Source: Deltaproteobacteria bacterium
GTDB lineage: Bacteria; Myxococcota_A; Bradymonadia; REDH01
DNA: 64,000 nucleotides
NCBI GenBank assembly: GCA_007693585.1
Contig: REDH01000072.1
Coordinates: forward strand, 1-64,000
Reading direction: 5' to 3'
Shown: positions 1 to 64,000 of the stretch, one piece after another
How the letters are laid out: every line of letters starts with the position of its first letter
Numbering within the stretch: position 1 is the first letter of the stretch
Notes under the pieces: model-generated
Seen by the model: only the letters and a program-made list of their open reading frames with translations
Told to the model about the DNA's origin: nothing
Databases searched by the model: none
Position numbers and translations under genes: made by a program

Positions 1-285
1 CCCCGCATGTGCGGGCGGACGGCATCACGATGCGCTCGGCCACGGACAGCGCCGAGTCGGTGGTGCTGGATGGGGACTGCGACGTGAACTCCCTGATCCT
101 GGTGAATGGCTCGGGATTCACGGCGGCGCATCTCACGGTGACCCGGGCGGTGCACCATCCGATTCATGTCGCACCTCCCGGCGATGAGACGAATCGGTGA
201 CCGGAACGCTGATCTGGGGCGTACGCTTCATCGATGGGCGCAGCAGTTTCTGAAGGTCAATGGCAACGGTGCGCGCCGGCCTACA
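1..285 (+). pseudogene. Remnant of right-handed beta-helix (pectate-lyase-like) protein, frameshifted
   Basis: The window opens inside a reading frame that resembles the N-terminal rungs of secreted right-handed parallel beta-helix proteins, with a DGITMRSA start-of-rung and an HPIHVAPPGD segment. That frame stops at 198-200. Similarity seems to continue in a second frame (VTGTLIWGVRFIDG, from 197) and then a third (AQQFLKVNGNGARRP, from 238). Each jump falls at a short G run and would be repaired by one extra G. I infer a decayed gene with two single-base deletions. The alternative is two consensus errors in homopolymers, but the long intact genes nearby argue against a generally poor assembly. 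The family name rests on my recollection of the rung pattern. The 5' end lies outside the window. Confidence 0.45.
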
Positions 286-407
286 GCATTGGCACGGCGC
301 CGGAAGTGTTCTACCTTGTGCCAAAGGGTTTCCGGCACGCATTGCCCAATCCACCGCAGACCACCCGCTGCGCCCTGTTCTCGGCCCCCCCGAGGAGTGA
401 GTACGCC

Positions 408-3400
408 ATGGTCGATGACCCCCGTCGCACAGCAGCTCGAAAAGCCCTTCTTCCCCTTCTATTGCTTGCGCTTGCCTGTCTGGCGACGGGCACGATGGCG
501 GGCTGCGGAGGCGATTCTTCGGGATCGAGAGGGGAGCCGTCGACGGGTACGGTCACCGACGACGTGACGCGAACGCACACCGATGGCACGGATGCGACCG
601 AACCGGTCCGGGACATCAGTAGCGAACCCGAGACGGGACCGGCAACGGAGACGGGACAGGCAACGGAGACGGGACAGGCAACAGAGACGGGACCGGCAAC
701 GGAGACGGGACAGGCAACGGAGACAGGACCGGCAACGGAGACAGGCATCACGCCCGATGCGCTGGCCGACTACCTGCCGTGCAGCGAGGACATCGACTGC
801 CCGGAGGGCACTGGCCACTGTGTGACGACACTGCTCTTCAACCGGCCTGATCCGGACGGCACGGTCGACGAGACGGTGTTCGAGCTGTCCGGGAGGACGG
901 AAATTGGGGTGTGTTCCCTGCCGTGCACGCTGGATTCGGCGGTGTGCGCAGACCTTGTGGTCGTGGATTCGTTGGGCGAGGAGGTACCCTGGACGTGTCA
1001 GCTGGTGGCGCAGGGCGCGTCGCCGTACGGGCTGGACTTCGATGCCCCGGTGGGTGTGCTGGACCTGGAGGAGATGGCGCGTGGGCGGAGCTTCGCAGCG
1101 CTCTGCCGGCCGCCGATGGAGCTCAGCCGGGAGCGTGGGCCACACTTCTGCGCGGACTGTGACGAGCACGCGGACTGCGGCCCGTCGGGGCTCTGCTTCG
1201 ATGCGCTGATCGAGGCGGCGAGCGAGGGCGGGCCCGGCCTGTGCCTGACGGCGTGCGACGACGATGCGCCCTGCCCGCTCGGGTTCGCCTGCGAGGAGAT
1301 CGCGGGCGATGATGAGGGGCGATGGTGCCGGCCGGTGCTGGACACGTGCGGCGCCTGCCTGGACCGCGACCGCAACGGATTCGGCACGGGGCTCTGTGCG
1401 GGTCCGGACGCATCGACCCCCTACGACTGCAACGATCGGGAGCCGCTGGCGTACTTCGATCCGGCCGATCCGGACCATCCCTTCCCGGCGCTCTGCTCCT
1501 CGGCGGATTTCAACTGCAACGGCATCCCGGACGATGTGGAGCTGGTGGGGAACATGGACTGGCTCATGCCGCTGGACCCGGATGACGCGGAGGCCGGTCA
1601 GGTCGTGGCCCACTGCGGGGCCTGCGGCGACGAATGCGGTGGGCCTGTCCCCAACGGCGTGACCCTGTGCGAGGAACTGTCTCCACCGGGCGGGCGCAGC
1701 TGCGTGGTGCGCTGTGATGGGGTCACGGACGAGAGCGGTCCGTTCGCGAACTGCGACGGCGACCGGACCACCGGCTGCGAGTCGGCGTTCCGCGAGGAGG
1801 CGCTCGCGGACCGGGCGCTGCGCGAGGCGTGGGTGGCGGGGGCATCCGTGCCGGCGACGTCCCTGTGGTATGCCGACTGTGATGGGGACGGGTTTGGGGC
1901 ACCGGACCGTCCCGGGCCGGTCTGTGGCGGCGATGCGTTGCCCGACGCGGCGCTCCCATGCGATGATCCGGCTCCGGGTGCAGGCTGGGTACGCAACAAC
2001 CTGGACTGTGACGACACGGACGCTGCACGCTACCCTGGTGCGGCAGACCGGCCGGACCTGGACCTGATCGACGCCTCCTGCGACGGCATCAACGGTGATC
2101 TCACGCTCGGCATCTTCGTCGATCCGCTTGCCGCGAGCGGGGGCGACGGTTCGCCGGCGTTGCCCCTGAACAGCGTTCCCGAGGCCCTTGAGCTGGCGGA
2201 GTCAACCGGGCGAGACCTTTATCTGGCCGCAGGCACGCACGTGCTGGACTCGCCGCTGGCGCTGCGGGAGGGGATCGCGCTCTTTGGTGGCTACACCCCC
2301 GGGACGTGGCAGCGGGAGCGCGACGCCTCGGCGACGGTGATCGAGGTCGCGGGTGAGGCCACGAACGGCTGGTTGATCGGGGCGGAAGGCGAGGACCTCG
2401 AGGTGCCCACGGAGCTGCAGCTTCTGACGCTGCGGTTGGGCGATCCGGGGCCGGGCCAGAGCGCGGCAGGGATCGTGTGCACGCGCTGCCCCGGCCTCCT
2501 CCTGCGCGCGGTCAACATCGAGGTGGCAGGCGGCGGAGCAGGTGTCGACGGTTCGTCGTTCACCCCGGAGGATCGAAACCTTCCCGGGATCGACGGGGCG
2601 AACAGCACAATCGGCCCCCCTGGAAGGCCCGGCACGCCAGCGCCTGACTGTCTCACGCAAGGCGCCTTGTTCTACGCGCCACCAGGAGCGGGTGGTCAGG
2701 GCGGTCTGGGCCAGCCAGGCGTTGGTCCGTTCCCCGCCGGACGCAGTGGATTCCCGGGATTCGGAAGCGCGGTGCTCGCAGGCCACGACGGACCGTGGTC
2801 CGAACCTGGACTCGGCGCGGACCGACGCCCCGGCGACCTGGCTCCGTCCGGCGGACCCTCCACTTCGGCCGGCGCCGGACGCCCGATGGCAGAGGAAGCA
2901 CGGATCGGGCTGCTGGACGGACTGCCCGCAGCGGTGGACGGCCGCCCGGGGCTGGCCGGACTCTCGGGCGCCGGTGGCGGCGGTGGCGCCGGCTCACGCT
3001 TCGATGTCGAGGCTGACAGCGCTGCCGATGGATCTGCCGGAGGCAGTGGAGGGTGCGGGGGGCGCGGTGGAGGTGCAGGAACAGGGGGAGGACACAGTGT
3101 GGGCCTCCTGTTGCGGGACAGCGGCGAGGTCCCGCTCGAGGAGGTGGCCATCACCACGGGTCCAGGGGGTGCCGGAGGCCGTGGTGGCCATGCAGAGGGC
3201 GGTGGCGCCGGGGGGGCCGGCGGTCCCAGGATTCACGTCTCGGCGTCCGTTGCGTCAGGCGCAGGGGGAGATGGTGCAGCAGGCAGCGGGGGCGACGGCG
3301 GGGGTGGCGGGGGTGGGGGCTGGTCGTTCGCGATCCTGCGGGACCCTGCCAGCGATATCCGCTTCGAGGGAGCGACCTCCACACTTGAGCCGGGGGCTCC

Positions 3401-4187
3401 CGGCGAAGGAGGCGCGGGCGGCGAAGGAGGCGCAGCGGGCGCACCCGAGGCTCGGGAGGGCCGAGACGGTCGCGACGGTCCGCATGGGCTGGGCGGCGCC
3501 ATCAATGACACGGCCGCCTGGCCCACAACCTCCATCTGCCCCGCACAGAACGGACCCTCGGAAAGCGTCTGCAACGGGGAAGACAGCACCTGCAGCGGTG
3601 TGATCGACGAAGGCTGCCCGTCCTCCCTCCTGTTCGGAGAACCCCGGTCGTACGGCAGCTACGGCGGTGATGGCGGAATCCCCGCCAGCCGCAATTGCCC
3701 GGACGGCCACCTGATCACGGGCGTGGCCGGCACCGTGAACGCATTCGGTGTCGAGTCGCTGGAGATCCGCTGTCATGCCGCCACCCTGCTTGAGGGATCG
3801 CCGGACCCACAGCGCGACTACCGTATCGCCCATGAGGGCGCCAGCGTCGCCCTCCCGCGCGACGGTGTCAGCTCGGGCACGCCCTTCGAACTCAACTGCG
3901 CAGAAGAGAGCTTCCTTGTGCAGCTTGGCATCTACAGTGACCATGAACTGCGCAGGATCCAGATCTCCTGCCGCCGCCTCCTGGTGCCGGGATCCGCACC
4001 GTGGGGCGTCCGTGTCGTGCATGGCAGCCAGTACACTACCCAGCGCGCAGCGGGCCAGCAAGTGGGCCTGTTCCAGATGATTTACTGCCCCGATGGCGCC
4101 GCGTTCTCGGGCTTCGGCATCCGACACGGCGCACGCATCGACCAGATTACGCCACGCTGCACCACGGTGGGTCTGCAGCTCAGGTAG
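408..4187 (+). CDS. Giant Cys- and Gly-rich surface lipoprotein with MopE-type metal-binding motif
   Basis: 1259 residues. I chose the ATG at 408 because it follows a GAGGAG and gives a lipoprotein signal peptide: a Leu/Ala core ending in a Cys near residue 33. Residues about 75-112 are TETG[PQ]A repeats encoded by 18-bp units, a likely stalk. The next 450 residues are Cys-rich with many D/C/N clusters. A DCDDTDAARYPGA motif near residue 533 matches the putative metal-binding motif of myxobacterial MopE-like proteins. A stretch around 620-800 may be beta-helical. Residues about 845-970 are very Gly-rich, collagen-like in composition. The last 180 residues hold two similar segments (CPDG near the start, hydrophobic strands after) that look like a small beta-rich domain. 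It is probably exposed on the outer membrane; ligand and function are unknown. It stands alone, with tyrA 238 bp downstream. Confidence 0.85.
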   Translation: MVDDPRRTAARKALLPLLLLALACLATGTMAGCGGDSSGSRGEPSTGTVTDDVTRTHTDGTDATEPVRDISSEPETGPATETGQATETGQATETGPATETGQATETGPATETGITPDALADYLPCSEDIDCPEGTGHCVTTLLFNRPDPDGTVDETVFELSGRTEIGVCSLPCTLDSAVCADLVVVDSLGEEVPWTCQLVAQGASPYGLDFDAPVGVLDLEEMARGRSFAALCRPPMELSRERGPHFCADCDEHADCGPSGLCFDALIEAASEGGPGLCLTACDDDAPCPLGFACEEIAGDDEGRWCRPVLDTCGACLDRDRNGFGTGLCAGPDASTPYDCNDREPLAYFDPADPDHPFPALCSSADFNCNGIPDDVELVGNMDWLMPLDPDDAEAGQVVAHCGACGDECGGPVPNGVTLCEELSPPGGRSCVVRCDGVTDESGPFANCDGDRTTGCESAFREEALADRALREAWVAGASVPATSLWYADCDGDGFGAPDRPGPVCGGDALPDAALPCDDPAPGAGWVRNNLDCDDTDAARYPGAADRPDLDLIDASCDGINGDLTLGIFVDPLAASGGDGSPALPLNSVPEALELAESTGRDLYLAAGTHVLDSPLALREGIALFGGYTPGTWQRERDASATVIEVAGEATNGWLIGAEGEDLEVPTELQLLTLRLGDPGPGQSAAGIVCTRCPGLLLRAVNIEVAGGGAGVDGSSFTPEDRNLPGIDGANSTIGPPGRPGTPAPDCLTQGALFYAPPGAGGQGGLGQPGVGPFPAGRSGFPGFGSAVLAGHDGPWSEPGLGADRRPGDLAPSGGPSTSAGAGRPMAEEARIGLLDGLPAAVDGRPGLAGLSGAGGGGGAGSRFDVEADSAADGSAGGSGGCGGRGGGAGTGGGHSVGLLLRDSGEVPLEEVAITTGPGGAGGRGGHAEGGGAGGAGGPRIHVSASVASGAGGDGAAGSGGDGGGGGGGGWSFAILRDPASDIRFEGATSTLEPGAPGEGGAGGEGGAAGAPEAREGRDGRDGPHGLGGAINDTAAWPTTSICPAQNGPSESVCNGEDSTCSGVIDEGCPSSLLFGEPRSYGSYGGDGGIPASRNCPDGHLITGVAGTVNAFGVESLEIRCHAATLLEGSPDPQRDYRIAHEGASVALPRDGVSSGTPFELNCAEESFLVQLGIYSDHELRRIQISCRRLLVPGSAPWGVRVVHGSQYTTQRAAGQQVGLFQMIYCPDGAAFSGFGIRHGARIDQITPRCTTVGLQLR
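630..745 (+). repeat. 18-bp tandem repeats (six copies plus partial) encoding TETG[PQ]A
   Basis: Six consecutive 18-bp units of the form GAGACGGGACMGGCAACG, followed by a partial seventh. They differ at only a few positions. The unit is a multiple of three, so copy-number change would lengthen or shorten the linker without shifting frame. They lie just after the lipoprotein signal peptide and probably encode a flexible spacer between membrane anchor and globular part. Confidence 0.9.
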
Positions 4188-4425
4188 GCCATGGCGCGGG
4201 GCTGTGCTCCGCGCGCACGCCATGTCTTCCAGGACAGAATGGTCCGCGCGGCAATCCCGTCGCGAAACAGGGGAACGCCGGCAGGGCCATACCCCGCCCG
4301 TGCCGGATTCCCTTCCGATGCTCGCTGGTGCGAAAACGCCCGCGAAGGTACAGTCATGATGTCCGGGGTTGCCGTGCGTGTTCTCGACGGCGCCCCGGCC
4401 CGACCGTGCCCCCCGGAAGCCTCCG

Positions 4426-5571
4426 ATGACCGACCCCGCAGACGACCTCGCCCGCTGGCGCGAGGAGCTCGAAGAGCTCGACCGGCGAATGCTGGCCGCT
4501 GCCGCCCGCCGGAGCGAGCTGGTCCGCCGCATCGCCGCAGCCAAGGAGCAGGCCGGCGGCAAGCCCCTGTTCGACCGGGAACGCGAGCGCATGGTGCACG
4601 ACCGCGCCGCCGCCGTCGCCGACTCCATCGGTCTGCCGCGCCCGGTGGCGCGTCAGCTGATGCAGGTCGTGATCGAGCACTCCCACGACATTCAGGAGCA
4701 GGCTGCCCGCGCAGCCTCTCTCGTGCAGACCGCAGACGATCCGAAGCGCTTTCTCCTCGTCGGCGGCGGCGGCCGGATGGGCGCCAGTTTCGCCCGCGAA
4801 CTCGCAGCCCGCGGACACCGCATCGACATCCTCGAGGCCGACGACCACGACCGCCGCGCGGAACGCGTCCGCACCGCCGAGATCGTCCTGCTCGCCGTGC
4901 CCATGCACGCCGTGAACGCCGTCGTCGCCGAGCTCGGTCCCCACGTGGCCGACGACGCGCTGCTCTGTGACATCAACAGCCTCAAGGAGGACGTCTGCAG
5001 GGCGATGGCTACGCACTGCAAGGGGGAGGTCCTCGGCCTTCACCCGATGTTCGGCCCGACGGTGCGCAGCTTTCGCCGGCAGAAGATGGTGGTGTGCCAC
5101 GTTCAGGCCGGACCGCGTGGGAAGTGGCTGCTGAGGGAATTCGGCCGGATGGGGCTGGAGCTGATCGAGACGGAGCCGGAGACGCATGACCGCATGATGG
5201 CTGTGGTCCAGGTGCTCGTGCACTTCTCGACCCTCGTGCTCGGGCGTGCACTGCATGACGTGGGCATCGGCATCGAAGAGAGCCTTCGCTTCACCAGCCC
5301 CATCTACCGCCTGGAGCTGGCCTTCATCGGCCGGCTCTTTGCGCAGAGCGCGGACCTCTACGCGGAGATCGAGATGACCAACCCGCACGGCCCCGATGCG
5401 CGCCGGGCGTTTCGCCAGGCAGCCGAAGAGCTCGATCGCGTCATTCGCGATGGCGATCGCGACCGCTTCCGCGCGGCGTTCCATGAGGTCAGCGCGTACT
5501 TCGACCACTTCGCCGAAGACGCGATGGCACTCTCGGACTCCATCATCGACATGGTGGTGACGCAGCCGTAG
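4426..5571 (+). CDS. tyrA: Bifunctional chorismate mutase / prephenate dehydrogenase (T-protein)
   Basis: 381 residues, close to the 373 of E. coli TyrA and collinear with it. Residues 1-95 are the AroQ-type chorismate mutase helices (RWREELEELDRRML, then RSELVRRIAAAKEQ). A short linker leads to the NAD-binding Rossmann fold at about residue 110 (LLVGGGGRMG). The prephenate dehydrogenase part contains LGLHPMFGPTVRSF near residue 205 and SPIYRLELAFIGRLFAQSAD in the helical dimerisation domain. It converts chorismate to prephenate and then to 4-hydroxyphenylpyruvate, the tyrosine branch, in the cytoplasm. The start at 4426 fits the family length; an in-frame upstream start at 4369 would add 19 residues without similarity. 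No other aromatic-pathway gene is adjacent. Synonymous codon choice changes noticeably near 4990 (see findings). Confidence 0.95.
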   Translation: MTDPADDLARWREELEELDRRMLAAAARRSELVRRIAAAKEQAGGKPLFDRERERMVHDRAAAVADSIGLPRPVARQLMQVVIEHSHDIQEQAARAASLVQTADDPKRFLLVGGGGRMGASFARELAARGHRIDILEADDHDRRAERVRTAEIVLLAVPMHAVNAVVAELGPHVADDALLCDINSLKEDVCRAMATHCKGEVLGLHPMFGPTVRSFRRQKMVVCHVQAGPRGKWLLREFGRMGLELIETEPETHDRMMAVVQVLVHFSTLVLGRALHDVGIGIEESLRFTSPIYRLELAFIGRLFAQSADLYAEIEMTNPHGPDARRAFRQAAEELDRVIRDGDRDRFRAAFHEVSAYFDHFAEDAMALSDSIIDMVVTQP

Positions 5572-5620
5572 GGGCGGATGCCGGCGCGGACGAGTGGGGC
5601 CGACCATGGGCCGCACGCGC

Positions 5621-6694
5621 TCACTCCTCCGCGTCCTCGATGGTCACGTCGATGACGACCGTCGCGCGCACGATCCCCCCGCCCCTGGGTTCGGGGAACA
5701 GCCAGCGGCGGACACGCGTGGTCATGCAGTCCCCCGCGCCGCCCAACTCGGACATGCTCTCGCTGATCTGCGCCGAGACCACGGCACCTTCCGGGTCGAC
5801 GACGAAGATCAGCGAGAACCGACCAGACGACACCTCGCTCTGCTGGAGGGCAGCCTCAAGGCAGGCGCGAAGCTCCCTGCGGTGCTCAAGGATGACGCGC
5901 CGAAACACCTGCTGGTCTCCCATGCCCAGCAGGGAAACTTCCCCGATCGTCAGGTCCACCGGCGTTCCGCTCCCGGAACCCGGCCCCCCGTACCCCGTGG
6001 GCTCGCCCGACGGGGTGCGCTCACCCGCGGAGCGCCCAGTCCCGCGCGCGCCCAGCCCACCGGCACCGTGGGACGAACCGTCCGGCTCGAGCGCCCCGAT
6101 GGCCATCACGTCCGTACCGACCGAAGCGGAACCGACCATCCCGCTGTCACCCCAACCGGGGGGGCGTTCGCCTCCACTCATCACCGAGAGCACACTTCGC
6201 TGTGCCTGCGCACCCTCGTCCGCCAGGAAGAGCCGGGGCTCGGGCGAGCCAGCGCGGGTCAGCCGGAGCCGTGCCGTCGCCGTGACCTCGGGCGCCCTCT
6301 CCCCGGATGCGAGCACGAGCGCGAGCGCCTCGTCGTGAACGCAAGAGTTCAGCGAGGGTGCTGCAGACTCCGGCGAAACTCCGGAGACATCGGCACCGGC
6401 CACGCGCCCGTCGGGCTGCACGGTCAGCTCCACCGCGAACGCAACCTCCTCCGGAGCGTCCTCGCTGGCGAAGAGCGCCTCACCGCAACGGGCCATGGCG
6501 TGAAGTCCGGGCCACGCGGGCTCGAAGAGCACCAGCGCATCGACGTCTCCGGTGGCGCCGATGGCCACATCCACCAGCGGCGAAGGCGCCAGCGGTTCTT
6601 CGGCCACCACCGAAGGTGCGAGCAGCAGCAGGGTCAATGCAGCAGCCAGAACGGCCGGAGCACCGGGTGACTGGGTCGGCCGATGACTGTACAC
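5621..6694 (-). CDS. Exported AgmX/PglI C-terminal domain protein
   Basis: 357 residues from a GTG at 6694, preceded by GAGGAG and giving a clean signal peptide (hydrophobic AALTLLLLAPSVVA then EE). An ATG at 6748 in the same frame would add 18 residues before the signal. The middle is a weakly conserved globular part with two Cys and then a Gly/Ser/Pro-rich linker (residues about 200-255). The last 100 residues match the AgmX/PglI C-terminal domain of myxobacterial gliding and TonB-like proteins: VFRRVILEHRRELRACLEAA, then GRFSLIFVVDPEGAV, and an RRWLFPEP strand. This domain resembles TonB C-terminal folds and usually sits in periplasmic proteins that contact outer-membrane partners. The gene is convergent with tyrA and divergent from the reductase at 7020. 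Confidence 0.8.
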   Translation of the reverse strand: MYSHRPTQSPGAPAVLAAALTLLLLAPSVVAEEPLAPSPLVDVAIGATGDVDALVLFEPAWPGLHAMARCGEALFASEDAPEEVAFAVELTVQPDGRVAGADVSGVSPESAAPSLNSCVHDEALALVLASGERAPEVTATARLRLTRAGSPEPRLFLADEGAQAQRSVLSVMSGGERPPGWGDSGMVGSASVGTDVMAIGALEPDGSSHGAGGLGARGTGRSAGERTPSGEPTGYGGPGSGSGTPVDLTIGEVSLLGMGDQQVFRRVILEHRRELRACLEAALQQSEVSSGRFSLIFVVDPEGAVVSAQISESMSELGGAGDCMTTRVRRWLFPEPRGGGIVRATVVIDVTIEDAEE

Positions 6695-7019
6695 GGGTCT
6701 CCTCGTGGTGCTGACGTCCAGAGCTCCATTCCTGCGCGGGAAACGCATCGGCGGTCAGGGGGCGGCTCACTCGGCATCTTCCGCCGCCTCCGACCACCCG
6801 TCAAGGGACGGCTCGTCCGGAACATCCCCGCGCTGGCGGGACCAGGACATGCCCACATCCCGCGACCACACCAGAGGGAACGTTGGAGCTCCGCAGCGGA
6901 GCACCCGCTACTCCCACGGGCCGGGGGGCGAAGGGCGCATGGCCTCCCCACACCCTTGCATGGCGTCCACGTCCGCCCCATGCCCCGCCACGGGGAAACG
7001 CCACCGGGAGCCAGCAGCC
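6695..7019. other. Intergenic region between divergent genes
   Basis: 325 bp between the divergent AgmX/PglI-type gene and the reductase gene. It must contain both promoters. I see no convincing -35/-10 pair. The only structured element is the palindrome at 6888-6902, annotated separately. Frames extending upstream of 7020 do not look like coding sequence. Confidence 0.6.
6888..6902. promoter_or_regulatory. 15-bp perfect palindrome in a divergent intergenic region
   Basis: GCTCCGC-A-GCGGAGC, with 7-bp arms around one base, 118 bp upstream of the start at 7020. Perfect dyad symmetry between divergent genes suggests an operator or a small hairpin. In DNA this GC-rich it could arise by chance. 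Confidence 0.3.
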
Positions 7020-8282
7020 ATGTCCAGCCGCGACTTCGACCTGATTCTGTGGGGCGCGACCGGCTTCGCCGGCCGCCTCGTCGCCGAAGTGCTCGCCGAG
7101 CACCCGGACCTGCCCCTCGGCCGCTGGGCGATCGCCGGCCGCTCCCAGGCGAAGCTCGACGCCGTGCGTGACCACCTCGCCGGGCGCGTCGACACCGACC
7201 GCCTGCCCGAGACCGTGCTCGCCGACGTCGACGACCCGCCCAGCCTCCAACGCATGGCCGAACGCACCCGGGTCATCGCGACCACCGTGGGCCCCTACGC
7301 CCGCATGGGCTCGGAGCTGGTCGCGGCATGTGTCGCGGCAGGCACGGACTATGCCGATCTGACCGGCGAGACCCCCTGGATCCGACGCATGATCGACGCC
7401 CACCACGACGAGGCCACCGCGCGCGGCGTCCGCATCGTCCACTGCTGCGGCTTCGACTCCATCCCCAGTGACCTGGGCACCCTCGCCCTTCAGCAGGCCG
7501 CCATCACCCGCGACGGCCGCCCGTTCCCGGATGTGCGCCTCGCCGTCATGAAGGCCAGCGGCGGCTTCAGTGGCGGCACCATCGCCAGCCTCCTCGGCGT
7601 GCTCGATGAGGCCCGCTCCGACCGCTCCGTGCGCGACCTGCTCGCCGACCCGCACGGACTCGACCCCGCCGACGCGCGTGGGACCGGCAGAGGCCGCGAC
7701 GCCTTCCGGCCGATCGCCGACGACATCATCGACGGCTGGGCCGCCCCCTTTCTCATGGCGCCGATCAATACGCGAATCGTGCGACGGTCGAACGCACTCC
7801 TCGGTCACCCGTGGGGCGCGGACTTCCGCTACCGCGAGGTCATGCGCTTCCCTCCGGGAGCGATCGGGGCGTCCGGCGCCTGGGCGTACACCCTCGCCTT
7901 CGGCGCCTTCATGAAGGCGCTCCAGGGCAAGACGTCGCGACGGCTCATCGAACGCACACTGCTGCCCGCACCAGGGGAGGGGCCGGCGCCCGATCGCATC
8001 GAGAACGGACACTTCCACGTGCGCATCATCGGCACGGGCCCCGGACGCACGCCGCTGCACGCGGACGTCAGAGGCGGGCGAGACCCGGGCTACGGCGCCA
8101 CGGCCACCATGCTGGCCGAGAGTGCGCTGGCGCTTCACGTGACCCGCGGCGTGGCCCCCGACCCACCCGGCGACGACGGCCTGACCACGCGCCTGACCGG
8201 TGGCGTGCTGACCCCTGCCTCGGCGCTCGGAAACGTCCTGATCGACCGGCTTGCGCGCACGGAGGTGACGGTGCGAACGTAG
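7020..8282 (+). CDS. Saccharopine dehydrogenase-like NAD(P)-dependent reductase
   Basis: 420 residues. The N-terminus has a Rossmann fold with LILWGATGFAGRLVAEVL and an AIAGRSQAKLDAV strand-helix that would bind the adenine ribose. This is the arrangement of the saccharopine-dehydrogenase NADP-binding superfamily, especially the trans-acting enoyl reductase / YL4-like branch, as are TTVGPYARMGSELVAACVAAGTDYADLTGE and HCCGFDSIPSDLGT in the middle. Members reduce lipid or polyketide intermediates or have unknown substrates; true saccharopine dehydrogenase activity is unlikely. The hydrophobic GASGAWAYTLAFGAFMKAL segment near residue 285 may sit at a membrane. The start at 7020 was chosen because upstream codons have no similarity. 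No operon partner is evident: the next gene starts 171 bp downstream. Confidence 0.85.
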   Translation: MSSRDFDLILWGATGFAGRLVAEVLAEHPDLPLGRWAIAGRSQAKLDAVRDHLAGRVDTDRLPETVLADVDDPPSLQRMAERTRVIATTVGPYARMGSELVAACVAAGTDYADLTGETPWIRRMIDAHHDEATARGVRIVHCCGFDSIPSDLGTLALQQAAITRDGRPFPDVRLAVMKASGGFSGGTIASLLGVLDEARSDRSVRDLLADPHGLDPADARGTGRGRDAFRPIADDIIDGWAAPFLMAPINTRIVRRSNALLGHPWGADFRYREVMRFPPGAIGASGAWAYTLAFGAFMKALQGKTSRRLIERTLLPAPGEGPAPDRIENGHFHVRIIGTGPGRTPLHADVRGGRDPGYGATATMLAESALALHVTRGVAPDPPGDDGLTTRLTGGVLTPASALGNVLIDRLARTEVTVRT

Positions 8283-8453
8283 GTGCGGGGCAGCCGCGGT
8301 CCCTCCGCCAGGAGACGACCCCATCTGCCGGAGGAACCGAAGGCAGGGGGGCCTGCGGGTCGGACCGCCCCCCCCGGGGTTGAGCCCCGTTCCGCACGGT
8401 GCTACGGCCACATGGTGTGCCGAACGCCCCCCCACCGAAGACAGGGAGCCACC

Positions 8454-9941
8454 ATGCTCGCAGACAGCGCGTGGAGCGCAACGTTCAAGCCCGGCGAGAG
8501 AACGGAAGACGCCGACCGGGCCGGCCGCGCCCCGGTCACCGGGCACGCCATGCATCCGACCGTCGCTGCGAGCGTGTGGAGCGTGCGCCTGCTGGCGACA
8601 GCCCTGCTGCTCGTGCAAGCCACGGCCTGCGGTGGCAGTCCGGCGGCTCCGGACGGTTCAGGCCCCGCCAACACCGGGAGCATCGCCATCCCGCTGGACC
8701 ACGAGGACACGTACAACCTGGCCGATGCGCCCCTGTACGGTGCGGCGGATGCGCCAGTGACCGTGGTCTTCTTCCACGGCTACCAGTGCCCGTTCTCGAT
8801 GCGCGTGAGCCCTACGCTGGATGAACTGGTCGAGCGCTACCCGGACCAGGTCCGGATCGCCTACAAGCACGCTCCCCTCCCGTTCCACGGACAGTCGGAG
8901 CCTGCGGCACGGGCAGCCTGGGCCGCACATCAGCAGGGCCTGCATCGCCCCTTTCACGAAGCCCTCGTGAACCTCGGAACGCCGCAGGAAGAGAACCTGC
9001 GGGCCGCCGCCGAAGCGACCGGCGCGGACATCGAGCGATGGGATGCGGACCGCCACAGCGACGCCGCACAGGCGGCCGTGGCCGCCGACCTGGCGGACTT
9101 CCAGGCGCTCGGCGCGCGCGGAACGCCACTCATCTTCCTCAACGGACACCCGGTGCTCGGGACGCATCCTCTCGACCGTTTCGAGGCGCTGGTCACCGAC
9201 GAGCTGCAGGCCTGGAGAAACCGCGATCGGGACGAGACCCCGGACGTGGCCGCCTTCCTGACCCAGCGCATCCCGCTCAATGCTGCCGCCGACGAGGACC
9301 GCACGAGGCCGACCGCGGCACCTGCGGAGCAACCCCCCATGGCGCGGCTGCAGGTGCCGTGGCAAGACGAGCCGTACGTCGGCGCAGACGAGCCCCTCGT
9401 CGTGCTCGTCCTCTTCACCAGCTACCAGTGCCCCTTCTGCGTGCGCCACGAAGCAACCCTGCGCGCCGTCCTCCATCGCTGGCCCGACGACGTGCGCCTG
9501 ACCGTGCGGCACAACGCCCTCCCCTTCCATGAAGGCAGCGAACCCGCCTCCCGCGCCGTGCTTGCCGCGGCCGAGCTCGGCGGCTTCGCCGACATGCATC
9601 ATGCCGTGTCCACCCTGGGAAGCGCCCTTCCCGAAACGAGTTTCGAAGAGGTGGCCAAGGCCCTGGGCCTCGACTCCGAAGCGTTCCGGGAGCACTTCGC
9701 CGACCCCGCACGCCTGGAGCGCGTCGACGCCGACCGCGCACTGGCAAGACAACTCGGCCTGACGGGGACCCCCATGACACTGATCAACGGGCACGTCGTG
9801 CGCGGCGCCATCGGCATGGATCCGTTCATCGCCCTGATGGAGGAAGAGCTGGACCGCGCACGCGCACTGGAGGCAGACGGCACTCCGCGTGCGGAAGTGC
9901 CCGACATGCGCGCCCGACAGGACAGCGATACGGCGCAGTAG
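8454..9941 (+). CDS. Periplasmic lipoprotein with two DsbA-type thioredoxin-fold domains
   Basis: 495 residues. The ATG at 8454 has an AGGGAG 8 bp upstream; an ATG at 8550 gives a more usual lipoprotein signal (LLATALLLVQATAC), so residues 1-32 may not be translated. Two tandem DsbA/DSBA-like domains follow. Each starts with an APVTVVFFHGYQCPF or PLVVLVLFTSYQCPF strand and ends with a cis-Pro loop (GTPLIFLNGH, GTPMTLINGH). The first domain has C112-P-F-S, with only the nucleophilic Cys. The second has C326-P-F-C, a normal redox pair. The family acts in disulfide exchange outside the cytoplasm. The asymmetry suggests one catalytic domain and one binding or isomerase-like domain, which is inference. 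No DsbB-type partner is nearby. Confidence 0.85.
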   Translation: MLADSAWSATFKPGERTEDADRAGRAPVTGHAMHPTVAASVWSVRLLATALLLVQATACGGSPAAPDGSGPANTGSIAIPLDHEDTYNLADAPLYGAADAPVTVVFFHGYQCPFSMRVSPTLDELVERYPDQVRIAYKHAPLPFHGQSEPAARAAWAAHQQGLHRPFHEALVNLGTPQEENLRAAAEATGADIERWDADRHSDAAQAAVAADLADFQALGARGTPLIFLNGHPVLGTHPLDRFEALVTDELQAWRNRDRDETPDVAAFLTQRIPLNAAADEDRTRPTAAPAEQPPMARLQVPWQDEPYVGADEPLVVLVLFTSYQCPFCVRHEATLRAVLHRWPDDVRLTVRHNALPFHEGSEPASRAVLAAAELGGFADMHHAVSTLGSALPETSFEEVAKALGLDSEAFREHFADPARLERVDADRALARQLGLTGTPMTLINGHVVRGAIGMDPFIALMEEELDRARALEADGTPRAEVPDMRARQDSDTAQ

Positions 9942-10475
9942 CCCAACGCGGGACGGCGGCAGCGCGCGAGCAGGGCAGCCCGCCGCACGGCGAGCACCAC
10001 GCAGGACACCCCCGACGAGGCAGCGCGCCTGCGGAGCAGCCTCGCGTGCCCGAAGGCCCATCACCGCGCCCCTGCCTTCTCAACGGCGCAGCCCGGATTT
10101 GGCAAGTGACCTGCATAACGGTGCCGGACGGGTCAACATCACACAGCGCCAGCTCGCTGCGCCCGGGACGGAATCGCGCGTCCGTCCCGACCACGTGCCA
10201 GCGCCTGCCGGCTCGGCGTTCGCGCTGCGACCGACCAGACGGGACCGCGTTCCCCAACGGAACCGATCACTTCCTCACTTCGACTCCAGGGCACACATCG
10301 GCAGAGCGAGGGTCTCCGGGAACGTCACACCGGCCGCATGCTCTCTCGAGCCGCCGGCGGGGTCCCGCGAGCCCGACACAATCGCAAGGTGAAGCGCCCC
10401 CCCTTGACCGCGGGGTACGTCCGTAGCACCGTCACGGAAAACCAACAGCACGGCTGCGCGCGTCCCCGGAACACC
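9942..10475. other. 534-bp region without a supported protein gene
   Basis: The open frames here have no recognisable domains and the composition of shadows. It holds a strong hairpin at 10164-10189 and, 49 bp before it, a sequence at 10099-10115 that resembles a sigma-54 promoter with three mismatches. A small RNA is possible but unproven. Otherwise I see nothing. Confidence 0.5.
10164..10189. other. Strong 9-bp-stem hairpin
   Basis: CGGGACGGA and TCCGTCCCG pair perfectly across an 8-base loop. It lies 223 bp after the DsbA-like gene and 287 bp before the next start. There is no T-run, so a classic intrinsic terminator is not supported. It could be part of a structured RNA, an attenuator or an operator. 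Confidence 0.4.
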
Positions 10476-11354
10476 ATGACCGTCTCCCTTCTCGTCCAGC
10501 TCTTCCTCATCTCGCTCGCCGTCATGGCCATCGCCGTCTTCCGCCTCCCCCGTAGCACCCACACCGACCTCGACCCCTGGGGCCCCCCCATGGAAGGCCT
10601 CACCGCCCGCGCCCAGGGCCTCCTCACCCACAACCCCGCACAGACCACCTGGGCCACCGACCGCACCGAGAACGGCATCCACATCACCGCCGCCACCCGT
10701 TCCCGCGAATACGCCTCCGGCAACCCGCACGCCCGCCACAGCACAACCCTCCGAACCCTCGTCGTCGACATCGAAGTCGACATCGGCACCCCCCTCCCCT
10801 TCTTCACCTTCGAAGCCCTGCGCGCAGGCATCGACCCCCTCACCGAACCCTCCTCCCTCCTTCGGGACCTCGGACTCCCCCCAGGATACGGCGTCGCCAC
10901 CGACGACCCCTACGCCGTCACCGCCCTCCTCATCCACCCCGCCGTCGTCGAGCCCTTCGGACGCCTGCTCCAGGCCTGCCGCGACTTCGACCATGTCATC
11001 ATCGGCGCACGCGGCAACGCGCTCACCTGCCGCGAACTCAGCCCCGTACCCGCCCAGGCCGCCGCAGAACCCCTCCTCATGGCCATGAGCGCACTCGGCG
11101 CCGCGCTCCGACACGCCATCGGCCACCCGCAACCCGGCCCGCCCGCGCACGCAAGGTCCCTCGAAGCACAAGAAAGCTCCGCGCCGGAACCCGCGGCCAC
11201 CGACGACGCACCCACCACTGCAGCCGCAGCAACCACAACCCGCGAGCCCACGGCCCAGCCCACGAAGCCCACGGATGCCCCCGTGATGCCCCCCGGCGCC
11301 CCGCCGACATTCGAACCCGACACACCGCCCCCCCTGCCCGAAGAACTCGCCTGA
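10476..11354 (+). CDS. Membrane-anchored protein of unknown function with Pro/Thr-rich tail
   Basis: 292 residues. I do not recognise the family. The ATG at 10476 places one transmembrane helix at the very N-terminus (VSLLVQLFLISLAVMAIAVF), so it is probably a signal anchor with the rest outside the cytoplasm. Residues about 40-210 look globular, with LRTLVVDIEVDIGTPLPFFTF and HVIIGARGNALTCRELS as likely strands. The last 80 residues are disordered and rich in Pro, Ala and Thr. Codons end almost exclusively in C, like the genes further right. It is followed by a convergent small lipoprotein gene 84 bp away. Confidence 0.7.
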   Translation: MTVSLLVQLFLISLAVMAIAVFRLPRSTHTDLDPWGPPMEGLTARAQGLLTHNPAQTTWATDRTENGIHITAATRSREYASGNPHARHSTTLRTLVVDIEVDIGTPLPFFTFEALRAGIDPLTEPSSLLRDLGLPPGYGVATDDPYAVTALLIHPAVVEPFGRLLQACRDFDHVIIGARGNALTCRELSPVPAQAAAEPLLMAMSALGAALRHAIGHPQPGPPAHARSLEAQESSAPEPAATDDAPTTAAAATTTREPTAQPTKPTDAPVMPPGAPPTFEPDTPPPLPEELA

Positions 11355-11438
11355 ACCCACGCATCACCGCGGCCGACAGGGCCGCCGTGACGTACCCCCC
11401 CCGTCCGCGCAGCCGTCGGCAGCATCCGCACCCGCCTC

Positions 11439-12140
11439 CTAGTCGAGACAGACCGGGCACTCCGCCGCGACGCACGCGAACAGCACGCCGAAGCCCGCCT
11501 CCCCATCCGGATGGGCGTCATTGCAACGCGCTTCGCAGTCGGCACCGCTGTCCTCGTTCTCGCAACCCACGAAACACACGAAGTAGTCCAGACAGTCCAC
11601 GTCTTCAAAGCACGTGTCGACCGCCGCATCGCATTCGGCCACGATGCAGATCTCGCAGTCGTCCCCCGGCGCGAGGCACATGGCACACTCGCCCTGCACG
11701 CACGCCAGCGCATCGTCGAACAGCGCCTGCCCGCCGGCAGCCTGCTGCTTGCACCGCTCCCCGCACGCCTCCGCCGCGAACCCGGGGCACTCCTGCGTAC
11801 ACGCGAGGATACCGGCACAATCGCTGTCCTCCAGGCAGGCCCCCATCGCCTCGCCACACACGCGGTCGAGGCACTGATCGCAATCCATCGGCGTGCCCCC
11901 GGTCGTGACCGGCGGCTCGCCCGTCGGCTCGCCCGTCGGATCGCCCGTCGGAACGCCCGTCGGATCGCCCGTCGGAACGCCCGTCGGAACGCCCGTCGGA
12001 TCGCCCGTCGGCACATCCGACGGCTGGCTGTCGGTGGAGTCGTCATCGCTCCCGCAGGACGCCGCGAGCACCACGAGGGCAAGGCAGACGAGTGCCCGCA
12101 GGCAGAGTTGCCAGTTCATCGATCGCTTCATGTCGTTCAT
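11439..12140 (-). CDS. Small cysteine-rich lipoprotein with PTG repeats
   Basis: 233 residues from 12140; an ATG at 12131 (MKRSMNW) with AGGGG 9 bp upstream is the likelier start. The signal peptide ends in a lipobox (LVVLAASC). A DPTG/VPTG linker of nine 12-bp-encoded units follows. The remaining 150 residues carry about 20 Cys in a regular pattern such as CDQCLDRVCGEAMGACLEDS and CEICIVAECDAAVDTCFEDV. Such repeats occur in many myxobacterial secreted proteins of unknown function. It probably forms a small disulfide-stabilised domain held at the outer membrane by a flexible stalk. The gene is isolated on the minus strand. Confidence 0.8.
   Translation of the reverse strand: MNDMKRSMNWQLCLRALVCLALVVLAASCGSDDDSTDSQPSDVPTGDPTGVPTGVPTGDPTGVPTGDPTGEPTGEPPVTTGGTPMDCDQCLDRVCGEAMGACLEDSDCAGILACTQECPGFAAEACGERCKQQAAGGQALFDDALACVQGECAMCLAPGDDCEICIVAECDAAVDTCFEDVDCLDYFVCFVGCENEDSGADCEARCNDAHPDGEAGFGVLFACVAAECPVCLD
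11911..12018. repeat. 12-bp tandem repeats (nine copies) encoding PTG-x linker
   Basis: Nine consecutive 12-bp units of the type GTCGGATCGCCC, varying mainly at one codon (GAT, GTT or GAG on the coding strand). They encode the stalk of the small lipoprotein. Changes in copy number would keep the frame. Confidence 0.9.
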
Positions 12141-12460
12141 CCCCTGGCCTGGACCGGAAATCGAAGAGCGCGGTCGGCGGAACGAATCTCCGCAGGGCGC
12201 CAGAGCAAGGGGTCGTCCAGACCGAGGCGGATGCTAGCGAGACAACCCGCCACCTGTCAACCAGACGCCGGGCCGCGACCAGGGCTCGCGCCGAACCCGC
12301 GCACGCAGGCTGCCTCGCTTCTCCCACGAGTCCATTGCCTTGCAACACAAACTGACCTTCCCCTGCCGGAGAACGGCGCCGTGTGGATCCAGCACCCCCG
12401 TGTACGCTCCAGCGGGCCCCGAGCCCAAGGGCCGGAACCTCGAGCCCCCGCCGCGCAGGC
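12141..12460. other. Intergenic region between two minus-strand genes
   Basis: 320 bp upstream of the small lipoprotein and downstream of the SDR gene. It should hold the lipoprotein promoter. No terminator-like hairpin with a T-run and no clear promoter hexamers were found. Confidence 0.5.
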
Positions 12461-13168
12461 TCAGCGCAGATACGCCCCGTCGTTCACGTCCAGCGTCGAC
12501 CCGTTCACGTAGGCCGGACTCCGCGTCCCCAGCCACACGATGACCTCCGCAACCTCCTCCGGGCGGGCGAAGCGACCGGTCATGACACTGCCCGCGATCT
12601 GCGCCTTCCGCGCCTCCGGAATGGACGCCAGCATCGCCGTCTCCACCGGACCCGGCGCCACCGCGTTCACCAGCACCCCGCCCGGACCGAGCAGCCTCGC
12701 GAAACTCCGCGTCGCGCTCAGCAACGCCGCCTTCGTCATCCCGTACCAGATGTCCGGATGACCCATCTGGCCCGCGATCGACGACACGTTCACCACGCGC
12801 CCTCCCCCCCGATCCAGCATCCCCGGAGCCACGGCACGGATCAGCGCCACCGGCGACTCCAGGTTCACCGCAAGCGTACGACGACGAGACTCCTCCGGAT
12901 ACGCGTCCCACGGCGCCGAACACATGATGCCCGCATTGTTCACGAGCACGTCCACCGGACCAAGCTCCTCCACCAGCGCCGCAATCCCGCCCGTCTGCTC
13001 CAGATCGAACGGCACCAGCACCGCCGACGACGCACCGGGCAACGACCACTCCGGACGCGCCCGACGCGCCAGCCCCGTCACCCGATACCCCAGTGCGGCA
13101 AAACCCTGCGCCGCCGCAAGACCAATCCCCGCGCTCGCACCCGTGATCAGCACGTGTGGTGCCGTCAT
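12461..13168 (-). CDS. Short-chain dehydrogenase/reductase (SDR), downstream of TetR gene
   Basis: 235 residues. It has all classical SDR elements: the TGASAGIG cofactor loop near the N-terminus, NNAG, VVNVSSIAGQ with the catalytic Ser, and YGMTK as the YxxxK active site. The C-terminus GSTLDVNDGAYLR is typical of FabG-like and 3-hydroxyacyl/sugar-alcohol SDRs. The substrate cannot be assigned. The start codon overlaps the stop of the TetR gene by 4 bp (ATGA), so the two are translationally coupled and the TetR protein probably controls this enzyme. Confidence 0.9.
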   Translation of the reverse strand: MTAPHVLITGASAGIGLAAAQGFAALGYRVTGLARRARPEWSLPGASSAVLVPFDLEQTGGIAALVEELGPVDVLVNNAGIMCSAPWDAYPEESRRRTLAVNLESPVALIRAVAPGMLDRGGGRVVNVSSIAGQMGHPDIWYGMTKAALLSATRSFARLLGPGGVLVNAVAPGPVETAMLASIPEARKAQIAGSVMTGRFARPEEVAEVIVWLGTRSPAYVNGSTLDVNDGAYLR

Positions 13169-13845
13169 GTCGCATCCTCCTGTCCCGACTCGTCCACCCC
13201 GTCCCGCTCGAGCTGCGCGAGCAACGCGTCCACCACCCAGTGCAGATGCGCCCGCCGCTCCGCCAGCGACGCGTCGTCCAGCGGATCCCCACCCCACAGC
13301 GGCGCAAGCGCTGGCGCATACGTGTAGTAGTTCGTCACCACCGCCGAGATGCTCACGAACAGATGCCGCGCCGCCGTCGGACCCTCCGCCGGCGCAAGCC
13401 CCGACAGCGCCTCGCGCGTCCACTCGAACAGCGGCCGAAGGTTCTCCCGGATTCGATCCCCGAACGGACCACCACCGGCAAGCTGATGCTGCACGATCCG
13501 CGGATACCCCCGGTGCTCCTCGATGAACGAAACGTACGCATCCACCAGCCGGTGCATCCGCTCGCGAAGCGTCCCCCCCCCGTCCAGCGCCCCCGCCAGC
13601 GCCTCGATGTGACGACGGTAGTACCGCGCCAGCACCCGATCGATCAGACCCGCCTTGCTGCCGTAGTAGTAGAAGACAAGCGCGTTGTTCACCCCCGCGG
13701 GCGCCGCCCCCCCCCCCCCCCCAAACCCCACCCCAACCCCCCACACCCCCACCCCCAACCCCCCGTCGAGGATCGCCATCGCCGTGTCCCCCCTCTCCTC
13801 CGGAGGGGCTGGCGTGATGTCGTGTGCGGGGTCAGGGCGCTTCAT
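13165..13845 (-). CDS. TetR-family regulator with the HTH replaced by a G/T-only tract
   Basis: 226 residues from the ATG at 13845. The part after residue 49 is a good TetR protein: AGVNNALVFYYYGSKAGLIDRV is the end of the helix-turn-helix plus helix 4, followed by an all-helical ligand domain. Residues 24-27 (AILD) are the usual start of helix 1. Between them, where helices 1-3 should be, the sequence is Gly/Val only, encoded by 58 bases that are all G or T on the coding strand. The number of residues in this gap (22) equals what an intact TetR HTH would have. As written the protein could not bind DNA normally. I suspect base-calling error rather than real loss (see findings). It is the first gene of a TetR-SDR operon, divergent from the TPP enzyme. 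Confidence 0.8.
   Translation of the reverse strand: MKRPDPAHDITPAPPEERGDTAMAILDGGLGVGVWGVGVGFGGGGGAAPAGVNNALVFYYYGSKAGLIDRVLARYYRRHIEALAGALDGGGTLRERMHRLVDAYVSFIEEHRGYPRIVQHQLAGGGPFGDRIRENLRPLFEWTREALSGLAPAEGPTAARHLFVSISAVVTNYYTYAPALAPLWGGDPLDDASLAERRAHLHWVVDALLAQLERDGVDESGQEDAT
13707..13764. other. 58-base C/A-only low-complexity tract inside the TetR gene
   Basis: Every base from 13707 to 13764 is C or A on the plus strand, including a run of 16 C. The complement is G/T-only with at least six G runs of four or more, so it could form a G-quadruplex. It interrupts otherwise normal coding sequence without changing the expected length. No other such tract was seen in the window. Confidence 0.9.
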
Positions 13846-13883
13846 GACGAGGACACTAACGGCACCTCCCGTCCTGAGCAAGC

Positions 13884-13922
13884 GCTTTCAGCATCCGGTT
13901 TCAGCGACTGGTTTCAGCAGAT
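13884..13922. promoter_or_regulatory. Three 13-bp direct repeats with core G[CG]TTTCAGC
   Basis: Three contiguous 13-bp units start at 13884, 13897 and 13910, each beginning G[C/G]TTTCAGC, with variable last four bases. They lie 39 bp upstream of the TetR start and 88 bp upstream of the TPP enzyme start, in the shared intergenic region. The array could bind a regulator. An AGCATC...GATGCT inverted pair overlaps it. Whether the neighbouring TetR protein binds here is unknown; TetR sites are usually palindromic. Confidence 0.5.
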
Positions 13923-14009
13923 GCTCAAAATCCACTTGATCACCCCGAATCCACGCGTTACGGTCCGCATCGTTCCGCCAGCACGGCCCCATCCGAACCG
14001 GAGAACCCC

Positions 14010-15872
14010 ATGATCGCCAAGAAGCTCGCCAAGCTCTCGCCTCTCGCCAAGCCCACCGTCCTCGGCGGCGAGATCCTCTCGTGGATGCTCGCCGCCGAAG
14101 GCGTCGAACACGCGTTCGGCATCATCGACGGCACCTACTTCGGACTCGTGTCCACCCTCGGGGGTCACGGCGTCGACCTCGTCACCCCCCGCCACGAGGC
14201 CACCGCGCTCCACATGGCCGGCGCCTACGCCCGCATCAGCGGCCGCCTCGGCGTCGCCATCGCCTCCAACGGACCCGGCGTCGCCAACGCCCTCGGCGGC
14301 GTGGCCGTCGAACACGCCGAGGGCAACCGCGTCCTGCTCATCACGAGCTGCCGACGCGTCGGGCTCGGCTACCCCGACCGCGGAGGCGCCTACCAGTACT
14401 TCCCCCACGTCGACGTCATGCGCCCCATGTCCAAGTGGGCCGAAGTCGTCCCGTCCATCGACCGCCTCGCCGAGATGACCCGCGCAGCACTGCGGGCCTG
14501 CTTCACCGGACGCCCCGGCGTGGTACACCTCGACGTCCCCGAGGACATCATCAACGGAGAGTTCGAGCCCCGCGCAGAGTGGTACCGCGAACCCGACCAG
14601 TACCGCTCCCTGCACCTCCCCGCTCCCCGGGACGAGCAGGTCGACGCCGCCGCCGCCATGCTCCGCGAGTCCACCCTCCCCGTCCTGCACGCCGGAAGCG
14701 GGATCGTCCACGCCGGCGCCGAAAGGGAGCTGCAGCGCCTCGCCACGCTCCTGCAGGCCCCCGTCACCACAAGCTGGGGCGCCCGATGCGTCCTCGACGA
14801 ACGGCAGCCCGAGGCCGTCTCCATGGTCTTCGTCGAAGCCACCAACACCGCACGGCGTGAGGCCGACTGCGCCCTCGTCCTCGGCTCCCGACTCGGCGAG
14901 ACCGACTGGTGGGGCAAGGCACCCTACTGGGGCGACCCCGGCGCCCAGCGACTCATCCAGGTCGACATCGACCCCGACATCCTCGGCGCCAACCGCTCCA
15001 CCGACCTCGCCATCCTCGGCGACGTCCGCGCCTTCCTCCAGGCCCTCTGCGACCGACTCGAGGCCGACCCCATCCCCCGCGAGAAGGCAGAGGCCCGACG
15101 CGCACAGCTCGACAAGCTCGCCACCATGCGCACGAAACGACGCGCCGAGCTCGACCGCAAGCTCGAGGACCGCGCCACCCCCATGCACCCCGCACACGTC
15201 GCCACCACCTGCGACAAGGTCCTCGACGACGACGCCATCCTCGTCATCGACGGCGGAAACACCGCCATCTGGGCCAACTTCTACCACAGGGTCCGCACCC
15301 CCCACTCCCTCCTCGGAACACCCAAGATGGGCATGCTCGGCGCCGGCGTCGGGCAGGCCCTCGGCGCAAAGGCCGCCTTCCCCCACCGACAGGTCGTCTG
15401 CGTGCTCGGCGACGGTGCGATGGGCTTTCACCAGCAGGAGATCGAGACCGCCGTCCGCGCCGGACTGCCCGTCATCTACGTCGTGCTGTGCGACCGCCAG
15501 TGGGGCATGGTGAAGATCAACCAGAGCTTCATGCTCAAGCCCGTCAAGACACTCCTCTTCAAGAGCCTCCGACCCGACGAGACCGTCAACACCGACCTCT
15601 GCGAAACACGCTTCGACCAGCTCGCCCGCTCCATGGGCGCACACGGCGAACGCGTCTCCAGCCCCGACGACCTCGAACCCGCCCTGCGCCGATGCATCCA
15701 GATCGGCCGACCCGCCGTCATCCACGTCGACGTCGACCCCACCAAGCACATGTGGGCACCCGACCTGAAGACCTTCAAGGACATGCACGCCGAACCCGCA
15801 GGCACCCCCTCGGAACCGAAGAAGCCCGCACCGCCGAAGGCCCGCAAGTCCTCGCGCAAGCGCTCCTCCTGA
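14010..15872 (+). CDS. Thiamine-pyrophosphate enzyme, acetolactate synthase / 2-hydroxyacyl-CoA lyase-like
   Basis: 620 residues, the usual length of the ALS-like TPP family, with three domains in order. The N-terminal PYR domain has the catalytic Glu in RHEATALHMAGAYAR (E63). The central domain runs from about residue 215 to 345. The C-terminal PP domain has the GDG motif at about 467-469. In the second half of that motif the usual Asn-Asn becomes Cys-Asp (VVLCDRQWGMV), so an Asp replaces the Asn metal ligand. Candidate reactions are acyloin or acetolactate formation or C-C lyase activity; no regulatory subunit follows, which argues against biosynthetic IlvB. The tail is Lys/Arg/Ser-rich. 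The next gene begins 14 bp downstream, so they form an operon. Confidence 0.85.
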   Translation: MIAKKLAKLSPLAKPTVLGGEILSWMLAAEGVEHAFGIIDGTYFGLVSTLGGHGVDLVTPRHEATALHMAGAYARISGRLGVAIASNGPGVANALGGVAVEHAEGNRVLLITSCRRVGLGYPDRGGAYQYFPHVDVMRPMSKWAEVVPSIDRLAEMTRAALRACFTGRPGVVHLDVPEDIINGEFEPRAEWYREPDQYRSLHLPAPRDEQVDAAAAMLRESTLPVLHAGSGIVHAGAERELQRLATLLQAPVTTSWGARCVLDERQPEAVSMVFVEATNTARREADCALVLGSRLGETDWWGKAPYWGDPGAQRLIQVDIDPDILGANRSTDLAILGDVRAFLQALCDRLEADPIPREKAEARRAQLDKLATMRTKRRAELDRKLEDRATPMHPAHVATTCDKVLDDDAILVIDGGNTAIWANFYHRVRTPHSLLGTPKMGMLGAGVGQALGAKAAFPHRQVVCVLGDGAMGFHQQEIETAVRAGLPVIYVVLCDRQWGMVKINQSFMLKPVKTLLFKSLRPDETVNTDLCETRFDQLARSMGAHGERVSSPDDLEPALRRCIQIGRPAVIHVDVDPTKHMWAPDLKTFKDMHAEPAGTPSEPKKPAPPKARKSSRKRSS

Positions 15873-15886
15873 CCGGCGGAACGCAC

Positions 15887-16918
15887 ATGACACACCAGAC
15901 CCCCGAAAACACCACCGGCGATCCGGCCACGCCGGGCCATGACCGCGACCCGAACGGACGAGACACCATCCTCGTCACCGGCGCCAACGGCTACGTCGGC
16001 CAAAAGGTCGTTGCCCGGCTCGCCCGCGACGGACACACCGTCATCGCCACCGACGTGCGACCCGCCGAGCACGACCACGCCGTCCCCGGCGTCGAACACG
16101 CCGTGCTCGACATCCGCGATGCAGAAGCCGTCAACGGGCTCGTCTCGAGCCGTCCCGTCTCCTGCGTCGTGCACCTCGCCGCCATCATCAGCAACGCGCC
16201 CGATGGCGACCGACGCCTCGCCTGGGATGTCGACGTCCGCGGAACGCGCCACGTCCTCGACGCCTGCACCCGTCACGGCGTCGGCAAGATCATCGTCACG
16301 AGCAGCGGCGCGGCCTACGGCTACCACCCCGACAACCCCGCCGAACTCGACGAGGAAGACCCCCTCCGCGGCAACGAGATCTTCGCCTACAGCCACCACA
16401 AGCGCGTCGTCGAAGAGCTCCTCGCCGACCACAGACGCAAACACCCCGAACTCCGCCAGCTCATCTTCCGCCCCGGCACCATTCTCGGCGAAGGCACTCG
16501 CAACGACATCACCGCCATCTTCGAACGCCCCGCCGTCCTCGGCGTGCGCGGCACCTCCTCCCCCTTCGTCTTCATCTGGGACGAGGACGTCGCCGAGTGC
16601 ATCGCCATCGGCGCGCGCGACGCCGAACGCGAAGGCATCTACAACCTCGCCGGCGACGGCTCCATGACCCTCGCCGAGATCGCCTCCCTCCTCGGCAAGC
16701 CCTACGTCGCCCTACCCGCCCCCGTCATCCGCTCCGGCATCCGCCTGCTCGGCCGGCTCGGCCTCTCCCCCTACGGACCCGAGCAGGTCATCTTCCTCCA
16801 GCACCGACCCGTCCTCGCCAACCGACGCCTGCGCGAGGAGTTCGGCTTCGAACCCCGGCCGAGCCGCGACGTCTTCCGGCTCTACGCGGAGAGCCTCCGG
16901 GCCACCGGAGACGACTGA
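15887..16918 (+). CDS. NAD-dependent epimerase/dehydratase family protein
   Basis: 343 residues. An extended-SDR Rossmann motif TGANGYVGQ lies near residue 35 after a polar 25-residue N-terminal tail. HLAAIIS, TSSGAAYG and YSHHK follow, the last being the YxxxK active site. The C-terminal third (FVFIWDEDVAECIAIGA, YNLAGDGSMTLAEIA) is the substrate-binding part typical of sugar-nucleotide epimerases and of dihydroflavonol-reductase-like proteins. The substrate is not assignable. Its start is 14 bp after the TPP enzyme stop, so the two are probably co-transcribed and may act on one carbonyl or acyloin intermediate, which is inference. Confidence 0.85.
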   Translation: MTHQTPENTTGDPATPGHDRDPNGRDTILVTGANGYVGQKVVARLARDGHTVIATDVRPAEHDHAVPGVEHAVLDIRDAEAVNGLVSSRPVSCVVHLAAIISNAPDGDRRLAWDVDVRGTRHVLDACTRHGVGKIIVTSSGAAYGYHPDNPAELDEEDPLRGNEIFAYSHHKRVVEELLADHRRKHPELRQLIFRPGTILGEGTRNDITAIFERPAVLGVRGTSSPFVFIWDEDVAECIAIGARDAEREGIYNLAGDGSMTLAEIASLLGKPYVALPAPVIRSGIRLLGRLGLSPYGPEQVIFLQHRPVLANRRLREEFGFEPRPSRDVFRLYAESLRATGDD

Positions 16919-16990
16919 CGCCCACCCGAAGTCCGGTCGAGACCGCTCCCCCGGCCACGGCATCGTCAACGGCCACAGCCCAGGGTGCGC

Positions 16991-19900
16991 TCAGGGCACA
17001 CGTGACAGCCGCCAGACCGTGCCGGAGCCCTCGAAATCACCGAAGTCGGCCGCAACCACCGTCGATCGGAACCGCAACAGGCGCACCGGAAACTGCGCCA
17101 CCGAAGCCCACGCCACCGGAGGCGTGGACCCGCCGCGCGCCAGCTCCAGCACGCGGCCATCCCGCAGCCCCACGAGCACCCGATCGCCCGCGAGCAGCTC
17201 CACGTCCAGCGGGTTCGGCACCAGCCCCACCTGGCCGGGAGCGCGCGCGACCGAGCCTCCCGCGCTGACCGTGTACACCCCGAGCTCCTGGTCCGTCACC
17301 CAGAAGGTGCCGTCCTCGGCGCGACGCATCCGGAACACGTCCGCCAGCGCATCGAGGGTGTGGAGCGGCTCCACCGAGCCCGACGACACATCCACCGTGA
17401 CAATGGACGACGTCGACGAGATCGGCCCCGGGAAGTCCGCATCCTCGAAGCCCATGTGCAGCCCCGTGAACGCGCTGCCCCCGTCATGAACCAGATCGTT
17501 GAACGCGAACCGCGGATCGTCGACGAGCACCTGCACGGCGCCACCCTCTCCCACCGACGCGACGATGCCGAACGCCGTCGCCGCCACCCAGCCGTCCTCC
17601 CAGGGCACCAGCGTGCTCAGGCCGACCAGCACCGGGTCCTCGGCGATGACGCTCACCGCACCGTCGCGATCGACCCGCAGCACCCGGCCATCGTTGTCGG
17701 CCACGGCGAATCCCCGCGAATCGCGCACCAGATCCACCGGATTGCCGAGCGCCGCGCCCCGGGACAGCGGTGCCCGCAGCGCGCGGACCGTGCGCGTGGG
17801 CTGACGCACGCCACCGAACGCACCCACCGCCTCCTCCCCCCGCAGGATGACGTCGATGATGCACGCCTCCAGCCACGGATTGCGCGTGATCCCCGCCGCA
17901 CGACAGATCGCCTCCGCCGCCGCGATCTCCTCGTCGCTCATCGTCGACAGATCCGGCTCCAGCCGCGGATAGGACCGATCCGTGTGGAACGCCGTGTCCT
18001 CGCCCGGACCGTAGTCCAGCAGACTCTCCCCGTCCGAAATGCGCCAGGACTCGCCGAACTCCCCGTACAGAACGTCGTGATCCATCGCGTTCTCCAACGG
18101 CACCGATGCGCCCCGCACACGGAGATCGTTCGAAGCATCCCCGTCCGCATCCCCGGCCAGACCCTCCACGCGCCCCACCAGCGACGGCGGAAGCTCCTGA
18201 TCCACCATGACCTCGCCGAACGCGATCCGCGCCGAAACACGAAGCCCATCCGCACGCGTCATGTGCCATGTGTTGCGCTCCCGCCACACCCGGACACCCC
18301 CGCCGAGCTCCACGAACCCGTCCGACAGCGCCTCCGGAGCACCGTCCACGTGCAGCGCCGGCTCGCGATCCAGACCCAGGGTCAGCCGATGCTCGCCCAT
18401 CCGAACGCCGATCATCGACGTCACCGACACGCTGTCCGACAGCGGCACCGTACGCACCTGGATCTCGTACTCGTCCTCCGTCGAGCGGGTCAGAATGAAC
18501 TCGCCCACCGCCTGGAACCCGAAGAACAGACCGTCGAAACTCCGCAACCACGGGTCACCCCGGAAGTTGCTGCACGGACCCGTGCACAGCGGCGGCGGCC
18601 GCGGCGGCGGCGGACAGTCCGTCTCGCACGACGGATCCGGGTCCGACGGCGGCTCGCACTCCTCCGGTGGATCCGGGCACAGACACGGGTCGAAACCGGG
18701 CGAGAAGACCCCACCCTCGAAACCGTCCAGGCCTCCTCCCGCGTCCGCGAACCGCCCGCACTCCTCCTCGAAGTCCTCCGTGCTGTCCTCGCACAGCTCC
18801 GGATCCGGCGGACTCGGACAGTCGCACTGGTTCGGATCACAGTGCGCCGGCGGACTCGAACCACAGCAGTCCTCCGTGATCACCGTCGCCGTCGCCACCC
18901 GCTCCTGCGCATCGGGATGGCTGCGCGCCCCCCCGGTCGCCGTGCTCTCGAACCGCACCGCATCCGCAAACACACCCTCCGAGTCCGGAGCCGTGTAACG
19001 CCCGTTGATCCCCATCTCACCCACCGTCGCCGACCAGTCGCCCCCGTCGTCCGTCGCGTTCCGGACCGTCACGAAGAACCGCCCGTCCGCTCCGGGCGAG
19101 ACCCGCAGCGGATCCGGCTGGATCTCCACCTCCATCCGGTTCACCCGCGCCAGCGCTCGGCCCTCCACCGACTGCGGAAACCCGACGTCATCCCGAAGCC
19201 GAACCCGCACGAACATCGAACCCGGCCAGTTCGCCCCGTACGTCCGCGCATCCCGATCGATCCAGATCGGATCCAGCGTCTGGTGACGCGGAATGTCATC
19301 CATCAACTCCGTGTACTGCGCATCGTTCGCATCCACCGGACCGATCGTCCGCGACTGAAACAGCTCCGGACCGCCGATGCTGTCCACCAGCCCGATCAAC
19401 GCCTGGTAAATCCCCGTCGCCACCACCAGCAGCGCATCCTCCGCCTGCTCGAGAATGCCCTCCCGGATCAGATCGCGAATGCGGCGACGCTGCTGCTCGG
19501 TCACGTTCCGCGAGCTCCGCATCGCACGAAGCGCAGGCCCCAACCCCGTGGCCAGCATCAGGATGTCCACGATGCGCGCCATGCGCAGCTCGTACCCGTT
19601 GTTCTGAGCCAGAAGGTCCACCCGAGCCAACCGACCCACCGCGTCACTGTCCTCCTCGAACTCCGCCGGCGAGAGCACCACCTGCAACGGCAACAGCCGC
19701 GAGGGCAGCATGTCCGACAACGCGTCCGCCACCAGCTGGCCGATGGCCAGGGTCACCGCCGCACCCGACGCCGCCGCGCGCGTCGCCGGATGCGGGATGA
19801 GCGCCACCAGATTCAGCAGGATGCCGATCCCGTTCAGCACCTGGCCCAGCACCCCGTCCGTCACCGCCGCAGCAGCCTGAGACGCACGGATCCAGCAACG

Positions 19901-20674
19901 CAGATCCTCCACCGTCTGCGGATGGAACGGATGCGTCAGACATCCGCCCAGCCGCTTCTCCGCCGCCACCAGCGCACGCATCTCCTCCAGCGCATCCTCC
20001 AGCAGCTCGGGCAGCCCCACCACCGCAAACAACTGCCCGAGAAACACCAGATCAACCTCCTCACCGGCCAGCGCCGGCGCACGACCCTCCAGCACCGCCC
20101 GCAGACTGTTCTCGTCCTCCTCCAGCAATCGCCGCGCCACCTCCAGCGGCGCCTCCAGCGGATTCCCCTCGGGCACATCCAGCTCCGACGTGACCATCAC
20201 CTCCGCATACTCCATCGCCAGGTCCACCAGCTCCTCGAGCTGGCCGAGCACAAGCTCCGGATCCGCCGGCGCAGGCATGGGCAGAACCGGCAACTCGAGC
20301 CCGACACACGAAAAACCCTCACCCTCCACATCCACCTGCGCCATCCACGGACCGTCCCCGCGCGACAACGGATCGAACGGCACCAGAATCTCCAGCGCAC
20401 CCGACTCCTCGTCCACCAGCCCCAGCAGCGGGAACGACAGCTCCGATGACGCACGCCCCACCAGCCGCAACGTCTCCGGCAACTCCACGTCCACCGGGAC
20501 CGCCTCCGCATGCCCCCCCGGGACCTCCGGCCCCACAGGCTCGAAGTACCGCGCACAGTCCTCCGGACCGTCCGCCGTGCTCCCCCCACCACCACAACCG
20601 ACCACCACCGCGGCCAGCAACACCCACAACCCACGCCCGCAGGCCCGTCTCCAAGCTTCCATTCCGTTGCGCAT
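16991..20674 (-). CDS. Giant lipoprotein with von Willebrand factor type D domain and C-terminal beta-propeller
   Basis: 1227 residues from the ATG at 20674, which gives a signal peptide ending in LWVLLAAVVVGCGGGG. Residues about 110-460 are largely helical with hydrophobic stretches (NGIGILLNLVALIPHPATRA). A Cys/Pro-rich linker with many CxC and CPxPP motifs lies at about 620-700. A vWF type D domain follows at about 705-860, recognisable by GDPWLRSFDGLFFGFQAVGE, the HFDG/FQ..GE signature of that domain. Residues about 985-1227 have repeated strands (GFAVADNDGRVLRVDRDG, DGTFWVTDQELGVYTV) typical of an NHL/SMP-30-type propeller. vWD domains mediate assembly or adhesion in secreted proteins. 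Function here is unknown. The codons are strongly G-ended, mirroring the C-rich plus strand. Confidence 0.8.
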   Translation of the reverse strand: MRNGMEAWRRACGRGLWVLLAAVVVGCGGGGSTADGPEDCARYFEPVGPEVPGGHAEAVPVDVELPETLRLVGRASSELSFPLLGLVDEESGALEILVPFDPLSRGDGPWMAQVDVEGEGFSCVGLELPVLPMPAPADPELVLGQLEELVDLAMEYAEVMVTSELDVPEGNPLEAPLEVARRLLEEDENSLRAVLEGRAPALAGEEVDLVFLGQLFAVVGLPELLEDALEEMRALVAAEKRLGGCLTHPFHPQTVEDLRCWIRASQAAAAVTDGVLGQVLNGIGILLNLVALIPHPATRAAASGAAVTLAIGQLVADALSDMLPSRLLPLQVVLSPAEFEEDSDAVGRLARVDLLAQNNGYELRMARIVDILMLATGLGPALRAMRSSRNVTEQQRRRIRDLIREGILEQAEDALLVVATGIYQALIGLVDSIGGPELFQSRTIGPVDANDAQYTELMDDIPRHQTLDPIWIDRDARTYGANWPGSMFVRVRLRDDVGFPQSVEGRALARVNRMEVEIQPDPLRVSPGADGRFFVTVRNATDDGGDWSATVGEMGINGRYTAPDSEGVFADAVRFESTATGGARSHPDAQERVATATVITEDCCGSSPPAHCDPNQCDCPSPPDPELCEDSTEDFEEECGRFADAGGGLDGFEGGVFSPGFDPCLCPDPPEECEPPSDPDPSCETDCPPPPRPPPLCTGPCSNFRGDPWLRSFDGLFFGFQAVGEFILTRSTEDEYEIQVRTVPLSDSVSVTSMIGVRMGEHRLTLGLDREPALHVDGAPEALSDGFVELGGGVRVWRERNTWHMTRADGLRVSARIAFGEVMVDQELPPSLVGRVEGLAGDADGDASNDLRVRGASVPLENAMDHDVLYGEFGESWRISDGESLLDYGPGEDTAFHTDRSYPRLEPDLSTMSDEEIAAAEAICRAAGITRNPWLEACIIDVILRGEEAVGAFGGVRQPTRTVRALRAPLSRGAALGNPVDLVRDSRGFAVADNDGRVLRVDRDGAVSVIAEDPVLVGLSTLVPWEDGWVAATAFGIVASVGEGGAVQVLVDDPRFAFNDLVHDGGSAFTGLHMGFEDADFPGPISSTSSIVTVDVSSGSVEPLHTLDALADVFRMRRAEDGTFWVTDQELGVYTVSAGGSVARAPGQVGLVPNPLDVELLAGDRVLVGLRDGRVLELARGGSTPPVAWASVAQFPVRLLRFRSTVVAADFGDFEGSGTVWRLSRVP

Positions 20675-21122
20675 GGACTCCTCGTCCTCCTCTCGCCCCC
20701 CGAAAACGACGCCCGGCGTCGTCTCCCTCACGTGGTCCCCTGGCCCAATCCGTCCCGGGACCCCTAACCGCGACCCGCTCCCGGACCACCCCCGCATCAA
20801 CTTCGAGACAACTTCGGCGAAGGCACCGCCAGCCATCCACAGACCCCACGCACTGCCCTGCGCGTCCCCCCCGGCATGCATCAAAGCCCCTCGGGACCTC
20901 CGCGAACGCCGACGCCCCCCGCTGCCGCCCCCATGACTCCACCACCCCTCCCGTTGCGCGACGCCTCGCCAGGCCCTACGAGCCTCGCCTCTCGCTCGAA
21001 CCGGGGCGCGCACGGCGAGAACTCCCGAGCGCCACCCCGGACATGGCCCTTCCCAATGCACCCCAGGCCCGGTTCACCAACCCGGACCCGCAACCCCTCG
21101 TTCCCCGCACTCAGGCCCGCAC
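20675..21122. other. Intergenic region between divergent genes
   Basis: 448 bp between the divergent vWD lipoprotein and the SDR at 21123. No gene is supported: the frames through it lack recognisable sequence. It contains the palindrome at 20706-20722 close to the lipoprotein start. No convincing promoter hexamers are visible. Confidence 0.6.
20706..20722. promoter_or_regulatory. 17-bp perfect palindrome 31 bp upstream of the vWD lipoprotein
   Basis: ACGACGCC-C-GGCGTCGT, with 8-bp perfect arms around one base. Its position just ahead of the translation start at 20674 would suit an operator overlapping the promoter or a leader hairpin. The cognate regulator is unknown. Confidence 0.4.
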
Positions 21123-21986
21123 ATGTCCTCCCGCAACAGCGCCCCGGCCCTCCCGGACCTCGAGGGCCGCACCGTCGTCATCACCGGCGCCAACACCGGC
21201 ATCGGTCGCACCACGGCACTCGCCCTCGCCAGAGCAGGGGCCCAGATCGTCCTCGCCGGACGCTCCCGGGAACGGACACAGCCGGTGATCGACGCGATCG
21301 GCGACGACAAGGCCCACTTCGTCCCCCTCGATCTCGCCTCGCTGGACAGCGTCCGGGAGGGAGCACAAGGCATCCTCGCGCTCGACCGGCCCATCCATGT
21401 CCTGATCAACAATGCAGGGCTCGCCGGAACCCGCGGACAGACCCGGGACGGATTCGAACTCGCGTTCGGGGTCAATCACCTCGGCCACTTCCTCCTCACG
21501 CACCTCCTGCTCGACCGCATCCTCGCCTCGGACGGCGCCCGGATCGTCCACGTCGCCAGCAAGGCGCACCACCGTGCCCGGCGACCGAGCTTCGATGCCC
21601 TGCGGGAGACCACGCGGACCCGAACGGCCTGGCCCGAATACTGCGTGTCCAAGCTCGCCAACGTGCTCTTCAACGCCGCGCTGCACCGGCGGCTCGAGGG
21701 CAGCGGCGTCGTGACCCACGCACTCCACCCCGGGGTCGTCGCCAGCGACATCTGGCGGAACGTCCCCGCTCCCCTGGACCGGCTGATCAAGCTGTTCATG
21801 ATCTCCGACGAGGAAGGGGCCGCCACCACCCTGCACTGCGCAACATCCCCCGAAGCCGGCGAACGATCCGGTCTCTACTGGGTCCGGTGCCGGACGGCGC
21901 CGACCTCCCGGCTCGCCCGCGACGAGGCGCTCCAGGAAGAGATGTGGCGACGAAGCGCCGAGTGGTGCGCGATCGACTGGGCTTGA
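21123..21986 (+). CDS. Short-chain dehydrogenase/reductase, retinol-dehydrogenase-like
   Basis: 287 residues. TGANTGIG cofactor loop near residue 21, VLINNAGLAG, NHLGHFLLTHLLLD and YCVSK active site. The NHLGHF and the HPGVVASDIWRN region after the active site are characteristic of the retinol dehydrogenase / WW-domain oxidoreductase-like SDR branch. The substrate is probably a lipophilic alcohol or aldehyde. The start at 21123 leaves a short 12-residue lead before the first strand. It ends 91 bp before the CotH-kinase gene pair. Confidence 0.9.
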   Translation: MSSRNSAPALPDLEGRTVVITGANTGIGRTTALALARAGAQIVLAGRSRERTQPVIDAIGDDKAHFVPLDLASLDSVREGAQGILALDRPIHVLINNAGLAGTRGQTRDGFELAFGVNHLGHFLLTHLLLDRILASDGARIVHVASKAHHRARRPSFDALRETTRTRTAWPEYCVSKLANVLFNAALHRRLEGSGVVTHALHPGVVASDIWRNVPAPLDRLIKLFMISDEEGAATTLHCATSPEAGERSGLYWVRCRTAPTSRLARDEALQEEMWRRSAEWCAIDWA

Positions 21987-22077
21987 CCAGCGCTGGACCC
22001 ACACCGAAAAGCCGCTACGCTCGGGGCGTGGTCCGATCGCGGCCCACTGCAGCAACGCCCGCTCGCTCGTGACGCCC

Positions 22078-24393
22078 ATGCCGATTCGCACAACGCGCCC
22101 GCTTGTCAGACCCGCCCTCGTCCTCCTCCTGCTGCTCCTCGCCGGCTGCGGAGACGACGCGAGCGGGACGGGGAACGATACCGACCCGTCCATCGGGCTG
22201 ACCTCCACCTCGTCGAGCCCGGGGACGGACCCCTGGCAGCAGAGCAGCGAGGATCCCGACACCACGACGTCCAGCGGGAACGACCCCTCCAGCACCGACA
22301 ACCCCTGGACCAGCGGGCGCACGGACGACCCCACCGAGTCCACCTGGCCGGACCTGAACCCCGAGGATGACCCGGGACTGCCCGACTACGGCATCGACCG
22401 CGCGCCGGAACCCGGCTCCATCGTGCTGCCACCCGTCCCGCGAGCGCTCACCCCCATGCCCGGGCGCCGCAACATCCGCGTGCATTGGTGGCCCGTCGAA
22501 GGCGCCACCGGCTACGCCCTCTACCGCAGCAGCCGCCCAGGAGGCACCCCGGACGATGCCGGGCGGATCGTCGTCGAAGGGAACGAGTACCTCGACCGGC
22601 ACGCCCACCCCGGAAACACCTGGTACTACGCCGTGGCCGCGCTCTTCGACGACCAGGAAGGACCCCTGAGCGGCGAAGTCGGCGCCCTCAGCGTCGATCC
22701 CATCCCTCCGCGACAGCTCCGCGTGAGCATGGACCCCACCGACCTCAACAGGCTCTACAGCCGCAGCGCCTACTCCGACGTGCTCCTCCCCGCATCGGCC
22801 ACCATCCTCCCCGACAATGACCCCCTCGACGTCGTCGGGCTCCGCTTTCGCGGCGCAGGCAGCCGAAGGTACCCGAAGTTCGGTTTCAACATCCGGCTCG
22901 ACAACCGCCCACACTTCAACTTCGGAAGCGCATACCGGGACGGGGGAAACCGCATCCTCCTCAACGCCATGTGGACCGACCCCACCGCGCTTCGCGACGC
23001 CCTGGGCCTCGGCATCTACGGCGAGCTCGGACTCCCCGCACCCACCACACAGTTCGCCGACCTCTTCCTCAACGACGCCTACGAGGGGTTCTACATCCTC
23101 TTCGAACGCATCGACCGCGAAGCCCTCCGCGGATGGAACCTCAACCGGCGACGCGGTGGCATGACCCTCGTGCGCGACGACATGAAGGGGCAGCGACGCC
23201 GGCTCGACATGGAGGACAACCGCTCCACCTTCGGGCTCGACCTCGAAACCATGTTCGACACCCACGAGGAACGCATCGACTTCCTCCACGACATCTGGGA
23301 CTGGAGAGGCGAACGCGACGACCACAACTGGGAGGCCGTCCTCGAGCTCGCGATCTGGGCCTGGAACACCCCAGCCGGAGACGAGTTCGCCGAAGGCATC
23401 CGCGAACGCTTCGTCTACGACGACCTCCTCACCCTCCTCGCCGTCCACGCCATCTTCCAGGACACCGACGCCCTCGACGCCGACTACTGGCTCTACCGCG
23501 ACGAGGACGGAGACCAGCTCTGGAGGCTCCTGCCCTGGGACAAGAACCTCGTCCTCGGCTCCGGCTGGCACGGCGACTTCATCGGAAACAACGACTTCTT
23601 CCGGTACGACTACATCCTCGTCAACCCCGCCACCAACCTCATCATCACCCGCTTCATGGCCACCCCGAGCCTGTGGGCCGACCTCGAGGAACGCCTGCGC
23701 GAGCTCATGACGCACCACATCCACCGCGACTGGCTCGAACAGCGCATCGCGAACATGCTCCCCCGCATCGTGCTCGGCCTCCAGCCCGGCGAGCGGAACG
23801 ACCGCAACTGGGTCATGCAGCCCCAGCAGCACCACGGCGTCGTCGGATACCTGCCCCACCACCTCGAGCAGATCGCCGAGTACATGGACCTGCGCCACGC
23901 CTGGATCCACCGCGAAATCGACCGGCGCAACAACAACCGCCGCGGCGAGGACCTCCGGGACAGGGCCGAACGAATCACCCTGCCCGCAGGCGAACGCCGA
24001 TGCCTCAACGACCGCCGAGGCCACACCTACGCCTGCATCCAGCCCACCAGAAACTGGATCGGCTCCGTCTCCATCGCCGTCTCCGACGAAGACGACCACT
24101 CCATCGACGGCGTCCTCCGGCGATACTGGCTCCAGTTCAGCCAGCCCTTCGAGGGACACGTCTTCCTCCACTACCACAACAGCCCGCGGAGAAACTGGGT
24201 CGCCGAGGAACACTGGGCACGGGACCAGTGGCGCCTCGACATGGTCGCCACCGGCGTGGACCAGCCCACCCGGCGGCTCCGCTCGCGCGTCAATCCCTTC
24301 GCCAACATGGTCGTCGGCGAAGGAGCCTTCGACGCCGGCGTGCATACCCTCCTCCTGCTGCACGGACCGGGCGTCCCCCCGCCCGACCACTAG
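22078..24393 (+). CDS. CotH-kinase family lipoprotein 1 (FnIII - CotH - unknown C-terminal domain)
   Basis: 771 residues. The ATG at 22078 gives a lipoprotein signal (VLLLLLLAGC); a GTG at 22069 is also in frame. An acidic Ser/Thr-rich linker is followed by a fibronectin-III-like domain at about 125-215 (IRVHWWPVEGATGYALYRS). A CotH kinase-like domain follows at about 235-590: RFRGAGSRRYPKFGFNIR, YEGFYILFERIDREALRG, then FQDTDALDADYWLYRDEDGD and LPWDKNL near residue 486. CotH proteins are atypical kinases that phosphorylate secreted proteins; in eukaryotes and spores they use the Asp of the DxD-like and PWD motifs. The last 130 residues form a domain shared only with the next gene (RRCLNDRRGHTYACIQP ... 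NPFANMVVG). The neighbour at 24409 is a tandem paralogue. Confidence 0.85.
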   Translation: MPIRTTRPLVRPALVLLLLLLAGCGDDASGTGNDTDPSIGLTSTSSSPGTDPWQQSSEDPDTTTSSGNDPSSTDNPWTSGRTDDPTESTWPDLNPEDDPGLPDYGIDRAPEPGSIVLPPVPRALTPMPGRRNIRVHWWPVEGATGYALYRSSRPGGTPDDAGRIVVEGNEYLDRHAHPGNTWYYAVAALFDDQEGPLSGEVGALSVDPIPPRQLRVSMDPTDLNRLYSRSAYSDVLLPASATILPDNDPLDVVGLRFRGAGSRRYPKFGFNIRLDNRPHFNFGSAYRDGGNRILLNAMWTDPTALRDALGLGIYGELGLPAPTTQFADLFLNDAYEGFYILFERIDREALRGWNLNRRRGGMTLVRDDMKGQRRRLDMEDNRSTFGLDLETMFDTHEERIDFLHDIWDWRGERDDHNWEAVLELAIWAWNTPAGDEFAEGIRERFVYDDLLTLLAVHAIFQDTDALDADYWLYRDEDGDQLWRLLPWDKNLVLGSGWHGDFIGNNDFFRYDYILVNPATNLIITRFMATPSLWADLEERLRELMTHHIHRDWLEQRIANMLPRIVLGLQPGERNDRNWVMQPQQHHGVVGYLPHHLEQIAEYMDLRHAWIHREIDRRNNNRRGEDLRDRAERITLPAGERRCLNDRRGHTYACIQPTRNWIGSVSIAVSDEDDHSIDGVLRRYWLQFSQPFEGHVFLHYHNSPRRNWVAEEHWARDQWRLDMVATGVDQPTRRLRSRVNPFANMVVGEGAFDAGVHTLLLLHGPGVPPPDH

Positions 24394-24408
24394 CGTCCCG
24401 GAGGACCC

Positions 24409-26622
24409 ATGCGTTCCACTCCGCGTTCCCGTCTCATGCACCGAAGCACGCTCCACCCCGGCACGGCCCTGGCCGTGCTCGTACTCCTGCTCGCCGCATG
24501 CAGCACCGATGTGCCGCAGCAACCCAGCGACATCATCGACGGCTCCGACAGCTTCGGACCCATCGATGACCCCGGACTCCGCGACTACGGCATCAACCGT
24601 GCACCGGAACCCCGACCCATCGCACTCCCACCCGTCCCCCGGGCACTCACCGCCACCCCCGGACGAGACGGCATCCGGGTGAGCTGGTGGGACGTCGACA
24701 ACGCCGACGCCTACGCCCTCTACATCGCCGGCGGCCCAGGCGAGACCCCCGACGACGCCGAACGCATCCAACTGGAAACACTTCACTTCATGGACAATGT
24801 CCCGCCCGGAACCCGACGCACCTACGCCGTCGCCGCCATCATCGACGGCCAGGAAGGTGCGCTCTCCGGTGAGTTCACCGTCACCCACGTCGCGCCCGAG
24901 CGACAGCGACAGCTCCGCCTGTCCATGCGCGAGAGCGACCTCGACCACCTCTTCACGCGAAACGCCTACTCCAACACCCTCCTTCCCGCACAACTCTCCG
25001 TGCTCCCCGACATGGAAACCGTCGAGGTCGAAGGCGTCCGCTTCCGCGGCGCGGGAAGCCGACGCTACCCCAAATTCGGCTTCCACATCCGCACCGAAAA
25101 CCGACCACACTTCAACTTCGGCGACGACTACCGCCGCGGAGGAAACCGCATCCTCACGAACGCACTGTGGACCGACCCGTCCGCCATGCGCGACGCCATC
25201 GCCTACCAGGCCTACATCGACCTCGGAATGCCCTCGCCCAGGACGCAGTACGCCGAGTTCTACATCAACGACATCTTCGAGGGCTTCTATGTCCTCTTCG
25301 AACGCATCGACCGCGAGTTCCTCCACGGACAGAACCTCAACCGAAGACGCGGAGGCATGTCCCTCCTCCGCGACGACATGAAGGGCAACCGGCGAAGACT
25401 CGACATGGAGGACAACAGCGCCACCTTCGGACTCGACCTCGACTCCATGTTCGACTCCGACGAGGAACGCATCTCCTTCCTCCAGGAGATCTGGGAGTGG
25501 CGCGGTGAAATGGAGGACCACGACTGGGTCGGGCTCCTCGACCTCGTGCGCTGGGCGTGGAACACCCCCGCAGGGGATCTGTTCGAACAGGGATTCCGCG
25601 AACGCTTCCGCGCCGACGAAGCCATCACCTTCCTCGCCATTCACTCCATCTTCATGGACACCGACTCCCTGAACGTCGACCTCTGGTACTACCGCGACGA
25701 AGACGGCGACGGACTGTGGAGACTCATCCCCTGGGACAAGAACCTCGTCCTCGGCGGAGGCTGGTACGGCGACTTCCTCGGCTCGAACTCCTTCTTCCGC
25801 TACGACCGCCCCCTGCTCTCCACGCTCACCAACATGATCTTCGAGAAGCTCCTGCAGACCCGAGGACTCTACGATCAGTTCGAGGACGAGATCCGCCGAC
25901 TCCTCGACGAGGTCTTCCACCGCGAATGGCTCGAGCACCAGGTCAATCACCTCCTGCCCCAGATCCTCGACGGCATGACCCGGCTCCCCGGACCCGACGC
26001 CTATCACCGACAGCCGAGCCAGCACCACGACGACCCCGAGTACCTCATGCACCACGTCGAACAACTCGGCGAGTTCATGGACCTCCGGCGGGCATGGCTC
26101 ATCATCGAGCTCGAACGACGGCGCGGACGGGTGTACGGTGATGTCGAACGCGCCCGACGGGAACGCTTCGGCATCCGCGACGGACGACGACGATGCCTCA
26201 CCGACCAGCGCGGACACACCTGGGCCTGCCTCAGTCCCCGCGGTGGCGACTGGACCGGTTCCGCCTCCGTCGCCGCCATCCGCGATGACGGCGTGGATGG
26301 CGTCAACCGAAGGTACATCGTGCAGTTCACCCAGCCCTTTCAGGGGGAACTGACCCTCTTCTACCACAACGCGCCAGGCCGAAACTGGCTCCAACGGGAA
26401 GAATGGGCCGGAGACCAGTGGCGCCTCGACATGGTGCACACCTCCGCGTCCAGCGTCACCGCACCCCTCCGCACGCGCGTCAATCCGTTCGCCAACATGG
26501 TCGTCGGACAGATCAGCGCCGAGCGGGGAGTCCACACCTTCACCCTCGAGTTCGGACCCGTGCCGGAACACCGCCGGTCCACCGCTGGCGACGACGAACC
26601 CTCCGAAAGCGCCGAACCCTGA
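24409..26622 (+). CDS. CotH-kinase family lipoprotein 2, tandem paralogue
   Basis: 737 residues, collinear with the upstream gene over almost its whole length. The signal peptide ends in AVLVLLLAAC. The linker is shorter; then come an FnIII-like domain (IRVSWWDVDNADAYALYIA), the CotH domain (RFRGAGSRRYPKFGFHIR; FMDTDSLNVDLWYYRDEDGD; IPWDKNL near residue 440) and the shared C-terminal domain (RRCLTDQRGHTWACLSP). It starts 15 bp after the first gene's stop behind a GGAGGA, so they are co-transcribed. The duplication is old: the proteins differ at many positions, but catalytic-region motifs are conserved. The Asn usual before YYLY in CotH proteins is Asp in both. Surface-protein phosphorylation is an inference from family. 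Confidence 0.85.
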   Translation: MRSTPRSRLMHRSTLHPGTALAVLVLLLAACSTDVPQQPSDIIDGSDSFGPIDDPGLRDYGINRAPEPRPIALPPVPRALTATPGRDGIRVSWWDVDNADAYALYIAGGPGETPDDAERIQLETLHFMDNVPPGTRRTYAVAAIIDGQEGALSGEFTVTHVAPERQRQLRLSMRESDLDHLFTRNAYSNTLLPAQLSVLPDMETVEVEGVRFRGAGSRRYPKFGFHIRTENRPHFNFGDDYRRGGNRILTNALWTDPSAMRDAIAYQAYIDLGMPSPRTQYAEFYINDIFEGFYVLFERIDREFLHGQNLNRRRGGMSLLRDDMKGNRRRLDMEDNSATFGLDLDSMFDSDEERISFLQEIWEWRGEMEDHDWVGLLDLVRWAWNTPAGDLFEQGFRERFRADEAITFLAIHSIFMDTDSLNVDLWYYRDEDGDGLWRLIPWDKNLVLGGGWYGDFLGSNSFFRYDRPLLSTLTNMIFEKLLQTRGLYDQFEDEIRRLLDEVFHREWLEHQVNHLLPQILDGMTRLPGPDAYHRQPSQHHDDPEYLMHHVEQLGEFMDLRRAWLIIELERRRGRVYGDVERARRERFGIRDGRRRCLTDQRGHTWACLSPRGGDWTGSASVAAIRDDGVDGVNRRYIVQFTQPFQGELTLFYHNAPGRNWLQREEWAGDQWRLDMVHTSASSVTAPLRTRVNPFANMVVGQISAERGVHTFTLEFGPVPEHRRSTAGDDEPSESAEP

Positions 26623-26683
26623 GACGGCGACATCCCGGGGACCCTGCCAGGGCCCGATCGCGACGACCCCACCAGGCCGCCCC

Positions 26684-28189
26684 ATGCCCCGACCCGAACC
26701 CCTGACCATCCCCCCACGGGGCAACGCACCATTTCACGTCGCCATCATCGGCGCCGGTTTCGGCGGCATCGGAGCGGCCATCCAGCTCAGGCGAGCAGGC
26801 TTCCACGACTTCACCATCCTCGAAGCCGCATCCGACATCGGAGGCACCTGGCGAGACAACACCTACCCGGGCGCCGCGTGCGACGTGCAGTCCCACCTGT
26901 ACTCCTTCTCCTTCGCACCGTGGCCACACTGGGACCACATGTTCGCCCGCCAGGAGCAGATCCTCGCCTACCTCCGCTGGTGCGCAGGCACACACGGCCT
27001 TGACCCGCACCTGCGCCTCGACTGCCCCGTGCGGGAAGCGCGCTTCGACGAGAAGGCCCAACACTGGCGCCTCCGGGTCGGCAACGGCGATGAGCTCGTG
27101 GCCCACGCCGTCATCTCCGCGACCGGCGGCCTCAGCCAGCCGCAATGGCCCGACATCCCCGGTCAGAAGGAATTCCGCGGCGAACAGTTCCACACCGCGC
27201 GGTGGAACCATGACGTCGAACTCGACGGACAGCGGGTCGCCGTCATCGGAACCGGCGCATCCGCCATCCAGGTCGTGCCGGCCATCGCCGATCGAGTGCG
27301 CTCCCTCGACCTCTTCCAGCGAACGCCTCCCTGGGTCCTCCCCAAGCCCGACCGTACCATCGGCCCACGCGAGAGAACGCTCCTCGAAAACCTCCCCGCA
27401 CTCCAGTGGCTCCAGCGCCAGCGCATCTACTGGTCCCTCGAACCCCGCGTCCTCGGATTCGTCATCCATCCACGGATCATGGGCGGACTGCAGGCCCTCG
27501 CGAAACTGCACCTCAGACGCTCCATCCAGGACAGCGAGCTGCGCACCAGGGTCACCCCCGACTACACGATCGGCTGCAAGCGCATCCTCATGTCCAACGA
27601 CTACTACGACGCCCTCCAGCGCCCCCACGTCACCGTGCACGCAGGAGGAGCCTCGGGGCTCACCCCGGGCGGAGTGCTCGATGGCAACGGGCACGAGCAA
27701 CCGGCCGACGTCGTCATCCACGCCACAGGCTTCAAGGCAGCCGACGCCCCCATCCCCTACACCCTCACCGGCCTGGACGGGGCGTCGCTCAACGACCGCT
27801 GGGCACGCGAGGGAGCCGCAGCGTTCAAGGGAACAACCGTCCACGGCTTCCCCAACTTCTTCCTCATCGTCGGACCCAACACGGGCCTCGGACACAGCTC
27901 CATGGTCCACATCATCGAGTCCCAGATCACCTACGTGCTCGATGCACTGCGCACCATCGCCCGCACCGGAGCGAACTGGATCGACGTCAGGCAGGAGGCC
28001 CAGGACCAATGGAACGCGGACCTCCAGAAGCGCCTTGCAGGAACCGTGTGGGCGTCCGGCTGCAACGCATGGTACCAGTCCTCCCACGGACGCAACACCA
28101 CCCTCTGGCCCGGCTTCACCTGGCAGTTTCGTCAGCGGACACGGCGCTTCGACGCCAACGCATACCTCACCGACCGGGATGTGGCCTGA
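26684..28189 (+). CDS. Flavin-dependent monooxygenase, Baeyer-Villiger type
   Basis: 501 residues. FAD-binding GAGFGGIG near residue 23 and NADPH-binding GTGASAIQ near residue 189 frame the Baeyer-Villiger fingerprint FRGEQFHTARWNHD (FxGxxxHxxxW). GGTWRDNTYPGAACD is also typical of BVMOs such as cyclohexanone or phenylacetone monooxygenase. The enzyme inserts oxygen into ketones or sulfoxidises, using O2 and NADPH in the cytoplasm. The start at 26684 leaves a short polar lead. It is 61 bp after the CotH pair, so it may share their transcript, although no functional link is evident. Confidence 0.9.
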   Translation: MPRPEPLTIPPRGNAPFHVAIIGAGFGGIGAAIQLRRAGFHDFTILEAASDIGGTWRDNTYPGAACDVQSHLYSFSFAPWPHWDHMFARQEQILAYLRWCAGTHGLDPHLRLDCPVREARFDEKAQHWRLRVGNGDELVAHAVISATGGLSQPQWPDIPGQKEFRGEQFHTARWNHDVELDGQRVAVIGTGASAIQVVPAIADRVRSLDLFQRTPPWVLPKPDRTIGPRERTLLENLPALQWLQRQRIYWSLEPRVLGFVIHPRIMGGLQALAKLHLRRSIQDSELRTRVTPDYTIGCKRILMSNDYYDALQRPHVTVHAGGASGLTPGGVLDGNGHEQPADVVIHATGFKAADAPIPYTLTGLDGASLNDRWAREGAAAFKGTTVHGFPNFFLIVGPNTGLGHSSMVHIIESQITYVLDALRTIARTGANWIDVRQEAQDQWNADLQKRLAGTVWASGCNAWYQSSHGRNTTLWPGFTWQFRQRTRRFDANAYLTDRDVA

Positions 28190-28273
28190 ATCAACAACCA
28201 CCCCGAACGGGACCGATCACGGACCCACCGGAAACCACCACCGCTCCCCCTCCGATCAGCCGCCGGCCATCCG

Positions 28274-28288
28274 GGGAGGCCAGCTCCC
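28274..28288. terminator. Short hairpin next to the CBS-protein stop codon
   Basis: GGGAG-GCCAG-CTCCC, a 5-bp perfect stem with a 5-base loop immediately after the CBS gene stop and 84 bp after the convergent monooxygenase stop. There is no T-tract. It is a possible bidirectional transcription barrier only. Confidence 0.3.
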
Positions 28289-28289
28289 G

Positions 28290-28703
28290 CTAGAACAGCT
28301 CCCGGGCCGCGCGCAGCACGTCCACATAGCTCACGATGCCCATGAGCTCACCCGTGTCCGGATGAACCACCGGCACGGCACCCACACGGTGCTCCAGCAT
28401 CAGCTCGATCGCCTGATCCACATCATCGTCAGGGTGCACGGTCAAGGTGTCTCCCTGCATCAGCTCCGACACGCTCCGTGCCATCGCCTCCTCACGGGCC
28501 TCGGGCAACTCCATCTCCAGCAGCGCAGGAAGAACCTGCTCCCGCAAGTCCCGCTCGCTGAGAATGCCCAGCAACTCGTTCCCCGCCGACACCACCGGCA
28601 GGTGACGGAAGTCACCCTCGTAGATCAGGCGAAAGGCCTCCTCCGCCGTCGCCTCCGGGGACACCGTCTCCACTTCCTCGGTCATGATCTCGCGAATCAG
28701 CAT
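28290..28703 (-). CDS. Two-CBS-domain protein
   Basis: 137 residues, consisting only of a CBS pair. Domain 1 spans about 5-60 (IMTEEVETVSPEATAEEAF; LLGILSERDL). Domain 2 spans about 75-130 (MQGDTLTVHPDDDVDQAIEL; LMGIVSYVDVL). CBS pairs bind adenine nucleotides such as AMP, ATP or S-adenosylmethionine and act as sensors. A strong GGAGGAGGGG Shine-Dalgarno precedes the ATG at 28703. The divergent neighbour encodes a cyclic-di-GMP protein, but a regulatory link is unproven. Confidence 0.9.
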   Translation of the reverse strand: MLIREIMTEEVETVSPEATAEEAFRLIYEGDFRHLPVVSAGNELLGILSERDLREQVLPALLEMELPEAREEAMARSVSELMQGDTLTVHPDDDVDQAIELMLEHRVGAVPVVHPDTGELMGIVSYVDVLRAARELF

Positions 28704-28978
28704 CGTCCCCTCCTCCCATCCTGAATGTCATGGTGTTCGAACGGCCGGCTCCGCGCTCGCATACCCCGGCTTCGGCCGCAGCCCTCGTGTGGTCCGCACA
28801 TGGCAGGGTCAAGGGTTCGACGCTTCACCCATGACAACCTACCGTAGAGATCGTCGGAAGGTGCCGACTCGCTTGCCTTTCGAGCCACATGCGTGTTGCA
28901 TCCCCACCAGGCAGGCGGACGAGATCGCCGACCCCTACCCGGGGGTCGCGTTCGACCGGCCTCGGACTGATCCGCACC

Positions 28979-30790
28979 ATGCACAACCCGAAAACCCTAC
29001 CGCCCGCCGACACGGCCGGCGACCAGAGCGGCCGCGACGACACCGAGGCCGCGTTCGCGGCCTCGCTCGCCATCGACCTCGAACGAGCCCGGCGGCTGCA
29101 ACGCCCCTTTCGACAGGCCGCCGAGGTCCTGGCCCATGTCTCCGAAGGAGCGCTGCTGACCGCGCTCGACGGAACGATCCTCTGGACCAACACCGCCGTC
29201 TGCCGCATCACGGGACACCCGCAGAGCGAGCTCGTCGGCGCGACCCCCGCCCGCTTCCGCAGCGGTCGGCACGACGACCAGTTCTATGCCCGGATGTGGG
29301 CCGCGATCGCCACGGAGGGATCCTGGCGAGGAGAAATCTGGAACCGGCGCGCCACGGGTGAAGTCTTCCCGGAGTGGCTCACCATCAGCACGCTCCGCTC
29401 CACGAACGGCACACCCGCCGGCTACATCGCCGTCTTCTCCGACCTCACCAGCCTGCGCGACTCCGAAGACGCCCTCCAGCACATCGCCCATCACGACCCA
29501 CTGACCGGACTGCCCAACCGCACCCTCCTCCTCGACAGGCTCCGCCACGCCATCGAGCACGCCAGACGACGACAGGAACAATTCAGCATACTCTTCGTCG
29601 ACCTCGATCGCTTCAAGCCCATCAACGACAGCCTCGGGCACGAAGCCGGAGACGTCGTCCTCCGCTCGCTCGCCGAACGCCTCTCCACAAGGCTGCGGCA
29701 CGCCGACACCATCGCCCGCTTCGGAGGCGACGAATTCGTCGTCGTCCTCGACCCCGACCCCGACGAAAACAGCGCTGCACAGGTCGCCCTCGACATCGTC
29801 AGGCTCCTGGGTGAACCCGTCGACGTCGACGCGCACCACCGCGCGGCGGTCGGCGCCAGCATCGGAATCGCCCGTTACCCCGATGACGGACGCCACGTCA
29901 GCGAGCTGCTTCAGCACGCCGACACCGCCATGTACTCCGCAAAGGAAGCCGGCGGAGGCACCTGGCGCTTCTACCGCAAGGCACTCACCGAGGCGGCACG
30001 ACGACGACTCAGGATCCAGGAGGGGCTGCGCAGAGCCGTCGACGAACAGACCCTGACCGCACACTACCTCCCCCTCTACTGCACCGACGGTGCACGGATC
30101 ATGGCCGTCGAAGCCGTCGCGCGATGGACCCACCCCGAGCTGGGGAGCATTCCACCGGCCGAGTTCCTCCCCATCGCCGCGCAGACCCAACTGATCCGCC
30201 GTGTCGGGGCTCTCGTCCGTTCGCTCGCCTTTCCCGCGATCGCAAGCCTGCAGCGCGCATCCGAAACACCGCTCGACCTCATCCTCAACATGCACCAACG
30301 GGAACTCGCCGACCCCGATTGCGTGCCCCACCTCGTCTACCTCTCCAGAGAACATGAGGTCGCCCTCGACCGAATCGTCATCGATGTCCGCGAGGAAGCC
30401 CTCCTGCGTGACGCACGGCAGGTCGCACCACAACTCCACAGCCTCGCCGAACGGGGCGTCCGGTTCGTCATCGACGACTTCGGCACCGGACACCTCTCCC
30501 TGGCCAACCTGCTCCGCCTCCCCATCCACGGCCTCAAGGTCGACCGCACCATCGTGCGCAAGCTCCCCGCCGACGCCGACGCGAAGACCCTCTGCTCCCT
30601 CGCGGCCGAGATCGCACGGAGACTGAACATCGCCATCATCGCCGAAGGCGTCGAGACCAGCACACAGCTCGACAGCGTCGCCGAACTCGGCTTCCAGGCC
30701 TGGCAAGGGTTCCTCGGCACCGCCGCGCTTCCGCTGTCCAGCGTGCACCCCCTCCTCCCCGGGAACCGGTCCCCTCAGCCGGAACCCTGA
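28979..30790 (+). CDS. PAS-GGDEF-EAL cyclic-di-GMP protein
   Basis: 603 residues. A PAS domain (about 45-165; GALLTALDGTILWTNTAVCR) is followed by a diguanylate cyclase domain with GGDEF at about 248-252 and an intact RxxD inhibitory site (RHAD) five residues before it. An EAL domain comes last. EAL catalytic residues are mostly present: the first Glu in VEAVARW (EAV instead of EAL), Asn in LNMHQ, DDFGTG, LKVDR, AEGVET and WQGF. The usual EITE-like motif reads DVRE. So it can probably make c-di-GMP; hydrolysis is likely but less sure. No transmembrane segment is seen, so it is a soluble sensor. The start at 28979 leaves a polar 40-residue lead. Its 3' end overlaps the convergent SDR by 16 bp. 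Confidence 0.9.
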   Translation: MHNPKTLPPADTAGDQSGRDDTEAAFAASLAIDLERARRLQRPFRQAAEVLAHVSEGALLTALDGTILWTNTAVCRITGHPQSELVGATPARFRSGRHDDQFYARMWAAIATEGSWRGEIWNRRATGEVFPEWLTISTLRSTNGTPAGYIAVFSDLTSLRDSEDALQHIAHHDPLTGLPNRTLLLDRLRHAIEHARRRQEQFSILFVDLDRFKPINDSLGHEAGDVVLRSLAERLSTRLRHADTIARFGGDEFVVVLDPDPDENSAAQVALDIVRLLGEPVDVDAHHRAAVGASIGIARYPDDGRHVSELLQHADTAMYSAKEAGGGTWRFYRKALTEAARRRLRIQEGLRRAVDEQTLTAHYLPLYCTDGARIMAVEAVARWTHPELGSIPPAEFLPIAAQTQLIRRVGALVRSLAFPAIASLQRASETPLDLILNMHQRELADPDCVPHLVYLSREHEVALDRIVIDVREEALLRDARQVAPQLHSLAERGVRFVIDDFGTGHLSLANLLRLPIHGLKVDRTIVRKLPADADAKTLCSLAAEIARRLNIAIIAEGVETSTQLDSVAELGFQAWQGFLGTAALPLSSVHPLLPGNRSPQPEP

Positions 30791-31620
30791 CGGCCACCTC
30801 CCCCAAGTCGATCGATCAGGCGCGCCGCCATGCGCAGGCCACCGACCGGCGACATCCGGCCGAGCACGTCGAATGCATGCGCTTCCCGCGTGATCACCAG
30901 CCGCGAACGACCCCGAAGGCTCGCACGCACGATCCGACGGGCAGCCTCCGCAGGCGCCATCCCGTGCCGCTCGAACATCCGGACCACCCGCGGCAGCGGA
31001 CTCCGCTCCTCCGCAAGCCCCGACGCCAGCCGAGCGTCCCGAACGATGTTCGTGGCCACCCCCCCGGGATGCACACACAGCACCGATACACCGGAACCAC
31101 GCAGCTCCTCGCGAAGCGCATCCGAGAAGCCACGAACAGCATACTTGCTCGTGCAGTAGGCCGTCTGCCCAGGAACCCCGATCAGCCCGAACAGACTCGA
31201 GATGTTCACAACCATCGAAGGCGCCGAACGACGAAGCTGTGGCAGAAAGGCACGGCAGCCGTGCAGCACCCCGTGCAGATTCACCCGCAGCACCGCATCG
31301 AAGTCCTCCAGGGAGTGCTCCTCGAATGCCCCGTAGACCGTCATCCCGGCATTGTTGTACAGCAGCGACACCGGACCCAACGTACGATCCACCGCCGTCG
31401 CCCACGAAAGTACCGCATCGGCCTCCCCCACATCCACCACCATGTCGTGCACCTGCGCACCCGCCTCCCGAAGGCGCCCGGCGACAACCGCCAGTGCCTC
31501 CTCGCGCACATCCGAGAGCGCCAGCACCGCACCCTCGCGAGCCAGCTCCCCCGCAAGCGCCGCACCAATCCCGCTGCCCGCACCCGTCACCGCAACCACC
31601 CGTCCGCTCAGCCGCGCCAT
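30775..31620 (-). CDS. Short-chain dehydrogenase/reductase
   Basis: 281 residues from the ATG at 31620. TGAGSGIG cofactor loop, YNNAGM, VVNISSLFGL and YCTSK active site. The C-terminal extension (RIVRASLRGRSRLVIT, then GGLRMAARLIDRL) is typical of the DltE/YqjQ-like SDRs that are often membrane-associated and act on acyl or lipid substrates. The tail is Gly/Arg-rich. Its stop lies inside the last codons of the convergent GGDEF-EAL gene. Confidence 0.9.
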   Translation of the reverse strand: MARLSGRVVAVTGAGSGIGAALAGELAREGAVLALSDVREEALAVVAGRLREAGAQVHDMVVDVGEADAVLSWATAVDRTLGPVSLLYNNAGMTVYGAFEEHSLEDFDAVLRVNLHGVLHGCRAFLPQLRRSAPSMVVNISSLFGLIGVPGQTAYCTSKYAVRGFSDALREELRGSGVSVLCVHPGGVATNIVRDARLASGLAEERSPLPRVVRMFERHGMAPAEAARRIVRASLRGRSRLVITREAHAFDVLGRMSPVGGLRMAARLIDRLGGGGRQGSG

Positions 31621-31785
31621 GCCTGCTCCTCGATGAACACCCAATCCCCACCTCCACCCCTTGCCGCGATGTGCCCCGCGTGGCAACCAGCATCGAACGG
31701 CCGGCACGCGTCACCCACCCGGGGACCATCCCCACGCGCTGCCTCCAACGACTCGAGCACCTCCACCCCAGCACCGGTCCAGTCC

Positions 31786-32172
31786 ATGATCGAGCCAGGT
31801 GACGGCCGCCTCTTCGCCCTCGGACTCGGACTCGCGTTCCTCGCCGGCTCCGTCTCCCTCCATCTCAGACGACGACGCTTCAGGGCCAGGGCCCGCTCCG
31901 TAGAAGCCGAGGTCGTCTCCATCGAGCAGCACGAGGAACGCGGCAGAACACGCTACCGGCCCGTCTTCCGCTTCGTCACCTGGCAGGCCGAAACCGTCGA
32001 GGCGCACATGCCCACCTCATCCTCACGGCCGCCGTTCGAGGAAGGCGAGAAGATCCGTATCCTCTACGACCCCGAGGATCCCGCCCGCATCCTCGCTCCA
32101 GGAAGTCGCGTGGGCGAACCCGTGCTCGCCATCGCCGGTCTCCTCTTCGTGGCCGCAGCTGCCCTCCTGTAG
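31786..32172 (+). CDS. Small membrane protein, DUF3592-like
   Basis: 128 residues from the ATG at 31786. Two transmembrane helices lie near the ends (LFALGLGLAFLAGSVSLHL, VLAIAGLLFVAAAALL). Between them is a soluble strand-rich part with RYRPVFRFVTWQ and ILYDPEDPARI, the signature of DUF3592 proteins. Function is unknown for the family. It is divergent from the SDR gene and convergent with the thioesterase, with a hairpin in the gap downstream. Confidence 0.75.
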   Translation: MIEPGDGRLFALGLGLAFLAGSVSLHLRRRRFRARARSVEAEVVSIEQHEERGRTRYRPVFRFVTWQAETVEAHMPTSSSRPPFEEGEKIRILYDPEDPARILAPGSRVGEPVLAIAGLLFVAAAALL

Positions 32173-32190
32173 CTGGGGCTGAAGCAGCAG

Positions 32191-32209
32191 CCGGACCCGA
32201 TTGGTCCGG
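32191..32209. terminator. Hairpin in convergent gap, probable bidirectional terminator
   Basis: CCGGACC-CGATT-GGTCCGG, a perfect 7-bp stem with a 5-base loop, 18 bp after the DUF3592-like gene and 36 bp after the end of the thioesterase gene. There is no T-run, but GC-rich genomes often use such hairpins. Its position between converging genes supports a termination role. Confidence 0.5.
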
Positions 32210-32245
32210 ACTCGCGTATCCTCATGCAGCCGGCCACCAGAGACA

Positions 32246-32635
32246 TCAGCGATCGAGGACGTGACCATCCAGAACGAACGTCGTGAACGTGCCCTCGAAG
32301 ACCACGCGCTCGCCCACCGCCCCGGACACCGTCACCACGTGCTTCCTCCCGCTGCAGGCAGTACGCTCCGCCCGAAGCAGAACCGTCTCTCCGACCTCCA
32401 CCGGCGCCGTGAAACGGCTCTCCGCAGCACCCAGCACCACGCACGGGTCATTGACCGCGAGCATCGCCGCGTAGTCCGCTGCACCAAACACGAACCCGCC
32501 GTGGACCAGACCCCGACGGTCCGCCGCCATCGCTCCGGATGTCCGCAACTCCACCTCCGCCCGGCCCTCCGTCAGCGCCACCGGAGTGCCGCAGAGCGCC
32601 TCGTCGATACCCACATGCGTTCGAATCTCGTCCAT
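32246..32635 (-). CDS. Hotdog-fold thioesterase
   Basis: 129 residues. DRRGLVHGGFVFGAADYAAM is the central HGG...AD helix of PaaI/4HBT-type thioesterases, and LGAAESRFTAPVEVGETVLL is the following strand region. The family hydrolyses acyl-CoA or acyl-ACP thioesters in the cytoplasm. Three possible starts (GTG 32641, ATG 32638, ATG 32635) lie in a row; the last has the best spacing from GAGGAG. It is divergent from a methyltransferase gene. Confidence 0.85.
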   Translation of the reverse strand: MDEIRTHVGIDEALCGTPVALTEGRAEVELRTSGAMAADRRGLVHGGFVFGAADYAAMLAVNDPCVVLGAAESRFTAPVEVGETVLLRAERTACSGRKHVVTVSGAVGERVVFEGTFTTFVLDGHVLDR

Positions 32636-32840
32636 CATCACTCCTCTCGCGTGATACGCTCCGCCCTCGGGCGAAGATACGCCTTCCCACCGCGTTCATC
32701 CTCTCTGCACCGGCGAGACCCGACTGTAAACCACCTCCGCATGTCCCGGTCGCCCGACTCCACCAACCCCGTGCTCCACACCAGCGACCTGCCCGACCCG
32801 CCAGCCTCCCACCCCCCACAGGACAGGACTCAGGACCGTC

Positions 32841-33503
32841 ATGCTCGACCCGAACGGACATCCCGTCGTCGCCTCCCTGCTCGACCTCATGATGGCGCCG
32901 CTACACCCCGTGCGCCGACGCGTCATCCGACACGCGCGAGGTCGCGTTCTCGAGATCGGAATCGGCACCGCAGCGAACCTGCGGCTCCTCCCCGAAGACG
33001 CTCCGATCTCCGAGCTCGTCGGCATCGAACCGGACCCCCACATGAGAAGGCGTGCACAGAACCGAATCGACCGCCTGCGCCCCCCCTTCCCGGTGACCCT
33101 GCTCGACGCGGACGCCGCAGCCCTCCCCTTCGAGGACGGATCCTTCGACACCATCCTCGCCACCTTCGTCCTGTGCACCATCCCCGACCCAGCCGCAGCC
33201 GCCCACGAAATGCACCGGGCCCTCGCCCACGACGGTCAACTCCTCTGGGCCGAACACACAGCAGCAGCCGGAACCACCATGCGAGGCCTCCAGAAACGAC
33301 TGACACCCTGCTGGCGCCAGATGGCCGGCGGCTGCCACCTCGATCGGGACAGCGTCAGCCTCCTCCAGGAAGCCGGCTTCGCGCTCTCCGTCCACTCGCG
33401 ACCACGCCACCCCCACCACCCCCTCCCCGTGCACTACGGTACGGGATCGCCAGCAAAGACCCCCACCGGGCAGGACACCCCCGTCCCCCCAAGCCCGCAG
33501 TAA
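32841..33503 (+). CDS. Class I SAM-dependent methyltransferase
   Basis: 220 residues. Motif [16 protein letters not shown] at about 35-50, acidic loop VGIEPDP, motif [22 protein letters not shown] and TFVLCTIPD. This is the methyltransf_11 pattern, close to METTL7/UbiE-like proteins that methylate small molecules or thiols. The substrate is unknown. The last 23 codons overlap the convergent msrA gene by 70 bp and encode a Pro-rich, probably disordered tail. Confidence 0.85.
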
Positions 33504-34096
33504 CCGTTCGGCACCTTGTGCAGATACTGCTGATGCTCGTCCTCGGCGAAGTAGAACGTCGGGGACTCGCGAATCTCGGTCGTGATCCGACCCAGACCCG
33601 CTGCGTCAAGACGCGCCTGAAACGCATCCCGACTCCGCCGGGCCAGCACACCCTGAGACCCACCCGCCGTGTAGATGGCCGACCGATACTGCGTCCCGAC
33701 ATCATTTCCCTGACGCATCCCCTGCGTCGGATCGTGGATCTCCCAGAAGACCGCCAGCAGGTCCGCATAGCTCGTCCGGGCCGGGTCGAAGACCACCCGG
33801 ACCACCTCCGCATGACCCGTCCGGCCCGTACACACCTCACGGTACGTCGGGTTGCGCGTGAACCCTCCGGCGTACCCGGCCGCGGTGCACACCACCCCCT
33901 CCATCTGCCAGTACCGCCGCTCCGCGCCCCAGAAACAACCCAGGCCGAACAACGCGATCTCCATGCCAGGCCACGGACCGTTCATGGGCGTCCCCAGAAC
34001 CGCGTGCCGCTCGGACACCCGCATCGGATCGTCCCGGCCAGGCAGACACTCCTCTGCCGTGGGAAGAACATGCTTCGCAAGAGTTCCTCTACCCAT
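33434..34096 (-). CDS. msrA: Peptide methionine sulfoxide reductase A
   Basis: 220 residues, collinear with E. coli MsrA. Catalytic Cys54 in [54 protein letters not shown] and [16 protein letters not shown] are all diagnostic. It reduces methionine-S-sulfoxide using thioredoxin, and C-terminal cysteines provide the resolving thiols. The ATG at 34096 follows GGAGG. The gene upstream on the same strand ends 86 bp before it. There is 70 bp of 3' overlap with the methyltransferase gene. Confidence 0.97.
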
Positions 34097-34182
34097 CGCC
34101 CATCACCTCCTCGTTCCTCCCCCACCCCGAGAGGCTGGGGCCGCGGTCGACGCCGCGCAAGACACGCGAACCAGGCAGAACC

Positions 34183-35835
34183 TCAGCTGTCCGGGTCGAC
34201 ATCCTCATCCGCCACCGGCTCCACACGCCGCCGAATGACCAGGGGGTTCCCGGACGCATCCCGCCGGAGCGCACGGCGCGTCACGCTGCTCTGCGGACGC
34301 TCGCTGAACGCCTCCGGTTCGATCCCCTGAGCCGCAACCGGGGACGGGGGCACCGGCGGCCTGCGGGACATCGACTCCGGAATCGCCGGCGCCACCGGCC
34401 TCTCCGACTCGCCCGACCGACGAACCGACGAGCCCCGCACGAACACCGCCGGAGCACTCCCGCTCGAACGCGACGGACGGGCGCCGCCCGACGGCCGCGG
34501 CGGAACCATCGTGCCCGGACCCGGCGCCTCCCCTCCCCCCGAGCCCTCGACAGACGAGCTCGCCTTCGGACCACGCTCGACCGCCGAACGGCGACCTCGC
34601 GCCGGACCCGTGAACCGAGCGCGAAACACCGGTCCGAACACCGTGTTGTTCTCGTATCGCTGCAGCAGACGGGTCAACGCTTCCTTCCACACCCAGAAGC
34701 TGCCCGCCCGATCGAAACACTCCCGCGCAGCCTCGAACGACACCATCGCCCGGTTCTGGGCACCCAGACTCATCTCCGCACCGTCGATCATGCCCAGCCG
34801 AAGGAAGATCCGGCCTGCCTCCAGCGGCGCAACCTCACGCAGCATCGTCGCCGCCTCCCCCAGCACCTCCGGGGGAAGCCCCTCGAGATCCGAATCCGAG
34901 ATCCGCTGAACCTCCTCCGCAAGCCGAACCGCATCCCCTCGCGCCGCCTGAAGAACCACCCGCTCCTGAACCGATCCCCCCGCGGCCAACCTCGCCGCAG
35001 CGCGATCCACCGCCGACCCGCGATCCGGATGCCGCAACAGGCGCCGCATCCGCCGAACATGAACCTCATCCTGCGCGCTCCGCCAGGACGCGATCACCCG
35101 CTCGAAAGCCTCGTGATCCCGACCCAGAATCCGAAGCACATCATCCTCGAGCACCTCGACCCGCCTGGACCACTCCTCCTCCCCGTCCTGAAGGGCCGAC
35201 ACCGACAGCGCACGCACCCCGGCCAGAGAGCGCGCCGACTCGCCTGACGACGCAAGAATGAGAGCCTCCCACACCCGGCGCTCCACTCCCATCGCACCCG
35301 CAGCATCCGCCGCCGAAATCCAGTCCTCCACCGAGTCGCTCTCCGCACGCAGCACATGCACCAGCCCCGACCACCACGCACGACACGGCCCACGACCCTC
35401 CGGCAGAATGTCCGCCTCGACCGACCGCCGCACGCACTCCTCGACAAGGGCCTCCCGTGTGTCCGGATCCAGAATGTCCGCCAACCGCGACTCGAACCCC
35501 TCCAGCGCACCGAACGCATTGCCCGCCAGCCACGTCGCCAGCTCCCCAGCCCGATCCGCGGCAGGCACCGAACCCTCCACACCCGCCAGCACGATGGACT
35601 CCACCGTCGACGTCAACACCCCCGCAAGGCGCGGACGCGCCGCCGGAAGGCGCTCCATCAACCGCAGGAGCGCATCGCCAAGCCGACGAAGGCCAGCAAG
35701 CGCCTCTCCCGCGTCCCCGCCGAATACGCTGCTCTCCAGCTCGGCGTGGACCTCGCGCAGTTGACCCATCAACGCCTCCGGGTCGGTCGCACCGGCCGGG
35801 CTCAGTGCACGCTCAAGTACCTCAATCCACTTCAC
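34183..35835 (-). CDS. Unknown helical protein with disordered C-terminus
   Basis: 550 residues from a GTG at 35835 with GGAGGAG just upstream. I do not recognise a family. Residues 1-420 are almost all helical with repeated Ala/Leu/Arg-rich helices (AGLRRLGDALLRLMERLPAA, EAFERVIASWRSAQDEV), like TPR or HEAT-type repeat proteins. Residues about 425-550 are Pro/Ser/Arg-rich and disordered. There is no signal peptide or transmembrane helix, so it is cytoplasmic. A scaffold role is possible from the repeat-like structure. It is upstream of msrA on the same strand and divergent from the secreted protein at 36023. Confidence 0.75.
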   Translation of the reverse strand: MKWIEVLERALSPAGATDPEALMGQLREVHAELESSVFGGDAGEALAGLRRLGDALLRLMERLPAARPRLAGVLTSTVESIVLAGVEGSVPAADRAGELATWLAGNAFGALEGFESRLADILDPDTREALVEECVRRSVEADILPEGRGPCRAWWSGLVHVLRAESDSVEDWISAADAAGAMGVERRVWEALILASSGESARSLAGVRALSVSALQDGEEEWSRRVEVLEDDVLRILGRDHEAFERVIASWRSAQDEVHVRRMRRLLRHPDRGSAVDRAAARLAAGGSVQERVVLQAARGDAVRLAEEVQRISDSDLEGLPPEVLGEAATMLREVAPLEAGRIFLRLGMIDGAEMSLGAQNRAMVSFEAARECFDRAGSFWVWKEALTRLLQRYENNTVFGPVFRARFTGPARGRRSAVERGPKASSSVEGSGGGEAPGPGTMVPPRPSGGARPSRSSGSAPAVFVRGSSVRRSGESERPVAPAIPESMSRRPPVPPSPVAAQGIEPEAFSERPQSSVTRRALRRDASGNPLVIRRRVEPVADEDVDPDS

Positions 35836-36022
35836 CGTGACTCCTCCTTCGGGCAACCCTGTCGGTCCCCACAACGCCGTCAACGCCACTGACGTGACCA
35901 CCCACCGGCGTCCCGCCGGTTCCCTTCCCCTTCGTGCCCCCGTCTCGACGGCTCGGCCACGCCGCTATAGAGTCCCGCACGGAGGCGAGCAACCGTCAAC
36001 CACCATCCCGCGGACAGACCCA

Positions 36023-37099
36023 ATGTTCCCCCCGCAACACAGCACGAGGACAACACCGAACCCCCCGTACGCCCTGCTCGTCGTCCTCTGCCTCGTCGTC
36101 ACCACCCAGGAGGCACGAACCGAGATGCTCGGCCACGACGCCCATGACGATGCCCTCCAGCGCGCCATCCACGAACGAACGCAGGTCCATCTCCAGACCC
36201 TCCGCGACTCGGCCTTCCCCGCGCACACCTTTGCCGTACGCGAGCTCCATACCCTCCCCCACACCCCCGTGTCCTGGGTCTCCATCCGCGGAATCGGCCT
36301 CACCACGCAGGCCAGCCAACTCCAGAACACCCTGCCCGCCGACACCTTCATCTCCGTCGTGCAGCACGAACACGGACACGCCCGCGTCATCGCATTCGGC
36401 TTCAACATGGACTCACCGAACCCGCGCATCACCACCATGTTCCAGCGCGCATCGAGCTGGCCCGTCATCCCCCCGGACCTCCACGACGCCGAGGAGTGGG
36501 GCGCGCTCGGACTCGTCGACATCGACGCCGTCATGCCCTTCCTGCTCGTCGACTGGATCGGACCGGGAACCCGCGACAGCCACGCCATGACGCTCAGGGC
36601 CCTCGCCACCGCCACCTGGGATACGCTCACCTGCGAGCATCCCGACACCTTCTCCCAGCCCTGCATCCCCGACGCCGACCTCCGCGCACGACTCGCCCGC
36701 GCCGACCAGCCAGACCAGCACCCCGTGCCCGCACGCCTCGAACCGCTGCCCGTCGCACCCGCCACCCTCCTCGCCGGACTCCTCATGCGGTTCGACCCCG
36801 ACCCACTCCACCCCCCGGTGCTCACGGCACGCGCGCTCACCGACCGCATCCACGACCCCAGCCTGCGCCACGAGCTCCTCCTGAACCTCGCACGCGTCGC
36901 CGCAGACGAACACTCCGACGGTCCGAACCGCCTCCGCGCAGCGCACGCCATCCGACTCCTGCTCGACCACCACGACCGCAACCTCGACACCGAGGGATTC
37001 CCCCGATTGGCCGACAGACTCGTCCGAAACGGACAGGCCTTCGAACACCCCGCGCAACCAGAACACGAGGAAGAACCAGAACCGTACCCGCGACCATGA
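36023..37099 (+). CDS. Secreted protein of unknown function
   Basis: 358 residues. The ATG at 36023 gives a signal-like N-terminus (YALLVVLCLVVTTQEA). I see no known domain. A region with SVVQHEHGHARVIAFGF looks at first like a metalloprotease HExxH, but reads QHEHGH and lacks that spacing. The C-terminal half is helical and Asp/Arg-rich. It is followed by 246 bp without a gene and then by the TMEM43-like gene. Confidence 0.7.
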   Translation: MFPPQHSTRTTPNPPYALLVVLCLVVTTQEARTEMLGHDAHDDALQRAIHERTQVHLQTLRDSAFPAHTFAVRELHTLPHTPVSWVSIRGIGLTTQASQLQNTLPADTFISVVQHEHGHARVIAFGFNMDSPNPRITTMFQRASSWPVIPPDLHDAEEWGALGLVDIDAVMPFLLVDWIGPGTRDSHAMTLRALATATWDTLTCEHPDTFSQPCIPDADLRARLARADQPDQHPVPARLEPLPVAPATLLAGLLMRFDPDPLHPPVLTARALTDRIHDPSLRHELLLNLARVAADEHSDGPNRLRAAHAIRLLLDHHDRNLDTEGFPRLADRLVRNGQAFEHPAQPEHEEEPEPYPRP

Positions 37100-37345
37100 C
37101 CAGAACCCGCGCCGCCGCTCCCCAGACCGGACACCAGCGAGAATCGCCCGCCCGCCACTCCACCGACCACAATCTTGTCGGGCCCACTGGATCCTGTAGG
37201 GCCACGTAAGAGATCCGTTGCTTGACACGCATCCGCGCCTGCGAGAGGACGGCTCCCGCCACGCCATCGCAACGGCTCTCCCCGCGCTGCGGCATCAGAC
37301 GCCGGCGCACCCGGTCCTCAACCCTTCCCTCACAGGAGCGTCCCC

Positions 37346-38554
37346 ATGGGCAGCAATGTCGTCGTCACTCGTCGCAACGTCTTCCAGAGACTGGGAGACT
37401 CGATCAAGGGCATCGTCGTCGGCCTGATCATCTTCCTCCTCGCCTTCCCCCTCCTCTTCTGGAACGAAGGCCGAGCCGTGAAGACCGCCAAGTCCCTCAG
37501 CGAAGGCGCTGCGGCCGTCATCTCCGTCCCCGCATCGCCCGTCGACCCCGGCAACGACGGACGCCTCATCCATGTCGTCGCCCCCGTCGAAGTATCCGAA
37601 ACCCTCCGCGATGACGTCTTCGGCATCGAGGCCACCGGAGCCACCGGACTCAAGCGAACCGTCGAAATGTACCAGTGGCGCGAAGACAGCCGCACCGAGA
37701 CCCGAACCTCCGTCGGCGGCACCGAGGAGCGCGTCACCACCTACTCCTACCGCACCGAGTGGTCCTCCACGCTCAACGACTCCTCCCGGTTCAACAACCC
37801 GGAAGGACACCGCAACCCCGCACAGATGCCGTTCCCCGACGCCACGTTCCGTGCCTCCTCCGCCACCTTCGGGGACTTCCGCCTCTCCGACAGCATCCTC
37901 TCACGGTTCAGCAACTTCGAGAACCTCTCCCTGACCACCGAGCAGCTCGCCGCCGTCCCCGAGAGCATCCGCAACACCCTCACCGTGCAGGACGGCCTCC
38001 TCTACCGCGGCGCCAACCCCACTGCACCCCAGGTCGGCGACGTGCGCATCCGCTTCGAACGCGCACCCGCCGTCGAGTCCTCCATCATCGGCGCACAGAG
38101 CGGACTCGGCTTCGCCCAGTACCAGACCTCCGCCGGTCGCGCCCTGCTCTTCGTGCGCACGGGCAACCACACCGCCGAAGCCATGTTCGCAGACGCCATG
38201 GCCGCCAACGTCGCCATGACCTGGTTCCTGCGGTTCCTCGGATGGCTCATGCTCTTCGGCGGACTCATGGCCCTCTTCAAGCCCCTCGCCGTCGTCGCCT
38301 CCGTCCTGCCCATCGCCGGAAGCATCGTCCGCACCGGCTCCGGGATCGTCGCCTTCCTCATCGCCACCCCCATCGCCCTCATCGTCATCGCCATCGCCTG
38401 GATCGTCTTCCGTCCACTTCTCGGCATCCTGCTCCTGATCCTCGGCATCGGACTCGCCGTCGGACTCAAGTTCGTCTGGAAGAAGGCCCCCCCCGCCGAA
38501 GCACAGCAACAGGCCGAAGCGGTCGCCGCCGCCGGACCGCCACCGGAAGCCTGA
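37346..38554 (+). CDS. TMEM43 (LUMA) family membrane protein
   Basis: 402 residues. One N-terminal transmembrane helix (IVVGLIIFLLAFPLLFWNEGRAVKTAKSL region; the FWNEGRAV motif is a hallmark of TMEM43) precedes a large soluble domain, with LKRTVEMYQWREDS and then DVRIRFERAPA typical of the family. Three to four helices follow at the C-terminus (FLRFLGWLMLFGGLMALFKP onward). Human TMEM43 is an inner nuclear membrane protein; bacterial members have no assigned role. ACAGGAG lies 8 bp before the ATG at 37346. It converges with the multi-PH membrane protein gene. Confidence 0.85.
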   Translation: MGSNVVVTRRNVFQRLGDSIKGIVVGLIIFLLAFPLLFWNEGRAVKTAKSLSEGAAAVISVPASPVDPGNDGRLIHVVAPVEVSETLRDDVFGIEATGATGLKRTVEMYQWREDSRTETRTSVGGTEERVTTYSYRTEWSSTLNDSSRFNNPEGHRNPAQMPFPDATFRASSATFGDFRLSDSILSRFSNFENLSLTTEQLAAVPESIRNTLTVQDGLLYRGANPTAPQVGDVRIRFERAPAVESSIIGAQSGLGFAQYQTSAGRALLFVRTGNHTAEAMFADAMAANVAMTWFLRFLGWLMLFGGLMALFKPLAVVASVLPIAGSIVRTGSGIVAFLIATPIALIVIAIAWIVFRPLLGILLLILGIGLAVGLKFVWKKAPPAEAQQQAEAVAAAGPPPEA

Positions 38555-38612
38555 ACACCACCGCCCGGGCCCACGACAACACCTCCGGCCCCGGCGCCCG
38601 GACCGGAACACC

Positions 38613-41279
38613 TCAGTCGGCGTCGCGACCACTCACCTCGCGAACCCGGGCGCTGAAAACCTCCGCGTCCGGGACATCCCCCACCACCAGGTCTGCGCCC
38701 GAGCTGCCCGTGGTGAACACCCGCACCGTTCCGCCGCCCAGCATCTGGTGCAACGGACCCCGGTGAACGGTCACGTGATCCACCCGCTCCAGCAGCACGC
38801 TCGAGCGCCGCGACCACAGCAACCGCCGCTCCGACACCACCGCCGCGCGCGTCAGCACATGCCGGGTCCGACGCAGTCGAAGGTACGACAGCGGAAGAAC
38901 CACGGGCAAAAGCGGCAACAACGGAAACACCAAGAGCAGCGTCAGCGCCAGCCGAGCAAGCGCAACCCGCGCCAGAGGCCGAGCCTCCGCAAGCTCCTCC
39001 TCCAGCGACGCATCCGGACCGGACAACTCGGCGTCCAGCGAACGGTGCAGCGCAACCACCCCATCCAGCATCGGCACCTGCGCACGCCCAGGTCCCCCGA
39101 AGAACAGATCCAGCCAGCCCGCCCCCCCGCAACCGGGCAACACCACCGTGTCGATGTGGCGCAGGTCCGCCCAGGCCCCACGCACTGTCCCCTTCACGAA
39201 GACCCCGGAACGCACCGTCACCCCCTCGTCGTGCAGCCAGAGCTCACGGTACCGCGCCGCCAGCGCCGCCGCCATGGCGAACAGCACCCACAGCGCCAGC
39301 GCACCCCCCACCGCAGCGAACAGGGCCAGCCCCCCGAACCCCAGCACGAACAGGACCCCACCCACCAGGAGCGACAAACCCCAGACCAGCGGCCACCACA
39401 GGGACCCCAGCACATGCCGTCGCACCGTGAACCGCGACCGCAGCCGACGCCGAGGGACCGACACCGGCATCCCCAGACGCTCGCACAGCGTGCGCTCGTC
39501 CGCCTCGTCCAGCCGGATCGAGGACAGCACCAGCGGCATCATCGACCCCACCGACATCAGCGTCACCGTCGCCGTGCCCATCCACCGATCAACCGGATCA
39601 CGGCGCACATGCAACGTCATCACCTTCTCCACCCCGAACTCCTCGATACGCTCCTGCAGCAAGGCCACCCGCGAACGCACCGAACGGCGACCGAGCGTAT
39701 ACGTCGTGATCGCGCGACGAAACGCCCCGCCCACCGCACCGAACAGCCCGGTCACGAGCCCCACCCCCAGGCAGACCGCGAGCACCGTCCCTCCCACACG
39801 CCCCGTCTCCGCCATCCACCCACCCATCCCCAGCACGATGAAGACCACCAGCGAACCCACCCCGGCCAGACCCCAGGCCCCCAGCGACCACAGGAGCGGG
39901 GCCCGCACCACGCGGCGTGCATCCATCCGCAACTCGACCTCAGGCCACTCCCGACGCTGAACCGGACGCGACTCCGCACCCGCTCGCGAAGGCATCGGCG
40001 TCACGGGCTCCACACCCCGACACCCCTCTTCGGACCATGCAGCGGAATCCCCCCCCGCATCAGGTCGCGCAGCCCCATCCGCCCCACCGGAAACACCCGC
40101 CGAACAGGCCACCAACGGCTCCGCCGTACCCCCACCGTCGCCGCCCTCCACGACCCCAACCGCCGCGACCCCGCCCTCCGCAAGACCGCCCTCCCGCGAC
40201 GGCGCATCCTCAATCAACCCCTTGAGCACCTCCTTGAACATCTCCGCGTCCGGCACGAGCTCGAACACGATCTCGCTCCCCGCCCCCTGCGCACTCAACG
40301 TCACCCGCGCGTGCGACACGAGCCGCAGCAGCAGCGGAGCATGAGTCGTCACATCCGCCAGGTTCTCCACCGGGATCATCTTGAGCCGGCGCGTCAGAAA
40401 GCCGTCCTCGAAGTCCACCCGCTCCGGACGAAGCGTATACCGGCGACGAAGAAGATTCCCGAGACGTACCCCCAGCCCCCCCACCACCACCAGGAACGCA
40501 AGCACAAGGCCGACCACCACCGCCGTCAGCAGCCGCGCCACATCCTCACCGCGCACCGTGCTCACCAGCAGATCACCACCCGCCAGCGGAACCTCACCAT
40601 GACCCGCCATCTCCCGCATCATCGACCACGCCGCGACCGGAGACTCGTCCGGCAACCCCACCAGGATGCCGGCAAAGACCATCGCCTGCAACCACACCAG
40701 ACCCAGCATACCCAACCACGCCACCGCGGATGGCCCCATGTCCATCACGATCCCCGACACCTGCGGACGCGTCTCCAGCACCGCCGCACCCCGGTCAATC
40801 CGCAGCCCCTGCTCCGCCATCCGAAGCTGCACCAGCTCCAGCACCTCCTCCGCCTCGCGCTGCCCCAGAATCTCCACCTCGGTCCCGAAGCTTCCCGCCG
40901 CACGCAGCTCCACACGCCCCGTCCCGAACAGCCTCGACTCCAGAAAGGGCCGCACCGTCCCCACCTGCGTCACGTTGCGAAGATCCAGCTCCACCGACCC
41001 GCTCGTCAGCAACCCGCCATACCGACGCACAATCCGACGACGATGAATCTCCACCCGCTCCTTCGACCACGCCGCCAGACGCTGCGCCACCAGCAAGCCG
41101 AGACACAACACCACACCCCCGAACACCAGGCCCACCAGGCGAGGCAACGCCAGGAACGGCGAAACGACATGCACTACACCGAGAAGCAACACCGCAAAAA
41201 GCGCGGCCCACAGCACCGGCATCCAGACGAACGGCCTGAACTCGGGCCGCAGCACCACCGGACTCTCCCTGTTCGCCAT
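38613..41279 (-). CDS. Large membrane protein with multiple bacterial PH (bPH2) domains
   Basis: 888 residues from the ATG at 41279, preceded by GGGGAG. Paired transmembrane helices alternate with soluble segments. At least four segments fit the bPH2/DUF304 pattern seen in Bacillus YdbS/YdbT: one near residue 80 (RRIVRRYGGLLTSGSVELDL), one near 280 (YTLRPERVDFEDGFLTRRLK), one near 520 (YTLGRRSVRSRVALLQERIE) and one near the C-terminus (VVSERRLLWSRRSSVLLERV); another near 700 (LHDEGVTVRSGVFVKGT) may be a fifth. YdbT-like proteins confer resistance to some peptides by unknown means. This one is longer than usual for the family and has an acidic/Pro-rich insert near residue 380-450. It is divergent from the TSP1-like lipoprotein. 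Confidence 0.85.
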   Translation of the reverse strand: MANRESPVVLRPEFRPFVWMPVLWAALFAVLLLGVVHVVSPFLALPRLVGLVFGGVVLCLGLLVAQRLAAWSKERVEIHRRRIVRRYGGLLTSGSVELDLRNVTQVGTVRPFLESRLFGTGRVELRAAGSFGTEVEILGQREAEEVLELVQLRMAEQGLRIDRGAAVLETRPQVSGIVMDMGPSAVAWLGMLGLVWLQAMVFAGILVGLPDESPVAAWSMMREMAGHGEVPLAGGDLLVSTVRGEDVARLLTAVVVGLVLAFLVVVGGLGVRLGNLLRRRYTLRPERVDFEDGFLTRRLKMIPVENLADVTTHAPLLLRLVSHARVTLSAQGAGSEIVFELVPDAEMFKEVLKGLIEDAPSREGGLAEGGVAAVGVVEGGDGGGTAEPLVACSAGVSGGADGAARPDAGGDSAAWSEEGCRGVEPVTPMPSRAGAESRPVQRREWPEVELRMDARRVVRAPLLWSLGAWGLAGVGSLVVFIVLGMGGWMAETGRVGGTVLAVCLGVGLVTGLFGAVGGAFRRAITTYTLGRRSVRSRVALLQERIEEFGVEKVMTLHVRRDPVDRWMGTATVTLMSVGSMMPLVLSSIRLDEADERTLCERLGMPVSVPRRRLRSRFTVRRHVLGSLWWPLVWGLSLLVGGVLFVLGFGGLALFAAVGGALALWVLFAMAAALAARYRELWLHDEGVTVRSGVFVKGTVRGAWADLRHIDTVVLPGCGGAGWLDLFFGGPGRAQVPMLDGVVALHRSLDAELSGPDASLEEELAEARPLARVALARLALTLLLVFPLLPLLPVVLPLSYLRLRRTRHVLTRAAVVSERRLLWSRRSSVLLERVDHVTVHRGPLHQMLGGGTVRVFTTGSSGADLVVGDVPDAEVFSARVREVSGRDAD

Positions 41280-41452
41280 GAACCCACTCCCCAGCAGTGC
41301 CCACCACGACCATCCCTTGCCACGAGCTCGATGCGAGTACCAGCACGCCGCAACACCACCATGCCAGTCAGGAACAATTTTTCCTTGTGCTCGGCCACGA
41401 ATTCGCAACCCTTCCACCCCTGACCCGGTCTCCACACCGCCCGGAACGCCAC

Positions 41453-42898
41453 ATGACCTTCGATCCCCCCGCCCACCCCACCATGCCCCGCACGCGCAGC
41501 GTCGCTGCCGTCCTCCTCACACTCGTCCTCGCCGCGTGCGCCTCCGGCGATCCCGTCGTCCCCGGCGACGCCCCCCCACCGCGACCCGATCGCGACGCAG
41601 TCGGACCGGAAGGCACCTCCGCGGACGCCGGCGCCACCGACGAAACCGCAGACGTCGACTCACGCACCGAAACCGACGCCAGCGCAGCAACCGAGACCCA
41701 CGACCCCTCACCGAGCGACGCCACCTCTCGGCTCGACCCTGACCCGGCCGCCTTCGGACAACCATGCGCCGACGACGGCGACTGCGCCGACGATCTCTGC
41801 CTGCACGAGGGACACGACGAGGACCCCTTCTGCTCCAGACCCTGCGACGAAAACGACTGCCCCGCCGGATTCACCTGCGAAACCGTCCCCGTCGACGAGA
41901 TCGACACACCCGTGTGCCTCCCCGATCCCGACGGATGCACCGGCGAGTGCAGCCCCGGCGACATCGAGCAGCGCGCCCGCTCCTGCGGAAGCTGCGCCGA
42001 AGGGACCGAAGAGGCGTCCCGAACCTGCGGCCTCGACTGCACCTGGGGCGACTGGTCCCGCTGGTCCGACTGCATCACCGACGCCGTCTGCGTGCCCTTC
42101 CAGGTCGAGACCGAAACCGAGAACTGCTCCGGATGCGCCGGCGCCGTCCAGGAACGCAGCCGCGAGTGCGACCGCTCCACCTGCCACTGGGGCGAGTGGA
42201 GCACCTGGACCGACTGCTCCACAGGCACCGCCTGCAGCCCCGGGCAGATCGACACCGACACCCGAGACTGCCCCTGCGGAGAATCCGACCAGCGCCAGCG
42301 CACATGCACGCTCGACGGTTGCGGATGGGGACCCTGGACCGACTGGCGCGGGTGCACCGGATCCATCTGCTCCCCCGGCGCCATCCAGACCGACGAAGAG
42401 TCCTGCGGTGGCGCCTGCGGAAGCGGCGCCCGCACCCGAACACGCACATGCACACTCGACGGTTGCGGATGGGACGACTGGAGCCGGTGGTCCGACTGCT
42501 CCGGAACCGACATCTGCTCCCCGGGAGAAGTGGACACGGACACCCGCAACTGCAGCTGCTCGGGCGCAGGGTTCGAACAGCGCTCGCGAACCTGCACCGA
42601 CGCATGCGACTGGGGACCCTACGGAAACTGGTCCGGATGCCCCGACGAAGTCTGCAGCCCGGGCGACACTGCACCCTGCGCCAACAACGACCCCTGCGGA
42701 CACCGCGTCTGCACCAGCGCCTGCGCCTGGGGCGACTGCGAACCCGCACCCGGAAACGAGTGCCTCCGCATCCGCCCCGGTACCGAAGGACCCCTGGGAA
42801 ACAACTGGCGATGCTGCGGCACGAGCCAGTGGCAGTTCTGCCTCAGCACCTGTGAGTGGTCGAGCAACTGCGCGGTCTGCGAAAACTGCAGCTGCTGA
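41453..42898 (+). CDS. Lipoprotein with thrombospondin-type-1-like repeats
   Basis: 481 residues; ATG at 41453, or 41483. The signal peptide ends in TLVLAAC. An acidic Thr/Asp/Glu-rich linker and a Cys-rich part (CADDGDCADDLCLHEG) precede five similar units with a Trp-rich core: CTWGDWSRWSDC, CHWGEWSTWTDC, CGWGPWTDWRGC, CGWDDWSRWSDC and CDWGPYGNWSGC. Between the cores, Cys residues recur with C.PG and RxCxC-type spacing. This is the WSxWS pattern of TSP1 repeats, known from eukaryotic adhesion proteins and rare in bacteria. A last Cys-rich segment (CGTSQWQFCLSTCEW) ends the protein. It probably binds a surface or polysaccharide, by inference. Confidence 0.8.
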   Translation: MTFDPPAHPTMPRTRSVAAVLLTLVLAACASGDPVVPGDAPPPRPDRDAVGPEGTSADAGATDETADVDSRTETDASAATETHDPSPSDATSRLDPDPAAFGQPCADDGDCADDLCLHEGHDEDPFCSRPCDENDCPAGFTCETVPVDEIDTPVCLPDPDGCTGECSPGDIEQRARSCGSCAEGTEEASRTCGLDCTWGDWSRWSDCITDAVCVPFQVETETENCSGCAGAVQERSRECDRSTCHWGEWSTWTDCSTGTACSPGQIDTDTRDCPCGESDQRQRTCTLDGCGWGPWTDWRGCTGSICSPGAIQTDEESCGGACGSGARTRTRTCTLDGCGWDDWSRWSDCSGTDICSPGEVDTDTRNCSCSGAGFEQRSRTCTDACDWGPYGNWSGCPDEVCSPGDTAPCANNDPCGHRVCTSACAWGDCEPAPGNECLRIRPGTEGPLGNNWRCCGTSQWQFCLSTCEWSSNCAVCENCSC

Positions 42899-43001
42899 CC
42901 CCGCAGGCTGACAACAGTCAACCCTTGCCCATCCCGTCGCCTGGACGTAGCCGCTCGCCCCACGCCGGAACCCCTCCGGCGCGCTCCGACCAGGCCCCCC
43001 C

Positions 43002-44195
43002 ATGCCCCGCCTCTTCACCCCGCGGTTCTGGCTCCTCCTCGCAGGACAGTTCCTCCAGAACCTCTCCTTCGCATCCCTCCCCCTCGTCCCCCTCCTCCTC
43101 CTCCACCTCGGCGCCACCCGCACCGAAATCGGAACCCTCATGGCCGCCGGTGGAATCGGCGCCGTCGCCTCCCGACCCCTCGTCGGATGGGCCCTCGACA
43201 CCATCGGACGAAGACCCGTCCTCCACACCGCTACCCTGCTCTCCGCAGCCACCATCGCCTGGCTCGCCTGGATCCCCTCGCTCGGACCCGCACTCTGGCT
43301 CAACCGAATCCTCTTCGGCGCCGCCATGGGCGCCGCCGCCACCGCGTGGTTCACCCTCGCCATCGACGGCATGCCCTCCCAGCGACGCACCGAAGGCATC
43401 GCACTCTTCGGCATCGCCGGACTCGCAGGACTCATCGTCAATCCCATCGCCGGCGAACTCGGCCTCGGCGGCGGCGACGTACAGCGCATCTTCCCCTGGG
43501 TCGCCCTCGTCGTCGCACTCTCCATCCTCCCCGTCCTCCTCGTGAAGGACCCCGCCAAACCACCGCCAAACCACGACGCCGAACGACGACCACCACCCGG
43601 GCCCGCCGCACTCGTGCGCGCGCTACTCCACCCCAGACTCGCTCCCGTCTGGATCGCCACACTCGTCTTCGCCGCCATCTTCTCCGCCATCCTCTACTTC
43701 GGGGCCGTCGCCGCAGAAACCCGAAACGTACCCAAACCCACCTGGCTCTGGTTCACCTACGCCGGAGGAGCCATCACCGTCCGCCTCCTCGGTGCACGAC
43801 TCCCCGACCGCATCGGACCGCACAACCTCGTGGCGCCCTCCCTCGGCCTCTACGCAGTCGCGCTCCTCCTCGCCGCACACGCCCACTCCACATCCACCTT
43901 CCTCGCCGCAGGACTCCTCGGCGGACTCGCCCACGGCACCTTCTTCCCCTGCGCCGCCTCCCTCGCCATCGGACGCATGCCCGATGACATGCGCGGCACC
44001 GCGCTGGCCACCTTCACCGCACTCCTCGAAATGGCCAGCTTCATCGCCGCGCCCGTCTTCGGCTGGATCGCCGACCTCCAGGACGACGCCACCATGTTCA
44101 CAACCGCCGCAGCCATCGGGTTCGTCGGGATCGCCGCATGGACCCTCCTCGAAAACGCTGTTTCCAAATCCGGAAACGCGCGTTTCGGAAACTGA
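43002..44195 (+). CDS. MFS transporter
   Basis: 397 residues with about twelve hydrophobic helices. The loop 2-3 signature is present as GWALDTIGRRPV, and a matching GARLPDRIGPHN lies in the second half. A cytoplasmic Pro-rich central loop (PAKPPPNHDAERRPPPG) separates the two halves. The family exports or imports small molecules by proton coupling; the substrate cannot be told. The C-terminal 12 codons are made of overlapping inverted repeats (see 44160-44192). It may be read with the lipoprotein gene upstream, with a gap of 103 bp. Confidence 0.85.
   Translation: MPRLFTPRFWLLLAGQFLQNLSFASLPLVPLLLLHLGATRTEIGTLMAAGGIGAVASRPLVGWALDTIGRRPVLHTATLLSAATIAWLAWIPSLGPALWLNRILFGAAMGAAATAWFTLAIDGMPSQRRTEGIALFGIAGLAGLIVNPIAGELGLGGGDVQRIFPWVALVVALSILPVLLVKDPAKPPPNHDAERRPPPGPAALVRALLHPRLAPVWIATLVFAAIFSAILYFGAVAAETRNVPKPTWLWFTYAGGAITVRLLGARLPDRIGPHNLVAPSLGLYAVALLLAAHAHSTSTFLAAGLLGGLAHGTFFPCAASLAIGRMPDDMRGTALATFTALLEMASFIAAPVFGWIADLQDDATMFTTAAAIGFVGIAAWTLLENAVSKSGNARFGN
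44160..44192. promoter_or_regulatory. Overlapping inverted repeats of GTTTC/GAAAC at the MFS gene end
   Basis: Three overlapping dyads: GTTTCC-6 bases-GGAAAC at 44160-44177, GAAACGCGCGTTTC at 44173-44186, and GTTTC-G-GAAAC at 44182-44192. A GAAAC follows at 44194. They encode the last codons of the MFS protein. They could form alternative hairpins and stop transcription before the sigma-54 promoter 90 bp downstream, or bind a protein. The role is unproven. Confidence 0.5.
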
Positions 44196-44281
44196 AACAT
44201 CCAGGCGCCACACGCCCGGTTCCACCAACGGACCCGCCCCCAACAGGCCGTAAACCACCGCCAACACGTTCCTCCACAGAG

Positions 44282-44298
44282 CTGGCACGAGCGTTGCT
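44282..44298 (+). promoter_or_regulatory. Sigma-54 (RpoN) promoter, -24/-12 consensus
   Basis: CTGGCACGAGCGTTGCT matches YTGGCACGRNNNTTGCW at every defined position, including the invariant GG (44284-44285) and GC (44296-44297). It lies 94 bp upstream of the persulfide dioxygenase start and would begin transcription near 44309. Such a perfect match within an intergenic region, in the right orientation, is unlikely to be chance. It implies control by a sigma-54-dependent activator, whose gene is not in this window. Confidence 0.8.
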
Positions 44299-44391
44299 CT
44301 ACACCGGGACAGGTTGCCGTGACCCGCGACCGTGACCATCCGGAAACGGTCCCACGAACACCCACCACCCACCCGCCCGATGGAGGCCACC

Positions 44392-45294
44392 ATGCAGAAG
44401 ATCGACACCTTCTACGACGCCCGCACCTTCACCCTCACCTACGTCGTCTGGGACGACGAAACCCGGGACGCCGTCATCATCGACCCCGTCCTCGACTACG
44501 AACCCGCAGCCAGCAGGATCTGGACCGAATCCGCCGAGGAAGTGCTCGACTTCGTCCGAAAGAACGAGCTCGACGTCAAGCTCATCCTCGAAACCCACGC
44601 GCACGCCGACCACCTCAGCGGCGCCGCCTGGCTCAAGAAGCACCTCCCCGGCGTGCCCACCGCCATCGGACGGCGCATCACCGAGGTCCAGGCCATGTTC
44701 AAGAACATCTTCGACCTCCCCGAAGACTTCTCCACCGATGGCTCCCAGTTCGAGATGCTCCTCGAGGACGGACAGACCGTCGACGTCGGCAGCCTCTCCT
44801 TCAAGGTGATCTTCACCCCGGGACACACGCCCGCCTGCGCCTCCTACCTCTTCGGTGATGCACTCTTCACCGGTGACGCGCTCTTCATGCCCGACATGGG
44901 AACCGGGCGCTGCGACTTCCCCGGCGGCAGCGCCACCGACATGTACCACGCCATCCACGAACGCCTCTACGCGCTCCCCGACAACACCCAGGTCTACGTC
45001 GGACACGACTACCAGCCCGGTGGACGAGACCTCGAGTACGTCGCGCCCCTCTCCGCCCACAAGCAGAACAACGTCATGCTCAGGGCCGACACCTCCGAAA
45101 GGGAGTTCGTCGAGAAGCGCGAAGCCCGGGACGCCACGCTGGCCGCACCCAAGCTCCTCTTCCAGAGCGTCCAGGTCAACGTCGACGCAGGACGCCTGCC
45201 GAAGCCCGAAGCCAACGAGATCAGATACCTCAAGCTGCCCATCAACGTCTTCCGGCCGGAGGAGGGCGGCGACCTCTCCATCGACGCAGTCTGA
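44392..45294 (+). CDS. Persulfide dioxygenase, metallo-beta-lactamase fold (Blh/ETHE1-like)
   Basis: 300 residues from the ATG at 44392 after GGAGG. The metal site is H69-A-H71-A-D73-H74 with GHTPACAS and TGDALFMPDMGTGRCDFPGG further on. These are characteristic of ETHE1/Blh-type enzymes that oxidise glutathione persulfide (GSSH) to sulfite using a mononuclear Fe. Length and C-terminus (APLSAHKQNNVML, LPKPEANEIRYLKLPINV) fit the Blh subfamily. It is cytoplasmic. The sigma-54 promoter at 44282 precedes it. The SulP gene follows 171 bp later, so sulfite or sulfate could be moved by the neighbour; this link is inference. Confidence 0.88.
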   Translation: MQKIDTFYDARTFTLTYVVWDDETRDAVIIDPVLDYEPAASRIWTESAEEVLDFVRKNELDVKLILETHAHADHLSGAAWLKKHLPGVPTAIGRRITEVQAMFKNIFDLPEDFSTDGSQFEMLLEDGQTVDVGSLSFKVIFTPGHTPACASYLFGDALFTGDALFMPDMGTGRCDFPGGSATDMYHAIHERLYALPDNTQVYVGHDYQPGGRDLEYVAPLSAHKQNNVMLRADTSEREFVEKREARDATLAAPKLLFQSVQVNVDAGRLPKPEANEIRYLKLPINVFRPEEGGDLSIDAV

Positions 45295-45465
45295 CCTCCA
45301 CTCCCACCCCCGCGCCGCAGCCCCTCTTCCAGCCGGCCCGCCGCGCAACCCCAGGACAGGGGCACCGCCCCTCCGAAACCGCAACACCACCCGCGGCGCG
45401 TCCGCCGGGGCCCACCACGGCCCCGGACGCGGACGCCCTCCGACGGCCCTCGCCCGGAGACCGAC

Positions 45466-47289
45466 ATGATCGGACGAATCACCGCACGGATCGCCGCGTA
45501 CACCCGCACCACCATGGGCGGAGACCTCGCCGCAGGACTCACCACCGCCGTGCTGCTCATCCCGCAGGCCATGGCCTACGCCATGCTCGCAGGCCTGCCA
45601 CCCGTCGTCGGACTCTATGCCTCCATCGTCCCCCTGGTCCTCTACGCGTCCATCGGCACCTCCCGACAACTCGCCGTGGGACCCGTCGCCATCGTCTCCC
45701 TCCTCGTCGCCGACGGACTGCAGCACATCGCCGCCGCCGAAACCCACGACTACCTCGTCGCGGCCATGGTCCTCGCACTCATGGTGGGCGCCATCCAGCT
45801 CGCCATGGGACTGCTGCGCATGGGCTTCGTCACCAATTTCCTCAGCCACCCCGTCGTCAGCGGATTCACCTCCGCCGCCGCCATCGTCATCGCCTCCAGC
45901 CAGCTCGGCTCACTCCTCGGCTTCCAGCTCGAGACACAGTCCGTCTTCGGCCGCATCGGCGAAACCCTCACACGCCTCCATGACCTTCACCCCGCCACCC
46001 TCGCCCTCAGCGCGTCCACCATCGCAGGACTCCTGCTCTTCAAACGCCTCAACACCCGCGTCCCCGGCGCACTCGTCGTCGTCGGTCTCGCCACCCTCGC
46101 CGTCATCACCCTCGGACTCGCCCAGCACGGCGTCCGGATCGTCGGCCCCGTTCCCGGCGGACTCCCCGCCCCCATGATCCCCCCCCTCTCCCCCGAGCTG
46201 CTCCGCCAACTCCTCCCCACCGCCCTCGCCATCTCCTTCGTCGGCGCCATGGAGTCCCTCTCCGTCGCAAGGGCCTTCGCCAGACGACAACGCTACGAGA
46301 TCAACGCCAACCGCGAACTCGTCGGACTCGGACTCGCCAACCTCGGCGCCGGGCTCTTCCGCGGCTACCCCGTCACCGGAGGCTTCAGCCGAACCGCCGT
46401 CAACGCCGAGGCAGGAGCGAAAACCCCCATCGCCGCCGTCTTCACCGCCGCCTTCGTCGCCCTCGGACTGCTGCTCCTCACCCCCGTCCTCCAGCACGTC
46501 CCCCGCGCCGCGCTCGCCGCCATCATCATGACCGCCGTCCTCAAACTCGTCGACATCAGGGAGATGAAGCACCTCCTGCACTCCGACCGCATCGACCTCG
46601 GACTCCTCTCCCTCACCTTCGCCTCCACGCTCCTCATCGGCATCGAAGAAGGCATCGTCATCGGCGCAGGCGCCTCCATGCTCGTCTTCGTCTTCCGCAC
46701 CACCAGACCCCACATGGCCGTGCTCGGACGACTGCCCGGAACAACCCTCTGGCGAAACGAGAAACACTTCCCAGACACCCAGTGCCCCGCTGGAATCCTC
46801 GCCGTCCGCATGGACGCCCAATTCTACTACGGCAACATCTCCTTCCTCAAGCAACGCCTCGCCGTACTGGAAGCCCGGCGCGAACCCGGCTCCCTCATCG
46901 CACTCGTCCTCGACGCCTCCGCCATGAACGGCATCGACTCCTCCGCCGATGCCGCACTCCGGGAAATCGTCGAAACCTACCGCGAACGCGGAATCCACGT
47001 CTACATCGCCTCCGCACGCGGACCCGTCCGCGACCACCTCGCCCGCTCCGGCACCGCGGCCATCCTCGGCGAAGACCACTTCACACTCACCGTCGAACAG
47101 TCCGTTCAGCACGCCCTCGCGCACGGCGCCAACCCGCCCCGAACCCCCGAAACCGAACCTCCCCTGCCCGACAGAACCCCGCGGAACGCTCCCACCAACG
47201 AAGCACCCCGGCTTCCGCTCTCCACCCCGAAAACACCCGCCAACGTCCAACTGGAGCCACGTCCCCTCTCCACACCCCACGAACCATGA
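45466..47289 (+). CDS. SulP-family anion transporter with STAS domain
   Basis: 607 residues. Residues 1-430 contain 10-14 hydrophobic helices with the SulP signatures [21 protein letters not shown] and [20 protein letters not shown]. The C-terminal STAS domain (about 445-560) contains [21 protein letters not shown], with the conserved Asp and the Ser often phosphorylated. The last 40 residues are a Pro-rich tail. SulP proteins carry sulfate, bicarbonate or other anions. Next to persulfide dioxygenase a sulfur oxyanion is the likely substrate, by inference. It could be co-transcribed with that gene from 44282. recQ starts 32 bp downstream. Confidence 0.9.
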
Positions 47290-47320
47290 ACCACTCCGGG
47301 GCTCGCACCCGGGACAGGAC

Positions 47321-49258
47321 GTGACTAGGCTCCTCGCCCATCGCGCCCAACACCCCCCGGACGACGTGAACCCCAGCCAATCCGACTCCCCCGAACACAC
47401 CCGGAACCACCTCGATCCAGCGACGCGAAACGCTGTCGCCGAGAAGGCCCGGAACACCCTGCAGCAGACCTTCGGATACCCCGCGTTCCGAGGACGACAG
47501 GAAGAGATCATCACCCACGTCGGCAGCGGACAGAGCGCACTCGTCCTCATGCCCACCGGCGGCGGAAAAAGCCTCTGCTATCAGATCCCCGCGCTCCTCC
47601 GGAACGGACTCGGCGTCGTCGTCTCCCCCCTCATCTCCCTCATGAAGGACCAGGTCGACGCACTCCGCGCCTGCGGCGTGCGCGCCGCAGCATGGCACAG
47701 CGGCCTCGATGCCGAGGAGGCCGCATCCATCCGGCGTGACCTCCACAACGAGCGCATCGACCTCCTCTACGTCTCCCCCGAACGACTCCTCTCCCAGCTC
47801 CTCGAACGGCTCGATGACATCGACGTCGGACTCTTCGCCGTCGACGAAGCGCACTGCGTCTCCCAATGGGGACACGACTTCCGACCCGAGTACGAAGCCC
47901 TCGGCATCCTCCGCGAGCGCTTCCCACACGTCCCCCTCGTCGCGCTCACCGCCACCGCCGACCCCCACACCCGGGAAGACATCCGACGGGTCCTGCACAT
48001 CCGCAATGCACCCGTCTTCGTCTCCAGCTTCGACCGGCCGAACATCCGCTACACCGTCGCCACCAAGGTCGACTGGCGAACCCAGGTCCACGACTTCGTC
48101 TCCCGCCAGCAGGGAGAGAGCGGCATCGTCTACGCCCTCAGCCGAAAGAGAACCGAGGAGATCGCCTCGCACCTCCAGAAGGCCGGAATCGCCGCCGACC
48201 ACTACCACGCCGGACGCAACAGCGCCGACCGGGAACGCGTCCAGGAACGATTCCAGCGCGACGAACTCCAGACCGTCGTCGCCACCGTCGCCTTCGGCAT
48301 GGGAATCGACAAGTCCAACGTCCGCTGGATCCTCCACGTCGACCTCCCCCTCTCCGTCGAGGGATACTACCAGGAGACCGGACGCGCCGGACGCGACGGA
48401 CTCCCCTCCGAAACCCTCCTCCTCTACGCCCCGAGAGACGCCGCCCTCGCCCGAAGACTCATCGCCCGAACCGAGAACGAGGAACAGCGTCGCATCGAAG
48501 GACGAAAGCTCGCCTCCATGGTCGCCTACTGCGAAACCACGAGCTGCCGACGACAGGCCCTCCTGCACTACTTCGGAGAAGCACTCCCCGAACCCTGCGG
48601 AAACTGCGACACCTGCCTCGACCCGCCCGACACCTGGGACGCCACCGAAGCCGCACGCAAGGCCCTCTCCTGCGTCTACCGCGTCGAACAACGCTTCGGA
48701 CTCCGCCACGTCATCGACGTCCTCCGCGGCTCCACCAGACAGTCCGTCGTCAACCGAAGACACGACCGCATCTCCACCTGGGGGATCGGACGAAACCACT
48801 CCGAACGGGAGTGGGAAACCCTCCTCCACCAGCTCATCCACCGCGGATTCCTCGTCCAGGACATCGGCAACCACGGCGTACTCAAGCTCACCGACCGCGC
48901 CCGCCCCCTCCTCCAGGGCGAAGAGTCCCTCGAACTCCCCACCCTCCGCGCAGCACCAGCACGAAGCAACGCCAACCCAAGGACACCACGCCCCAGAAGG
49001 AGTACCCACAACACCCGGCCCGGACTCTTCGAACACCTCCGGCTCCTGCGGCGCGAACTCGCCCGGGACATGGGCGTCCCCCCCTACGTCATCTTCAACG
49101 ACGCCACCCTCGCCGCCCTCGCCGAGGCTGCGCCCGAACACCGCGACGACCTGCTCGACATCAGTGGCATCGGACCCGTCAAGGCCGAACGCTTCGGCCC
49201 CGCCTTCCTGCTGGCCATCCGCGACTATGCCGAAGCCCACCCCGACGAGTTCGACTGA
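47321..49258 (+). CDS. recQ: ATP-dependent DNA helicase RecQ
   Basis: 645 residues from a GTG at 47321 (alternative GTG at 47366). All helicase motifs are present: motif 0 ([15 protein letters not shown]), Walker A ([12 protein letters not shown] near residue 80), [28 protein letters not shown] and [13 protein letters not shown], plus [13 protein letters not shown]. The RQC zinc site has Cys in ETTSCRR and CGNCDTC. The winged-helix part and a C-terminal HRDC domain ([20 protein letters not shown]) complete the bacterial RecQ layout. A short Arg/Pro-rich linker precedes the HRDC. It unwinds DNA in recombination and repair. It is 32 bp downstream of the SulP gene, though the functions are unrelated. 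Confidence 0.97.
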
Positions 49259-49402
49259 GCAGAACGCCCGCCGCGCCACACCACCGCAGCACGACACCAC
49301 AAAACATCACCCGACACCCGCCGCGCCAGCCCAACCGCCTCCGGTCGACGACACGAACACCCGACGATCCGGACCACCGGAACCCCACCGCTCCCCGAAC
49401 CC

Positions 49403-51181
49403 CTATCCGCCACGCGGCACCAGCGCCGCCGTCGGTGCCCCGCTCTCCACCGGTTCGGCCGCTGGCACCGACTGCACCTCCCGCGACTCGCCCCCGACCG
49501 TCCCCTCCACCGCCTTCCGCGCAGGCCCCACGAACCCGGCCACCGCGGCCACCGTCGCACTCAGGTCGGGGCCCGCCAGATGCTCCAGATACCAGCGACG
49601 CGCCTCGGGCTGGCCCCACAGCCGCGGCAACCGCAGGGCATGCAGCGCCGCCGTCAGCTCCTGCGTGTCCTGGAAACGCTTCGCCGGATCCTTCTCCAGC
49701 ATCCGCATCAACAGCGACACGAACTGCGGCGACACACGTCCATCCTCGCCCAGCCTTCCGTTCGGATCCTCCACCGGATCCTGAAGATGCGCGATCATCT
49801 GACGCAACGGACTCGCCTTCCGGAACAGCTCCGTCCCCGTCAGCAGAAAGTACGCCACACAGCCCAGCGCGTAGATGTCCACCCGACCGTCCAGCTTCTC
49901 CACTCCCTCCACCTGCTCCGGAGCCATGTACGCCGGAGTGCCCTGCACGATCCCCGCCGTCGTCAGCCGCATGTCCTCTTCCTCTCCCCCCTCCTCCACC
50001 TCCCCGCGCTCGGGCAGACTCACCGGCGCCGATCGCAGCACCAGACCGAAGTCCAGCAACTTCACATGGTCGAACGTCATCCCCGCCGCACACACGAACA
50101 CGTTCGCAGGCTTCACGTCCCGATGCACCATCCCCCGCGCATGCGCCTCGCCCAGCGAATCGCAAGCCTGCAGGAGAATGTACCTCACCCGCTCCTCCGG
50201 CTGCCGCCCGAACCGACGCACCAGCGTATGCACGTCCAGACCGTCCAGGAGCTCCATCACGTAGTAGAACCCCCGACCCTCCACCTCCCCGAAATCGAAA
50301 ATCCGGATCGTGTGCGGCGACGACAGCTCCGCCGTCATCCGCGCTTCCCGCTCGAACCGAGCACGCATCTGCTTCACCGCATCCACCCCATCCCCACCCG
50401 ACAACAGCAGCTCCTCCACCCGATCCGCCCGGATCAGCTTCACCGCGACCTCACGGGTCAGCAGCTCGTGACGGGCACGCCACACCTCCCCCATTCCCCC
50501 CTTCCCCAGACGCTCCGTCAGCGCGTACCGCCCAATCCGCTGCACCACCCCATCCGAATCCGCCTCCGCCGACCCCTCGCTGGCCGCCGCGAACAACCCC
50601 ACCAGCAACGCCGCCAGCGCACCCGGAGCCGCCGCCACACCCACCCACGCGCCCACACCGTCGCCCGAGAACCAGCCCACCAGGCCAAGCACCACCAGCG
50701 CAAGGAAAGCGCCCGCACCCGCCACCCAGCGATGCAGGCGGCGCGACGCGGGCACCAGCCACGCGAACACCAGGATCGTCGCCGCGATCCACCCGCCCGC
50801 CAACGGCACGTCCCCGCTCCGCGCCGCCAGGGACTCGTCCAGAGACACCTGCACCACCAGCAACGACTGCACCACCAGGAGCACCGCCAGCAAGCCGCGC
50901 CGACCCACCGGCGCACGCCAGGCCACCAGCACCGCCAGCGCACCAAGAACCATCAGCGCACCATGGCGATATCCCGCCAGCGCCGCCTCCGGAGCCACCA
51001 CCCCCAGCGGCCACGCCACAAACCACGCCGCGTGAACCAGCAACACCACCAGCGAAAGACGCAGCAACCCCGCACGCAGCGCACGATCGTCCCGATCCAC
51101 CGGAAGCGCCGAACGCGTGTGCGACGGCAACGCCTCGCGGAGCAAAGCAGCCACTTCCCTATGTGACGATCCCGTCTCCAT
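49403..51181 (-). CDS. Membrane-embedded Ser/Thr protein kinase
   Basis: 592 residues. The first 210 residues contain about six transmembrane helices (LRLSLVVLLVHAAWFVAWPL; LMVLGALAVLVAW; WIAATILVFAWLVPA; GAFLALVVLGLVGWF). A Hanks-type kinase domain follows at about 218-490: LGKGGMGEVWRA (P-loop), VAVKLIRA (catalytic Lys), HRDVKPANVFV, LLDFGLVL (DFG) and GTPAYMAPEQ. A roughly 90-residue tail has no known domain. Most bacterial kinases have the opposite order, kinase then transmembrane. GGAGG lies 7 bp before the ATG at 51181. It converges with recQ, with a weak hairpin (49368-49381) in the gap. Confidence 0.9.
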   Translation of the reverse strand: METGSSHREVAALLREALPSHTRSALPVDRDDRALRAGLLRLSLVVLLVHAAWFVAWPLGVVAPEAALAGYRHGALMVLGALAVLVAWRAPVGRRGLLAVLLVVQSLLVVQVSLDESLAARSGDVPLAGGWIAATILVFAWLVPASRRLHRWVAGAGAFLALVVLGLVGWFSGDGVGAWVGVAAAPGALAALLVGLFAAASEGSAEADSDGVVQRIGRYALTERLGKGGMGEVWRARHELLTREVAVKLIRADRVEELLLSGGDGVDAVKQMRARFEREARMTAELSSPHTIRIFDFGEVEGRGFYYVMELLDGLDVHTLVRRFGRQPEERVRYILLQACDSLGEAHARGMVHRDVKPANVFVCAAGMTFDHVKLLDFGLVLRSAPVSLPERGEVEEGGEEEDMRLTTAGIVQGTPAYMAPEQVEGVEKLDGRVDIYALGCVAYFLLTGTELFRKASPLRQMIAHLQDPVEDPNGRLGEDGRVSPQFVSLLMRMLEKDPAKRFQDTQELTAALHALRLPRLWGQPEARRWYLEHLAGPDLSATVAAVAGFVGPARKAVEGTVGGESREVQSVPAAEPVESGAPTAALVPRGG

Positions 51182-51337
51182 CGAGCCCCCTCCAGGCACC
51201 TGCGCCCTGCCGCCACACCAGCGGAGGCCAAATCACGGGCGAACCGCTTCCGTTACACCGCCCACGCACCTCCGCGCAAGGCCACGGCCGCTCCCGTTCC
51301 GGAAACGCGCATCACCTCCCCCCCAGCCCGCTCACGC

Positions 51338-54300
51338 TCACGACGCCTCGCATCGCCCGAACCGACAGAACTCACCCGATCCACAGTCCGACGTCCGCTC
51401 GCACTCCATCGGCGGAAAGAAGTAGCACCCCCCGTACACGCACGACTGATTCACCGGACACTCCCCGTCCGAAGTACACCCGCCAGGGTTCGTGCATACC
51501 CGGTTGATGCACTGCAGACCGAACAGACAGTCGCCGGCCGCCTCGCACGAAAACCGTGGAATGCACCGGCCCGCAATGCACTCCGCATTGTCCGCACACT
51601 CCGCGTCCGAAGCGCAGCCAAAAGGCTGACACGACAACGCGTCGCAGCGCCGATCCGCCGGACAGTCCTCGTCCGACAGGCAGGCCGGAACCACCGCACA
51701 CCGACCCACCTCCTCGAAGCAAAGCGTCCCCTCGGGACAGTCCACGTCCACCGCACAACCCGGATCCCGAAGACACTGCGAACCAAAGCACAGCTCGCCC
51801 TCACCGCAGTCCGCATCCGACCCACACGCCGCCGGGGACACGCACGACGCCGAACCCCGATCGCAAACCAACCCGTCCGCGCAGTCCGCGTCCGAAGCAC
51901 ACTCCCCCAGCGGAAGACAACGCGCCCCCAGACACCGCTCCCCCCCGCCACAGTCCCCATCCCCAAGACAGGTCCCCGAAAACACACACTGACCGTCCCG
52001 CCCGCAGATCCACCCGAACGGACACTCGAACGTCCGCTCGCAGGCAATGTCCACCCCGCAGAACCCGTCCACGCAACGACTCCCCTCCGGACAGTCCGCC
52101 GCCGCCGAACACCGAATGCTCCGCTGACATCGACCCCCCTCGCAGACCGTGCCCACCCCACAATCCTCCTCTCCTCCGCAAACCCCGCCGATGCACAGAC
52201 CCGACTCGCACGACTCCCCCGCACCGCAGTCCGCGCCCGAGAAACACACCCCCGCATACCGGCACCGGTCCGACTCGCACACCCACGTCGGCGCGCAGTC
52301 CACGTCGTTCCGACACTCCGCACGCTCCAGACACAACCCGTACAGACACTCCGTCGCCGGAGGACAGTCCCGATCCTGCTCGCACGCACCGGGCGGCACC
52401 GGGAAACACGTCCCGTTGAAGCACGTCCCTCCCCCCGGACAGTCCACCGACGACGTGCAGCCATCGCCTCCCCTGCATCGGCCATCCGGCCCACAGGTCG
52501 CCCCGGCCCCGAGAAAGGCGCACGCCTCATCGTCCCCGTCGCACAGCAGCGGCACCTGACACGCACCGTCCACGCACGACCATCCCCCCGGACACGAAGC
52601 ATCCCCCCCGCAGCGGACCGGCACGCAACGGTTGAGATCGCAACGCTCGGCGACGCCGCACTCCTGATCCACCCGACACTCCGGAACAGACGTGCAGACC
52701 CCGAGCCGACAGCGCGTGCCCGGACCGCAGTCCGAATCCGTCGCGCAGATGTCGAACACCTGACACGTGTTGTCGAAGCAGACCGCCGCAGGACCACAGT
52801 CCTCGTTCCGCGCACAGCTCGTGCCCGGCTGGCACGTGTTCGTGAACACACTGCAGATCTCCCCCTCCCCGCAGTCCGATGACGACCCGCACTGCGCCTC
52901 CTCAACGCACGCCCCCGCACTGCAACGCTCTCCCTCCGCGCAGTCCGATGACGACATGCACTGCGCCGAAACCACGCACGAACCCTCAACACAGAGCAGC
53001 GCCCCGGGACAGTCGCGCGTAAAACGACACTCCCCCGAAGGGCTCACGCACGCACCACGCTCGCACGCCGCACCCGCGCCGCAGTCCGCATCCAATGCGC
53101 ACTCGGGAAGCGGGACGCACGAACCCAGACGACACTCGAACCCGGCCCCGCACGTCCCCTCGCCGCACGCGTCCCGCGGCACGCAACGACCCCGCTGGCA
53201 ACGCTCGGACGACGCACAGTCCGACGACAGATCGCACGTGCCCGGCTCCCGCGCCTCGCACCGGCTCTCCAGACACGTGCGGCCCGGACCACAATCCGCG
53301 GGAATGCGGCACTCCTCCGCCGGAAAGCAGAACCCCAGGACACACTCCTGCGACGCAGGACAGTCCCGATCCCGCTCGCACGCCCGGGACAACGGCTGGC
53401 ACCCAGAGGCGAGACATCCCTGCCCGGACGGACAGTCCGCATCCGAGCGACAACCATCACGCTCCCGACACACCCGCTGATCGCACTCCTGACCCGGATC
53501 GCAGTCCGCATCCACCTCGCAACGTGCATCCGGAAAACACCCCCCGGCCACGCAACGCCACCCGCGAACGCAATCCGCATCCGCCTCGCACGTCACCGGC
53601 TGACACGACCCGAAGTCGCAACGCTCGTCCAGCGTACACTCCTCGTCACTGCGACACTCGGCCCCCGGAAAGCAGAATCCCGCCGCCAGACACGATGTCC
53701 CCGCAGGACAATCCCGATCCGACGAACACAGCGCAAAGGGATCGCAACGACCCGCCACGCACTGGGCCAGGCTGCCGCAGTCCGCGTCCTCCACGCACGA
53801 CGTCTCGTCCACGCACGTGCTCGTCAACGACCCGCAGCGCTGCCCAGCGGGACAGTCCCGATCCGCCCGACACTCCGCCACCAGCTCGCATCGGCCCAGA
53901 CGACAGGTGAACCCGCCAGGACAGTCCGCACCCACGACGCACTCCGCAGGCGTGCAGACGCCCGCCTCGCACACGCAGCGCCCGTCCGCACACCCCGGCG
54001 CCGCCGTACACCCCTGCCCAGCTGCAGGATCGCACGCGGACGGGTCCGCGCAGACGCCCTCGACACAACGCTCACCCAGTCCGCAGTCCTGCGCCAGGCG
54101 GCAGTCCGGCTCCTCCGCGCTCGACTCGGCGCCGACATCATCGCCCGTCGTCCCACCCGTGACATCAGCGCCCGCGGACGACCCCGGAACCGACGCGTCC
54201 GGCTCCACCTCGTCCGGATCCACCGAACACCGACCGTCCACGCAGCGCTCCCCGTCGCGACAGTCCTCGTCAACGGCGCACGGTCCTGCCGACGTGCGAT

Positions 54301-54484
54301 CACTCGTCCCGCACCCGGTCAACGACCCGAGCACAAGCACGAGCAACCACAGGGTGGACCGCAGCGCGCCAGCGTGCCGGTGGCATCCCGGGCGAACGGA
54401 ACACGAGGTCCGGGTCCGCGACCGGGGCCGAGAGGGGGAAGGAGACTGAGACTCTGGCCATGACCGAGACTGAGTGGGCACCAT
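51338..54484 (-). CDS. Giant cysteine-rich repeat lipoprotein (C-x4-D-C repeats)
   Basis: 1048 residues. The only ATG in frame ahead of the repeats is at 54484. It leaves about 45 residues before a hydrophobic STLWLLVLVLGSLTGC lipobox, so a non-ATG start nearer the signal is possible. After a short acidic Gly/Ser linker, the rest is made of nearly forty units built on C-x3-4-D-C...G..C..G.C (examples CAVDEDC, CRADRDC, CVEDADC, CERDRDC). This Dickkopf-like Cys pattern occurs in many myxobacterial secreted proteins. It would form a rod of small disulfide-bonded knots outside the cell. It shares a divergent control region with another giant Cys-rich gene. Function is unknown. Confidence 0.85.
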   Translation of the reverse strand: MVPTQSRSWPESQSPSPSRPRSRTRTSCSVRPGCHRHAGALRSTLWLLVLVLGSLTGCGTSDRTSAGPCAVDEDCRDGERCVDGRCSVDPDEVEPDASVPGSSAGADVTGGTTGDDVGAESSAEEPDCRLAQDCGLGERCVEGVCADPSACDPAAGQGCTAAPGCADGRCVCEAGVCTPAECVVGADCPGGFTCRLGRCELVAECRADRDCPAGQRCGSLTSTCVDETSCVEDADCGSLAQCVAGRCDPFALCSSDRDCPAGTSCLAAGFCFPGAECRSDEECTLDERCDFGSCQPVTCEADADCVRGWRCVAGGCFPDARCEVDADCDPGQECDQRVCRERDGCRSDADCPSGQGCLASGCQPLSRACERDRDCPASQECVLGFCFPAEECRIPADCGPGRTCLESRCEAREPGTCDLSSDCASSERCQRGRCVPRDACGEGTCGAGFECRLGSCVPLPECALDADCGAGAACERGACVSPSGECRFTRDCPGALLCVEGSCVVSAQCMSSSDCAEGERCSAGACVEEAQCGSSSDCGEGEICSVFTNTCQPGTSCARNEDCGPAAVCFDNTCQVFDICATDSDCGPGTRCRLGVCTSVPECRVDQECGVAERCDLNRCVPVRCGGDASCPGGWSCVDGACQVPLLCDGDDEACAFLGAGATCGPDGRCRGGDGCTSSVDCPGGGTCFNGTCFPVPPGACEQDRDCPPATECLYGLCLERAECRNDVDCAPTWVCESDRCRYAGVCFSGADCGAGESCESGLCIGGVCGGEEDCGVGTVCEGGRCQRSIRCSAAADCPEGSRCVDGFCGVDIACERTFECPFGWICGRDGQCVFSGTCLGDGDCGGGERCLGARCLPLGECASDADCADGLVCDRGSASCVSPAACGSDADCGEGELCFGSQCLRDPGCAVDVDCPEGTLCFEEVGRCAVVPACLSDEDCPADRRCDALSCQPFGCASDAECADNAECIAGRCIPRFSCEAAGDCLFGLQCINRVCTNPGGCTSDGECPVNQSCVYGGCYFFPPMECERTSDCGSGEFCRFGRCEAS

Positions 54485-54596
54485 GGTGTCCTGGCTCCTG
54501 CAGACGGGAAGCTGACGACGCCGCAAGGACCGGCATCTGTCCGACAGGATACGGAACTCCAGTCGCACTGTGAAGCCCCGTGACCCATGCCGTGAT

Positions 54597-54639
54597 CGTT
54601 GCCACCCCGTGACAGTCACTGTACAGTGCCGCGGCAACG
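54597..54639. promoter_or_regulatory. Nested palindromes between the two giant Cys-rich genes
   Basis: Outer arms CGTTGCC (54597-54603) and GGCAACG (54633-54639) enclose three overlapping palindromes: GTGAC-A-GTCAC at 54609-54619, ACAGT-C-ACTGT at 54612-54622 and CACTGTACAGTG at 54617-54628. The outer dyad and the middle one share almost the same centre (54617-54618). It lies in the 217-bp divergent region, 113 bp from one start and 63 bp from the other. This layout suits a dimeric regulator acting on both genes, or a hairpin. Confidence 0.55.
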
Positions 54640-54701
54640 TCGGGTCACGCGACGACGACCTGCTCCCCCCGCCCCTCCCGCACGCAGCCACGGACAACGA
54701 C

Positions 54702-57700
54702 GTGAGCAGCTTCCCGCGACCGCCCTTCTCCGTCGAGGCGACAACCCGTGCCCTCGCCGTCACAATCCTCCTGCTCGCCGGGTGCGCCACAAGCACGGGG
54801 CTGACCGGTGACCCCTGCAGCGAGGACACCGACTGCGTGCAGGGCCGCTGCGAAGGCGGCCTCTGCACCGACGCGCCCGCACGGAACGACGATGCGACCG
54901 GCAGCACGCCAGCGCCCCTCGATGACGTCTCCGGGCCCTCCTCCGAGCCCCCGCCCCGGGACGTGGACCCGGGCGGTGGAGGCTTCCTCGACGAGTGCAG
55001 GACCGACGAGGACTGCGACAGCACCTACTGCCTCACCACCCCGCTCGGTCGCGTCTGCACCATCCGCTGCACCAACGACGAGCAATGCGAGGCGGCCGCC
55101 GGCTGGCGCTGCCGACGCGTCGCGGGACGCGGCGCCGACATCGAGGAACTCTGCTATCCCGACGCGGACGACCTCTGCGAGCCGTGCCGATTCGACACCG
55201 ACTGCGGAGACATCCCCGACCGCTGCGTCACCCTCGACGACGGGGACTTCTGCGCCCTCGACTGCGCCGGCGGAAGCACCTGCCCGCTCGGCTACCGGTG
55301 CGCCCTGCTCGATGACGACATCGAACAGTGCATCCCCGAGGAAAACCTCTGCGGTCCCTGCCGCGGCGCAGATCTCGACAACGACCCGACCAACTGCGGC
55401 GAATGTGGCGTACAGTGCGCTTTCCCCAACGCCGAAGCCACCTGCGTCGCCCGCGTCTGCACCATCTTCGCCTGCGAGCGCGGCTTCGCGAACTGCGACG
55501 GGGACGACACCACCGGGTGCGAGAGCACCCTCGACACCACCGACCACTGCGGCGCGTGCGGAAACACGTGCGTCAGCGCCGCCGGCGGAACCGTGCGCTG
55601 CGAGGACGGGCAGTGCGTCGAGGACGAGTGCCCCCCAGGACGCGCCTCCTGCGACGACAACCCCGACACCGGATGCGAAACCGACATCGACACCATCGAC
55701 AACTGCGGAGCTTGCGGAACAACCTGCACCTCCACCAACGGGCGCGCTCGATGCGAGGACGGCGCGTGCACCCAGGACCCCTGCCCCGCAGGCACCGAGA
55801 GCTGCGACGGCGACCCCGACACCGGATGCGAAACCGACATCGACACCATCGACAACTGCGGAGCTTGCGGAACAACCTGCACCTCCACCAACGGGCGCGC
55901 TCGATGCGAGGACGGCGCGTGCACCCAGGACCCCTGCCCCGCAGGCACCGAGAGCTGCGACGGCGACCCCGACACCGGATGCGAAACCGACATCGACACC
56001 ATCGACAACTGCGGAGCTTGCGGAACAACCTGCACCGCCGAGGATGGCTTTCCGCGCTGCGTCGATGGCGAATGCACCGTCTCCCTGTGCCCGCCCGGCA
56101 CAGAGAACTGCGACGGCGACCCCGACACCGGATGCGAAACCGACACCGAAGGCGATGTCCTCAACTGCGGCGCCTGCGGCAATGCCTGCACCGGCGGACG
56201 CGTCTGCCGCAACGGACGCTGCGAGTGCCCCCCGGACCGCGTGCTCTGCGGTGAGCAGTGCGTCACCCCCAACGCATGCGGCGGATGCGGAAACTTCAGC
56301 CGCAGCATCGGCGATGACTGCGGAGACCGCTGCGGACGCTGGGACTGCGACGGAACCGACTGGACCTGCTCCGACGAACGCAACCTGCAATCGGACCGAA
56401 ACCACTGCGGCGCGTGCGGTCTCCAGTGCCGAAGCGACGAGATCTGCCGCGACGGAACCTGCGGATGCCCCGACAACCGCATCGAGTGCGAAGGACAATG
56501 CGCCGCCCCCAACGCATGCGGCGGATGCGGCTCCCTCCCCGGCTCCCCCGGCGCCTCCTGCGGGGACTGCGGATCCTGGCAATGCGACGGAACGACCCTG
56601 TTGTGCACCGGCGAGGCCGACCTGCAGTCCGATCCCGCCAACTGCGGAACCTGCGGACGCACCTGCCGCTCCGACCAGATCTGCGGTGCAGGCGCGTGCG
56701 CCTGCCCCTCCGGACGGATCGAGTGTGACGGACAGTGCGTCACCCCCAACGCCTGCGGCGGATGCGGAAACTTCTCCCGAACCATCGGCAGCGAATGCCA
56801 GAACTGCGGAACCTGGCAATGCGACGGCAACGGCGGATGGACCTGCGCCGGACAGACCAGCACGCAGACAGACCCCGCCAACTGCGGCACCTGCGGGAAC
56901 GTCTGCACCGGAGGCCAGTCCTGTTCCGAAGGGTCCTGCTCGTGCTCCTCCGGCCAAATCCTGTGCGGCGGACAGTGCGTCGACCCCAACCCCTGCGGAG
57001 GTTGCGGGCCCCTCACAGGACCCGTCGGCCAGGCCTGCGGGACCTGCAGCTCCGGAACCCTCCAGTGCAGCGGCTCCGGAACCTCCGCCAACACCACCTG
57101 CCAGGGCGAAATCAGCCTCGTGAACAACAACGAGAACTGCGGCGCATGCGGAAACGCCTGCACCGGCGGCACCGTCTGCAGCGGAACCTCCTGCATCTGC
57201 CCCACCGGACAACGCCTGTGCAACGGCACCTGTCAGACCCCCAACGCATGCGGCGGATGCTCCACCCTCGCCACCCCGCCCGCCTCCAACGCCTGCGGCC
57301 CCTGCGGCCTCGACAGCATCGTCTGCAACGGACAGGAAGACACCATCTGCAGCGGAAGCACCACCAACCCCTGTGGTGGATGCTCCTCCCTCCCCAACCA
57401 CGGCCTCACCTGCGGAACCTGCAGCAACGGCACCTGGACCTGCAATGGCACCGACGCCCTCACCTGCCAGGGCGCCACCACCAACGCCTGCGGCGGATGC
57501 GGCAACTTCGGCCGCACGGTCGGCTCCACCTGCGATGGCTGCGGCACCTGGCAGTGCAGCGGCACCAACTGGACCTGCAACACCCCGAACTTCAACACCG
57601 ATCCGAACAACTGCGGCGGATGCGGCGTCACCTGCGGATCCGATCAGGCCTGCAGCGGCGGCGCCTGCGTCTGCAACACCGGGCGACCCTACAATCGCGT

Positions 57701-58319
57701 CTGGATCCGCAGCCAGAGCATCCAGTTCACCGAACTCACCAGCCACCTCCAGTCGCGCGGATATACCGTCACCCGAAGCCAGGGCGGCTTCTTCGGAAGC
57801 ACCCTCGACAACCAGGACATCCTCGTCCTCGACTCCGCCGCCATCGGGCCAGCTTCCCCAACCTCCGCCGAGCTCTTCGCCTGGGTCAACAACGGCGGCT
57901 CCGTCATCTTCATCGGAAGCAGCTCCAGCCAGATCTGCGAAAACCTGAACCCATACCTCAACGCCTTCGGCATGCGCTTCTCCGATGTCGGCAACGCCAC
58001 AGGCCTCTGCTCCGGCGGCGGCTTCTCCAGCGCGAGCAACAACAACCTCTCCATCAGCGCCCACCCCGTCACCCGAAACGCCTCCCTCAACAACAGCAAC
58101 CTCGCCCAGCGCAACGGATGGCGCATCCGCGACATCGGCGGCAACTCCGCACGACTCGCCACCCTCTCCAGCAACAGCAACCGGGAGGTGCTCCGCGCAC
58201 GACAGATCGGCTGCGGACGCGTCCTCGTCCTCGCCGACGGCCGCATCGCCACCGACATGGAGTCCGGAAACCGACCCTTCTGGACCCAGGCCATGGAGTG
58301 GCTCGCATTCCAGCGCTGA
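54702..58319 (+). CDS. Giant cysteine-rich lipoprotein with C-terminal Rossmann-like domain
   Basis: 1205 residues from a GTG at 54702, which gives a lipoprotein signal (ALAVTILLLAGC); an ATG at 54570 would add 44 residues. Residues about 30-230 hold Cys pairs such as CSEDTDCVQGRC. The centre is a series of ~50-residue units with NCGACG, C...GxC and GCETD-type turns; three of these are encoded by a 153-bp exact repeat. The last 210 residues differ: low Cys, alternating strands and helices (ILVLDSAAI, GGSVIFIGSSSS, GRVLVLADGRI), like a ThuA/GATase-type or DUF4350 fold. It may be a surface adhesin with a carbohydrate-binding or recognition tip; this is inference. It is divergent from the other Cys-rich giant. 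Confidence 0.85.
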   Translation: MSSFPRPPFSVEATTRALAVTILLLAGCATSTGLTGDPCSEDTDCVQGRCEGGLCTDAPARNDDATGSTPAPLDDVSGPSSEPPPRDVDPGGGGFLDECRTDEDCDSTYCLTTPLGRVCTIRCTNDEQCEAAAGWRCRRVAGRGADIEELCYPDADDLCEPCRFDTDCGDIPDRCVTLDDGDFCALDCAGGSTCPLGYRCALLDDDIEQCIPEENLCGPCRGADLDNDPTNCGECGVQCAFPNAEATCVARVCTIFACERGFANCDGDDTTGCESTLDTTDHCGACGNTCVSAAGGTVRCEDGQCVEDECPPGRASCDDNPDTGCETDIDTIDNCGACGTTCTSTNGRARCEDGACTQDPCPAGTESCDGDPDTGCETDIDTIDNCGACGTTCTSTNGRARCEDGACTQDPCPAGTESCDGDPDTGCETDIDTIDNCGACGTTCTAEDGFPRCVDGECTVSLCPPGTENCDGDPDTGCETDTEGDVLNCGACGNACTGGRVCRNGRCECPPDRVLCGEQCVTPNACGGCGNFSRSIGDDCGDRCGRWDCDGTDWTCSDERNLQSDRNHCGACGLQCRSDEICRDGTCGCPDNRIECEGQCAAPNACGGCGSLPGSPGASCGDCGSWQCDGTTLLCTGEADLQSDPANCGTCGRTCRSDQICGAGACACPSGRIECDGQCVTPNACGGCGNFSRTIGSECQNCGTWQCDGNGGWTCAGQTSTQTDPANCGTCGNVCTGGQSCSEGSCSCSSGQILCGGQCVDPNPCGGCGPLTGPVGQACGTCSSGTLQCSGSGTSANTTCQGEISLVNNNENCGACGNACTGGTVCSGTSCICPTGQRLCNGTCQTPNACGGCSTLATPPASNACGPCGLDSIVCNGQEDTICSGSTTNPCGGCSSLPNHGLTCGTCSNGTWTCNGTDALTCQGATTNACGGCGNFGRTVGSTCDGCGTWQCSGTNWTCNTPNFNTDPNNCGGCGVTCGSDQACSGGACVCNTGRPYNRVWIRSQSIQFTELTSHLQSRGYTVTRSQGGFFGSTLDNQDILVLDSAAIGPASPTSAELFAWVNNGGSVIFIGSSSSQICENLNPYLNAFGMRFSDVGNATGLCSGGGFSSASNNNLSISAHPVTRNASLNNSNLAQRNGWRIRDIGGNSARLATLSSNSNREVLRARQIGCGRVLVLADGRIATDMESGNRPFWTQAMEWLAFQR
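55661..56036 (+). repeat. 153-bp exact tandem duplication inside the Cys-rich gene
   Basis: Copies 55661-55813 and 55814-55966 are identical over all 153 bases. A third copy begins at 55967 and stays identical for 70 bases, to 56036. The unit is 51 codons, one Cys-rich module (NPDTGCETD...NCGACGTTC). Perfect identity implies a very recent duplication or ongoing gene conversion, or assembly collapse or expansion of a repeat. Confidence 0.9.
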
Positions 58320-58701
58320 CCCCAGTCGATACACCGCACCACCTCTCCACCGCTCCACCGCACCACCAAACCACGGAGCGCGCGCGAGCAGAACGGGGCA
58401 CATGACTCCGAGGCGGCCAGCCCGATCCGGCGAAACCAACCGCCACCCGCAGCCGAGACCGACGCAAGCGAGCACGAACGCTCGGAACACCGACCCGGGC
58501 ACCCGAACCGGTGCCACAGACGGTCCGACACCACACTCCGCACGACGCGGCACCCCAGGGACCCGGGCTTCGCGCCGGACGCACCGCAGCACTACCCGCG
58601 GATTGACCTCGCGCCCAGGCGCGTTACTCCACGCATCACCGGGGGGACACGCTCGCCAGTCCGCCCGGTCACCGCCGCGCTCCCCTCCCGCAGGGCCACA
58701 C
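58320..58701. other. Intergenic region upstream of the FHA regulator
   Basis: 382 bp with no supported gene. Frames through it lead into the FHA gene but have no similarity and poor composition. It contains the candidate promoter at 58603-58630. Nothing else was recognised. Confidence 0.5.
58603..58630 (+). promoter_or_regulatory. Candidate sigma-70-like promoter with palindrome in the spacer
   Basis: TTGACC (58603-58608) is followed 16 bp later by TACTCC (58625-58630). The spacer holds CGCGCC-CA-GGCGCG (58610-58623). The -35 is good and the -10 poor. A palindrome between them would suit a repressor site. It is 72 bp upstream of the TTG start at 58702. Confidence 0.3.
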
Positions 58702-59565
58702 TTGCTCCCCGAACTCACCGCCGTCGTCATCCGCGTCCCCGAACGCTCCGCCATTCCCCTTGGCCGCACCTTCGGACTCGTCGAGCACCAGACCCTCATC
58801 GGACGCGCTCCCGACACCGACCTGTGCCTCGATGACCTCACCGTCTCCAGACGCCACGCGCGCCTGACCATCCAGGAAGCCTCGGTCTCCTTCGAGGCCC
58901 TCTCCGAGACCAACGGCACCTTCCTCAACGGACAGCGACTCGCACCCGGGACCACCGGCATCGCACGCATCGCCGACCACGGACTGCACCTCCTGCAGCC
59001 CGCACTCGACCCGGACAGCGACCCCGTGGACCACACCGAGAACGGCACCATCCACCTCCAGGTCGGCGGGATCCTCCTCCAGCTCCGACGGGCCGCCGCC
59101 ACCAGACCCATTCAGGAACCCCTCAGCGCACCGCTCGTCCCCAGATCCACCCAACGCCCCGCTCCCCTCCTCTCCCTCCAGCGCGACGGTGACGGATGCA
59201 CCGTCTCCTGCCGAGGACGATACGTCGAGGTCCCCGCCGCCGCCGCACGCGTCCTCTGGGAACTCGCCCGAAACGCCTCCGGCATCGTCCACCTCTGGGA
59301 ACTCCAGGACGCCGCCGGTGCCGACGCCAACATCCCGCAGCTCGTCAGCCAGATCCGACGCGCCTTCCGACAGCTCGTCGAAGACGGCTTCCTCGACCGA
59401 AAGACCCTCCGCCGACACATCCACGCCGCCGCCAGCGGCGCCCGCCTGTCCGAACTCGACGCGCTCGAGGACGAAGCCCTCATGCGTCGCCTCATCCTCT
59501 CGCGACGAAACCACGGCTACGTGCTCTGCCTCCCCCCCGACGCCGTCCACCTCGCGACCATCTGA
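58702..59565 (+). CDS. FHA domain protein with C-terminal OmpR-type winged helix
   Basis: 287 residues from a TTG at 58702 (CAGGG about 8 bp upstream); no ATG fits. Residues about 15-95 are a forkhead-associated domain: LIGRAPDTDLCLDDLTVSRRHARL and ETNGTFLNG carry the GR, SxxH and NG residues that read phosphothreonine. The C-terminal 130 residues match the OmpR/PhoB winged helix (VLWELARNASGIVHLWEL, PQLVSQIRRAFRQLVEDG, RRNHGYVL), with about 30 extra residues inserted before the wing. This implies DNA binding controlled by Ser/Thr phosphorylation. The transmembrane kinase at 49403 is a candidate partner, by inference only. Confidence 0.85.
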   Translation: MLPELTAVVIRVPERSAIPLGRTFGLVEHQTLIGRAPDTDLCLDDLTVSRRHARLTIQEASVSFEALSETNGTFLNGQRLAPGTTGIARIADHGLHLLQPALDPDSDPVDHTENGTIHLQVGGILLQLRRAAATRPIQEPLSAPLVPRSTQRPAPLLSLQRDGDGCTVSCRGRYVEVPAAAARVLWELARNASGIVHLWELQDAAGADANIPQLVSQIRRAFRQLVEDGFLDRKTLRRHIHAAASGARLSELDALEDEALMRRLILSRRNHGYVLCLPPDAVHLATI

Positions 59566-59685
59566 CCGCAACCCGCCCGGACGACGCCGAACCGCCGGAC
59601 CACCAGCACACCCAATCCGCTCCGCCTGCCCCGACCCCACGCCCACGACCGACCGACCGAACAGCGCAAGACCACGCCAGAACGT

Positions 59686-59734
59686 TGAGCGAACACGACC
59701 CCACGCCCCTCAGCGAACACGATCCCCACGCCCC
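59686..59734. repeat. Imperfect 24-25 bp tandem duplication in a convergent gap
   Basis: Two neighbouring units, both containing AGCGAACACGA and then CCCCACGCCCC, in the gap between the FHA gene and the UDG gene. They lie past both stop codons. No function is suggested. Confidence 0.5.
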
Positions 59735-59762
59735 CACGCCCACGAAGGCCCCCCACACATCG

Positions 59763-60794
59763 TCAGCCTTCGCGTTCACCGGTCGCCGACAGACCGAGCC
59801 GCTCCATCACCGCCTGCAGATCCTGCCACGCCGACTTCTTCGCCGACGGCTCCCGCAGCAGGTACGCCGGATGCCATGTCGGCATCAACGCCATACCCTC
59901 GAACTCCTGCCACACCCCGCGCAGCGCGGACATCGGCGACCCCGTCCCGAGCACCGCCTGCGCCGCGGTACGCCCCAGCGTGACGATCACCTCAGGCTGC
60001 ACCGCCAGCACCTGCTCGCGCAGGAACGGAAGGCACGCCTCCACCTCTCCCGCCTCGGGCGTCCGGTTTCCCGGCGGCCGGCACTTCACCACGTTGGCGA
60101 TGTACACCCCCTCCCGGGACAACCCCATCGCCGCGATCATGCGGCCGAGAAGCTGCCCCGCTCGCCCCACGAACGGCTCCCCCACCCGATCCTCGTCCGC
60201 ACCCGGACCCTCGCCGATGAACATCAGGCGAGCCGATGGATCTCCCGTCCCGAAGACGATCTGCGTCCGCCCCTCGCACAGCCCGCACCGCCGACAGTCC
60301 CCCAGCCGCTCCCGTACCTCCTCCAGAGAAGGTCGCCCGACCTCCGCATCCCCATCCGGGCTCCCCACCGACGGAGAGGACTCCGCCGCATCCCCGCCCG
60401 ACCCCCACCCGAGCGCCGCGACCGCGTCCGGGTGCAACGCCGGCGCACTGCGGCTCCACGGCGCTGGCGCAGGCGCGTCATCCACCCCGGCTGGTGCGGA
60501 GACCCCCTGACCAGCGTGACGCCCCGACCCCGACGCCGCAGCCTCCTCCCCGGACGCCCGAGAACCCGCCCCCGATGCCTCAGGCTCCTCTCCGGAAGCC
60601 GGAAGACCCAACCGCCGTACCGCGGGTGGCTCCGCGGGCGCCGGCGAACCCGCCGCGAGCGACTCGATCCGTGCCCGCAGGGAGGCCCCCGTACCCGGCA
60701 CCCCGTTCAGGCCAAGTTCCCGCTGGCGACGCAGGGTCTCCGCCAGGCTGCCCGCGATGGCTCGCGCCATCTGCTGCTCCGGAGTCTCGGCCAA
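59763..60794 (-). CDS. Family 4 uracil-DNA glycosylase with long N-terminal extension
   Basis: 343 residues from a TTG at 60794 placed just after GGGGAG; an ATG at 60851 would overlap the gene upstream. The catalytic part (about 165-340) has [12 protein letters not shown] with Fe-S cluster cysteines, [20 protein letters not shown] (catalytic loop), [11 protein letters not shown] and [10 protein letters not shown]. This is the thermostable UDGa/type 4 pattern. It removes uracil from deaminated DNA. The first ~160 residues are Ala/Pro/Gly/Ser-rich and probably disordered, which is unusual for the family. The gene upstream stops 10 bp before this start, so they are probably translated from one mRNA. 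Confidence 0.9.
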
Positions 60795-60804
60795 GAAGCT
60801 CCCC

Positions 60805-62829
60805 TCAGTCGTCTCGGCGGGCCCGCGCGAAGAACAGCCCCGCGAGTCCACCGAGGATGAATCCGACCAGTCCGCGCCAGGCGTACCCCACCATGACCTG
60901 CGTACTCACACTCGCTTCCAGCATCTCGGCCCTGGCCCGGTATGCCTCCTCGGCGACCTCGGAGCGCTCCTCGAACTGCCGCTCCGCCTGACGGACGGAC
61001 GCCGTCACCTGACGCTGCATCCGATCGATCTCCGACCGGATGGTGGTCCCCGCCCGAAACTCGTCGAGCCGCCGCTCCTGGGCCGCCTCGAACTCCTCCA
61101 GGTTCGCCCGCGCCTCGGCGACGGCCTGGTCACGCTCGGCGGCGATCGCCGCGAGCTCCTGCGCGGCGTCCGATCCGGGACCACCGGTCCCCGCCGTCAG
61201 CCCCAGCGCCACCGCAAGCCCAACCATGGCGAGCACGAGCGGGACCAGCCCCCCGCCGGACGAGCGATCGGCTCCGTAGCGCGACGGAGCACGCCGGGCA
61301 GGCTCTCCGACCTCCGACAGTCCAGCCCGCCGCACCGCTGCCGTGGCGGCGGGCGCGGAACCAGCTTCCGCACGCTGTGCCGGCTCCGCGGGTGCGCCGG
61401 CGGCGGTCACGTCCTCGGCCAGCTCGATGGCCACCGCTTCACCCTGGGTCTCCCCGGGACGCCGGAACACGTGCCGCACCCGCGACTCGTCCTGAGGCCT
61501 CGGCGCCGGCTTGCGCGGCTCCTCCTCCGCCGGCAACTCGAAAAAGTCTCCCGTGTTCTCGGAAACCCGACCCGGCTGACGAATGCGGGACGCATCCGGC
61601 GCGATGAGCTGGCTGCCCTCGCGTCCCCGAATGTCCTGAGGGTTGATCCGGATCTCCTGCGACAGATCATGGTGGGGCATGACCGCCCCGATCGGCGCAT
61701 CCCCGAGCCGCTTCTCATGGGTCACCGGGACCGCGGGCGGCGTGTCGGACGAGGAGACCATGCTGTCCTCGGTCCTGCGCGCCACCACGCTCTGGCCACG
61801 CGCATCGAGCAGACGGGCCCAGTCCGTCTGCAGGACGTGCAGACCGCGCGCACCCACCAGCACCACAAGCCCCCGCGCGTCCGCGACCGAAAGACCCCAC
61901 GCTCCACCAGGAGCACGGAACTGATCGAGGTACGCTCCCGTCCCCGAATGGCACGCGTGCAGCCACCCATCCTCGGTGACACACAGCACGATCTGCCCCT
62001 GGCGGCAGAACACCCCGTGGAGAACCGGTGAATCGAACACCATGTCCCCGCCCACCTGGACGCCCTCTTCCAGGCTCCACAGCCGCGCCGTGCCGTCCTG
62101 GCCGGTCGTCATCAGATGACGCCTGGACGCGTCGAACGTCGCCGACAGCACCGCCCCATGGTGCGCCTGAAACTGCAGGTGCCGAGCACCCGACTTCGCA
62201 TTCCAGCACGTGACCCGCCCCAGCTCGTCCCCCACGAGCACCAGCTTGTCCCCCCAGATGAACCGGAGCACGCGCGGCTTCGGCGTCAGCCCCAGCCGGT
62301 GGATCTCCCGGCCGTCCAGCGCCGAAAGTATCTGCAGCTCGCCGTTGGCATCCGCACAGAAGATCTGCTCCGCACCACGGCTCATCGCGATGTGCGCCAC
62401 CGCCGCGTCCAGCGGCGGCAACGTGATCCGGGGCTCGAGGCGGGCGTCGTCCTCCGACAGCCGCAGCGTGCGAACCTGACGCCCCGCCGCCACCACGAGC
62501 ACATCCCCCGTGCGCGACGCCGCAACACCGTTCACCGGAAGCAGACCGGACGGCGAAGCGCCCTCGTTGTGGCGCCACGCCCACGGCCGAAAACGCTCCG
62601 GAAGATCCCACGGTTCGTCCGCCGACTGCGTCTGGAACTCCACCACATCCATCATGCTCGGCGGATCCAGCGACCACAACTGCAGGCCCGCACCCCCGTC
62701 CCCAAGGTACACGACCGCACGATGACCCTGCGAGTGCACATCGACACCCAGATACGTCCCGCGAACGGACGGAATCGACGATGCGATCGCAAAGGCGTCC
62801 AGATGGGTTGTGGAGGTCCCTCCCTTCAT
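60805..62829 (-). CDS. WD40-like/beta-propeller membrane protein with coiled coil
   Basis: 674 residues from the ATG at 62829. The first ~340 residues contain propeller repeats, clearest at [20 protein letters not shown] then [16 protein letters not shown] (WD40 signature). A long acidic/Pro-rich disordered stretch follows, then a transmembrane helix ([20 protein letters not shown]), a coiled coil ([20 protein letters not shown] ... [20 protein letters not shown]) and a last helix ([20 protein letters not shown]). So an intracellular propeller is tied to the membrane with a coiled coil between two helices. WD40-type platforms bind protein partners. It sits directly upstream of the UDG gene on the same strand; the meaning is unknown. 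Confidence 0.8.
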
Positions 62830-63035
62830 TGACTCACGCTGTCCTTGCACACGGGTCCGTCCACAGCCCCGGCCGACGACGCGGCCCGACCTTCCGCAGC
62901 AGGCACGTCCTTCTCCGGCGCGCATCCCTGCCCGGGGTCCGAGCAGACTATTCGGACCCGCCCCACTGCGCAAGCGCCCTGCCCCAAGAATCAGGGTGAT
63001 CGCACGAACCCGACGACGCGATCGCGAAACGCGAC

Positions 63036-63572
63036 TCAGCGCGCCCGGCGACGACCCGTGTCCCCGTGCCGACTGTTCGCCTGCCAGCACGCCTGCGTCT
63101 GGCCCACAAGCGCCTGCTCGAGCTGCCTGTCCTCGGACGTCACGGATCGCCGTCTCCAGCCCTCGTCCGACGCCGCGCCGCCCTCCCCGCCCCGCACGCC
63201 CTCCACGTCCCGCTCCTGACGAACATGCTGGGCAATCACGCCAGGACCACGCGCAGGATCCAGCACCACCGTCATCAGCACCTGACGCCGCTGCTCCGCC
63301 TCGCCCTGCCCCTCCATCTGCCACTCACCCCGAACCCGCCTCAATCGCACGCTCGCCTGCGACACCCCGACCTCCCGCTCCACCGCCTCCACAGCACAGG
63401 CGAACAGCAGATCCATCTCCTCGTCCAGATCGATGGCCCGCTCCTCCTGCATTGCCCGAAGCTGCTCCGGACTGTAGCACCCACCCGCCGCCAGAATCCC
63501 GAACACCAGCGCGGCGACGACGACCCCGCGCGCGACCCCCCCCGGTCCCGTCCGGCGCCCACTCCCCCCCAC
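63036..63572 (-). CDS. Small lipoprotein of unknown function
   Basis: 178 residues from a GTG at 63572 preceded by GGGGAGG. The signal peptide ends in VFGILAAGGC. The mature part starts YSPEQLRAMQEERAIDLDEE and is mainly helical and charged; I do not recognise a family. Its C-terminus is Arg-rich. Only 12 bp separate its start codon from the divergent epmA start, so the promoters must lie within each other's coding sequence. Confidence 0.7.
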   Translation of the reverse strand: MGGSGRRTGPGGVARGVVVAALVFGILAAGGCYSPEQLRAMQEERAIDLDEEMDLLFACAVEAVEREVGVSQASVRLRRVRGEWQMEGQGEAEQRRQVLMTVVLDPARGPGVIAQHVRQERDVEGVRGGEGGAASDEGWRRRSVTSEDRQLEQALVGQTQACWQANSRHGDTGRRRAR

Positions 63573-63584
63573 CCGCCTCCCCTC

Positions 63585-64000
63585 ATGAACAGCGCACCAC
63601 GCCAACAATCCCCGCTCCTCCGCAGAGCACGACTGCGCGCACGCACCGAGTCCGCCATCCGTCAGTTCCTTGCCCATCGCGACGTCCTCGAGATCGCCTG
63701 CCCCTGCATCGTGCCCTCCCCCGGCATGGAGGCACACCTGCGCGCCTTCCCGGTACGCTCGGCCACCGGAGCATACCATGACCACCGCTTCCTCCATACC
63801 TCCCCCGAGTACGCGATCAAGACCACGCTGGGCACGCTCGACCACGACGTCTTCACCCTCGCCCGAGTCTTCCGCGACGAACCGCGCGGACGACTCCACC
63901 ATCCCGAGTTCACGATGCTCGAGTGGTACCGCCGCCACCGCGACCACATCGCGCTCATGACCGAGACCGAGGAACTCCTCCGCCACGTCACCCGCTCCGT
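63585..64000 (+). CDS. epmA: EF-P beta-lysylation protein EpmA (partial, runs off the window)
   Basis: The frame from the ATG at 63585 stays open to the window end, giving the first 138 residues. It is a class II lysyl-tRNA-synthetase-like core: LLRRARLRARTESAIRQFLA, HRDVLEIACPC, TSPEYAIKTTLGTLDHDVFT, LARVFRDEPRGRLHHPEFTM and LEWYRR. The absence of an N-terminal anticodon-binding domain points to EpmA (GenX/PoxA) rather than LysRS. EpmA attaches (R)-beta-lysine to elongation factor P. No EpmB or efp gene is in this window. The 3' end is missing. Confidence 0.88.
   Translation, partial: MNSAPRQQSPLLRRARLRARTESAIRQFLAHRDVLEIACPCIVPSPGMEAHLRAFPVRSATGAYHDHRFLHTSPEYAIKTTLGTLDHDVFTLARVFRDEPRGRLHHPEFTMLEWYRRHRDHIALMTETEELLRHVTRS

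Follow-up and report, generated by a model that had tools for sequence, protein, structure and literature searches.

Two-colour sequencing instruments call an absent signal as G, and persistent loss of signal yields poly-G (PMC13218037), which tools including fastp trim from the read tails of NextSeq and NovaSeq data (PMC12527978). The usual two-colour poly-G lies at the tail of a read, where it is trimmed or ends a contig. The tract described here resembles this Illumina artefact (PMC13218037) in that runs of G would stand for missing signal, and the assembly that contains it has many such runs at its contig ends. Unlike the usual form, the tract is internal, mixed with T, length-preserving and placed within a long contig. 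Our search of the literature returned the general poly-G artefact, but no account of assembled tracts that are internal and keep the original length. The affected gene resembles the TetR family (PF00440) in its recognition helix, in the region after it and in its C-terminal domain (44–54% identity to homologues), but, unlike family members, its deposited sequence has no TetR similarity at the end of helix 1 and over most of helix 2.

A two-letter tract within a TetR-family gene

We analysed a window comprising positions 1–64,000 of a 181,782-base contig (C60) from a genome of 4.97 Mb in 223 contigs (97.7% complete, 0.5% contamination). The features of the affected gene are as follows.

13165..13845, minus strand: TetR-family regulator gene, 226 amino acids from the likely ATG at 13845
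13165..13881, minus strand: mechanical open reading frame around this gene, open through the tract
13707..13764, minus (coding) strand: G/T-only tract of 58 bases, ending in 16 G at the 3' end on this strand
13699..13764, minus strand: GGLGVGVWGVGVGFGGGGGAAP, the 22 amino acids that separate ILD from AGVNN, made up of the tract and AAP and showing no TetR similarity
13664..13698, minus strand: recognition-helix region, intact, AGVNNALVFYYY, aligned with 19 homologues

The plus strand at 13707–13764 consists of exactly 58 bases that are A or C only, and this base composition bears out the G/T-only coding-strand tract reported in the initial annotation. No other run restricted to A/C or to G/T in the 64-kb window is longer than 18 bases. 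In 200 order-1 Markov sequences matched to the dinucleotide content of the window, the longest such run averaged 18.8 bases and reached at most 32, so that a run of 58 bases is not a product of chance. The tract is dominated by G on one strand, and its T calls grow sparser from 5' to 3' along the minus strand. We searched the same assembly for a second copy of the TetR locus and found none, and a scan of viral contigs turned up no relatives.

That the gene belongs to the TetR family is evident from the part of the protein after the tract. Its C-terminal part is homologous to TetR proteins, with a best E value of 3e-50 among homologues in genomes of the same class, identity of at most 54% to homologues in public genomes across the post-tract part, and a match to the TetR-like regulator PDB 3f1b (E = 1.6e-8); matches to the Pfam TetR C-terminal families were all below threshold. 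By contrast with two homologues that scored 57.7 and 67 bits against Pfam TetR_N (PF00440), the deposited protein matched only profile positions 23–47 of 47 and, at 16.4 bits, fell short of the cut-off of 24. A full N-terminal helix-turn-helix that passes the Pfam threshold is thus missing, and the shortfall is restricted to the tract.

The tract replaces bases without changing length

We compared the segment with 13 relatives and 6 public homologues, and none of them has such a tract. The spacing from ILD, or IL(D), to AGVNN is 22 residues in all 19 homologues and also here, which agrees with the residue count that had been expected of an intact helix-turn-helix. Over the first 19 codons of the segment, mean amino acid identity to the 13 relatives was 4.5%, against 46% among the relatives themselves; just downstream, identity was 49% to the relatives and 48% among them. 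Because the 22-residue spacing is kept while identity falls to 4.5% inside the segment versus 49% downstream, we conclude that bases were replaced without an insertion or deletion, as had been proposed. The last codons of the segment, GCG GCG CCC, contain C and are essentially outside the tract.

The tract had also been described as overwriting helices 1–3. With helices assigned by the general TetR scheme, the bases it replaces run from the end of helix 1 through the turn into most of helix 2; the start of helix 1 at ILD and recognition helix 3 are intact and lie outside it. Since the recognition helix is intact, the earlier title of a DNA-binding helix overwritten overstates the damage.

The neighbouring gene on the same strand was recorded as follows.

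12461..13168, minus strand: SDR-type dehydrogenase gene, MTAPHVLITGASAGIG..., 235 amino acids, assigned by the TGxxxGIG motif alone

Its start overlaps the TetR stop by 4 bases (ATGA), an arrangement that suggests that the two genes may be co-translated. We found no SDR motif beside the TetR homologues in the loci of the 13 relatives.

Poly-G elsewhere in the assembly and in related genomes

Runs of at least 14 consecutive G occur at 27 sites in the 223-contig assembly. At 22 of these sites a contig end is no more than about 70 bases away, and several contigs carry a pure run of 30–51 G that reaches the last base (C56, C92, C128, C136, C204 and C216). This excess is extreme (p about 1e-40) because 100-base contig ends make up only about 0.9% of the assembly. 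Genuine G-rich sequence can also break assemblies, and poly-G at contig ends is therefore not proof when taken alone. The runs at contig ends pointed outward, the orientation that 3' read tails would have, in 14 cases and inward in 8, a difference that is not significant (p = 0.14). At the starts of C164 and C213, the first 35 bases comprise 16–17 G followed by 16 C, which look as if poly-G reads had overlapped their own complement.

One internal case is C188, in which a 57-base C/G-only tract lies between perfect 54-base direct copies (546–599 and 657–710). Tract and duplication fall in frame inside an XPB-like helicase gene and add 37 codons to it, and both copies of the duplicated peptide align to identical residues of a solved XPB protein. 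Because the duplicated peptide aligns twice to one stretch of XPB, this tract is clearly an assembly artefact, a misassembly through poly-G, and the assembly thus holds at least one poly-G misassembly in another gene. Further internal tracts at C85:1884, C148:33488, C201:3469 and C209:350 are ambiguous: they are intergenic, fall in the proline-rich linker of a lipoprotein or may be G-rich by nature. The one on C201 (3469–3515), in which G and T are mixed (GGGGGGTGGGGTGTGGGG...), precedes the start of an open reading frame and may have arisen naturally or through the same artefact. We also considered a 13-mer of adapter sequence at C95:30282, and treated it as natural because it lies in apparent coding sequence away from any poly-G and about 0.15 such matches are expected by chance.

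Across 38 genomes, 25 had no run of at least 14 G, including five of the same family (G001–G005), and two others had 32 (G015) and 116 (G033). Poly-G is therefore patchy and does not follow kinship, which is the pattern expected from differences between sequencing projects. One contig end of the related genome G015 (C150, 7400–7459) runs into an Illumina adapter and then poly-G, which is the signature of reads leaving a short insert into darkness; it also means that untrimmed adapter is present in a public genome. G033, a genome of the same class (loci L128–L136), carries some of its G runs in long mixed G/C blocks, for example L136, and its assembly looks heavily affected by poly-G. In the assembly studied here, the tracts are scattered, concentrated at contig ends and missing from close relatives.

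Origin of the tract

Together, these data strongly support the initial suggestion of dark-signal base-calling: poly-G at contig ends, the C188 misassembly, the clean genomes of the same family and the adapter followed by poly-G in G015 all point to it. We consider it very probable that the tract has no counterpart in the organism and consists of two-colour dark-signal G miscalls built into the assembly; the TetR-family regulator of the bacterium itself is probably ordinary and intact. On a presumed two-colour instrument, signal would have been lost over the tract in a single read, or in a small number of duplicates, along the minus strand, during what would have been a transient dark period. 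The dark cycles would have been called G with a few leftover T, ending in the 16 G, and the assembler would have retained the path that carried this sequence. Every dark cycle would still have contributed one base, which would keep both length and frame; that the length is kept makes miscalled cycles a better fit than mutation. In the NextSeq and NovaSeq 6000 scheme, the base with green signal only is T, so that weak leftover green signal may have been read as T among the G, an idea that fits the thinning of T calls along the minus strand before the final 16 G. Against dark-signal miscalling stands the return of normal sequence after the tract, as a read gone dark is normally dark through to its end. 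The lack of a significant outward bias among the G runs at contig ends also counts against it. The tract also lies 13.7 kb inside a 182-kb contig, and some path must therefore have supported it.

Another artefactual route, in which two poly-G contig ends were merged or a gap was filled with poly-G reads, appears unlikely to us. The assembly does contain poly-G ends in both orientations, and C188 provides an example of a join through a G/C tract. C188, however, has a flanking duplication and added length, whereas we found no direct repeat of at least 10 bases and no inverted repeat of at least 9 bases across the flanks of the TetR tract, and on this route its exactly right length would be coincidental, a matter of luck only. 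We therefore favour merging or gap filling less, both because there is no flanking duplication and because the match in length would be luck.

The alternative offered in the initial annotation, that a genuine G-rich stretch destroyed the TetR DNA-binding domain, is very unlikely, whether the result is taken as a pseudogene or the stretch as a G-quadruplex-like or switchable one. In its favour, the deposited sequence reads this way, the tract leaves the frame open and the contig is long. It would nonetheless require dozens of bases within a stretch of 58 to have been substituted, every one by G or T, with clean flanks and without an insertion or deletion, and we know of no mutational process that produces such confined G/T-only substitutions. 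In addition, no homologue carries the tract, and poly-G contamination of this assembly has been demonstrated. That a genuine G/T-only tract abolishes TetR DNA binding, for example as a hypermutable G-rich switch over the adjacent dehydrogenase gene, is scarcely credible.

Loss of one colour channel, which would turn C into G and A into T and leave the tract as the true sequence written in two letters, would also yield G/T-only sequence of unchanged length but is barely plausible, as homologues mapped to G/T fitted no better than shuffled codons (p 0.28–0.91 for 13 homologues, a weak test because identity to the homologues does not exceed about 54%) and GGG stands opposite conserved codons that contain T or A (F in helix 1 and I in helix 2).

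Implications

Our preferred explanation, dark-signal miscalling, means that such G calls can occur in frame in the interior of a long contig, even in a genome that nominally ranks as high-quality, and that annotation would accept the resulting protein despite its meaningless segment. The tract teaches nothing new about the biology of the regulator and serves as a warning for quality control: a screen of assemblies for long two-letter tracts rich in G, especially at contig ends, would find similar cases.
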